Assembly (NCBI GenBank): GCA_003480425.1
Contig: QUJA01000021.1
Span: 1 to 43,895, forward strand
Source: Firmicutes bacterium AM31-12AC
Lineage (GTDB): Bacteria; Bacillota; Clostridia; Lachnospirales; Lachnospiraceae
Reading direction: 5' to 3'
DNA length: 43,895 nucleotides
Shown here piece by piece: positions 1-43,895 of this stretch (its first letter is position 1; each line of letters opens with the position of its first letter). The translations under genes were made by a program, and so were the position numbers. Under the pieces are notes generated by a model, which was not told the DNA's origin, searched no databases, and saw nothing but the letters and a program-made list of their open reading frames with translations.

Positions 1-68
<68 letters not shown>

Positions 69-241
69 AGTGTTTGTTCTAGTCAAGATTAACTCTAGCT
101 AATCTATCCTTTTACTGTTGTTTTGGTTTGTTATAAACCATTCTTAAAAAATGTTTCTCTTAAAGAAATTTTCAAGGATCTGTTGTCTATTGTTTAGTTA
201 TCAATGTTCTTTGTTTTGTTGTCGTTTGCGACAGCTTATTT

Positions 242-270
242 AGATTATCACATCTTTCGCTGTTTGTCAA
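242..270 (-). promoter_or_regulatory. rRNA operon promoter P2 (proximal)
   Basis: On the minus strand TTGACA (265-270) is followed after 17 bases by TAATCT (242-247), upstream of 16S. A GCTGTCGCAAAC box follows the -10 and is repeated after P1, so the two promoter units look like duplicates. Confidence 0.75.
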
Positions 271-346
271 CAACTTTTTTAATTTTATTTTTTGCTTTAT
301 CGCTTCAAGTTCATTCTCTCGATGTCTTGTTTGCGACAGCTCAGTT

Positions 347-376
347 ATAATAACACATACTTTTCTATGTTGTCAA
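347..376 (-). promoter_or_regulatory. rRNA operon promoter P1 (distal)
   Basis: On the minus strand TTGACA (371-376) is followed by TATTAT (347-352) at 18 bases, or TTATTA at 17. Just downstream is the same GCTGTCGCAAAC box found after P2. Tandem sigma-A promoters are usual for rRNA operons. From about 377 to 611 I see only AT-rich sequence and no gene. Confidence 0.7.
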
Positions 377-611
377 CCATATTTTTACATTTTTTTACAT
401 TAATTTTTACACTGCGTTAAAACTACATTTCTATTGTCAATTCTTACAACAATTGATATAAAAATACACCTTTACTGCCCCTCTCCATTCTAAATAGTCA
501 CAAAGCGTGCGTTAGAACACTTGTTCTGTCATTCAAAATATGTTATCCTCTTTCTATATGATAATTCAAAATTTTTAATTTATACAGATGAACAACTAAA
601 CATCATATAAT

Positions 612-786
612 ATATCAGATGTGAGATGACTCCCACCTCTGTAGGTGCGAATAACAAATCAGTATCAGTGGTGGGAGTCAATCCCCATCTGATATAGCCT
701 CCGGCAGGATCGCAGAGATGCGCAGAAGAAGTATGTCATGCATTGCATGACGCGCATCTCGCAGCAAGAATGCAGAGGCATTCTTG
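612..786 (+). repeat. Modular hairpin repeat, copy R1
   Basis: Three nested or adjacent hairpins. The first has outer stem ATATCAGATG (612-621) with CATCTGATAT (686-695) and inner stem GACTCCCACC (628-637) with GGTGGGAGTC (670-679). Next comes the family core CCTCCGGCAGGATCGCAGAG. The second hairpin pairs GAGATGCGC (715-723) with GCGCATCTC (752-760) and holds an inner GTCATGCA / TGCATGAC hairpin. The third pairs CAAGAATGC (765-773) with GCATTCTTG (778-786). Related copies lie at 37131, 41422, 43199 and 43718. It ends 26 bases before the nuclease start codon. Confidence 0.85.
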
Positions 787-812
787 AAATAACTTATAGG
801 AGAAACTTACAT

Positions 813-1484
813 ATGGATGGCTATAAATTTGAATCTCAATGTGCCACAATTTTAAAGAAGAAACATTTTAAGAAAATCGAAGTAACAAAAAGCTCTTGTG
901 ATCAAGGGATTGACATTATTGCATATAAACATGGGAAAAAATATGGCATACAGTGTAAATATTACACTTACCCCGTTGGTAACAAAGCAATCCAGGAGGC
1001 TTATGCAGGAGCAAATTTTTATGATTGTGACAAAGTAATTGTTATGACCAATATAACATTTACAAAATCTGCAATTGAATTGGCCGAAAAACTGGATGTA
1101 GATTTATGGAGTAATTGTCCTACTAACCGTTTCTATAGCATTCCTTTCCGTTTAATGGAAATTTTTAACCTTGCACTTTTAATTTACGGAATTTTAGCAT
1201 TATTTTCTGCAAAATATTCATCCATTCATTTACCGATTCCGATTGATACGATTACACTCATTTTTCTTCTTTCTGCTTCCATATTCGGCTTATTAGGATG
1301 GAGGTTTGTCTTATGCAATCTGGTTGCTACTATATCCTGCCTTTATCTTGCACTTCGTTTAATAGTATTACCAACGCTAACTTCAGCAGGGTATACATAT
1401 TTGTTTCTTCTTGCTTTTATTCCATCCGGAATATACCTGGTACATGCAATATGGCTTTATCTCAGTCGAAAAGTTTTCGACTGA
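813..1484 (+). CDS. Membrane-anchored Mrr-like restriction endonuclease
   Basis: A 223-residue protein. The N-terminal ~100 residues look like an Mrr/HJC-type nuclease of the PD-(D/E)xK fold: a Glu near the start (residue 7), Asp in DQGID (30-34), then IQCK (46-49) with the QxK signature. The C-terminal half is hydrophobic, with about four predicted membrane segments (roughly 115-133, 143-165, 168-190, 194-215). The start at 813 is chosen because AGGAG (798-802) lies 10 bases upstream; an earlier in-frame ATG at 738 would lie inside the upstream hairpin repeat. Mrr-family enzymes usually cut modified or foreign DNA; the target here is unknown. The gene stands alone, with no methyltransferase beside it. 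Its last codons and stop lie inside a perfect 31-base palindrome, and a second repeat sits just upstream. Confidence 0.8.
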   Translation: MDGYKFESQCATILKKKHFKKIEVTKSSCDQGIDIIAYKHGKKYGIQCKYYTYPVGNKAIQEAYAGANFYDCDKVIVMTNITFTKSAIELAEKLDVDLWSNCPTNRFYSIPFRLMEIFNLALLIYGILALFSAKYSSIHLPIPIDTITLIFLLSASIFGLLGWRFVLCNLVATISCLYLALRLIVLPTLTSAGYTYLFLLAFIPSGIYLVHAIWLYLSRKVFD

Positions 1485-1488
1485 GATA
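1458..1488. repeat. Perfect 31-base palindrome (minimal hairpin repeat)
   Basis: TATCTCAGTCGAAAA, one central G, then its exact complement. The arm is the same outer stem used by repeat copies at 43199 and 43718. The nuclease stop codon (1482-1484) lies in the right arm, so the element supplies the protein's C-terminus. It may also act as a terminator, but there is no clear T-run. Confidence 0.8.
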
Positions 1489-1549
1489 CCTTTCTCTTCT
1501 TTTCCAATTCAACTTCTTCGGCACATTTAATATCTTTATTTCAATTTTA

Positions 1550-2116
1550 TTATTCAAACCAGATATCTGAATCTGTGGATGAAACACTTATCACTCCCGC
1601 TTTAAGAAGCGCCATCACGTCTTCTTTTTCCCGGATCATCCCACCGGCAATTACCGGCACTGACAATATGGGACAAATATTTTCTATCACTTTCGGCATC
1701 ATTCCAGGCAGCACTTCTACAACATCCGGTTTTGCTGCATTTACCTGAGTTTTTAGATTTTCACACGCCATAGAATCTATCAGAAATACTCTCAGCACTG
1801 TAAGCAATCCTAATTCCCTTGCTCTATGTATAATTGTTGGTTTTGTAGAAATAACACCATCTGCCTCTGTATATTTTCGGATAAAATCTGCCGCAATGTT
1901 TTTAGAAGCCAAACCATGTATCAAATCCAAATGTACCACAGCCAGTTTTCCTGCTTTCTTCACTTTGGAAACAATTTCAGAAATTGTACATATATCTCCA
2001 TACAAAATAAATACAACCTGGCTTTCACTTTTGAGGCAGGCATCTACACCTTCGTCATCCTTCACTGCAGTGATCACCGGCGATGCTTCTAACGCATTTA
2101 AAAATTTATAATCCAT
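1550..2116 (-). CDS. glpP: Glycerol-3-phosphate responsive antiterminator GlpP
   Basis: A 188-residue protein matching the GlpP family over its whole length: the HLDLIHGL segment, the STKPTII segment and the C-terminal PVIAGGMI phosphate-binding-like loop of a TIM-type fold. In Bacillus subtilis GlpP binds glycerol-3-phosphate and prevents termination in leaders of glp transcripts. A GAGGAG ribosome binding site sits about 10 bases before the ATG. It is the last gene of a four-gene minus-strand group with the dehydrogenase and oxidoreductase genes, so it probably controls its own operon through the leader hairpin near 5353-5377. An 86-base gap separates it from the preceding gene. Confidence 0.92.
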   Translation of the reverse strand: MDYKFLNALEASPVITAVKDDEGVDACLKSESQVVFILYGDICTISEIVSKVKKAGKLAVVHLDLIHGLASKNIAADFIRKYTEADGVISTKPTIIHRARELGLLTVLRVFLIDSMACENLKTQVNAAKPDVVEVLPGMMPKVIENICPILSVPVIAGGMIREKEDVMALLKAGVISVSSTDSDIWFE

Positions 2117-2202
2117 ATATTACTCCTCATTTGACTTTGAATCATACCTGTTCAATAGAATTATCTTTTATTATACGTTACCAGCTTTGTATTCGTCTAG
2201 GT

Positions 2203-2574
2203 TTATGCTTCTTTATATTCCACATTTCCGGCAGCAACGATATTGACTCCTGTATCTGCTACATTTTCCAAAATAATATCTCCTATATGAACCGGAGCTT
2301 TCATTGTCACTCCACGAAGTGCAGCAATGCACTCAAAAATTTTATCCTTCGGTATATCTCGTTCTGTTTTCACATTGATCATCGGTACTTTTCCTCCGTC
2401 AACCCGGACTGTAGTAGTTACAATACGAGTTGGATTCGTTACCTCTTTCCTTGCATAGGACTCTCCGCGCGGACATGTATTTCCCGTGACAGACAAAACT
2501 TTCCCATCTTCCATTTCTACAACAATCGAACATCCCATTGGGCATCCGATACAAATTAACTCTTTTCTTTTCAT
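2203..2574 (-). CDS. DUF1667 domain protein of the glp operon
   Basis: A 123-residue protein of the DUF1667 family. It starts with a cysteine cluster (CIGCPMGC at residues 8-15, then a further Cys in NTCPRG), which suggests a metal or iron-sulfur site, although the cofactor cannot be shown from sequence. Such proteins commonly sit beside a GlpA-like dehydrogenase and a second FAD oxidoreductase in Clostridia, as here. The start codon lies 3 bases after the stop of the preceding oxidoreductase gene, indicating translational coupling. The inferred role is an accessory electron-transfer subunit of an anaerobic glycerol-3-phosphate dehydrogenase complex. Confidence 0.85.
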   Translation of the reverse strand: MKRKELICIGCPMGCSIVVEMEDGKVLSVTGNTCPRGESYARKEVTNPTRIVTTTVRVDGGKVPMINVKTERDIPKDKIFECIAALRGVTMKAPVHIGDIILENVADTGVNIVAAGNVEYKEA

Positions 2575-2577
2575 TTC

Positions 2578-3842
2578 TTATGCCTCCTCAATCCGAATGG
2601 TGATTTTCTTTGTTTCTGGATATTCTTCCAGTTTCTTTTTCTTTAATATCACCTGTTCCATTTCTCCGGGTGCCATTACCTGGCGTTTTTTCTTCATTAT
2701 GAGTTGTTCGTCGAAATATACCGCAATCACTTTATTTTTAAACACATCTCCAACACGAAATCGAACTGTCAAATTTTCTTCCATTTCAGAAGGTCTTACA
2801 AAAGATGGGACTGTATAGCGTACTCCACCTTCTGGATTGATTGGAAGCATCAGCGCCTGCACATCCTTTTCTCCTGTTTTTATATAAGCGGCCGCATTTT
2901 TCCCTGCTACCGAAGCTTCCTGCGATACGAAATCTACCAAATCATGCACATGCAATACATTTCCACAAGCAAATATACCATCCACACTGGTTTCCAGTGA
3001 ATCATTTACAATAGGGCCTGAAGTAATCTGCGAAAGCTCAACACCTGCACTTTTTGATAGTTCATTTTCTGGCAAAAGTCCGCAAGAAAGAAGCAATGTA
3101 TCACAAGTATATCTTTCTTCTGTTCCCTGAATTGGTTTGCGGTCCGGTCCTACTTGCGCAATTGTAACAGCTTCCACACGATTTTTTCCTTCGATATCAA
3201 TAACTGTGTGACTTAACTTCAATGGAATATCAAAATCATCAAGACACTGTACAATATTTCTCTTCAATCCGCCGGAATAAGGCATCAGCTCTGCAACCAC
3301 CTTGACCTTCGCACCTTCCAGCGTCATTCGTCTTGCCATAATCAGCCCAATGTCACCCGATCCTAAAATGACCACTTCTTTTCCCGGCATAAGCCTTCCA
3401 TATTCACAAGATGCTGAGCAGTTCCCGCAGAATAAATTCCGGCCGGACGATATCCGGGAATATTCAATGCTCCTCTGGAACGCTCACGACATCCCATTGC
3501 CAGGATAATTGCCTTTGCCTGCAAAAGCAAAATTCCGTCCTCTCGATTTGTAGCTGTTACTACTTTTTCCTTTGAAATATCCATGACCATTGTATTTAAT
3601 TTATATTCAATGCCACGCCCTTCTACCTGTTCAATAAAACGAGCTGCATATTCCGGCCCTGTCAATTCTTCCTTAAATGTATGCAATCCAAACCCATTAT
3701 GAATACACTGCTGTAAAATACCGCCGAGACTCTTATCTCTTTCTAAAATCAATATACTATCTATTCCATTATCTTTTGCTGCAACTGCTGCCGCAAGACC
3801 TGCCGGACCTCCGCCGATTATGATTAAATCATATGCTTTCAT
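2578..3842 (-). CDS. NAD(P)/FAD-dependent oxidoreductase of the glp operon (frameshifted here)
   Basis: A flavoprotein of about 420 residues read in two frames. The first ~157 residues carry an FAD-binding GGGPAGL motif near the N-terminus; the second part carries a nucleotide-binding GSGDIGLIMARR motif and the C-terminal domain. The frames meet near 3391, where NMEG should be followed by a residue and MPGKEVV; one base is missing. This is the usual partner of the GlpA-like dehydrogenase and DUF1667 protein in Clostridia, passing electrons from glycerol-3-phosphate oxidation. The start at 3842 follows GGAGG and comes one base after the upstream stop. Because similar one-base gaps occur in many genes of this contig, a sequence error is more likely than true loss. 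Confidence 0.85.
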
Positions 3843-3843
3843 C

Positions 3844-5303
3844 CTATTCATCCTCCAGTTCTTTATTTTCACCTACGATAAATTCCGATCCAACACCATT
3901 CTTTCCAATCTTATCAACTGACATCGGAACTTCTTTTTTCAGAATCTCCATACCTTCGGAGAACAGAATCCAGATTGACAGCGTCCCATACCGGCTCTTG
4001 TCCGACGTTTCACTCCATCCAAAGAACGTGCACCTAGTGGACGGTGAATTGCATCCAGAATTTCTCCTTCTGTGATCATCTCACATCGGCAAATAATATT
4101 TCCATAAGCTGGATTTTCTTTAATTAACTGATTTCTTTCTTCCAAAGAAAGTGTATCCAGATCTAATATTCCATGTCTAATTGGATTAAAATCAAGCTTT
4201 TCTTCTGCATTCAAAATATCTCTTACAAGCTCTGCAACTGCAACACCGATTGCCGGTGCCGAAGAAAGTCCTGGCGATTCAATACCTGCTGCATTGATTA
4301 GTCCTTGTACATCCGATGCTTCACCAATAATAAAATCATCGCCATCTTCGTGTGCACGAAGCCCCGCAAAAGACGTAATCACTTGACGAAATGGAACATC
4401 CTTAACACTGCGAGAAGAAACTTTTGCAATCTGATTCAATCCATCCATCGTAGTATTTACAGCCTCTTTATCTTCGATATTTACTGCTGTAGGACCCACA
4501 AGTAAATTGCCGTGAACTGTCGGTGTAACAAGTACCCCTTTTCCCATCTTCGATGGAAGCTGGAAAATCGTACTCTTCACATAATCTCCGACTGTCTTAT
4601 CCAAAAGCATGTACTCACCTTTACGTGCAGTGATATGAAGTTTTCTGTCTGAAAGCTGATTATTGATTTCATCTGCATAAACTCCGGCAGCATTGACAAC
4701 AATCCTTGTCTCAATCATCTCATCATTACCATTATCAACATGATGAACCTGAATTGTAAATCCTGCCTCTGTCTTTTCCAGCTTTTCTACTTTTGTATTC
4801 AAAAAGAATTGAACACCATTCTCATATGCATTTTCTGCATATCCCATTGTCATATGAAATGGACAGACAATGCCTCCTGTCGGAGCCCACAATGCACATG
4901 TTACATCATCTACCATATTTGGCTCTTTTTTCAGCAATTCTTCTCTATTTAAAATTTGAAGATCCGGAACACCATTTTTCTTTCCTCTTTCCATTAATAT
5001 TTGAAGTCCTTCCGGGTCTTGCTCTTTCGTACACACAACCAACGAACCGTTTCTTTTAAATGGAATATCCAATTCTTCTGCAATTTGATCCATCATGGAA
5101 TTTCCTATTACATTTAGTTTTGCTTTTTCTGTTCCCGGTACTGCATCAAATCCAGCATGAATAATCGCACTGTTTGCTTTGGATGTTTCATTACAGACAT
5201 CCTCTTCCTTTTCAATTACACATGCTTTTAATTTATATCTGGAAATTTCACGTGCAATTGCACTTCCTGTCACTCCCGCACCAATAATAACAACATCAAA
5301 CAT
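3844..5303 (-). CDS. GlpA-type FAD-dependent glycerol-3-phosphate dehydrogenase (frameshifted near 3' end)
   Basis: A flavoprotein of about 485 residues. The N-terminal FAD-binding motif is GAGVTGSAIAREI; the middle matches the DAO/GlpA oxidoreductase fold; the C-terminus carries a BFD-like [2Fe-2S] domain with CRC and GRCQSGFC cysteines. It is expected to oxidise glycerol-3-phosphate to dihydroxyacetone phosphate together with the next two gene products. Near 3951 the frame breaks after CSPKV; adding one base restores MEILKKEVPMSVDKIG and about 38 codons ending at 3844, just before the next gene. The ATG at 5303 is preferred (GGAGA 10 bases upstream); the ATG at 5309 is too close to the ribosome binding site. 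Confidence 0.87.
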
Positions 5304-5340
5304 ATTCATTTCTCTCCTTTTGATTCGCATAATAAACAAA

Positions 5341-5377
5341 AAAGCAAAGCAAATAAAACGACTCTCCGCCGTTTTAT
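5341..5377 (-). terminator. Leader terminator hairpin, probable GlpP target
   Basis: Between promoter and first glp gene the minus strand can form ATAAAACG / CGTTTTAT (5353-5360 with 5370-5377), loop GCGGAGAGT, followed by a broken T-rich stretch. A terminator-like hairpin in the leader of an operon that encodes GlpP is what antitermination control would need. The hairpin is seen; the control is inferred. Confidence 0.55.
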
Positions 5378-5421
5378 CTACCTTGCTCAAATCTCTGGTA
5401 TCAAATATTTATCTATCTCTT

Positions 5422-5449
5422 ATTCTAGCACATTTTTTTCAAGAAGCAA
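5422..5449 (-). promoter_or_regulatory. glp operon promoter
   Basis: On the minus strand TTGCTT (5444-5449), 16 bases, then TAGAAT (5422-5427) with a TGC extended -10 just before it. It lies about 120 bases upstream of the first glp gene, leaving room for the leader hairpin. Confidence 0.6.
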
Positions 5450-5559
5450 GTCTGATTTAATCAGGGCAAACGCCCTCGAAAGACTTCGAAACTTTCATTC
5501 TTTCCACCTTCCCATTCCGTTACAGTTTTGACAAACTACTTTTCAGGCACAACCGCCCC

Positions 5560-5696
5560 GAGGATGTCAAGTCATTGCTACAAAAAATATGCGGCTTTTT
5601 TACCACGAAAATGGCTTAAAACCGCATATTTCTGTATAGAGGACGTTATATAATTGTCACAAAGTAAGTGGGGAGGATGTTACGTCATTGTCACAA
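5560..5696 (-). repeat. Three spaced repeats resembling an IS21-type end (remnant)
   Basis: Three related 23-26-base repeats in one direction: TGTGACAATGACGTAACATC (ending 5695), TGTGACAATTATATAACGTC (5661) and TGTAGCAATGACTTGACATC (5582). Multiple spaced repeats at one end are a feature of IS21-family elements. No istA or istB gene is present, so only an end would remain. Between the second and third repeats an AAATATGCGG / CCGCATATTT hairpin is present. Confidence 0.4.
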
Positions 5697-6126
5697 AATT
5701 CTTTCAGTATCATTCCCATCAATTCCTGTACAATGCTTTCTGATTTAATTCTTATCAGATTATCCCATGCGTCCACTTTGCCTAACAAATTCATTTTTTC
5801 TATCAAAATCAGATAAAAATCTGTATTCCCATAGCATCTATTTTCTGGCTTTGTTAGAATTACACTTACTTTTGCTCTCTGCAGTCTCTTTGTCCATTCC
5901 GCAACCAGAATCCCGAACTGTCACACAGACAACATTTTCTTTCACTTCCGATATAAAACATTAAACTACCTGGGAAAATTGGAACTTCCTCTCCGTTTAC
6001 ATATGCCGCCATCTCATCTCTGATTAACACAATATCTCCAGACGGTTTTCATTTTTCATCTAATGCTGTAATAAACAATTTGCCATACTCCAGTCCTCTG
6101 TATATCTCTCTTTAAAGTATAGAAAA
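5697..6126. other. Gene-free stretch with decayed coding remnants
   Basis: No intact gene is present. On the minus strand, 5875-5940 would encode VTVRDSGCGMDKETAE, which resembles the ATP-lid region of a sensor histidine kinase, but the frame is broken on both sides. Another frame near 5700-5810 encodes a short segment (KVDAWDNLIRIKSESIVQEL) ending at the IS-like repeats. I read this as debris from old genes at the edge of the sugar locus. Confidence 0.35.
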
Positions 6127-7252
6127 TTAGTATTTAAATGTCTCTATTCTAAAACATCCCGGCATATTATATAAGACTGATACGATTTTTTCATCGCCGT
6201 TCTGTCTCTGCTCACATACCCATTTACCAACATGGAAAGTCCCTGCTTCTTTTGTGAGAAAGTCTACTCTCCTATGATCCCCGGGTTTCGTATGGAAACG
6301 GATACTGCACATCATTCCTATGATCAGAAACGTATTTTCATCCAGTTCAAAGACGACTCCTGCGGCTGCCGGTGCACCGTCTGTCCTCGGGAGATACTGT
6401 ATTTCTATATCATAGTTCTTAAACTTCAGATAGCATCCCTGCTCTCCATCTGACTGTTTCAGAAAACACTTCATATGTTCTGTCCCACGGTATTTCAAGT
6501 ACAGCGGTCTGATCTCTTCCAGTAGCCGGTACACCTCGCCCAATGTCTCTTTAGTCCCGCTCAGATTAAAGGAAAGCGGATCCAGTTTCAGAGCGTCTAT
6601 CACTTCTGCCGAAAGATCCGAAGGCTGGTCTGCCCACAGATCTTCCACTCCAAAAGGCGCATAGCATAACGCATGAAAATGCAGGAATGCATAAAGGGCA
6701 TAGGAAGCTGTAACTGCATCTTTCCGCACTTCGGGGATTAAAAGCGGATTATCCGGCCGGCTGTACGTCTTCATAATGTCAGAGACATATGGCACATAGA
6801 TGTCCGGACCGATGGTAAAAAGTGAAGGCGCCGCTGCTTTCCATACCCACAGCATATCCTCTACCGGTCCTCCGGACGGATAGGAACCCGGATACCACGG
6901 AAACTGCTTCAGCCATACGTTCGTAAAGCAGGGAAGCGGACTCTGCGTTCTTCCAGAGACCGAACCAGAGCAGGATCAATTTCTTTTTATATTTGTCCGC
7001 CTGCTTTATAAGCGCATCCACAAGGGTGAAATCAAACTTTCCTTCTTCCGGCTCCAGCGTTTCCCAATACACCGGCACAATCAGCGTATTCAGATTACTC
7101 TGCTCCATCTTCTCCCAGATTTCTATTTCCATCCTTTCCGGATCATACGCAGCGGAATTATGTACCTCGCCTGCAAATGCCTGAAAGGGTTGACCGTCTA
7201 CATATAATGTAGAAATTCCGTTGTCATTTCTTATCTCTGCCATGTGCTTCAT
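6127..7252 (-). pseudogene. GH35-like beta-galactosidase (DUF5597 type), internal deletion
   Basis: The first ~105 residues (start MKHMAEIRND, with IVPVYWETLEPEEGKFDF and LILLWFGLWKN) and the last ~270 residues (from PLPCFTNVWLKQ through APSLFTIGPDIYVP to the end) match GH35-like DUF5597 enzymes, which are normally about 500-560 residues. The part between, expected to hold the catalytic NE motif, is missing: near 6960-6975 the sequence jumps from WKNAES straight into the late segment and also changes frame. The product cannot be a working glycosidase as read. It is the last gene of the sugar operon, 18 bases after a small membrane protein. Deletion by recombination or assembly collapse are both possible. 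Confidence 0.75.
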
Positions 7253-7270
7253 TCCATTATTTTCCTTTCT

Positions 7271-7411
7271 TTAGAAAAGAATCTTAGTACGGGCAAGCCA
7301 AAGGCGTATTCCACTTATAAGCGCAGAAATCCCAACTGCGATCGCAAATGCTCCTGCCACGATATTCATGATTCCTGAACTTTTCACTGTATGATACATT
7401 TTTTCTTCCAT
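7271..7411 (-). CDS. Small single-span membrane protein in the sugar operon
   Basis: A 46-residue open frame beginning MEEKMYHTVKSSGIMNI and ending RTKILF. The middle (IVAGAFAIAVGISALISGIR) is one membrane segment, followed by basic residues that would face the cytoplasm. A weak GGTAGG sequence precedes the ATG. It sits between the reverse-order GH3 gene (55 bases upstream) and the GH35-like gene (18 bases downstream), so it is probably co-transcribed. I recognise no named family. Small hydrophobic proteins like this are easily missed in annotation; its role is unknown. Confidence 0.6.
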   Translation of the reverse strand: MEEKMYHTVKSSGIMNIVAGAFAIAVGISALISGIRLWLARTKILF

Positions 7412-7466
7412 ATACCTACCTGTTTCATCTACATCCTATTATCACATTTACTCGTTACCCTAATCA

Positions 7467-9976
7467 TCAATCTGCCAGCCTGATTCTCTTTATCATAATC
7501 AGCAGATGACGCACTGCCTGTTCCAATTCTTCTCTCGTCACTCTGCCTTCTTCGTATCCTTTTAATATCTGGCGGATTACCGGAGGACCGCCGGGCATTA
7601 CGATATCGTTTCCTGCCGCAACAGCGTCCGCGCCGTCCACAACCATATCCATATCTCCCCAATCCGTTACAACAGCCCCTTCAAATCCCCATTCCTCACG
7701 CAGGATATGTGTGCACAGGTCATGGCTGCCGCCGGAAAATGACCCGTTGATCTTATTGAAGGAGGTCATGATGCATGCGATCCCGGCATCTTTGACTAAC
7801 ATCTCGAACGGCTTTAAATACTGTTCTCTAAGTGCCCTTTCTGTCAGGATTGAGTCCACTGCATCTACATTTTTCCCTGCATTTCCGCGGCGGAATGTCT
7901 CCTGCTCATTTGCCGCGAAGTGCTTCGGGCACACAATAACCGGACGGCTATTCTGTACGCCTTTTGTAATCTCGCAGGCGCAGACCCCTGTCAGGTACGG
8001 ATCTTCAGAAAAATATTCAAAATTTCTTCCGCACAGCGGATTCCTGTGGAGATTCACAGCAGGAGCAAGCCAGACATTCACCTGCTGTTCTTCACATTCT
8101 TTCCCTACTGCATCTCCAAACATCTGCCACAGTTTTTTGTCAAAGGAGCACGCAATGAGCATCTCTGTTGGCCATGCAACACCGCCAATCCCGGCAGGGC
8201 CGTCTTTATAGAAAACGGACTTGATTCCTTTTTCCTCAATTGCCGGTGAAACATATCCCGGGTATCCTGTCGGATGGCTGTTTGTTGTCATAGGTTTTCC
8301 TTCATCATCAAAAATTGTAGATGGATCACTGCGGTCACCGACAGCTGCAAAGGGTGTGCCCGGTCCATAGCCCACACAGAGAGCGGCCAGTTCTTTAATC
8401 GACAATTCTGCCAGATTCCGTTCTTTTTCCCTTTCGGAAACGGTCGTTTCTGCTTTCGATATAGTCTCCTTGCCGCACTTTCTATTTTCCTGAACATCAT
8501 GAACGTCCTCCGGTGTAACAAAAATTATGTTTTGGCCGGATACATCTTTGTTTTGTTCAGTTATATTCAAAACAGAAGCCATCTCTGCATCGTTTTCTTT
8601 TTGTGTCAGAAATTCAATCTTACCATTGTTGCACTCTGTAATATTAAGGCAGTTTGTACACTGTTCTGCAAGGATTGTTTTTTCTACGCAAATCAATCCT
8701 TTTACAAACGTATCTCTGGAAGATTTTCCCATCTTCAGGAGATAATCGCCTGACTCGATGACCCAAGCGGCTCTTTCCTCATCATAAACCGCCAGTTCTC
8801 TCCATGGGATCCAGATCTTAACCTGCTCTTTTTCACCCGGAGCGAGGTCAGACGTTTTCTCGAATCCTTTCAATTCCTGATAAGGACGCTCCACGCCCTC
8901 TGCTGGATATACCTTAGACAGATAAATCTGGATTACCTCTTTCCCCGACATTTCCCCAATATTTTTCACATCGGCTGTCACCAGAATACCGCCGTTTTGC
9001 TTCTTGACCAATGCATCGCTGATCGCAAATGCAGTGTAAGATAGTCCATAACCAAAGGGGTAAAGCACTTGTTTTCCGAATGTATCGAAATAACGATATC
9101 CCGTATATATATCTTCCCAATACACGGTTACCGGACTCTTCGTAAAACCTGTACTTCCGTTTTCTTCTGACGAAAGACCGTAACTCTCATAGTCCAGAAT
9201 ATTCTCCAGATGCTCCTTATCCCACGAGAAATGATCTGCCGACGGATAATCTTCATAGTGTTCCGCTATAGTCACCGCCAGTTTCCCGGAAGGATTAATC
9301 TCCCCTGTCAAAATACCAGCCAGCGCAGAAGCCCCTTCTTCCCCCGGGATTCCAATAAACAGAAGGCTTTTTATGCTCGCATATTTTTTCATCCACGACA
9401 GATCAATCAGTCCGTTTACATTCAGGACTATCACTACATTAGCAAAATGGGTACAAATATCCTTTAACAGGCTTTCTTCTGATCTGGTCAGGTAATAATC
9501 CTCCGGCAGATGACGGTCACACTCTTCTCCACCGGAGTTTCTGCCGATCACGAAGATTGCTGTGTCTGTTTTTTCCGCCGCCTGAAAGATAAGTGTCTCC
9601 GGCACATCATATTCATCAAGCGGAGCCTTGTATTTCCCAAATATTTCGTACATGATTCCGCTGTTTACCATTTCGCTGACCTTCGTCCAGTCAAACTCAT
9701 CCTCTTCCGTTACCTGTTCTGCACTTGCTTTATACTCATAAAATTCTTTCAGCAGCGATTCAGGTTTTATCCCTCTCTTTTCACATTCTTCCAGAATTGT
9801 GCCGCACCCGGCTATATTAGCACCACCGGATCCATTTCCGGAATACAAAGTGCCTATCTGTGTCCTTCCGAAAAATGCAATCTCTTTCTTCTCTTTTAAA
9901 GGGAGTATATGATCCGCATTTTTAAGCAGAACAATCGATTCTTCTGCTATTTTCTGGCAATCTTTTTTTTATCCAT
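7467..9976 (-). CDS. Glycoside hydrolase family 3, reverse domain order (frameshifted at start)
   Basis: An enzyme of about 835 residues with swapped GH3 architecture. The C-terminal-type GH3 domain comes first (GRNSGGE, YPFGYGLSYTAF), then an Fn3-like domain, a long charged linker, and last the catalytic TIM-barrel domain (KDGPAGIGG, GRNFEYFSEDPYLTG, CPKHFAANEQE, and VVTDWGDMD with the nucleophile Asp). Beta-glucosidases with this order are known from Ruminococcus albus and Butyrivibrio. No signal peptide is seen, so it probably acts inside the cell. The ATG at 9976 follows AGGAG; its frame is lost in a run of eight A (9963-9970), and nine would restore ESIVLLKNADHILPLKEKK upstream of YSGNGSGG. 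It follows the canonical GH3 gene by 71 bases. Confidence 0.88.
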
Positions 9977-10047
9977 TTTTTATCCTCTCCTGTTTTCTCA
10001 TTTCCTGCCGAACCTGACAGCCGACCTGCTGTATAAATCTAACGGAT

Positions 10048-12506
10048 TTATAGTCTTACTTCCCGTGCTTTCGCATAAAATGCCCTTTCCATTCCATTGA
10101 TCCATTTATCTTCTGTGATTCGGTATGTTCCTTTTAACCGGATATCCTCAGAAGAACTTCCAATTTCTGCATCTATATCCCCTTTTTCCACCTTCCAGCG
10201 CATCTGCCTGTCAAGAAATGCTGACTGATCCGCCTGCACTGTAAATGTGACCCGCACTTTTTCTTCCGGCTCCATATGGATCCGCTTAAATCCGGCAAGC
10301 TCTTTCACCGGACGTGTCATACTTGCGAATCTGTCCCTGAGATAAAGCTGTACTACCTCATCCCCGGCACAGTTTCCTGCATTCTTTACCACACAGCTAA
10401 TCTGTACCGATTCTTCTGCTCCAATCTCTGCTGCCGATATATGAATTTCTGAATACTCAAACCGTGTATAAGACAATCCATGCCCGAAGCAATATCGCGG
10501 TGTATGGGGAAGATCCACATAGTTGACAAATCCGATACTCTCCTGCTGGTGCCATGCAGAACCGTTCGGGTGATTATAATAAATTGGAATCTGTCCGGCG
10601 TGATATGCCACGGATACCGGCAGCTTACCGCCCGGGTTATATGCACCCAGCAGGACATCCGCCACAGCCTGCGCTCCCGTTTCCGCTGGGTTCCAGGCTT
10701 CTATGATGGCATCCAGATATTGGTCTGCTGTGTCACTGGAGATTGGTCTTCCATCAAAATGAACCCCAATCAAAGGCTTACCACATGCAGCGGCAGCCTG
10801 AATAAATGCATCCTGACATTCCGGCAGATTGATGTCGGCAGCGTCCACACCTTCGCCCATGGTCGCCATAGAGCATGTGCCGTGCTTTCCTCCCAGAGTC
10901 AGGATCACAGCATCTGCTTCCCTGACTGCCTGCAGCGCTTCTTCAAATCTGCCTGATCCTTTCCGGCAACCGGATACCCGTATGCATACAGAATCTCCGT
11001 GTCTGTCATCCGCTCCTTCAGTTCTTCTAACAGGCTTCTGCAGTCCGGCTTCTGCAGGCGCAGGATATCATCAAAAAGCTCCGCTTCGTCTGACTGGATC
11101 TTTGTACCTGGGACATAATTCACCGGCTCACCATTTGGCAGCATTGCTCCGCTGATCTGCCCGGACTCCGGGCTGCCCTCTACCCCTGCGATGGAGCTTG
11201 CGACAGCGTAGACCGACTCCATCATGCACAGATGGGTATATCCGCCGAAGAACTTTCGGGCACAGTCTGCATGAGGCCCGATCAGGGCAAGCTTCTTTAT
11301 CTTACCTGACAAAGGAAGTATCCCGTTGTTTTTCAGGAGTACCATGGACTCTCTTGCTGACCGGAAAGATAACTCCGCCCCCTCTTTCTCTTCAAAAATC
11401 TTTTGACAGGACTCACCATCCATGGCGAACGGATGCTCAAACAGACCCATGCGGAACTTGGCTTCCAACACCCGCAGAACGGTCCGGTCCAACAGTTCTG
11501 TATCCGCCTGCCCGCTTCGGAACATTTCTTTGAGTTCTTCTCCATATCCGGTCGCTTTCGGCATCTCTATGTCCATCCCTGCTTCCATGGCAAGAAGCCC
11601 TGTTTCTCCGATAGTCTCCCCGATTCGCTGGACCTCGTGGGCATTGTTAATGCCGCCGTAGTCGCTGACACACAGACCGTCAAACCCCATCTTTTCTCTG
11701 AGAAGTTCCGTGAGCAGCCTGTGTGAAACGGAAGCCGGCTCGCCATCGATAGAATTATAACAGGGCATGACCCCTTTCAGCTCGGATTCAGAAATCGCAG
11801 ACTGGAAAGGCTTGCCGTATATTTCTTCCATGAGCCGGGACGGCGTATCACTGTTCGTTCCGTGAATACCGCCCTGTGAATTGTGAAATCCGAGAAAATG
11901 CTTGGCGACACTTTCCGGTCTTCTTCCGCCTGCCTCTGTTGTCTGGATTCCTTTCGTATATGCCGCTCCCAGAGCTGCCGCCAGAGCCGGGTCTTCCCCG
12001 TAGGTCTCTCCCTGTCTTCCCATGCGGGAATCCCTTGAAATATCCAGCACCGGAGCCAGAATGTGAGTGATGCCGCAGGCTGCTTCCTGTTTTGCCACCA
12101 CTTTGGCTATCTTCTCTTCCAGCTCCGGATCCCATCCTGAGCCTCTGGCGATTCCGGATGGGAAACTGGTTCCTTCCTGAATAAATGCTCCGCACAGTCC
12201 CTCCATATGAAAGATTGCCGGGATATGATGAGGGCTTTGTCTCATCACAGTCTCCTGCATCTTCCTCTGCCATCCGGCGGCCTCTTCCAGCGTGCCTATC
12301 CTGCGCATTTCCAGAGTACTCACCTGTCCAATCCCGTAAGGCATCTCCAAAGCCTGCTGTTCCATATCATCATAGCTGTCGCCAAATGGGAAAATGCAGC
12401 CAAGCTGCGCCATCTTCTCGTCTAAAGTCATTTCTTCGAGAAGTGCCCGTGCCCGTTCAGCCGGAGTTCTCTCGGTGTCTGTATATTTTACCTTCTGCTG
12501 TACCAT
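10048..12506 (-). CDS. Glycoside hydrolase family 3, canonical order (frameshifted)
   Basis: A beta-glucosidase or beta-xylosidase type enzyme of about 820 residues in normal order: TIM barrel (HMEGLCGAF, SRDSRMGRQGETYGEDP, KHFLGFHNS, nucleophile Asp282 in CVSDYGG), the alpha/beta sandwich (ALIGPHAD, then GEGVDAADINLP) and a C-terminal Fn3 domain (GDEVVQLYLRD). A frame break at about 10946 splits it; GCAGATTTGAAG needs one more T to read ADFEEALQAVREADAVILTLGG. The start ATG has AGGAG upstream and lies 16 bases after the GH78 stop. No signal peptide. The exact sugar cannot be read from sequence; with GH78 next door, a glucosyl or xylosyl residue exposed after rhamnose removal is a fair guess. 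Confidence 0.88.
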
Positions 12507-12522
12507 TTACTTTCTTCTCCTT

Positions 12523-15264
12523 TTACATCTGCGCATTCAATTCTTTTAGTACGGCTTCATAAACCGCTTTTACCTCTGGGGCAGAGCTGATTCCTTCAGC
12601 CAGAGTCATTTGCCTTGCATACTCGATCATTGGATTGTGTACAAGCTCCGGCAGCATCTCTTCCATCATCTTCATGCCAAGAGGTTCGTCCAGAATCTCT
12701 CCCAGTGTACTGTCCAGAGTGAATTTCAGCTCTTTTAAACTTGTGTTTGTGTCATATTCATACACATGTGTTCCCGATCCCACCTCAAAGGATTCCTCTT
12801 TTTCCGGCAGGAACAGATCCGCCCTCGTATTGGCAGGTACGCTGACCTCCACACGGATCTTTCCATTGCGGCAGCTCCAACAGGAAACAATCTTTCCGTA
12901 AGGAGACTCCAGCTCTGTCCTTGCCTCTTCGATTCCCCTTACAAACATCGGCTTTACATAAAATCTCCTGTATCCGGCTTTCGTCTGGTTTATACCGCCG
13001 ATTTTCCGATACATCCAATCGCCGATCGCTCCATTTGCATAGTGGTTCATAGAATTAAGCCCCGGATCCTGCATGGTGCCGTCCGGCAGGACGGCGTCCC
13101 ACCTCTCCCAAAGCGTCGTCGCGCCCTTATTCACAGCATACAGCCATGATGGCAGATCCTCTCTCATAAACAGGAGTCCGGCCGTATCATGCGCTTTGTT
13201 CTCAGACAAGGCATGACATAAATACGGCGTCCCTACAAATCCTGTGGTCAAATGATTCTGATGATCTTCTATATTGCTCACCAGCATTTGTACAATATTT
13301 TCCCTATCCTTTTCATATGCCAGGTTAAAATAGAGAGACAGCGCGCATGCAGTCTGAGTCTCGCTGACGATCCTGCCTCTTGCGGTGTAATATTCTTTCC
13401 TGAAAGAGTCCAGCGTCTTTTCACGGAGCACTTCATAATATGCCGCCTCTTCATATTTTCCCAGCACATGAGCCGTCTTTGCCACAAGCTCTGTGACGTA
13501 TATATAGTAAGCGTTTGCCACAAAGTAAACATCTGTAGCTCCAACGCTTTTATCTCCCATCTCACGATCCAGTGCCAGCCAGTCGCCATACTGGTAATTG
13601 GTCATCCACAGCCCGTTTTCATTTACATGATTGTGAATATAATCTACCCACTCGTGCATACATTTCCATGATTCTTCTAAAATACGTGTGTCTCCATACG
13701 TCTGGTAGACTACCCATGGTATGATCACTGCCGCATCGCTCCACGCCGCGGAACTGTAAGTTCCCTGTATGTCCGGTACTATATGAGGCACTCCCCGTTC
13801 CAGTGAAGATGCCGCCGATACATCCCTCATCCATTTTGTAAAAAACAGAGCCGTCTCCCGGTTGAACGCTGCTGTCCACGAGAATACCTGCGCATCTCCC
13901 ATCCATCCAAGCCGCTCATCCCTTTGAGGACAGTCGGAGGGGATATCAAAGAAATTATCACGCAGACTCCAGGAAATATTGCTCTGGAGCTGGTTCACTT
14001 TTTCATTGGAGCAGTGGAACTCCCCGGTCTTTCTCATATCTGAATGCATTACGCAGGCTGTAAACATCTCAGGTCGGGGATTCTCTATTCCCTCCACGGC
14101 AGCATACCGGAATCCATGGAATGTAAAGTGGGGCATGAGAACCTGTTCTTCCCCGTTTAAGATATAGGTGTCCTCGGATTTTGCCGTCCGCAGAGTGTCC
14201 GGGTAAAATACACCGTCCTGATCCAGAGTCTCCGCATGGCGGACAGTGATTTTCTGGCCTTTTTCTCCCCGGATTCTGATTTCTACAAGACCTGTAAGGT
14301 TCTGGCCGAAATCTACAAGTATATTCCCTTTGGGATCCGTGAAAACACTCTTTGCCTTCAAGCGCTCAGTCACCCGCACCGGTTCATTTAGCTGCGGCGT
14401 CAATACAGTCGAATGAAATACGGCTTCTGGCACGGCAGATACTTTTCCCTCTCTGATATCAGGGGCATTTGTATCAATTGTCTCTCCCATGTAAATCTCA
14501 CTGTAACGAATCTGGCCAGTACGCACATGCCATGTCTCATCCGTAGTAATTACCTCTTCTGTCCCGTCTGTATAACGCACATGAAGCTCTGCCCAAACAG
14601 CAGTCCGATCCCCATACCTGTCCGGCTTACAGTCAAAGCTGAGAATCCCTTTATACCAGCCATTGCCCACGGTCAATTCCAGGACATTTTCCTTTCCTGT
14701 CCCTTGCAGCCTGTCTGTCACATCATAATATTGATACTGCAAAATCTTATGGTAATCTGTCCAGCCGGGTGCCATGTAATAATCTTCTACCCTTTTTCCG
14801 TTCAGAGTAATCTCATAAACACCAAGTGCCGTGGCGTAAATGCAGGCAGATGATACTTCCTTGTCCGAAGAAAATTTCCGGAAGAATACCGGGCACGCCG
14901 TCTCCTCAGGAGGGAAATCATGTGTGATCATCTTAGCCTGAAAATCTCCGGTATCAAAAATACCTGTTGTAAAAGCTGTTTCTGCTTTTGCTCTATTTCC
15001 ATAATTGTCCCAGATTTCGAGAGAAACCTGATACTCCTGTTCTCTGGTAAGCGCTTGTCCGGCATAAGGAACCAGCACAGACTGATCACTCTCAATCTTT
15101 CCACTGTCCCAGAAGCATTTTTCTGCACTGCTCACAATCAGATGCCATGCTGTCTGCACCACATTGTTGTCACCTGATGCGATCTTCCATGAAAAGCGGG
15201 GAATCTTCACAGCCAGTCCTTTGGGCTGTTCCCTGTATTCTATCCTGAAATCATAAATTTTCAT
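12523..15264 (-). CDS. GH78 alpha-L-rhamnosidase
   Basis: A 913-residue enzyme, intact. It has the GH78 layout: N-terminal beta domains (MKIYDFRIEYREQP, PRFSWKI), a rhamnosidase N-domain around 130-290, and an (alpha/alpha)6 barrel with the signature DIPSDCPQRDERLGWMGDAQ at about residues 440-459, including the RDE acids. It hydrolyses terminal alpha-L-rhamnose from glycosides. The start at 15264 is chosen because AGGAG lies just upstream and MKIYDFRIEY is the usual family N-terminus; an upstream start at 15324 would add an atypical basic stretch. No signal peptide, so it is cytoplasmic. It lies between the transporter and the canonical GH3 gene on the same strand, suggesting that imported rhamnosyl glycosides are the substrates. 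Confidence 0.93.
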   Translation of the reverse strand: MKIYDFRIEYREQPKGLAVKIPRFSWKIASGDNNVVQTAWHLIVSSAEKCFWDSGKIESDQSVLVPYAGQALTREQEYQVSLEIWDNYGNRAKAETAFTTGIFDTGDFQAKMITHDFPPEETACPVFFRKFSSDKEVSSACIYATALGVYEITLNGKRVEDYYMAPGWTDYHKILQYQYYDVTDRLQGTGKENVLELTVGNGWYKGILSFDCKPDRYGDRTAVWAELHVRYTDGTEEVITTDETWHVRTGQIRYSEIYMGETIDTNAPDIREGKVSAVPEAVFHSTVLTPQLNEPVRVTERLKAKSVFTDPKGNILVDFGQNLTGLVEIRIRGEKGQKITVRHAETLDQDGVFYPDTLRTAKSEDTYILNGEEQVLMPHFTFHGFRYAAVEGIENPRPEMFTACVMHSDMRKTGEFHCSNEKVNQLQSNISWSLRDNFFDIPSDCPQRDERLGWMGDAQVFSWTAAFNRETALFFTKWMRDVSAASSLERGVPHIVPDIQGTYSSAAWSDAAVIIPWVVYQTYGDTRILEESWKCMHEWVDYIHNHVNENGLWMTNYQYGDWLALDREMGDKSVGATDVYFVANAYYIYVTELVAKTAHVLGKYEEAAYYEVLREKTLDSFRKEYYTARGRIVSETQTACALSLYFNLAYEKDRENIVQMLVSNIEDHQNHLTTGFVGTPYLCHALSENKAHDTAGLLFMREDLPSWLYAVNKGATTLWERWDAVLPDGTMQDPGLNSMNHYANGAIGDWMYRKIGGINQTKAGYRRFYVKPMFVRGIEEARTELESPYGKIVSCWSCRNGKIRVEVSVPANTRADLFLPEKEESFEVGSGTHVYEYDTNTSLKELKFTLDSTLGEILDEPLGMKMMEEMLPELVHNPMIEYARQMTLAEGISSAPEVKAVYEAVLKELNAQM

Positions 15265-15411
15265 TCTTGTCTTCTCCTTCCTGCCTGTCCATTTCCCTAT
15301 TACTATTTTCCGCCTATAACTCAAGCCGCGCTCCGATTCCGACGGAAGCGCCGGCTCTCATAATTACAATGTTTCTTTCAGCTTTGCCTGCTTCTTGATA
15401 ATATCTGTTTC

Positions 15412-16840
15412 TTATTTTTCAATGGTCTTTCCTGCTCTGCGCGCAGCGATTTCCTCGCGCATCTTCGGCAGCTTTTCTTCCAGATCGAATTTCAGGAAGA
15501 TTACAAACATCACAAGGTTGATCACAACCGGAAGATAATTTGAGAATCCATAGATGGAATATATCATGGATGTACTTGCGACTTCCAGCGTGGCATCATA
15601 TGCACCGATTGCCAGGAACGCCGACAGTATTGCTGCACCAAGGCCATTTCCAACCTTACTGCCAAAGCCGATTGCTCCGCCCGACATTGCCACCAGCTTC
15701 TTATCATATTTCCACTCATTGTAATCAATGGTCATGGATGTCAGCACGCCATACAGACTCATCATCGGAATCTGTACAAAGCTGCCTAATAGACCGGTCA
15801 CCACACAAACTGTAAAGTTCGTCGGTATAAAGCAGCGAATGCCTGCGAGTATCGCCGCTCCTAAGAGCCCGATGGAGATTGTCCTCTTGATTCCAAGTCC
15901 AGCAATAATCGGCTTGGATAAGATGAATCCCACTACGGTAGCCAACATACCTGCTGCTCCGATTATTCCGACCAGATTATCATTTCCGAAAATCCATTTA
16001 CAGTAGTATATACTGCCAGATGCCGCGATACCGCTCGTAACACTTGTGGTCAAGTTAAAGAGCAGGATGATCACCCAGTATTTATTCTTCAGAAGCATTG
16101 TCATTGCTTCTTTGAAAGGAACCGGCTCTTCCTCTTCTTCAGCAGCTCCCTCGGTTTCTTCTTCTTCGTAATCACATGCAAATTTGGCTTTGCGGCCGTT
16201 ATGGCAGCAGATTGCAAACAGAACAAATACCAGTACACCAAGTACCACGCCGTATTTGATCCATGCGGACTGTGTGCCGCCCAGCATATTTGTCACCGGG
16301 ATCGTGAGAATGGAGATCAGCATTCCAGCGCCATAATTGGCAACCGCACGGAACAGCCCGATACTTCCTCTCTCGCTCAAGCTTCTGCTTCGTACAGTCA
16401 TAACTGCCGCAAACGGGGTCGCAATAAAGGTATAAAGACCTGCGGACAATACCAGATTCGTAATCAGCGCGTAGATTACGCCCGGAATCTGTCCTGCCTG
16501 AATCGGTACGGTAAACATCAGAACCATAATCAAGGCTGCCGGAATAATCTGCGGCAGGATCCATCTGAAATACTTATGGTCGCCTCCTTTTGAATGATCG
16601 ATAAAATTCCCCGCAATCACATCCGTGAATGCATCAATCACCTTTGAGATTGCCAATACAATACCAACACTTCCGACAGCCAGTCCTACCTTGTCCGTGT
16701 AGAAATAATTGAGCTGTCCGACCAGATTCGCCATCAGCTAATGCGAGCTGTCCGCCGAGATCTGCCAAATAATCTCTTTTGCGCATTACGCGCCTTGCGC
16801 CCTGCTTGTCGTAACGGGGTGCGTTTTTGTCTTTTGCCAT
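15412..16840 (-). CDS. GPH-family (MelB-like) sugar:cation symporter (frameshifted near start)
   Basis: A membrane protein of about 475 residues with 12 predicted segments. The MelB-type cation-site pattern is visible in VIDAFTDVIAGNFIDHS, and the central cytoplasmic loop is rich in glutamate. GPH transporters import small glycosides or disaccharides with Na+ or H+. The start MAKDKNAPRYDKQ at 16840 has AGGAGG upstream. The frame changes at about 16737, between GGQLAL and MANLVGQLNYFY; two bases (for example GC) appear missing. It lies between GH94 and GH78 genes and has its own promoter-like sequence, so it is the likely entry route for substrates of the locus. Confidence 0.9.
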
Positions 16841-16901
16841 CTTTACTCTCCTCCTGTATCATTGATGATAGGTTTACTATACTGTTTTTCTATAGATAAT
16901 T

Positions 16902-16929
16902 ATTGTAAATTAATTTACAAAATTGTAAA
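16902..16929 (-). promoter_or_regulatory. Promoter before transporter gene, with 20-base-spaced ATTTACAAT repeats
   Basis: Minus strand TTTACA (16924-16929), 16 bases, TACAAT (16902-16907). The same DNA holds ATTTACAAT twice exactly 20 bases apart and a perfect palindrome TTGTAAATTAATTTACAA (16903-16920). The layout matches the main operon promoter at 21861-21890. It could be a plain sigma-A promoter, an AraC-type operator, or both. Confidence 0.5.
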
Positions 16930-16931
16930 TT

Positions 16932-19268
16932 TCATCCTCGTTTTATTAAAACGTCTATCCTATGCTGCTTAGCATCCTGATAGTCTGGTATCAGCCCGGA
17001 ATCGCAGATTGAACCGTCAGCATAAACCTCGGCTTTTCCATTCTTAATATGTTCGGGATTGCGGATGATAATATGATAATCCGCACCTCTGAAGTATCTC
17101 GTCACTTCTGCCTCTTCCCATTCTTCCGGAAAGCAGGGACTGATCCTAAGCCCTTCATAATCCCGTTTTACACCCAGAATACCTTCATACAGCCCCATCA
17201 TGCACCATGCGGAAGTTCCTGTTGTCCATGACTGATAGGATTTTCCGTAATATCCCGGGTTCGTGGAATAGCAGTTGGTAAATACATAAGGTTCTGCCCC
17301 GGACTTCGCCGACGGGTTCTCTTCGCTGTCAGGCATAATCTTTTTCAGCGTTTTCAGTGCCTTTTCCCCTCTGCCTGTACAGCAATCCATGAGGATCTTA
17401 AAGCCGGTAGCATGACAGTACACTCCACCGTTCTCAAAAAGTCCCGGCAGCATACCGGACATCCTTCCCACATGGGCATCATACTCCGGGTACGGCGGCA
17501 GATTTAAGGGGAAGCCAAAATCCTGCTCCATGCTGTCCACAGCTTCCAACACGTAGGCCAGCCTTTCTCTGTCCGCGACTCCTGCCAGTACAGCCCATGT
17601 TTGTGCGTTCAAATAGATTTTGCTTCCGGCGCTGTCCTGCGTTCCTACGTTTCCCTTGCTGCTTAAGGCCCTAGCATACCATTTCCCATCCCATGCATAG
17701 CGGTTGATATCTTCCTTCAGCTGTTCATATTCCTTCTCCAGAAATCCGGCATATTGTGTATCCCCCGCATACTCCATCATTCTCTTTAATTCTCTCAGAG
17801 CCAGACAGAACTGGTGGGACAGCATCACAGACTCTGCCTCCGGATCATCCGTAATATTTAAGGCGTCATTCCAGTCGGCGAAATAAATCTTCACCAAACC
17901 ATGCTCCCCTTTATCAAGAATTAAGCGATTAACCGCAGCCTTTACATGTTCCAGCACGGATGCTTTGCCGCCGTCCTGCCATTCAATCTCCGTATCAAGA
18001 ATTGACAGATCTCCCGTCTCCTTGATCAGTTCGCACACCGCCCAGATGATCCAGAATGGTTGGTCTGAATAACGCATATCATCATAGGGATACCATGTAA
18101 GCACTCCGTGCCCGTCCTGGAACTGATGGCGCAGACATTCCAGGATTTCTTCTTTTGCTTTCTCCTGACGGTAATTCAACAGCGCTACAGAAATCTGCAG
18201 GTTGTCACGGACACCTTTCTTTCCTACGATACAGAAATCTGCCTGCTTTTTTACCCAGTTGTTCATCATATGATTAATCTTTTGGTCCGGTGTTTTCACA
18301 GACAAAGAGCTAATCTTCTCATAGTTATACGTCTCCGACTCTGCGAACTCCCGTTCTGTGGATTCTGCATCTGCATACCGTTTTACTGCACTGCATGCCT
18401 CTTCACAGGAAGAGCTGATCCCGAATACCACCTGAATCTCTTTCTCCTCTCCCGGCATCAGCGTGATCTTATGCTGCAGCACCCCGCCAAGAATGAACAG
18501 CGAGGCTTCGGAATTTGTACAGTCTTTTCCATTCACGACAATATCCGGTCGCTGGAACAGGGCGCAGGTCGATGCATCCGGAAGTGTCAGTGTACTTGTG
18601 GAACCGCAGAACTTCGTCAGGTCACCGTCCCATGCATAAACCGGCTCGGATGAGGCCAGAAACCCATGATACAGTTCATGGGGCGCGAAGGGATGGGCGG
18701 AATCACAGTAGATTCCGTTCAGTTCCCGTTTGAATTCTGTCTTCATGCAGCGGTACATTTCGTAGTATCTGGGATAAGAGAAGCCTTCCAGATAGAAACT
18801 GACCGCAGAGAACATGCTTAACCTTTTCTCTTGCTCTGCTGTATTGCGAAGTTTCAGTGTCCACACCTCATGAAACCCTTTCTTGGGCACGAAAATCCTC
18901 CAGGATCCCTCGATTCCGTTTTTCCTTGAGCAAATCTGTGTGTGCCCGATACTATGTGTACAGCAGTAGTCTTCCACCTCTGTGTTAAGCGGCCCCTTCC
19001 CGATATTCCAGCATGTTCCGTCTGCATCATCTCTTAAATATACGTATCTGGCATCATCCCGGTTGATCATACACATATCTGCTTTTTCGCTCAGATAATA
19101 ACTGCGCCCGTGTCCTACCTGTGATATCTGAGCGCAGTAGCGGTCTTCATTCCACAGGTAATTATACCAATAACGCGGTGTTTCCGCATGATAGATCCGG
19201 CAGCCGTTCCCGTCCGGTGCGAACTCATACAATCCATTTTGTGCACTTTTCTTTAACTCAGAATTCAT
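16932..19268 (-). CDS. GH94 disaccharide phosphorylase (cellobiose-phosphorylase-like)
   Basis: A 778-residue intact protein of the GH94 family: an N-terminal beta-sandwich (RYWYNYLWNEDRYCAQISQ), a linker helix, then the (alpha/alpha)6 barrel with GVRDNLQ (~352-358), DQPFWIIWAV (~402-411), the catalytic-acid motif ADWNDAL (~464-470) and the phosphate-site stretch QSWTTGTSAW. Family members split beta-linked disaccharides with phosphate, giving glucose-1-phosphate or similar plus a free sugar. The second half of ADWND matches cellobiose and related phosphorylases, but the exact disaccharide cannot be told. No signal peptide. AGGAG precedes the ATG. It lies 62 bases after the clan GH-A hydrolase and before the transporter. 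Confidence 0.88.
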   Translation of the reverse strand: MNSELKKSAQNGLYEFAPDGNGCRIYHAETPRYWYNYLWNEDRYCAQISQVGHGRSYYLSEKADMCMINRDDARYVYLRDDADGTCWNIGKGPLNTEVEDYCCTHSIGHTQICSRKNGIEGSWRIFVPKKGFHEVWTLKLRNTAEQEKRLSMFSAVSFYLEGFSYPRYYEMYRCMKTEFKRELNGIYCDSAHPFAPHELYHGFLASSEPVYAWDGDLTKFCGSTSTLTLPDASTCALFQRPDIVVNGKDCTNSEASLFILGGVLQHKITLMPGEEKEIQVVFGISSSCEEACSAVKRYADAESTEREFAESETYNYEKISSLSVKTPDQKINHMMNNWVKKQADFCIVGKKGVRDNLQISVALLNYRQEKAKEEILECLRHQFQDGHGVLTWYPYDDMRYSDQPFWIIWAVCELIKETGDLSILDTEIEWQDGGKASVLEHVKAAVNRLILDKGEHGLVKIYFADWNDALNITDDPEAESVMLSHQFCLALRELKRMMEYAGDTQYAGFLEKEYEQLKEDINRYAWDGKWYARALSSKGNVGTQDSAGSKIYLNAQTWAVLAGVADRERLAYVLEAVDSMEQDFGFPLNLPPYPEYDAHVGRMSGMLPGLFENGGVYCHATGFKILMDCCTGRGEKALKTLKKIMPDSEENPSAKSGAEPYVFTNCYSTNPGYYGKSYQSWTTGTSAWCMMGLYEGILGVKRDYEGLRISPCFPEEWEEAEVTRYFRGADYHIIIRNPEHIKNGKAEVYADGSICDSGLIPDYQDAKQHRIDVLIKRG

Positions 19269-19330
19269 CTTTCTTTCAATCTCCTGTTTTATTATTTTGT
19301 AATCTCAAAGCACTCCCTTGGGAACTATGC

Positions 19331-21761
19331 TTATTCACCGACCACAAGTCTGTACTGGATGCCCGGAACAGAACCGTCCATTGCAAACCGTATTTCATCT
19401 CCTGTTTTTTCTCCATTCATTTCGGCAATTACTTCCCCGATCGGATTTAACACCTCCAGTTTCGCATTCTCCGCTTTCACACGGATGCAGCCTTCCAGTG
19501 TCTCTGCGTACAGTTTGCCTTTGAACTCCACAGCGGCAAACGGAATCCCCATCAGCTCCGGTCCTTTGCCAAATGTTGTCTCGTCCATACCGGTTGTCCC
19601 CATTGCCGTCAAAATATATTCTGACGCGCCATCCATCTTAATTTCATCTTTTGCGATCAGAGCCAGTGTAATCCTTTCGTTTTCCGCCTCCACACAGATC
19701 TTGTCAGAAAGGGAAATCTCTTCTTCCGGTGCGCCGCTGAAATAGCCGCAGTAAGGTGTGTGGATAGAGAAGCGTGCGTGATCCGGGTCAAAAACGATTT
19801 CTTTTGTGTCTGAAATCAGCCTTCCTTCCACATAGCCGGTATCTTCCGGCAGAATCCCCCACTCTTTCATCGCACTGTCCATGATTTCGGCAAACGTCCG
19901 GTAATCTCCGTTGCCCGATGTCTCTCTGATCCGGTCGAACACAAGTGCTTTTTCTCCAAGATGCACTCCCGGCTGAATCTCTTTCGTGTCTTTCACAGCA
20001 TTTTCCAGACGGTTTTCTTCTTTATAACACCGGAACGCATCCCTGTACTCAGACCATGCATAATATACTCCATGTTCCGCATCTGAGAGATCAGCTCCGT
20101 TTAAGAACCCGGCATTTACCGCTATGTCCGCATTGCCCTGATACTTGTCTCCTCCGTCCAGAAATACATTGCGCATGGACGTGATATACGGGAAAAATGT
20201 AGTCGGCATTGCATGGAAAAGAGGCAGCGTTTTCAGGTCATTCTGTGTGTAGACCACATCCACGCAGTTCTTTGCCACGGATACAAGCCCCTTCAGGAAA
20301 ACAGAGGCCATGAATCCCCACTGACAGATTACTGCCGGATCGTTATATACATCGAAAACATTCAGTATCTCATCTGCCGGCTGGTCATCCCAGTTCTCGG
20401 AGGTATGGTGATTATAAAGGATCAGTCCGTCCCAGTCGTTTAAGCAGGCATATGCTGCCATCTGCACAAACGCCGTGGAATGGAAAGGATGCTCCCCATA
20501 CTCGTTCCACTCGCTGAGCATAAAAGGTTTTCCTTTCACAATCGCCAGTGATCCCAGACTTAAAAGGGTTGTTGCCGCCGATCCCACGCCGGTCTGCATG
20601 GTCAGAGGATTCGTAGAGACATATTCCATGGGCCGGCCACCAGGTATGTATTATTCTCTACCGGAAGGAGAGGATGGTTAAAATAGCTGTTATTCTCCAT
20701 CAGGTCGCCGTCTGTATGCCCATACACATCCGCTGCCCCGGCAATTAAATTGCTGGTAACGACAGGAACTTTTGCCCCGAGGAAATGGATATAGTCTTTC
20801 ATATCCTGATAGAACTTCCGGTTCATATAGATGCCGAACTCCATAAAGTCGGCATATCTTGCCGGTCCTTCCGGTGCATCCCACTCTCCTTCCGGGTCGC
20901 TGACCGGCTGGTAGAAACTGCCTTCAATCCCCCGGACGGTTCCCCGAGCCGGATCTTCTTCCTCCCCCAGTGCGCAGCAACCGTCCTTTGTCCACGCTTC
21001 TTCCAGATGCTCCCGTGTGTGGTACTTCATCAGCAGGAAGTCGTTAAAGCGCTCCTGTACTTCTGCCCGGTAGGGTTTCATCTCTTCCCCTGCATCGTCG
21101 CCCATATTACCCTTGATAGCAGTGTCCTCGTTGTTGATTTGGATTGTCACTACCGCCGGATCATCGATAAGCGCCAGTCCCGTATAGGGATTCACATGGC
21201 AGAGTAGCTCCTTTGCATACTCTTTCTGTAGTTCAATCATCCGCTGGTTGTACAGACAGTACCGTTTGATACAGGAGGGTGCACCGCCCGGATACTCCAT
21301 GCCGTCTCCCTCTTCAAACTTTCTCGCTACAATCAGGTCTATATGGAGATAGATGCCCTTCTCTTTCAGCTTCGCCGCAAAGTAATCGAACCGGTCCAAC
21401 CCATCCGGGTTGAATTTCCTGCTGGTACCGGATGCATAGTCCAGAAGAGGTGCTTCCTTGCAGCTGCTCCAGCTTCCCGGCTCCTCTCCCACAGGGCGTC
21501 CGCCGCATGGAGACGGATGATGTTCACTCCCATGCTGGCGAACCGTTCCGCCATTCTGTCCGCCGTCTCATGATCCGGCGTATTGGAACGCGCCGCCACA
21601 TTGAATCCTAAAAACCGCGCTCTCGTACCATCTTCAAAATAAAGATGCCCCTTTTTCGCTTCGACAAACCCATGTTTTCCCGCAGGCGCATCCAGCAGAT
21701 GAGAGTAATTGAGGACTCCCGTATTCGGTTCTGCCTTGTGTATCCTGATTCGTTGTTTCAT
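19331..21761 (-). CDS. Clan GH-A glycoside hydrolase, GH5/GH42-like (two frameshifts)
   Basis: An enzyme of about 810 residues read in three frames. The N-terminal TIM barrel starts with YFEDGTRARFLGFNVAARSN and MGVNIIRLHAAD. The likely acid/base Glu is in TIQINNED, and the likely nucleophile in FMLSEWNEYGEHPF; a beta-rich C-terminal part follows. These features fit clan GH-A, but I cannot assign the family with certainty. The frame breaks lie near 21484 (LHAADALWE / EEPGSWSSC) and 20630 (NNTYLVAGP / MEYVSTNPL). The start at 21761 follows AGGAGG. It is the first gene of the operon, directly behind the divergent promoter shared with the AraC gene, and has no signal peptide. Confidence 0.75.
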
Positions 21762-21860
21762 TCTGATCTTCCTCCTATCTCTTCCGGCTCCTGCTACCTT
21801 ATCATTTTTCTTGCACAGCAACCTTTCTGATGTCAGACTATCACATGACAATTTATAAAT

Positions 21861-21890
21861 ATTGTAATATTCTTTTAATTATTGTAAAAT
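21861..21890. promoter_or_regulatory. Overlapping divergent promoters of sugar operon and araC-type gene
   Basis: Plus strand: TTGTAA (21862-21867), 17 bases, TAAAAT (21885-21890), leading to the regulator. Minus strand: TTTACA (21883-21888), 16 bases, TACAAT (21861-21866), leading to the hydrolase operon. Each -35 overlaps the opposite -10, so one 30-base piece may serve both directions. ATTGTAA also repeats at exactly 20 bases (21861 and 21881), as AraC-family direct-repeat sites often do. Confidence 0.55.
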
Positions 21891-21926
21891 AGAATATATA
21901 ATTTTAGTTTAAGGAGAGAATGACCT

Positions 21927-23129
21927 ATGGAAACAGATTATCTATCTATGTGTAAGAATTTTTATGCGGCGACAAAAATCCCGGTCACATTACTGAAAGG
22001 CAAATATGCAGTCTATACTTCTTTTAATGATATCACTGGCACATCTCCTGCATACTTCCGTGAGGATCTCTTTCCCATGAGCGATCATAATCCGACCTTT
22101 TGCAGTGATTCTCCGGATATCGGCTACGGACGCCTTTTAATCGAGAATACCGACTATAATCTGATTCTCGGCCCGGTATTCAACGTTCCTGTCACCGAAG
22201 AACTAATTCGCTATTCCTCCAGAGAGAGTGGAGTCTCTTTAGAGAACAGGGAACAGTACGCAAAATTGCTCTATGCAATCCCCCTGCTTGGTCAGGCACA
22301 GTTTGCCAATTATCTGGTATTTCTCCATCAGTGCATCAACCACAAGACTGTCCCCGCAGAACAGCTCTTTCTGGAAAATGACAAGCTCACACTGGAGCGC
22401 TTTAACCAACAGACGGATCAAATGGTAGAAGATAAGGAAGAAGGAAATGTTCATAACACCTACTATTTTGAACTGGAATTGTATCAGATAATCAAGAATG
22501 GGAATACAGACGCCCTGAAGAAATTTCTCTCTGCCACCCGTGCTCCCCTCAAGGAAGGGAAGATGGCAGGCGCACCCTTGCGGCATGCCAAAAACCTCTT
22601 TATCAGCGCTGTAGTAAAAGCCGGTATCATGGGTGCAATCCCGGGCGGTGTGGATATCGAAAAAACATACCAGCTCATAGACTATTACATTCAAGAGTGT
22701 GAACAGCTGCGCACAATTGAGAAAATCAATCAGCTCCAGTATGTCATGCTTCTGGATTTCTGTCAGCGTGCCGAAGAAACACGCATCCCGGAAGGTATCT
22801 CCCCGGATGTCTATCAATGTATGACCTATATCCGGAACCACACAAATGAGCCTATCTCTGTAGAAGCTGCCGCCGCTCATACAGGGCGCAGTGCCTCTTA
22901 TATGATGAAACACTTTAAAGGTGAACTCGGCATCCGGATGGGCGCTTACATTATGCGCTGCAAGCTGGAAGAAGCAAAAAGTCTTCTGACCTACAGCGAA
23001 AAAAGTCTGGCTGAAATCAGCAGCTATCTCTGCTTTTCCAGCCAGTCCTATTTTCAGAATGTATTCAAAAAGCAATACGGTGTCACACCGCTCCAATACC
23101 GGAAACAGACAAAAGGACGGTCAAACTGA
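21927..23129 (+). CDS. AraC-family transcriptional regulator of the sugar locus
   Basis: A 400-residue regulator. The last ~100 residues form the AraC double helix-turn-helix: ISVEAAAAHTGRSASYMMKHFK for the first helix pair and SLAEISSYLCFSSQSYFQNVFKKQYGVTPLQYR for the second, ending with the family signature. The long N-terminal part (~290 residues) is probably the ligand-sensing region; I cannot name its fold. AGGAG lies before the ATG. It is the only gene on the plus strand within the sugar locus, divergent from the operon that starts at 21761 and convergent with the GH3 gene at 23121 (the ends overlap by 9 bases). The natural inference is local activation by an imported glycoside or its product. 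Confidence 0.9.
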   Translation: METDYLSMCKNFYAATKIPVTLLKGKYAVYTSFNDITGTSPAYFREDLFPMSDHNPTFCSDSPDIGYGRLLIENTDYNLILGPVFNVPVTEELIRYSSRESGVSLENREQYAKLLYAIPLLGQAQFANYLVFLHQCINHKTVPAEQLFLENDKLTLERFNQQTDQMVEDKEEGNVHNTYYFELELYQIIKNGNTDALKKFLSATRAPLKEGKMAGAPLRHAKNLFISAVVKAGIMGAIPGGVDIEKTYQLIDYYIQECEQLRTIEKINQLQYVMLLDFCQRAEETRIPEGISPDVYQCMTYIRNHTNEPISVEAAAAHTGRSASYMMKHFKGELGIRMGAYIMRCKLEEAKSLLTYSEKSLAEISSYLCFSSQSYFQNVFKKQYGVTPLQYRKQTKGRSN

Positions 23130-25545
23130 AGCGCCTGCGAGTTCCACAGCCATCCGGCAGATCCGGATGGCATTTTTTATCAATTCCTCTCTTGTAATAT
23201 GACCGTTCTTGAGAGCTGCCGTAAGGTTATCAATTTCCTGCTGGCTTCCCGGCATAAAAAGATCATTTCCTGCGAGAGCCACCTTGTATGCCTCGGGTGC
23301 AGGATATTTCGCATCAGCACTTAATATATCAGAGGATGTTACCCAGTCTGTCATTACAATGCCGTCAAATTCAAATTCACAGCGGAGCACATCCTCAAGA
23401 AGTTCTCTATGCTCAGAGGTATGCTTCCCGTTTAACAGATTATAAGATGTCATCAGGCTTTAGGCTGTGCCAGACGAACACAGATTTCAAACCCTTTTAG
23501 ATAGATTTCCCTCAGCGCACGTTCACTGACTATACTGTTATTGTTATACCGATTTGTCTCCTGATTATTCGCCGCAAAATGCTTGATGGTAACCCCACAT
23601 CCGGGATGGCTCTGCACCCCTTTCGTAAGTGCTGCCGCGAATACGCCGCTTATCAGCGGGTCTTCTGAAAAATATTCATAATTCCTGCCGCATCGTATGG
23701 ACCGATGGATGTTAAGAGCTGGAGCCAGCCACAGATGAATGCCAAACCGCTCCATTTCGCTTCCTACGATATCCCCGCAGCGTTCTGCAAGCAATGGATT
23801 CCAGCTTTGGGCGATCGCGGTGCCGATGGGAATTGCCGTCGCATACTGCTCAAAGATCTCACTGTCCTCTCCGGGCTGCGGAATCATGCTGTTCATATAT
23901 GCGCGCTCATCCTCGGTCAGAAGATTCTGCATTGTCTCCGGCATTGTACTCCCCAGACTATGTATTCCATTCTCATCCCGGAAGCACTTTTGAGAAAGCC
24001 GCAGTCCTGCCGGTCCGTCTGCCATAACGATCACGGGGATTTCTCCCACTTTTGCCGTCTCGCCTGCCGCGCCTGCAACCGACATAGAAGCATTACCGAT
24101 GATGCCTGTCACTCCGCCTCCTGCAACGAAAGCACCCACATTCAGGCTAATCAGTTCTTCATCGGAAAATCCCTCCATCTCCGGCATTGGCTCATCTTTA
24201 TGCTCATAGACTACTTTCACTATATCCACGCTGGAAATATCTGCTTCCAAAGATTGTATCTTTTTTCCTACTCTGTCCTTTCTCTTTCTTTCCGGCTTCC
24301 AGTCTGTGAAATCCGGTTTTCCAAAACAGTTTTTTACTGATTTTATAACCAAAGTTTCCGGTACTGATATGACACCGCAGACTTCCGTATCTCTGCTGCT
24401 GTTTCCCATTCGGAGGGTATATTCCCCTTGTTCCAGAATCCATGCCGCCTGTTCTTCGTCGTAAGATGCCAGATCCGTCAGTAAGAATGAAAGTTCAACT
24501 GTCTGTTTCTCCCCCGGTTTTAATTCTTCTGTCTTTTTCCATGAAGCCAGAGTCTGATAAGGCTGATCCAGCTTTCCTTCCGGCACAGAAACGTATAACT
24601 GTACGACCTCTTTTCCACAGAAATCACCTATATTCACCACTTCTGCACCTATTTCGGCAGTCATTTTATCCAGTTTCAGACCCTTAAAACGGACTTCAAA
24701 ATTTGTATAGGAGACACCGTATCCAAACGGAAACAGTACCTCTTTATCCACACTGTCAAAATATCGGTATCCCACATAAATTCCTTCCTGATACCGGGTA
24801 TCATCCTGTTCTCCAAATGACGCAAAATCCGGATAATCCTTCCATTTTGTCCAGGTAGTCGTCAATTTGCCGGAGGGATATGTTTTCCCAAGAACAAGAT
24901 CCGCAAGAGCGCTTCCTGTCTGCACTCCAAGCTGCGACAGAATCAGGATATTCTCCACTTCCATGACAGGTGAAAGATCTACCGGACCTCCTACATTCAG
25001 AACCAGCATAAACCTTCTGTACTGCCGTTTCAGCTCAAGGATTGTCCGTCTCTCGCTTTCTGTCAGGAAAATATCGCCTTCCCTCGCTTCCCTGTCATTT
25101 CCCTCTCCTGATATCCTTGCAAGGACATAAATGGCTGTCTCACCTTTTACATTCAGTGGCAGATCATATTCCGGCTCCGGCATGACAGCTCCCATCCTTC
25201 GATTACGGGATGTGTATGATGCTCCTGCGCCCTTCTTCGGATTTCTTCTGTAAAACCAGCCTGCGCTTTGTCATATATTTCGTCATAGGCATCAAGCCAG
25301 TCTCTGGAAACAATTTCAAACCCAGCTTTCTGAAATCCATCCTCTACTATCTCAAAGAATCGGGAATTCACCTCTCCGGAACCGGTTCCTCCTTTTACTG
25401 TCTTACGCACACCGTTACCATACAGTGCAATCTTTCCCGGCTTACCAAGGGGGAAATCGCCGTTCTTCTTGAGAAGTACTGTACACTCAGGAAGAAGCGG
25501 CCGCAGTATATCCAGATGCTCCTGTTCGTATTTCTGAAGTTCCAT
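23121..25545 (-). CDS. Glycoside hydrolase family 3, second reverse-order enzyme (two frameshifts)
   Basis: An enzyme of about 810 residues with swapped GH3 order. The sandwich domain comes first (ECTVLLKKNGDFPL, GGTGSGEVN, LNVGGPVDL), then Fn3 (FPFGYGVSYTNFEV, KEVVQLYVS), then the catalytic barrel (MADGPAGLRL, CGRNYEYFSEDPL, TIKHFAANNQE, with nucleophile Asp in GIVMTDWVTS). Frame breaks occur near 25194 (HPVIEG / MGAVMPEPEYDL) and 23455 (ICVRLAQPKA / MTSYNLLNG), each explained by one missing base. GGAGAG precedes the ATG. It has its own promoter-like sequence and is separated from the main operon by the AraC gene, so it may be a separate transcript. No signal peptide. Confidence 0.87.
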
Positions 25546-25633
25546 AAAGCATGCTCTCCTTTCTGCAAAAGTTCATTTACTGCAGATATTTTATCAAAAG
25601 TGCTTTGGGGAATCTTTCAAAATAGTGGATAGA

Positions 25634-25661
25634 ATTGTAAATTAATATCTATAAAAGTCAA
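25634..25661 (-). promoter_or_regulatory. Promoter of the upstream GH3 gene
   Basis: Minus strand TTGACT (25656-25661), 16 bases, TACAAT (25634-25639), about 90 bases before the GH3 start. The -10 is embedded in ATTAATTTACAAT, the same motif seen before the transporter gene. Apart from this I see nothing in 25546-25751. Confidence 0.55.
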
Positions 25662-25751
25662 AATTTTACTTTTTGTGTGGAAAAGCAAATCCATGCGGAA
25701 TTTTACTTTTATAAGAAGTATTCTGCAATATCTTTTATATTACAGAAAATA

Positions 25752-25916
25752 CTATTTAGTAAAAACAAGCTTTAGTGTACCCGGGACCAAAAATTCCCTG
25801 CACCTGCCTGTATTCTTTACATGAACCGTTTCCACCTGCCCATTGATCTCCACATGTGCAATAAACCGATTGGGACGGTCTATGAAACGACCCTCTGTGA
25901 TATGTTCGTACTTCAT
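25752..25916 (-). pseudogene. sfsA: sfsA 5' fragment (truncated)
   Basis: The open frame begins MKYEHITEGRFIDRPNRFI and continues through HVEINGQVETVHVKNTGRCRE, the N-terminal OB-like part of SfsA (sugar fermentation stimulation protein). After about 50 residues the match ends and the frame stops with LVFTK. Full SfsA is about 230 residues, so roughly three quarters is gone. It lies downstream of the S8 protease on the same strand and directly at the right edge of the GC-rich sugar locus, which suggests that arrival or rearrangement of that locus cut it. An alternative start at 25979 would add an unrelated 21-residue lead. Confidence 0.75.
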
Positions 25917-26008
25917 TTTTTCTGCTTGACCACGCTTTCTATTTTTTCTTTGTTCCTCTTTACACACTGTATATGCCATAGCATGTTTTCCTTATATCTA
26001 CAACATTC

Positions 26009-27763
26009 TCACTTTGGGAAACTATTCTCCAGGCAAAGTGCCCCATACCCCACCTGATTATTCGGATACTTCCAAACTCCCGGCAGTTCCTTTGCACCTT
26101 TTCTTAAATATGCCTTCACCTTCTCTCCATACAAATACGGATCATTGCCTTTTATAATTCCCCATTCCATCAGCAGGGCTGCGCTTCCTGTCACAAATGG
26201 AGTCGCAAATGAGGTCCCTGATACTTCTTCATATCCGCCTCCTGCTCTCACAGTCGTCACCTTGACTCCCGGTGCCACTAAATCTGGTTTAAATGCCGCT
26301 GTTCCTTCCCATCGCTCCAACGCTCCTCGACCGGAAAAATCTGCATATGTGAGGGTCAACGCATCATATGCTCCAACTGTTATTACTCTCTCTGCAGTAG
26401 ATGGAATTGTAATGGTATCTGAGCTATTTGGAAATAAAAAAGCTGTTCCTATATTCAATGTACTCTGACTTGGCAGCCACATCTGATATTCTCCCGATAC
26501 AATTTTCTTTGGTGTCAGAACAATCCGCCACACCCCTGCATCTATATATGTTTGCTTTGGCAAAAAATCAAGATAGATTTCCTGTCGCACACTATAAGGA
26601 TTTGGTTCTCCGTAATATAATAAAATTTCCGTATTTCCAACCGTAAAACGTTGGGTACCTAAGATTGATGAAACAGGTCCGACACTCACCCCTGATGGAT
26701 TGACCAATGATATTTCTATTTCGTCCACATAAGATTTCCATATCTGTACATTCAATGTCCGTTCTCTTATCTGAACTCCAAGTTGTATTTCTTCTTCTCG
26801 ATTCTCTGTCATTTTTCCCTCAGTATGTCCAGCTGTCGTCCCCTCATTTCCTGCCCCAACACAAATTACTGTTTTCCAGACATTTGATATCTCATCTAAA
26901 AACCTCTCTAGCAAAGATGTTCCATCATGAGAACCATAAGTATTTCCAAAGCTAATGTTAATAGCAACCGGCATTTGATATTCAATCGCTTTTCGTACTG
27001 CGTAATCTACTCCCTGCATTAATTCGCTCGTTCTGGGAAATCCATCTTCACTTGTATTTCTCATCTTCACAACAATCAGCTCACTCTCCGGTGCCACACC
27101 AGCTAATGCCCCACCGCTTGCTCTTCCATTTCCCGCTGCAATACCAGCCACTGCTGTTCCATGTCCTGATATATCCTGCGTTGCCACAATTGACTGTCTG
27201 TTTATAATACTTTGTTGGTTTAAGGCATCGTTAATCTGTTCTCTGGTATATTCCACTCCGATCACATATCCTTCCGGCGGTCTTTCTCCCTTTCTTGGAA
27301 TCAATGACTGATCCCACATTGTCCGAATCCTTGTCGTTCCATCTGCATTTTGAAAATCTGGATTTGCATAATCGATTCCAGAATCTATCACTGCTATCAC
27401 CACGCCTTGTCCATATAAAGAAAGACGAGTGCTCTGTACCTCTTGGATACAGGACACTCGTCTCCCATTCGCCACTTGAAAAAATAATCGTTTTGGCTTT
27501 TCTACATAATTCACTTCGGTAATCTGCGACAATCGTTCTATCAATGATTCTTTGATCGTAATAATTGCATATCCATTTATTAACTCCACAACAGTACTGG
27601 CAAACTTACGGACTCGCTCAAGACTTCCTGTATATTGCACAATTAAAGTCCATTCTTTGTCGGCAAAATCATATCCTACATCAAGATTCGATGAGTTTTC
27701 TCGCTCTGTTTCGGTTGCATCCAATGCAAGATTTAATAAATTCTCGAGTTTTTGACTCGTCAT
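26009..27763 (-). CDS. Subtilisin-like serine protease (S8, Csp-like)
   Basis: A 584-residue S8 peptidase with all three catalytic residues: Asp127 in VIAVIDSGIDY, His201 in DISGHGTAVAGIAAGNG and Ser517 in VSGTSFATP. The ~95-residue N-terminal part resembles a prodomain, and a long insert (about 325-445) between the oxyanion Asn (GAGNEG) and the Ser region fits the jelly-roll insert of the Csp proteases of Clostridia, which act on the germination protease SleC. There is no signal peptide, as in Csp proteins. A Csp-type role is inference; many Lachnospiraceae carry several such proteases. It stands alone between the sfsA fragment and the VWA gene. Confidence 0.88.
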   Translation of the reverse strand: MTSQKLENLLNLALDATETERENSSNLDVGYDFADKEWTLIVQYTGSLERVRKFASTVVELINGYAIITIKESLIERLSQITEVNYVEKPKRLFFQVANGRRVSCIQEVQSTRLSLYGQGVVIAVIDSGIDYANPDFQNADGTTRIRTMWDQSLIPRKGERPPEGYVIGVEYTREQINDALNQQSIINRQSIVATQDISGHGTAVAGIAAGNGRASGGALAGVAPESELIVVKMRNTSEDGFPRTSELMQGVDYAVRKAIEYQMPVAINISFGNTYGSHDGTSLLERFLDEISNVWKTVICVGAGNEGTTAGHTEGKMTENREEEIQLGVQIRERTLNVQIWKSYVDEIEISLVNPSGVSVGPVSSILGTQRFTVGNTEILLYYGEPNPYSVRQEIYLDFLPKQTYIDAGVWRIVLTPKKIVSGEYQMWLPSQSTLNIGTAFLFPNSSDTITIPSTAERVITVGAYDALTLTYADFSGRGALERWEGTAAFKPDLVAPGVKVTTVRAGGGYEEVSGTSFATPFVTGSAALLMEWGIIKGNDPYLYGEKVKAYLRKGAKELPGVWKYPNNQVGYGALCLENSFPK

Positions 27764-27873
27764 GATAAATTGCTCCGATTACTTTTCTATTATTTTCTAT
27801 ATTTATTCTGTAATTTACAATTTATTCCGTCAATCCCAACAGCCAGTCTCTTGCATTGACCCTAAAAGCATAT

Positions 27874-27902
27874 AAAAAGAACCGGGAATTACACCCGATT
27901 CT
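27874..27902 (-). terminator. Terminator after VWA gene
   Basis: Minus-strand stem AGAATCGGG / CCCGGTTCT (one G-T pair) followed by TTTTTAT. Its first arm overlaps the last codons of the VWA gene. Confidence 0.7.
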
Positions 27903-29637
27903 CAATAACTTGCTGCAGTATACATCCCACTGCATCTGAAAATTCGCTGATATTTTGAATCTTCACCAAATCGTGGCCGAATATTTTTCCGGCCACTGCT
28001 CCTCCACACTCGCTTCCCATGAAGATTCCTATAACCTGCATTCCTTTTCTCCTCAATGCCTGCACTTCTTTTGTCGTATCCTGAATAGCAACTAAATCTG
28101 TATATTCGTTGTTTTTGTAAAATGCGCCTTCCCCTGCATCCTGGTCATCTTGCGGACTTGCATCCGTAAGTACAAGCAATATTTTTTTCGACTTTTCACT
28201 TTTTTCTGCCAGATGTCCTGCTGCCCGAAATGCCAGCCCATCTCTGTTGTTTCCTGCTGCTACATATCGAAAAATTTCGTCTTCTTTTTGATTTTCTTCA
28301 TAGCTTTTAAAAATCCGCATCACTGTGTATCCCCGAATACTGCAATATGAATAAATCTGTGCCGGAATCTTGCACATTTCCAAACTTCTCGCCAGAATAT
28401 ACGCCTGTGCTGCGATTTTTTCCTGCATCGGTTTACGCGACGAAGAAGCATCTATCATAATATCCACGGAGAATCCCGGTATCTCTACTTCTTCCTTCTT
28501 CTCAAATACTCTCGGGTTATCCAGATAGATGGCTTTCCATACTTTTGAGGGGCAGATTTTCCCATGGGTTGCCATCGTCGGAAATGTTTCATCTTGTGTT
28601 TCCAGACATATTTTCAACTTTTCCGTCAATCTACGGATGCTGTTTCGATAAACTACACTATTTTCCTCAAAATACTTTTTATTCTTTTCGTATTGCTTCT
28701 CAGAATCCATCTGAAATTCTACTATCTCTCGGTTTTCTCTTCTACTTTTCCACGAATCTTCCCTGACTGAAGCAGCTGCCATCTTTCCCTTTGTAAAAAG
28801 CAAATGACTGTTTTTATGATTTCCAACACATAAAATCTTCTCTACCTGTTCTTGCTGCCGCTCTGTGTATATACTTTTCCCAAAACAGCTTTCTACATAT
28901 CTCCCTGCATCCTCTGCATCACCATGAAAAGTAAATTGGACAAGGTAATGTTTTGCCTTCTCCATCGTACCTGCTTTTCCTTCTACATCCACATTCGCAT
29001 CCTCATAATTCTTAGCTCTCACGTAAGTAGCACTTACCTTTCCAACCGAGTGAAATGCCCCAACTACTTTTTGTAGAAAATATGTCCCCTCTTTTTTTGA
29101 AACCAATGCCGGTTTATAAGTAAAATATGCCCAGAAAATTTCCTCTGTGCGTTTCAATATCTGTTCTGTCGTCATCTCTTCTGTAAAAGAGAATGCATGT
29201 AAAATCTTGGCATCCTCTTCATTTAATCCAGCATCCATGCCAAGTATCTCTCTGCAATGTCCATTTCGTATTTGCTCGATCTTGGAATATTCTTTATTTT
29301 TTCGATAACGATTCAAATTTTCCTGTGCATACTCCCTCCGAAGCTCCGTCAAAGCTGAACGTAAGTTTTTTTCCTTTTGATACAATGCATTCTCAAGTCC
29401 GATCCACAACAAGCCCTCATACAATTCTTGTTCTTTTCCGGCAAGCATATTAAAAAATGCATCTATTTTTTCCTGATCGAACCACTTATAAGTCAAACCG
29501 ATTATCATATTCAGATACATATCTGCTCTTCCATCTGGTGAAAATGCCAGATAAAGCGGTTTCAGTTCATAATTTTCCGCTGCTGTCCATATGAAATTTC
29601 GTGCACGTTTCGCTTCTCTGATATCCTGCTCTTCCAT
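27889..29637 (-). CDS. VWA (CoxE-like) domain protein paired with MoxR ATPase
   Basis: A protein of about 582 residues. The C-terminal third is a von Willebrand factor A domain with a metal-site motif DASSS in FSVDIMIDASSSRKP and the later LLVLTDASPQDD Asp; the N-terminal two thirds is helical and poorly conserved. VWA proteins next to a MoxR AAA+ ATPase form a chaperone-like pair thought to help activate or assemble partner proteins; the client is unknown. The start at 29637 (second of two ATGs) is favoured by GAGG six bases upstream. It follows the MoxR gene with a 100-base gap that holds a hairpin. Confidence 0.82.
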   Translation of the reverse strand: MEEQDIREAKRARNFIWTAAENYELKPLYLAFSPDGRADMYLNMIIGLTYKWFDQEKIDAFFNMLAGKEQELYEGLLWIGLENALYQKEKNLRSALTELRREYAQENLNRYRKNKEYSKIEQIRNGHCREILGMDAGLNEEDAKILHAFSFTEEMTTEQILKRTEEIFWAYFTYKPALVSKKEGTYFLQKVVGAFHSVGKVSATYVRAKNYEDANVDVEGKAGTMEKAKHYLVQFTFHGDAEDAGRYVESCFGKSIYTERQQEQVEKILCVGNHKNSHLLFTKGKMAAASVREDSWKSRRENREIVEFQMDSEKQYEKNKKYFEENSVVYRNSIRRLTEKLKICLETQDETFPTMATHGKICPSKVWKAIYLDNPRVFEKKEEVEIPGFSVDIMIDASSSRKPMQEKIAAQAYILARSLEMCKIPAQIYSYCSIRGYTVMRIFKSYEENQKEDEIFRYVAAGNNRDGLAFRAAGHLAEKSEKSKKILLVLTDASPQDDQDAGEGAFYKNNEYTDLVAIQDTTKEVQALRRKGMQVIGIFMGSECGGAVAGKIFGHDLVKIQNISEFSDAVGCILQQVIENRV

Positions 29638-29701
29638 CATTGTCCTCTTTTTTCTTCCACTCAAAAAATCTGCGGAATCTTTTGTCGTATACATAGCAAC
29701 A

Positions 29702-29731
29702 AAAGCCTTGCAACTGACGTCACAAGGCTTT
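29702..29731 (-). terminator. Hairpin between MoxR and VWA genes
   Basis: Stem AAAGCCTTG / CAAGGCTTT with a 12-base loop and no good T-run. It may cause partial termination or protect RNA ends, so that MoxR and VWA are made in unequal amounts. Confidence 0.45.
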
Positions 29732-29736
29732 CTAAA

Positions 29737-30651
29737 TTAATCTGTAAATATATCTTTTTTCTCTGTTTTTCGTGAAATCCTTGCCCGGATGGTATCCCGT
29801 ATCAATGTCTGTTCATAAGGATCAAAGGATTTGTTTGTAATTCCCATATCCAATGCCGTATAAATGTCCAGCCCTTTCTCCATCAAACCAATTGAGCCTA
29901 ATAGTCCTCGCAAATCCAGTGCTTTCGAAGATATCTCGGCATTTTCACATTTCTTCTGTAAATCCAAAAATACTACTGCCAATTCCTCCGAAGCCTCTTT
30001 TCTGATATCTGGATATTGATTGCAGATCAGTTTCACCAGGCTTTCTAATGATATCATTGGCATCTGGATTACCGCAAAACGAGATACCAATGCCTCGTTC
30101 AATTCTTTTGTCCCTGAATATCCGTAATTCATCGTTGCAATAAAACGTGTTGCCGGATGTAGCTGAATCCTCTCATAGCCTGGCACATCAATCGTTTTAC
30201 GGAAATCTAAAGTCGCATGCAGTACTGCCATTGCCTCACTTTTCGCCATATTAATCTCATCCAGTACTGTAAATCCGCCTGTCCTGGCTGCGGTGTACAC
30301 CGGTCCCGGACGAAATGTCACTTCCCCGTTTCGAAATGTATCCATCCCGATCAAGGATGCAGCATCCATATTCACATGAAATGACACATCCCAGCGTGGC
30401 CTGCCGAATACCCCTGCCAGATTTTCCGCAAAAATATTCTTTCCGGTCGCTTTATGTCCTACCAGTAAAATATTTTCTCCGCACAAAAGTGCAGTGACTG
30501 CCTGCTCCCATACCTCTTTACCATAATAAAACTGCTTCGGTAATGGGACTCTGGAAGCATATGCTTCCTCTACCGGATAATTCTTTCGAAATTCTGCTAT
30601 CTCATCAATCAGCTCTTGTCTGATTCCAAGTTCACTTAATTTTTCTAACAA
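29737..30651 (-). CDS. MoxR-family AAA+ ATPase
   Basis: A 304-residue AAA+ protein with Walker A VGHKATGKN (~64-72), Walker B FTVLDEINMAK (~127-137) and the sensor region FIATMNYGYSGTKELNEALVSRFAV. MoxR proteins act with VWA-domain partners in protein activation or assembly; the VWA partner is the next gene. The start is taken as TTG at 30651, with AAGGAAG eight bases upstream; the nearby ATG is out of frame and soon stops. It begins 14 bases after the glycosyltransferase gene, so the three genes may share a transcript. Confidence 0.85.
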   Translation of the reverse strand: MLEKLSELGIRQELIDEIAEFRKNYPVEEAYASRVPLPKQFYYGKEVWEQAVTALLCGENILLVGHKATGKNIFAENLAGVFGRPRWDVSFHVNMDAASLIGMDTFRNGEVTFRPGPVYTAARTGGFTVLDEINMAKSEAMAVLHATLDFRKTIDVPGYERIQLHPATRFIATMNYGYSGTKELNEALVSRFAVIQMPMISLESLVKLICNQYPDIRKEASEELAVVFLDLQKKCENAEISSKALDLRGLLGSIGLMEKGLDIYTALDMGITNKSFDPYEQTLIRDTIRARISRKTEKKDIFTD

Positions 30652-30665
30652 CTGTCATCGCTTCC

Positions 30666-31681
30666 TTAGTTAAACCCAATCAATCTTCTGGCCACAACAT
30701 ATGCCATTGAAGATACTTTTCTTCCTGAGCGTCCCGGCAGATTCATTGTCTGTCCCAAAATTCCATATCGTATCTTCATAAATACTCCATAATCCTTTTG
30801 TTTTAAATACTGCCAGAGTTCTTTCTTCTTCTCCAGATTTTCTTTTTTCTTAGAACGAATACATAAAATTGAAGATACTGTCATCATGATTGCAAGATAA
30901 TTCAACATGTACTTTCTTAATTTTTTACTCTGAATCCTGCGCAGCTCGTACATATCGATCATCGTCTTTGTCACGAAAATCTGCTGATCTATTCTACTGA
31001 TCATCACCTTCTCATTGACAGACTGATCTTCTCTTCCAATAAAATAACGGTAGAAATCTACATTCATATAATACAATGTCCGTACATGTGGAAGTGGGTA
31101 ATATACATAAATATTGTCTACATAAAATGTATGCTTTGGCAAAGTCAACTGACAAAGCTTCAACATATCTGTACGATAAATAACGGAATGCATCAAAATA
31201 TACTGTCCGATATGGAATTGTCCAATCTCATCCCATTTTAAAATCTGATTTTCCGGAAGTACATTGTCATAACGAATTACTTTTTTATGCTCCATTCCAA
31301 CTTTCTCATATACATAGTTTGCAATGAGCATGTCTACTTCCTGCTCTTCTTCTTCAAAATTTTTTAGTACATTCAGAATTTTCATCAAAGAAATCCGATC
31401 TACCCAGTCATCGCTGTCTACCACTTTAAAATATTTTCCGCTTGCATGTGCTAATCCGGCATTTACAGCATCCCCATGTCCACCGTTTTCTTTATTAATA
31501 AGCTTAACGATTCCCGGATACTTTTCTTCATATTCTTTTCCAATCTCAGCTGTGCGATCTTTTGACCCATCATTTACAATGAGAATTTCAACATCTTCGC
31601 CTCCCGGAAGATGGATTCGATTGCCTGTGCCATATAAGTTTCCGAGTTGTAACACGGAATCGCAAATGATATATATTTCAT
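30666..31681 (-). CDS. Family 2 glycosyltransferase (frameshifted near start)
   Basis: A protein of about 338 residues of the GT-A/GT2 type: MKYISFAIPCYNSETYMAQAI at the start, ILIVNDGSKDRT, then FKVVDSDDWVDR with the metal-binding DxD. The last ~90 residues are basic with one hydrophobic stretch, which could hold it at the membrane. The first ~24 codons are in another frame; at about 31610 ATCTTCCGG needs one more C to read SILPGGEDVEIL. It probably transfers a sugar to a cell-surface glycan or lipid; the acceptor is unknown. The start at 31681 has AGGGG upstream. Confidence 0.85.
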
Positions 31682-31776
31682 TGTTCTACCCCTATTCTTT
31701 TTCTTTTATACTCCCACAAGTATACCCCAGATTCTCTTATTTTCCAACAAATTTCTTATAATATGTCTCTTCTGGC

Positions 31777-31805
31777 TTGTCAACTCATATTTCCAATGTT
31801 ACTAT
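31777..31805 (+). promoter_or_regulatory. Phosphofructokinase promoter
   Basis: TTGTCA (31777-31782), 17 bases, TACTAT (31800-31805), about 100 bases before the start codon. A weaker second candidate is TTGTCG then TATCAT further downstream. Confidence 0.45.
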
Positions 31806-31907
31806 AAGGGCATGAATTTTAGGAATTTTTTATAATTATTTTTGTCGGTTACAGTATACATATGTATCATATCCGGCAACAAATCATTTCATTGGAGGAC
31901 ATATAGT

Positions 31908-33146
31908 ATGAAGAAAAATGCAATTGTCGGTCAGTCCGGCGGACCTACCGCAGTAATTAATGCCAGCCTGTACGGAGTTGTCTACGAAGCTTTGAATCGC
32001 GAGGATGTATTCGGTAATGTTTATGGCATGATCAACGGGATTGAAGGTTTCCTGCATGACCAGCTGATGGACATGAAACCTCTGGATGCATCCGGAGAAC
32101 TTGAATTGATCAAAACAACACCGGGCTCTTATCTTGGTTCCTGCCGCTATAAACTGCCGGAAGATTTAAGCGACACTGTTTATCCAAAATTATTTGAAAA
32201 ATTTGAAAAATATAACATCGGATACTTTTTCTATATCGGTGGAAATGATTCCATGGATACAGTCAGCAAACTTTCCCGCTATGCTGCATCAATCAACAGT
32301 GATATTCGTTTTATGGGACTTCCTAAAACAATCGATAATGACCTTGTACTCACCGATCATACACCTGGTTTTGGAAGTGCTGCCAAGTATGTTGCTTCCA
32401 CAGTAAGAGAAATTGCTATTGACGCTTCTGTTTATGACAACAAACAATCTGTTACCATTGTAGAAATTATGGGACGTCATGCCGGATGGCTTACTGCTGC
32501 CAGTGCATTGGCAAGAAAATTTAAAAATGATAATCCAGTGTTGATCTATCTGCCGGAAGTTGCATTTGACCAGGATGCATTTATCGAAAAAATAAAATCA
32601 AGTCTTGAGACAACTTCCAACCTGGTTGTTTGTATTTCAGAAGGTATCCACACTGCAGACGGAACATTTATCTGTGAGCTTGGCAGTGAAGTCGGCGTAG
32701 ATACATTCGGTCATAAGATGCTGACTGGTTCCGGAAAGTATCTGGAGAATCTGGTTAAAGAGCGTCTTGGAGTTAAAGTACGTTCTGTTGAGTTAAATGT
32801 ATCTCAGCGTTGCTCTAGTGCAATGCTCTCCAAAACTGACCAGAAGGAAGCCATCGCTTCCGGTTCTTTCGGTGTCACTGCCGCAATAAAAGGCGAAACC
32901 GGAAAAATGGTCGCATTCAAACGCCAGTCTCCTCTCACACTTGATGCAGACTATGTGTTAAATTATGCAACAGAAGATGTGAATGAAATCTGTAATAAAG
33001 AAAAGACTGTCCCTCTGGAATGGATTTCCGAAGATGGCTCTGATGTTACAGAAGCTTTTCTTGCATATGCAAGACCTCTTGTTCGTGGAAATGTTTTGGT
33101 TCCAACTGATGAAGATGATCTTCCGAAATTTGCATACCGTAAATAA
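31908..33146 (+). CDS. 6-phosphofructokinase, probably PPi-dependent
   Basis: A 412-residue phosphofructokinase with N-terminal GQSGGPTAVINAS, GGNDSMDT (~111-118), PKTIDNDL (~139-146) and IVEIMGRHAGWL. PKTIDND, with Lys where ATP enzymes have Gly, is the mark of pyrophosphate-dependent forms, which phosphorylate fructose-6-phosphate reversibly in glycolysis. Typical PPi enzymes have GGDD; here the second position is Asn, so phosphate-donor choice is not certain. GGAGG (31894-31898) lies nine bases before the ATG, which rules out the longer in-frame start at 31842. It stands alone and ends in a strong two-way terminator. Confidence 0.92.
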   Translation: MKKNAIVGQSGGPTAVINASLYGVVYEALNREDVFGNVYGMINGIEGFLHDQLMDMKPLDASGELELIKTTPGSYLGSCRYKLPEDLSDTVYPKLFEKFEKYNIGYFFYIGGNDSMDTVSKLSRYAASINSDIRFMGLPKTIDNDLVLTDHTPGFGSAAKYVASTVREIAIDASVYDNKQSVTIVEIMGRHAGWLTAASALARKFKNDNPVLIYLPEVAFDQDAFIEKIKSSLETTSNLVVCISEGIHTADGTFICELGSEVGVDTFGHKMLTGSGKYLENLVKERLGVKVRSVELNVSQRCSSAMLSKTDQKEAIASGSFGVTAAIKGETGKMVAFKRQSPLTLDADYVLNYATEDVNEICNKEKTVPLEWISEDGSDVTEAFLAYARPLVRGNVLVPTDEDDLPKFAYRK

Positions 33147-33186
33147 TCAAAAAAAGAATGTGCCACGGCACATTCTTTTTTTGATT
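33145..33186. terminator. Bidirectional terminator between phosphofructokinase and 5'-nucleotidase genes
   Basis: A perfect 20-base stem (AATCAAAAAAAGAATGTGCC and its complement) with a two-base loop. The A-run on one side and T-run on the other serve both convergent genes. The first arm overlaps the phosphofructokinase stop codon. Confidence 0.92.
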
Positions 33187-33190
33187 ATTT

Positions 33191-35143
33191 TTATTTCTCT
33201 TTACGTCTTTTTAATCTGCGGACAATTTTTCGAATCAGGAAAATAAGCAGAACAATAAGTAAAATAATTACGATAACAACTCCTACTATCATCACAAAAT
33301 ACTTATTCGGATGCTTTACCAGATCAATTATATTTTTACTGTCATCTACAACTTTACGTCCATGTGTTGTTGCATAATACTCTGGAACATTTGCAATTCC
33401 ATCTCCATCTGTATCATCAAAAGACTGCATATATCTTGCAATTGCATCCCAGGCTTTTAATTCTCTGTCGCCTTCCATGATTGCCTGATCTTCCAGGTTT
33501 TCTATCGGATTTCCATCCTTATCTTTCGGTGTGATTGCCAGTAAGCCATATGACATATCCATCACTGACCCAAGCATTTGTCCTGTATAAAGGTCTGTCA
33601 CTACATGATATAATTTATCATCTTGAATCTCTACTCTTTCACCATCTGCATCTGTCAGATAGCAATCTGTAACTTTATTTAAAATCATTCTGTGTGGGTT
33701 AAATGTAAAGTTTAACCCGCTGCAATACAGTCTTGCGGTTGTCATAAAATCCGAAATTGAAGCATCTAATTCCGCCGCCAGCTTTAATTCTTTGCCCGTC
33801 AGATACGCACTGATCAAAGGATATCCGGCAAGTCCGTCTTTTCCGATTCCCAGTGAAAATGAATTATAAACTGCCTCTACTGTAATATCGCCTTTTGTAT
33901 ACGTATCTCGGACTGTTCCACTAGGAACAACAGCCACGTCTACTGCATCTCCATCATAATATTTTGAATTTTCGACAGCATATACATAAGCATCTGACAT
34001 GATATTTCCAAGATTTAACTCTTCATGCTTTGTACCCATATCTTGCAAACTATTGAATTCCACATTATTTTCCGCAAGAATTTCCTCTCTTGTATACCCA
34101 AAATTGGAAAGGTATTTTTTATCTACAGTATCCATCAATGCATCAATCTTCCGTTGTGTTTCTTCATCTGCTTTTATCTCATCTGATACTGGAATTAATT
34201 TATACGATGTTAAATCCCATCGGCCATCTTCTTTCTGTGTCAGCGAAAGCGAACCAAGATTTCTTCCGTATTCCCCACAGGATACAATATATGTATTTCC
34301 ATGTTGAATTGGCTCGTCTAACTGAGAATGTGTATGTCCACTAATGATCAAATCAATATCCGGCACTGCTTTTGCAATAAGCTCATCCTCAGACTTATCT
34401 TCGTCATCCCAGGTTCCACTATGAGATACACAGGCAATCATATCCACTTTCTCATTTTTCTTAATTTCTTCTACTGTTTGCTTTACTGCTTCTATCGGAT
34501 CTTTAAAAATCAGTTCACATGTCGGTGCACATGTCAATGCGTCTTTTCCAAACACCCCCAGCACAGCAATCTTTACATCACCTTTTTGAACCACCACATA
34601 ATCTTTTACACCATATGTCTCAAATGCTGATTTTATCTGGCTTTGTCCCTCGCTTAAACCAGCGTCTTCCATCGCATCCCAATCTACATTACACACTACC
34701 AGATTCGGTACTGTTTCACCGGAATTCTTTGCCGCTTCCAGCATATTTGCAAGACCCTTGGAGCGATAATCAAATTCATGATTTCCCAGTGTCGTCACAT
34801 CGTATCCGAGATACCCTAACATACGAAGTTCAGCTGCCTCTGTATCATATACTGCCTGAATCAGCGTTCCCATCGAAAAATCCCCACCATCCAACAAAAG
34901 CGTATCCGGATTGTTCTTTTTTTGCTCGTCAATCAATGTCTTGATTTTCGCAAAACCTCCCACTTCTTCCTTCTCACCATTTATAACTGTTGAGAAGCTG
35001 TTTAAATGCGAGTGTGTGTCGTGGGTAAATAATACATCCAGTTTCTTTGCCCCATCCGCTGCCTGAACCGAAAATCCCAACAGCAATGGAATCAGCATTG
35101 TAACTGAAAGTATAAATACCACTACTTTCTTCCATTTTTTCAT
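33191..35143 (-). CDS. Membrane-anchored 5'-nucleotidase / UDP-sugar hydrolase family protein
   Basis: A 650-residue exported protein. Residues 1-28 are a signal peptide. The metallophosphatase domain has FTHDTHSH (39-46), LLDGGDFSMG, LGNHEFDY, CVSHSG and ISGHTHSQ; the 5'-nucleotidase C-terminal domain follows (SDAYVYAVENS, GTVRDTY, LYCSGLNFTFN). Near the C-terminus DDTDGDGIANVPEY looks like a calcium-binding repeat, followed by one membrane segment and a basic tail. It would release nucleosides or sugars from nucleotides outside the cell, anchored to the membrane. Its 3' end meets the phosphofructokinase gene at the shared terminator. Confidence 0.9.
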   Translation of the reverse strand: MKKWKKVVVFILSVTMLIPLLLGFSVQAADGAKKLDVLFTHDTHSHLNSFSTVINGEKEEVGGFAKIKTLIDEQKKNNPDTLLLDGGDFSMGTLIQAVYDTEAAELRMLGYLGYDVTTLGNHEFDYRSKGLANMLEAAKNSGETVPNLVVCNVDWDAMEDAGLSEGQSQIKSAFETYGVKDYVVVQKGDVKIAVLGVFGKDALTCAPTCELIFKDPIEAVKQTVEEIKKNEKVDMIACVSHSGTWDDEDKSEDELIAKAVPDIDLIISGHTHSQLDEPIQHGNTYIVSCGEYGRNLGSLSLTQKEDGRWDLTSYKLIPVSDEIKADEETQRKIDALMDTVDKKYLSNFGYTREEILAENNVEFNSLQDMGTKHEELNLGNIMSDAYVYAVENSKYYDGDAVDVAVVPSGTVRDTYTKGDITVEAVYNSFSLGIGKDGLAGYPLISAYLTGKELKLAAELDASISDFMTTARLYCSGLNFTFNPHRMILNKVTDCYLTDADGERVEIQDDKLYHVVTDLYTGQMLGSVMDMSYGLLAITPKDKDGNPIENLEDQAIMEGDRELKAWDAIARYMQSFDDTDGDGIANVPEYYATTHGRKVVDDSKNIIDLVKHPNKYFVMIVGVVIVIILLIVLLIFLIRKIVRRLKRRKEK

Positions 35144-35236
35144 ATTGCATTTACCTGCCTCTTTTTATATTATTTATTAATTTTATCATTTAATTGAGGC
35201 AATAGCAATAGACCAACAGGGGAACCAACAGGGATG

Positions 35237-35319
35237 GGGATGAACCAATGGGGACGGGGATAAGTGGCATTTTGCCTGAGCAAAAAGCCACATTATCCCC
35301 GTCCCCATTGGTTCATCCC
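35237..35319. repeat. REP-like palindrome (27-base arms)
   Basis: Arms 35237-35263 and 35293-35319 are perfectly complementary (core TGAACCAATGGGGACGGGGA), with a further GTGGC / GCCAC stem inside. Partial copies of the arm motif (GGGGAACCAACAGGGATG) lie just to the left. GGGGAC palindromes of this type are typical of REP elements linked to REP-associated tyrosine transposases; no transposase is in this window. The right arm supplies the last codons and stop of the neighbouring gene. Confidence 0.75.
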
Positions 35320-36714
35320 ATCTCTATCCAGGAACATTCTTTTTCGGATTACCGGTTCCGGTGCTGTTTTCTGATACCTGCAGATACTAAGCAGTAATCC
35401 AAGCAAAATATAAGAAGCCAGGATTCCTGATCTTTCCGTCCCAAAAAATGGACAGTAGATTCCCATCTCACCAACTCCACCCAGATTCTCTAAGATAAAA
35501 ACAATTGCCTGAATCAGGAACAACGCCGTGCATCCTGTTCCCATCACCATTCCAAGCTGGTTCTTCTGATTTAACGAAATCTTGGCAAACCGAAGAATCA
35601 GAACTACCAGACAAAGAACCAACAGAATACCTGCTAGGATTCCGTAAGCAGCTACCACACTGGCAAGCAGATGGACTCTTCCGTCTACGTATGTCAGAAG
35701 TTCTTTAAACTGCGGATTGCCATGAAATGCTGAGCTTCCGGAAATCATTTCCCGAATCACATTGACTCTTGGGAAATCTACTGCATAATCACCGATCGAG
35801 AAAATAGCCGCTATACGCTCTTTCTGGTAAGCCATGCCAAAACACCAGATGCCTCCTGCAAGCAGTACCGGTATCAGAACAACAACTACTCCGATTCCAG
35901 TAAGTACTGCTTTTTTACAAACCTGAAACCAGCCTTTGTAAACAGCCGCCGCCAAAACCACACAATAAACCACTTCCAGTATCATTGCCGCGATCAGGCT
36001 CTGGCATCTTATGATCAGAAAATAAGACGGAATGATCATCCAGAGGATTGCCTTTAAAATTCCTCGGTATCCCTGACCTCTGTAACTATATAATACCGCT
36101 GCAAACAACGGAATTGTCAGCCAGAGCAAATCAATCAGATTCAATACAATATTTCCGAAAGGCATTATGATATATCTTGTTGTCCCATACATTTTCGCAC
36201 CGGCGACCTGCAGTCCAATGAAAAGTAACACCTGATATGCGATCAAGATTGGTTTTGCATAAACCGCAATCCTCGTATAATCCATATAGCAAATGCCGAT
36301 CATCAGCACAAGTCCGAGTAAAAGTGCCGGCAGTTCCAGAGATGTATGCCAGCTCGATGACGTTCCTACCCAGAACAATTCTTCTGTTTTTCCCGCACTC
36401 TGCTCAATGCCTAGAACAGTCTGATACATAATGCTTCGTAAAAGATAACCTGCAAGACTTAATCCAACGATCAGTGCGATCATCCCCCACGCCATTGTCG
36501 GCCGGTGGATTCTGTCCATCTCAAGCCCGACTTCTACCGGATCTCCCATCTCTCGAATCGCAGCTTCTTCCGCTTCTGTCTGGCCCATTCCCTCACCTAG
36601 GAATTCTGCTTTCTGATCCTCAATGTGATCATTGATTTCCTGTTCTATCGTCGCTCTTGCCATCTTACAGCGAATCTGTTCTGTTAATATATGCAAATAC
36701 TCCTCTCGTCTCAT
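35293..36714 (-). CDS. HAAS-domain protein fused to FtsW/RodA/SpoVE-like membrane domain
   Basis: A 473-residue protein. The N-terminal ~75 residues are a HAAS/permease-prefix (DUF1700-like) helical domain (MRREEYLHILTEQI to AAIREMGDPVEVG). About ten membrane segments follow, whose C-terminal part (AYQKERIAAIF, MISGSSAFHG, YCPFFGTERSGILASYILLGLLLSI) resembles FtsW/RodA/SpoVE lipid-II-linked glycosyltransferases. The start is ATG at 36714, with AAGGGGTGA upstream. It follows the PadR gene by 15 bases; PadR plus HAAS-FtsW pairs are common in Clostridia and suggest regulated cell-wall synthesis. The last eight residues are encoded by a REP-like palindrome, so the original C-terminus may have been replaced. 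Confidence 0.85.
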   Translation of the reverse strand: MRREEYLHILTEQIRCKMARATIEQEINDHIEDQKAEFLGEGMGQTEAEEAAIREMGDPVEVGLEMDRIHRPTMAWGMIALIVGLSLAGYLLRSIMYQTVLGIEQSAGKTEELFWVGTSSSWHTSLELPALLLGLVLMIGICYMDYTRIAVYAKPILIAYQVLLFIGLQVAGAKMYGTTRYIIMPFGNIVLNLIDLLWLTIPLFAAVLYSYRGQGYRGILKAILWMIIPSYFLIIRCQSLIAAMILEVVYCVVLAAAVYKGWFQVCKKAVLTGIGVVVVLIPVLLAGGIWCFGMAYQKERIAAIFSIGDYAVDFPRVNVIREMISGSSAFHGNPQFKELLTYVDGRVHLLASVVAAYGILAGILLVLCLVVLILRFAKISLNQKNQLGMVMGTGCTALFLIQAIVFILENLGGVGEMGIYCPFFGTERSGILASYILLGLLLSICRYQKTAPEPVIRKRMFLDRDGMNQWGRG

Positions 36715-36729
36715 CAAACATCACCCCTT

Positions 36730-37062
36730 CTAACAAAGCGCTGCATTTAGCACATTCACTACAGCTGATGAATAAATTTCCCACTCTTCTTTCTTCTCTG
36801 CTAAAACTTTCCTCCCAGTTTTCGTAATACTGTAATACTTACGGACCTTGCCGCCAACCTCTTTCTCATAGACCGTCAGATATTTCTTATCTTCCATCCC
36901 ATGAAGTAATGGATATAATGTTCCTGCCTTTAATTCAAATACATTCTGGGACTTTTCTCTTAAGGTCTCGATCATCTCGTAACCATACATATCCTTTTCA
37001 GATAAAAGCTTTAATAACAACATCGTTGTGCTTCCTGATACCAGACTTCTATCAACTGCCAT
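36730..37062 (-). CDS. PadR-family transcriptional repressor
   Basis: A 110-residue regulator with the PadR winged helix: LLLKLLSEKDMYGYEMIETL, then FELKAGTLYPLLHGMEDKKYLTV and the wing GKVRKYYSITKTGRKVL, ending in a short dimerising helix. It lies 15 bases before the HAAS-FtsW gene and has AGGAGG before its ATG. PadR proteins usually repress their own operon; here two copies of a 21-base motif lie over and after the promoter, giving a clear candidate operator. Confidence 0.92.
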   Translation of the reverse strand: MAVDRSLVSGSTTMLLLKLLSEKDMYGYEMIETLREKSQNVFELKAGTLYPLLHGMEDKKYLTVYEKEVGGKVRKYYSITKTGRKVLAEKKEEWEIYSSAVVNVLNAALC

Positions 37063-37130
37063 AACAATTCCTCCTAATCTTCTGATTTCACGTTAACCGT
37101 ACACTTCTTAACATTCTCATTGCAAAATGA

Positions 37131-37194
37131 CGCGCACCTCTGCAATCCTGCCGGAGGCTATATCAACTGGGGGATTTACTCCCAGCTGATATAT
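37131..37194 (-). repeat. Modular hairpin repeat, short copy R3
   Basis: On the minus strand ATATCAGCTGGGAG pairs with CCCCCAGTTGATAT to form a short hairpin, followed by the family core GCCTCCGGCAGGATTGCAGA. It lacks the inner GACTCCCACC stem and the later hairpins seen in copies R1 and R2. It sits in the PadR leader. Confidence 0.75.
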
Positions 37195-37247
37195 CGGTTA
37201 TCTATATATCTTAGCTTGATTATATATCGACTATCTATATATGTCAA
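37189..37247 (-). promoter_or_regulatory. PadR operon promoter with duplicated operator
   Basis: Minus strand TTGACA (37242-37247), 17 bases, TATAAT (37219-37224): a perfect consensus promoter. The motif ATATATAGATARYCGATATA occurs twice, at 37222-37242 (filling the spacer) and 37189-37209 (just downstream), centres 33 bases apart, or about three helix turns. This is a likely site for autoregulation by PadR. Confidence 0.8.
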
Positions 37248-37320
37248 TAAAAGAATCCTCAATTCTTTACATTTTCAATATATAAAAAAACAAACAGACA
37301 GTAATTGTAAGCTAGCAACA

Positions 37321-37354
37321 AAAAAAGACCAATGAATACAATCATTGATCTTTT
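37321..37354 (-). terminator. Terminator of the tRNA operon
   Basis: Minus-strand hairpin AAGATCAATGA / TCATTGGTCTT with a short loop, then TTTTTT, just after the tRNA-Lys gene. Confidence 0.85.
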
Positions 37355-37361
37355 CCTACAG

Positions 37362-37434
37362 TGAGCGTGCGGGGATTCGAACCCCGGACAACTTGATTAA
37401 AAGTCAAGTGCTCTACCACCTGAGCTACACGCCC
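37362..37434 (-). tRNA. tRNA-Lys (TTT)
   Basis: A 73-base cloverleaf with acceptor GGGCGTG / CACGCTC, anticodon loop CTTTTAA (anticodon TTT) and T-arm GGGGTTCGAATCCCC. Last of five tRNA genes in a minus-strand operon. Confidence 0.95.
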
Positions 37435-37492
37435 ATATTAAATTATTTTGATTAACCGAACTTGTATAATCGGCAAATTTTCTTTTGAAAAG

Positions 37493-37567
37493 GGTGGGTA
37501 GTGGGACTCGAACCCACGATATCCGGAACCACAATCCGACGCGCTAACCAACTGCACCATACCCACC
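37493..37567 (-). tRNA. tRNA-His (GTG)
   Basis: Anticodon loop TTGTGGT (anticodon GTG). The extra 5' G (-1) pairs with C73, the hallmark of tRNA-His; acceptor GTGGGTA / TACCCAC. Confidence 0.95.
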
Positions 37568-37571
37568 ATAC

Positions 37572-37645
37572 CGAGCCTGGGGGGATTCGAACCCTCGACC
37601 TACGGCTTAGAAGGCCGTTGCTCTATCCAGCTGAGCTACAGACTC
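37572..37645 (-). tRNA. tRNA-Arg (TCT)
   Basis: Acceptor GAGTCTG / CAGGCTC, anticodon loop CTTCTAA (anticodon TCT), T-loop TTCGAAT. Third gene of the tRNA operon. Confidence 0.95.
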
Positions 37646-37694
37646 ATATCATATTCCCCTTTTCTCTGGTTTCCTACGAAAATTCCGTAAGAAA

Positions 37695-37764
37695 AGCGGT
37701 GATGGGAATCGAACCCACGTATCCAGCTTGGAAGGCTGGTGTTCTACCATTGAACTACACCCGC
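37695..37764 (-). tRNA. tRNA-Gly (TCC), one base missing in acceptor stem
   Basis: Starts GCGGGTGTAGTTCAATGGTA with anticodon loop CTTCCAA (anticodon TCC). The 3' acceptor strand reads CACCGC, where CACCCGC is needed to pair with GCGGGTG, so one C is missing (plus-strand 37698-37700). A tRNA without it would not fold properly, which points to a base-calling error. Confidence 0.9.
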
Positions 37765-37768
37765 AAAG

Positions 37769-37842
37769 TCGGGGTGACAGGATTCGAACCTGCGACCTCC
37801 TGGTCCCAAACCAGCGCTCTAGCCAAGCTGAGCCACACCCCG
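37769..37842 (-). tRNA. tRNA-Pro (TGG)
   Basis: Acceptor CGGGGTG / CACCCCG, anticodon loop TTTGGGA (anticodon TGG). First gene of the operon Pro-Gly-Arg-His-Lys. Confidence 0.95.
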
Positions 37843-37883
37843 ATATTGTGCTTTGTTTCCGTCTCATCCGTAAGACAAGAGTT

Positions 37884-37912
37884 ATTATATTGCAAGGAAA
37901 AGGAAAAGTCAA
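37884..37912 (-). promoter_or_regulatory. tRNA operon promoter
   Basis: Minus strand TTGACT (37907-37912), 17 bases, TATAAT (37884-37889), about 40 bases before tRNA-Pro. Confidence 0.85.
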
Positions 37913-38005
37913 CACCTTTTTTTATTTTTTTTATTTTTTCTTTTGTGGTGTACCATGGTTGAAATATATGGAACACCGAGAAAATTTACTTTTCTTCTAT
38001 CTAAT

Positions 38006-38318
38006 GTATCTATATCCTAGGTTTATTCACTGTCGTAGATGTTCTTTGGGCAACTGATGTATCTGCACTGCCTTGATATTTGCTTCCACAGATACTCTTT
38101 TTCAGGCCAATGTATCTACAACTTGCTCTTCTTTGAACTTGCAGATGCTTTTCAGCCTGCTTGGCCTGTATAATTGCATCTGCATCTTGCCTTTTCTAGA
38201 ACTTGAGGATACTTCCTTCGCAAATTTTGCATCTACATCACACGTTTTCGATAACGTGAGGATGCTCCTCAGTAAAATTACTCATCCCCAACCTACTCTT
38301 TCTATACCTTGCAGATAC
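38006..38318. repeat. Tandem array of six diverged hairpin units, 53-base period
   Basis: Units begin at 38006, 38059, 38112, 38176, 38229 and about 38282. The spacing is 53 bases, except one 64-base step. Each unit is a 37-base imperfect hairpin opening GYATCT and closing AGATRC or GGATRC, followed by about 16 bases that are themselves similar between units (TCTTT or TCCTC, then AG and an A-rich part). Units differ by many substitutions, several of which keep pairing (GTATCT with AGATAC, GCATCT with GGATGC). The period is not a multiple of three and no frame stays open, so it is probably non-coding. The rest of 37913-38374 holds nothing else I recognise. Confidence 0.7.
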
Positions 38319-38374
38319 TCTCCAGTAAAGTCCTGCTCTTTCATTCATCAAGCACGCAATAACGTACTGTAAGA

Positions 38375-38433
38375 AAACATCAGATATGTATTTCCCGCTG
38401 ACGGAGTCTGACAAAAATTCATATCTGATGTTT
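38375..38433 (-). terminator. Long hairpin after the phosphodiesterase gene
   Basis: Perfect 14-base arms AAACATCAGATATG and CATATCTGATGTTT around a 31-base loop, 30 bases after the phosphodiesterase stop; TTTTCTT follows on the minus strand. It may be a terminator or a further hairpin repeat. Confidence 0.6.
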
Positions 38434-38462
38434 CTTATAAGACCTTATCGCTACTTAATACC

Positions 38463-38948
38463 CTAAATATCAAGATAACGCTCTTCAAAATTCATCTTCC
38501 CATCCGGTTTCACATCAAGAAGCATATAACTTCCCTTTCTTCCAATCTGTCTTGGGTACGACAGACTTCCCGGATTAAGAAGCGTAATTCCATCTTTCTG
38601 TTCAAAATACGGTTGATGCGTATGCCCGAACATTACAATATCCGCGCCTCGCACCTTTCCTTCTTCGAGAATCTGCTCTTTTGTCATAGATACAGAATAA
38701 TTATGCCCATGCGTAATAAATGCTTTTTTATTTCCTATATAGAACTCATCCTCTCGTGGCAGCTGTGAAAAAAAATCATTATTTCCTGCCACAATATGTT
38801 TTTCACATTCTACTACTGCTTCAATATAATCTTCTCCACCCTCTACATCACCAAGGTGGATAAACATATCAATTTTGCCTGCATCTTCCAGTGCCCGATC
38901 AAGATTGTAATGTTTTCCATGTGTATCACTGACAATTAATACTCTCAT
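38463..38948 (-). CDS. YfcE/MJ0936-family metallophosphoesterase
   Basis: A 161-residue phosphodiesterase with the calcineurin-like metal motifs in order: VSDTHGKHYN (~7-16), HLGDVEGG, VAGNNDF (GNND), FITHGHN and FGHTHQPY. YfcE-type enzymes hydrolyse small phosphodiesters in vitro; the natural substrate is unknown. Its start overlaps the rdgB stop by four bases (ATGA), so the two are translationally coupled, an arrangement common in Firmicutes. Confidence 0.9.
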   Translation of the reverse strand: MRVLIVSDTHGKHYNLDRALEDAGKIDMFIHLGDVEGGEDYIEAVVECEKHIVAGNNDFFSQLPREDEFYIGNKKAFITHGHNYSVSMTKEQILEEGKVRGADIVMFGHTHQPYFEQKDGITLLNPGSLSYPRQIGRKGSYMLLDVKPDGKMNFEERYLDI

Positions 38949-39559
38949 TCTGTTACCTTTCCGTATTTCTTTTCAATCATTTCACGCATTTTACGAAGTG
39001 CTTTCCCTCTATGGCTCAATTCATTTTTCATCTCCGGATCCATCTGGGCTGTTGTACATTGACACTCCGGATAATAGAAAATCGGATCGTAACCGAATCC
39101 ATTTTCCCCCATAATTTCATGCGCAATTCTTCCCTCAATAGTTCCTCTGGCTGACTCTACTGCCCCATCAGGGAACACAGCGCAAATAACACATACAAAA
39201 CGTGCAGTACGTTTCTCATCCGGAACGCCTTTCAATTTGTCCAGCAACAGATTATTTTTAATATCATAAGAAGTATCTTCTCCCGCAAAACGAGCCGAAT
39301 AAACACCGGGAGCTTTATCCAGATAATCAATTTCCAATCCTGAATCATCTGCCAGAATAATATCATTTGGCAAATGTTTCGCAATTGCTCTTGCTTTAAT
39401 CTCTGCATTTGCTTCAAATGTCTCTCCGTCTTCTACGATATCTTCCTCAATTCCTAATTCCTTCATCGAATAGATTGGCATTCCCAAATCTTCCAGTATC
39501 ATACGGATTTCTTTCATCTTATTTTGATTTCCTGTTGCAAAAACAATTCTTCTTTCCAT
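38945..39559 (-). CDS. rdgB: XTP/dITP diphosphatase (RdgB/HAM1)
   Basis: A 204-residue nucleotide pyrophosphatase with FATGNQNKMKEI (7-18), ILADDSGLEIDYL (with the catalytic DDSG), PGVYSARFAGE and the C-terminal FGYDPIFYYPE and LSHRGKAL motifs. It removes non-canonical purine nucleotides such as dITP and XTP. It lies between the RNA methyltransferase (2 bases) and the phosphodiesterase (4-base overlap), forming a three-gene housekeeping operon. Confidence 0.95.
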   Translation of the reverse strand: MERRIVFATGNQNKMKEIRMILEDLGMPIYSMKELGIEEDIVEDGETFEANAEIKARAIAKHLPNDIILADDSGLEIDYLDKAPGVYSARFAGEDTSYDIKNNLLLDKLKGVPDEKRTARFVCVICAVFPDGAVESARGTIEGRIAHEIMGENGFGYDPIFYYPECQCTTAQMDPEMKNELSHRGKALRKMREMIEKKYGKVTE

Positions 39560-39561
39560 GT

Positions 39562-40727
39562 TTACGCCTCTCCTTCGTTCTTTACAGTACGTTTTGGTGG
39601 TCTTGGTCCAATAAACTGATAAAAATATGTCTTCAACATACCGTTATAAATCTTTCTATTCTTATCTGCTTTTCTTCCAAAATATCGTTCTGTATCTTCA
39701 TAGCTTGTAATCATATAGGCAGACCAGCTATCCAGCTTCTGAAAACTTTCCCCAAATTCACTGTATAACTTCGGAAGTGCTTCTTTTTCTTCAAGACGCT
39801 CTCCATAAGGTGGGTTCGTAATTACAAATCCATATTTTTTCGGATGCCTAAGCTCACTGACCGGTCTTTGCTGGAAATGTATCAAATGTGCAACACCTGC
39901 ATCTTCTGCATTTTGTCTTGCAGCACGAATCACATCTGCATCAATATCATATCCCTGAATATCCACTTCGATATCATCATTTACCAATTCATTTGCCTCA
40001 TCAATCGTATCATACCACAGCTTTTTCGGAATCAGATTCGTCCAGCTTTCTGCTGTAAATGAACGATTCATTCCCGGAGCGATATTGGCAGCCATCATTG
40101 CCGCCTCTATTGGAAATGTTCCACTTCCGCAAAATGGATCTACAAGAATTCTGTCTTTCTTCCATGGTGTAAGCATGATCAATGCTGCTGCCAGCGTCTC
40201 CGTAATCGGTGCTTTACTTGAAAGCTGACGATATCCTCTCTTATGCAGAGATACTCCCGATGTATCAAGACCGATTGTCACAACATCCTTCATTAAGAAT
40301 ACACGCACCGGATAAGATGCTCCTGTTTCCTCAAACCATTTTTTATGATATTGTATTTTCATTCTCTCAACCATCGCTTTTTTCATAATAGACTGAATGT
40401 CCGATGGACTGAACAATTTACTTTTTACCGAAGCGGCCTTTGTAACCCAGAATTTTCCATCCGCAGGATATAATCCTCCCATGGTAGGCTCTTTGTTTTT
40501 TCAAATAATTCATCAAATGTTCTCGCTTCAAATTCGCCAACCTTCAGCAAAATTCTTTCCGCTGTTCTTAAAAATACATTTGCACGGCAAATTGCCTCAG
40601 CATCTCCTATAAATGTAACCCTTCCATCTTCTACTTTTGAAATCTCATATCCAAGATCTATGATTTCCCTTTTCAGAACTGATTCCAGGCCAAAATGACA
40701 AGGGGCAATTAATTCTACTCTCTTCAT
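39562..40727 (-). CDS. THUMP-domain class I RNA methyltransferase (RlmL-like, frameshifted)
   Basis: A protein of about 388 residues. The N-terminal THUMP region (MKRVELIAPCHFGLESVLKR, FDELFEKTKSLPWEDYI) is followed by the SAM-dependent methyltransferase domain (VDPFCGSGTFPIEAA and the catalytic VITNPPYGERL). It probably methylates the 2-amino group of a guanine in 23S rRNA, like RlmL/YpsC. The frame breaks near 40466, where ATCCTGCGG should read ATCCCTGCGG to give DYIPADGKFWV. The start at 40727 has GGAGG upstream. First gene of the rdgB operon. Confidence 0.88.
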
Positions 40728-40774
40728 TCGTTCCTCCACATCTAAATACATGCTTTTTTATGTGTGTTTATCTT

Positions 40775-40900
40775 GTTACTGTTCACTCTCAATGAACTGT
40801 AAACCCATTTTACTATAAAAAAAGGGCATAGTAAAGATTTCGCTTTATTCCTTCACAACCTTTACCATGCCCTTATTCATTTGTTACTGTGAACAGTAAC
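40775..40900. mobile_element. MITE-like element with GTTACTGTTCAC inverted ends
   Basis: A 126-base piece with perfect 12-base inverted ends GTTACTGTTCAC (40775-40786) and GTGAACAGTAAC (40889-40900). Inside, AAGGGCATAGTAAAG pairs with CTTTACCATGCCCTT (one bulge). The right end is itself a hairpin (GTTACTGTGAACAGTAAC). No clear target duplication and no coding capacity. It lies in the gap before the methyltransferase gene. Confidence 0.5.
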
Positions 40901-40960
40901 ATCCATTTTACATTTACTTATAGGAAATCACAATCAGCTGCTTTTATTCTGATTCTCTAC

Positions 40961-41155
40961 CTAATAGTTATCTCTTACATCATATGCATTTTTGCTCTGT
41001 GTATTTGATGCATTCTTATTTTTGGAATTTACACTATTTTTACTCTGTGTATTCGATGCATTCTTGTTCTTTGATGATGTGTTACTTGTATTTTTGTTCT
41101 GTCCATCTGAAACATCATTTCTACTTGTTTTTGGGTCACTATAATTTTTTGTCAT
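40961..41155 (-). CDS. Small Asn/Lys/Ser-rich repeat protein
   Basis: A 64-residue hydrophilic protein starting MTKNYSDPKTSRNDVSDGQN. It contains two copies of the 11-residue unit NKNASNTQSKN plus a partial one (NKNTSNTSSKN). It has no cysteine, membrane segment or signal peptide and is likely disordered. AGGAGG lies just before the ATG, so translation is credible despite the low complexity. I know no function; composition recalls small spore or stress proteins, but this is only a resemblance. It stands alone, flanked by the MITE-like element and a long non-coding stretch. Confidence 0.65.
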   Translation of the reverse strand: MTKNYSDPKTSRNDVSDGQNKNTSNTSSKNKNASNTQSKNSVNSKNKNASNTQSKNAYDVRDNY

Positions 41156-41378
41156 TGTTTTTTCCTCCTAAAATATTGGTACATTGCTATTATGTCTTTT
41201 TCCGCAAATATTATTCTCAACTTTATATATATCTTTTATTTTTCACTCTTTTTCCTTTTTTTCCATATTTTGTCAAACTTTTCATGTTTTACTTGCATTT
41301 TTGAAAACTGTATATTATACTTAAACTCGTAGAAAGTTCACTTTCTACAACCCCTTATTAATTATTTATACTCCCCTC
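41156..41378. other. AT-rich gap with palindrome and promoter-like sequence
   Basis: No gene is seen. GTAGAAAGTTCACTTTCTAC (41329-41348) is a 9-base-arm palindrome. On the minus strand TATAAT (41313-41318) follows GTGAAC at 17 bases, and the palindrome overlaps that -35 position, so an operator over a weak promoter is possible. Confidence 0.3.
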
Positions 41379-41409
41379 AAAAGACCGATGGCTCCCCCAT
41401 CGGTCTTTT
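41379..41409. terminator. Bidirectional terminator
   Basis: AAAAGACCGATGG and its complement around a five-base loop, with an A-run and T-run on the two sides. It stands apart from any obvious gene, between the gap and repeat copy R2. Confidence 0.8.
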
Positions 41410-41421
41410 ATCGTTTAAACA

Positions 41422-41657
41422 AAGAATGTGCAAGGCACATTCTTGCGCCTGCGGCGGTCGCTTGCGACACCTACATTGTACGCCGCAGTGCGCATCCTTA
41501 GCGGAGCGGTTTTTATATTAGGAAAGCACTTTCCTAATTTCAAGAATGCCTCTGCAATCCTGCCGGAGGCTATATCAGATGGGGGATTGACTCCCACCAC
41601 TGATACTGATTTGTTACTCGCCACCTACAGAGGTGGGAGTCATCTCACATCTGATAT
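41422..41657 (-). repeat. Modular hairpin repeat, longest copy R2
   Basis: Read on the minus strand it starts with the same first hairpin as R1 (outer stem ATATCAGATG / CATCTGATAT, inner GACTCCCACC / GGTGGGAGTC), then the core CCTCCGGCAGGATTGCAGAG and the GCATTCTTGAAAT tail of R1. It then adds an ATTAGGAAAG / CTTTCCTAAT hairpin, the second-type core CGCTCCGCTAAGGATGCGCA with a CTGCGGCG / CGCCGCAG stem, and a final AAGAATGTGC / GCACATTCTT hairpin. It therefore joins modules of the R1 and the R4/R5 types in one element. It lies downstream of the 154-residue HAAS gene. Confidence 0.85.
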
Positions 41658-41693
41658 AAAAAGCCCGGTATCGCTTCTTTCAAAGAAATACCG
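41658..41693 (-). terminator. Terminator of the 154-residue HAAS gene
   Basis: Minus-strand stem CGGTAT / ATACCG extended by TTC / GAA pairing, then GGGCTTTTT. It sits directly against repeat R2. Confidence 0.7.
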
Positions 41694-41724
41694 AACTTTC
41701 ATGTGTTTCACTTTATTCTGTTGT

Positions 41725-42189
41725 TCACGATCGGAGCCTTCCTATCAATCGAATAATGATCATTACGATCAACAACGGTATCAAAACCGGTGCCAGAAAA
41801 CTTACAATTCCGCTGACAATTGCTACCACCAATACAACAATCATCACAACAAATAAAATCAATAATAATTTCTTCCACCATGCATCAATTCCAAAAACAT
41901 GAACATTTTGTCTGACATAGGAATCCTCTTGTTCCGGTTCCGAATAATAACTTTTATGTCCGGACTCATATACGATTTCCTCATCCGTGCCATCCAATGC
42001 AGCAATAATAGTTTTTGCAAGAATCCATGGATCCCCTAGCATCTGGAGCACTTCTTCCTCAGTCTTTCCTTTCTGCAGTTCTTCAGATATATATTGATTA
42101 TAATATGCCACATTTTCCTGAACTACATGCTCCTGCACATTTCCTTGCAAAGCACTTCGCAGCTGTTCTAAAAATTCTGCTCGCGTCAT
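41725..42189 (-). CDS. HAAS-domain (DUF1700-like) membrane protein
   Basis: A 154-residue protein. Residues 1-65 form the HAAS helical domain (MTRAEFLEQLRSALQG, EEEVLQMLGDPWILAKTI); a charged linker of ~40 residues follows, then one or two membrane segments (LLLILFVVMIVVLVVAIVSG and VLIPLLIVMII). HAAS domains are usually joined to or encoded beside PadR-regulated membrane proteins; no PadR gene is adjacent here. AGGAGG precedes the ATG. It ends in its own terminator. Confidence 0.8.
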   Translation of the reverse strand: MTRAEFLEQLRSALQGNVQEHVVQENVAYYNQYISEELQKGKTEEEVLQMLGDPWILAKTIIAALDGTDEEIVYESGHKSYYSEPEQEDSYVRQNVHVFGIDAWWKKLLLILFVVMIVVLVVAIVSGIVSFLAPVLIPLLIVMIIIRLIGRLRS

Positions 42190-42296
42190 ATTTTTCCGCC
42201 TCCTTCACTTTCGTTTAGAATAACATACTCTCGTATGCTTTCCAATAAAAGTTTTCTTAATTTTTCATAATATCGAAAATGTTTTTCCAAATCTTT

Positions 42297-43076
42297 TTAT
42301 CGAAAGCCTTCTTCCTGCGGTTCATCATACAACACAGCATTTTTTTCTTCTCCCTTAATTGATTTTTCTTTCATCTGCAATATTAATTTATCTCTCTGCT
42401 GGCGAAATACATTTGCCTGAATTGTCATAAATGTCCCATATCCTATTAATGATAATGTTATAATTCCCAGCACTGCATATTTTCTTACCTGCTGCCTGCT
42501 TCGTTCTTTTATAACCGGTATGTCCCTCTTCACCTGCGAAAAATCATCATACTGTCTTTGTGCATTTTCTCCGATGCACTTATCTATTATTTTTCCTATC
42601 TGATATGTTTCCTTTCTGGTCAACGCAGGTTTAATCTCCGTATTTGCCATAATAAACTGAACTGTCTTCCCATATCCGTATGAATCCATAGACACCTGCA
42701 CATTCTGTTTCATCCGCACGATTGGCTTTACAAAATGACTTCTTACCGCCCGCTTCTGCAAATTTTTCATAACAAAAGCATTGCTTTCTGCCTCCAGATC
42801 CAATAGAAGCAATTTATCTTCTGCTGTCACAAGCACACTATACGGATTTAAGTAACGATAGCCTTTATTATTTCTGCATCTTTGATATTGCTCTAATTGT
42901 ACAACCAATTCCTTCAACCAGGAAAATAACATTGCTTTCTCAATAACAGGCTCTCCCCGTAGTCTTTGTAACAGTAATTGTCCTTTCACGCAATCCATTG
43001 TTGGCCAGCATCTTCCTCCATGCTCCACAAAACGAATCACCTCATAATTTGCCTCGATGTTAATCTCCCCTTTCAT
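42297..43076 (-). CDS. Membrane protein with pseudokinase-like domain
   Basis: A 259-residue protein I cannot assign to a named family. The stretch YRYLNPYSVLVTAEDKLLLL followed by DLEAES resembles the catalytic loop and DFG region of protein kinases, but the catalytic HRD and DFG residues are absent, so any kinase fold would be inactive. A single membrane segment (about 199-217, VLGIITLSLIGYGTFMTIQA) follows, then a charged C-terminal tail. The layout, an inactive kinase-like domain before one membrane span, is like EssB of type VII secretion, but no other type VII gene is nearby. No good ribosome binding site precedes the chosen ATG, so the start is uncertain. Confidence 0.6.
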   Translation of the reverse strand: MKGEINIEANYEVIRFVEHGGRCWPTMDCVKGQLLLQRLRGEPVIEKAMLFSWLKELVVQLEQYQRCRNNKGYRYLNPYSVLVTAEDKLLLLDLEAESNAFVMKNLQKRAVRSHFVKPIVRMKQNVQVSMDSYGYGKTVQFIMANTEIKPALTRKETYQIGKIIDKCIGENAQRQYDDFSQVKRDIPVIKERSRQQVRKYAVLGIITLSLIGYGTFMTIQANVFRQQRDKLILQMKEKSIKGEEKNAVLYDEPQEEGFR

Positions 43077-43198
43077 ATTCTATATCAATTGTTCAAACTT
43101 GAAATTAGCTCGAATAATAAGCAAGATTACTGTATTCAGTAATAGATTTTTAAAATGTTTAGACTGTACTATTCACATCATCTTGTAAATAGTCTTTT

Positions 43199-43303
43199 AA
43201 TCTCAGTCGAAAAGACTGAGATTAACGCTCCGTGAGGATGCGCAGTGATTTTGATAGGAATCTGTCAGCTTCGCTGACCAGAATCACGCGCCAAGTCTCA
43301 CGG
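43199..43303 (+). repeat. Modular hairpin repeat, copy R4
   Basis: First hairpin AATCTCAGTC / GACTGAGATT (43199-43223, loop GAAAA), then the core ACGCTCCGTGAGGATGCGCA. A larger structure has outer stem CCGTGAG (43230-43236) / CTCACGG (43297-43303), stem GTGATTTTG / CAGAATCAC and inner hairpin GTCAGCTTCGCTGAC. It differs from R5 by paired changes in the stems. The rest of 43077-43456 is AT-rich with no gene. Confidence 0.85.
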
Positions 43304-43456
43304 ACGTTCGACTTGAATTTATAATCAGAGTATTTGTATCATACTTTATTTGCATACCTTTTGCAATCTCTTTCTATAAATTCGCATAGAAAATATACAG
43401 TAAATTCTTCTCAAAATCCCATTCAAAATTTTTTTGTAATTTTTTTATTTTTTCTA

Positions 43457-43485
43457 TTGACAAAATCATTCTTATGCACTATACT
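43457..43485 (+). promoter_or_regulatory. tRNA-Arg promoter
   Basis: TTGACA (43457-43462), 17 bases, TATACT (43480-43485), about 33 bases before the tRNA. Confidence 0.88.
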
Positions 43486-43518
43486 AGTTTTTGTTGTGAG
43501 CGACAAGTTCAACAGCAT

Positions 43519-43592
43519 GTGCGATTAGCTCAGCTGGATAGAGCGTCTGGCTACGGACCAGAAGGTCGGGGGTTCGAATCCTCTATCGCACG
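43519..43592 (+). tRNA. tRNA-Arg (ACG)
   Basis: A 74-base cloverleaf with acceptor GTGCGAT / ATCGCAC, anticodon loop CTACGGA (anticodon ACG, expected to be edited to ICG by TadA) and T-loop TTCGAAT. It stands alone with its own promoter and terminator. Confidence 0.95.
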
Positions 43593-43597
43593 TATTT

Positions 43598-43624
43598 AAC
43601 CGTCTCTTCGGAGGCGGTTTTTTT
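43598..43624 (+). terminator. tRNA-Arg terminator
   Basis: AACCGTCTC, TTCG loop, GAGGCGGTT, then a T-run, starting 6 bases after the tRNA. Confidence 0.9.
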
Positions 43625-43717
43625 GTATTCGATTGCAATACCATCCCTTCTAGAAAATATATCGTCTCCCGTCCCCGTTCCGACCGCACCTAGTATTCAT
43701 AGTGCTGTTTTCTATTT

Positions 43718-43895
43718 TATCTCAGTCGAGAAGACTCCCACCTCTTTCAGTTGGTGAGTAACAGCAAATTTGTCTCAGTGGGAGTCCAATCTCCGACTGA
43801 GATAAACGCTCCGCGAGGATGCGCAGTGATTCTGTAAAGAATGTGTCAGCTACGCTGACCAGAATCACGCGCCAAGTCTCGCGGCTGCTCGACTT
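43718..43895 (+). repeat. Modular hairpin repeat, copy R5 (cut by window end)
   Basis: Outer stem TATCTCAGTCG (43718-43728) / CGACTGAGATA (43794-43804) and inner stem GACTCCCAC (43733-43741) / GTGGGAGTC (43778-43786), with a loop sharing GAGTAACA with copy R2. It then has the core ACGCTCCGCGAGGATGCGCA, stem GTGATTCTG / CAGAATCAC, hairpin GTCAGCTACGCTGAC and the closing CTCGCGG. It combines the R1-type inner stem with the R4-type core. The sequence ends in the element, so its right border is unknown. Confidence 0.85.

Follow-up and report, generated by a model that had tools for sequence, protein, structure and literature searches.

Intergenic hairpin repeats of Lachnospiraceae as short gene-less mobile DNA elements, probably non-autonomous relatives of IS200/IS605

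Hairpin elements of the window and their plan

The window analysed in this study, that is, the whole stretch of 43,895 nt of contig QUJA01000021.1 from Firmicutes bacterium AM31-12AC, carries a number of hairpin repeats between its genes, and the question they raise is what kind of sequence is copied here and by which route it spreads. An initial annotation, made from the letters alone, had described a modular family with compensatory stem changes and selected folding at five places, together with one bare palindrome; all of these are present, and that general description proved right (Table 1). Several details had to be revised. The shared core CTCCGnnAGGATnGC is exact in R1, R2 and R3 (three matches against 0.10 expected), but the other elements differ from it, with CTCCGnnAGGATGC in R4 and R5, CTCCGCTAAGGATGC in the second element of R3 and none in the bare palindrome. 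What had been taken for one element at 41422-41657 is two abutting minus-strand elements of subfamilies A and C; the inner GACTCCCAC stem, which had been assigned to R1, R2 and R5, is carried by R1, R3 and R5 but not by R2 or R4; and R2, read as a join of R1-type and R4-type modules, is a truncated subfamily A copy that holds no R4-type module. The exchange of CCGTGAG/CTCACGG in R4 for CCGCGAG/CTCGCGG in R5 is true for that pair, but it does not mark a maintained stem, because CCGCGAG occurs with CTCACGG in L114, L120 and L141; it is in H1, H2 and H3 that stems are maintained.

Table 1. Hairpin elements of the window and their parts
Feature	Position	Strand	Details
Target pentamer TATAT left of R1	611-615	+	Read from the sequence
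R1, full subfamily A element	616-788	+	H1 616-696 (long form), core linker 697-714
R1, right part		+	H2 715-760, H3 766-785, terminal GAA 786-788
H1-only palindrome, subfamily B type	1456-1488	+	TTTAT, then CTCAGTCGAAAAGTTTTCGACTGAGATA; no core
R2, 3'-truncated subfamily A copy, short H1	37128-37193	-	Target TATAT 37189-37193; element runs down from 37188
R3a, subfamily A, long H1, right module shortened by internal deletion	41539-41653	-	Target TATAT 41654-41658
R3b, subfamily C	41418-41537	-	H1 41518-41537, core 41489-41508, H2 41449-41488, H3 41422-41444
R4, subfamily B, short H1	43202-43317	+	Core 43226-43244, H2 43245-43287, H3 and end 43293-43317; left flank TTAAT
R5, subfamily B, long H1	43721-43895	+	Target TTTAT 43716-43720; core 43807-43825, H2 43826-43868; cut by the window edge 3 nt before its end

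With reference to the copies aligned, the element plan consists of an AT-rich pentamer followed by H1, the CTCCGnnAGGATnGC linker, H2, H3 and a final TTGAA or TTGAC. H1 begins with C and has an outer stem, to which the long form adds an inner hairpin (GACTCCCACCTC..AGGTGG), and the linker between H1 and H2 reads CTCCGnnAGGATnGCA. H2 is made of a lower stem, a bulge of about 10 nt and an upper stem that is often GTCA..TGAC; a short linker leads on to H3 (AAG..CTT), after which comes the terminal GAA or GAC. Subfamilies A (R1, R2, R3a), B (R4, R5), C (R3b) and others have these linkers in common and differ in their stems. Palindromes lie near both termini, H1 on the left and H3 on the right, while inspection of the listed copies disclosed no common terminal inverted repeats, apart from a subterminal 7-nt match (AGTCGAG/CTCGACT) near the ends of subfamily B. 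The elements measure from 55 to about 190 nt and are therefore too short for a transposase gene.

R1, R3 and R5, the elements taken into the fold test, fold much better than 200 dinucleotide shuffles each (z -7.8, -8.2 and -8.7, respectively). Compensatory stem changes are directly observed: covariation of the right module (core, H2 and H3) is strong across five subfamilies in an alignment of 12 rows, 11 of them distinct and a single one from subfamily C, which was fitted to the structure and so favours the pairing result. In this alignment 20 of the 28 stem pairs change on both sides and 97.3% of the cells pair, with 50 two-sided against 3 one-sided changed cells; none of 500 shuffles matched any of the five measures, and slid versions paired at 25-47%. 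A covariance model based on seven right modules, taken from subfamily A and close kin (model R1, not to be confused with element R1) detects subfamily B at about 1e-6, whereas in subfamily C it gives 7e-4 for L126, a weak 0.45 for the window copy R3b and nothing for L121. The Rfam scan that the initial annotation had proposed left the elements without a match at gathering score, which in the window was reached only by tRNA and SSU rRNA; the weak hits, chiefly to microRNA hairpins, were far under it.

As to the surroundings, several of the window elements are located near RNA genes: the start of a minus-strand 16S rRNA gene occupies the left edge (1-68), five tRNAs lie near R2 (37362-37842), and one tRNA precedes R5 (43519-43592). 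Directly after R1 comes an open reading frame (738-1484) with an Mrr-type restriction endonuclease domain (PF04471, E 2e-21), the 3' end of which is made up by the H1-only palindrome. Direct repeats unrelated to the elements were also noticed, one of 25 nt in three copies at 5560-5697 and one of 39 nt in two copies at 40988-41074.

Insertion sites and IS605-like left ends

Our data provide evidence that the intergenic hairpins are copies of a family of mobile, non-coding, gene-less short DNA elements. An IS605 element of C. catus is found both empty (L153, L156) and occupied by a subfamily A copy (L144, L149), which lies where tnpA ends, just ahead of tnpB. The empty site reads ..GTTATAT^CGAGACGC.. 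and the occupied one ..GTTATAT-CAGCTGGG...CTTGAA-CGAGAAGC.., with no duplication and with a common C that leaves one nucleotide of freedom in the junction. A further copy (L088) is nested in a B element, where the spacing is as in the uninserted homologues and the target letters differ (TTTGT vs TATAT); a second nested copy, L084, was left out because 8 nt differ from its homologues. Insertion 3' of TATAT without duplication is thus observed in one exact occupied/empty pair, the only exact empty site, and in one nested copy. A search with joined flanks in Blautia relatives met sequences too diverged to yield further empty sites, the junction of the L042 site being spanned inexactly at about 71% identity. 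The preference for the pentamer is plain in the left flanks of 49 distinct subfamily A copies with full flank (T in 44, A in 48, T in 48, A in 49 and T in 45, a count that includes one mis-anchored row, L087), and other subfamilies use TTTAT and TTTAA as targets.

These observations bear on whether the elements might be ordinary MITEs moved by a DDE transposase, as their size, intergenic location, copy number and deletion derivatives would allow. The exact empty site without target duplication and the lack of a common terminal inverted repeat in the listed copies, the 7-nt match of subfamily B aside, make this reading highly improbable, and we rank it lowest of all those considered.

The left ends point instead to IS605. 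Of 62 distinct element windows, 33 were matched by a profile built from 14 IS605 left ends at E<=0.1 and 29 at <=0.01 (best 2.8e-6), 32 of the 33 on the expected strand and position, against none of 620 shuffled windows at 0.1 (best 0.71). The 29 windows missed were mainly those with short H1 or cut by a contig end, though at least four long-H1 copies (L058, L188, L199, L330) were also missed; the short H1, in which the IS605-like hairpin is absent, characterises 24 of the 50 subfamily A copies that were parsed. It speaks against an IS605-type element and is consistent with slippage between GGGAG repeats. In the reverse search, an H1 profile run on 48 IS605, Y1 and tnpB loci found IS605 left hairpins at E 0.002-0.7, and the same profile also detected IS605 right-end hairpins at E 0.0015-0.24, with 2.2 as the best score in five-fold shuffles.

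In the elements and in IS605, moreover, a given target goes with the same bases ahead of the hairpin. Among 46 parsed copies from 125 sites, the target and the six bases preceding the hairpin are TTTAT-AGAAGA in 17, TATAT-AGATGA in 17 and TTTAA-AGAAAT in three, the last being near relatives, while nine copies display eight other combinations; the 14 IS605 ends gave TTTAA-AAGAATT in 10 and TTTAT-AAGAAGA in 4, all by search patterns in which target and guide were partly fixed beforehand. In IS608 and ISDra2 the guide lies at the 5' foot of the hairpin, according to PMC6006769. The same paper describes for IS200/IS605 (IS608, ISDra2) an insertion 3' of a short target, a left-end hairpin and a 5'-foot guide, all of which resemble the present family, and the lagging-strand template, for which the strand bias of the elements is suggestive, with gene direction only partly excluded as its cause. 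The elements are unlike IS200/IS605 in being gene-less, in their different right end, and in that additional pairing is possible between their left flank and a segment immediately 3' of H1 (ATATA, AGATAA, AGTTAA). Such pairing involves four to five of the first five positions in 77 of 87 parsed copies, an approximate count because in some B copies an internal repeat supplied the pairing. The idea that the 3' arm of H1 is a copy of each target was also considered, and it does not hold generally.

Taken together, we consider it probable, at roughly 0.78, that the elements are non-autonomous IS200/IS605-type elements (PATEs), mobilised in trans as folded single-stranded DNA. A Y1 (HUH) transposase given in trans would most likely cut out the top strand in folded single-stranded form from the lagging-strand template; insertion would follow 3' of the AT-rich pentamer (TATAT, TTTAT or TTTAA) without target duplication, the pentamer probably being recognised, as in IS608, by bases at the 5' foot of the inner left hairpin, and H3 with TTGAA would form the right end. 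We infer the enzyme, the single-strand route and this role of H3/TTGAA, while the insertion without duplication at one exactly matched site, the pentamer preference, the IS605-like left end and the common target/guide combinations are observed directly. The guess of the initial annotation, a mobile element recognised as folded DNA, is accordingly the best-supported reading, whereas its remark that no named family has this build does not hold, as the general kind, PATE, is already in print (PMC3119063).

The PATEs of Haloquadratum walsbyi (PMC3119063) are alike in lacking terminal inverted repeats and target duplication, in their near-terminal palindromes, short 5' target and IS605-like ends, and in having no room for a transposase. 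They undergo repeat-mediated core deletions, and their terminal-only form of 52 bp corresponds to copies of 55 and 58 nt here (L136, L137), which retain both ends. Deletion forms that preserve the ends are thus directly observed in this family. The present elements differ from the H. walsbyi PATEs by an extra right module of two hairpins with a conserved linker, by many subfamilies with covarying stems, and in that no IS605 element with the same right end was found.

Other rearranged copies were recorded. Most of the right module has been deleted from R3a and L045 between GCnGAGG repeats; L081, which occupies the site of L045, retains it. L065 and L076 represent one site in two related genomes, in one case with H1 and in the other without, the bounds being GATATA repeats. 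At about 4580-4740 in a B. glucerasea locus (L133), the terminator tail of the flank recurs in inverted form (TTTTTTACTTTAT .. ATAAAGTAAAAAA) in place of H1, ahead of a subfamily B right module, an arrangement that possibly arose from template switching. The truncation of R2 recurs in the same flanks in R. faecis (L037).

The copies are unevenly distributed between the strands. In G272, whose skew reverses near 0 and at about 1.55 Mb, 14 of 18 copies lie on the plus strand of the first arm and 13 of 14 on the minus strand of the second (Fisher test, 8e-5), so that 27 of 32 top strands fall on the lagging-strand template. Since 78% of the predicted genes of this genome run with replication, a level that 27 of 32 does not exceed (p=0.52), gene direction accounts for part of the bias; the orientation is kept at 10 of 12 convergent or divergent gene pairs and in 2 of 4 cases where genes oppose replication. 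Judged by local skew, the G-rich strand carries 46 of 58 subfamily A loci, again the lagging-template orientation; where the skew is >=0.05 the count is 42 of 53. Convergent or divergent pairs account for 14 of 17 here, and with opposed genes added the figure becomes 18 of 24 (p=0.023). Pooled, the convergent and divergent pairs give 24 of 29 (p=5e-4, which assumes independence, although the set contains a few neighbouring rows and rows for one site shared by related genomes). The bias is an observed property of the family, and it agrees with single-strand transposition without proving it.

The right module and candidate partner genes

The right module (core-H2-H3) is the part that the PATE/IS605 reading leaves unexplained. 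A match to a known transposon end, which the initial annotation had raised as an adverse outcome, exists for the left end through the IS605 profile and the target/guide correspondence, but the right module had no match in Rfam, in the tnpB loci or with the IS605 right-end profile. By eye, it has GAGGATnGC and GCAAGAA in common with IS605 right ends, and the TnpB omegaRNA encoded there is similar in its GGATnGC, stem-loop, GCAAGAA and terminal hairpin. This likeness first suggested that core-H2-H3 is a TnpB omegaRNA, a candidate that was set aside: a second model (model R2, again not the element of that name) was negative at the right ends of 13 and 30 tnpB loci, 43 in all (best E 1.7 and 0.24), and the IS605 right-end profile scored the elements no better than shuffles.

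A broader version would have the right module kept as a functional orphan RNA of guide or regulatory type, with no detectable kinship to known omegaRNAs, spread by means of IS605-like left ends and serving some nuclease or regulator in trans, possibly in an omegaRNA-like manner with the 3' flank of each copy as guide. The conserved unpaired linkers, the strand-specific build and the strongly covarying stems of the 11 distinct sequences would suit such an RNA, as would the two motifs seen by eye; yet one-sided changes are rare and do not favour RNA, and neither the model nor the right-end profile lends it support. In its favour, TnpB is somewhat commoner where the element occurs (42 of 94 genomes against 61 of 205 without it, p=0.013, kinship not corrected); against it, a TnpB match is missing in 52 of the 94 element-bearing genomes. 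The TnpBs of G272 are presumably of IS607 type, judging from the gene upstream, and their right ends appear by eye unrelated to the elements. On balance we regard this RNA reading as unlikely, though it is the foremost of the alternatives.

For the PATE reading a Y1 partner would be expected in trans, and no gene-carrying (autonomous) copy with both element ends was found. Model R2 had no match within 1.5 kb of 30 Y1 loci, while BLAST and the H1 profile placed an element or left-end remnant within that distance in three of them (L218, L226, L234), which could be about what copy density alone would give. In three of the 16 copy-rich genomes no Y1 match was obtained, where draft gaps or loss are possible, and G272 has only long Y1 matches, of the kind that we take to be RAYT.

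This leads to the possibility that the elements are REP-like repeats moved by such a domesticated Y1 protein. Both are high-copy intergenic palindromes, single-copy long Y1 proteins exist in some copy-rich genomes (G272, G373, G092, G295), and the gene at L234 has a diverged element some 0.4 kb upstream. The elements are larger than REPs, however, with three hairpins, they lack the GTAG-type foot, and the copy-rich genomes without Y1 match also speak against it. Long RAYT-like genes at L224, L234 and L235 have a different repeat, GGGGACGG..CCGTCCCC, on their flanks, and no element was seen beside the other two of the five genes inspected (L225, L233). RAYT was set aside as the partner on the model R2 result at the 30 Y1 loci and on these five genes, and we hold this reading very improbable, well below that of an RNA.

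Distribution and meaning of the family

The spread of copies across genomes is directly observed. One 21-nt pattern detected 60 stretches in the genome collection, 37 of them in one Blautia glucerasea draft and the other 23 in further Lachnospiraceae and kin. Subfamily B copies share 90-97% identity with R5 in B. glucerasea, where a copy reaches 97%, and in C. catus, R. faecis and A. hallii, and about 81-88% in E. ramulus. In the family of G077 ([Ruminococcus] faecis), model R2 matched 94 of 299 genomes at E<=1e-3 with at most 14 candidates scored per genome, and in G272 it found 32 copies in 1.6 Mb, half of the chromosome. Across the class at 1e-4, it matched seven of 391 genomes, namely five of the 16 listed from the family of G001 and two of one other genus. 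R5 had no match in the plasmid and phage collections searched, nor in 40 relatives of G001, and a search with R1 gave one diverged match in G001. A genus-wide pattern scan around G001 with three mismatches gave chance-like matches and was set aside. The repeat family was not found in searches of the open-licence literature, and the available portions of PMC3119063, PMC7290912, PMC6006769 and PMC2267715 hold no description of it.

In summary, a family without Rfam match is present in about one third of the sampled genomes of one gut family, with tens of copies in some. Its elements provide naturally varied target/guide combinations that bear on the single-strand transposition code, and its many paired stem changes provide material for structural analysis. 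The conserved right half, which fits no tested IS605 end, poses a concrete question.
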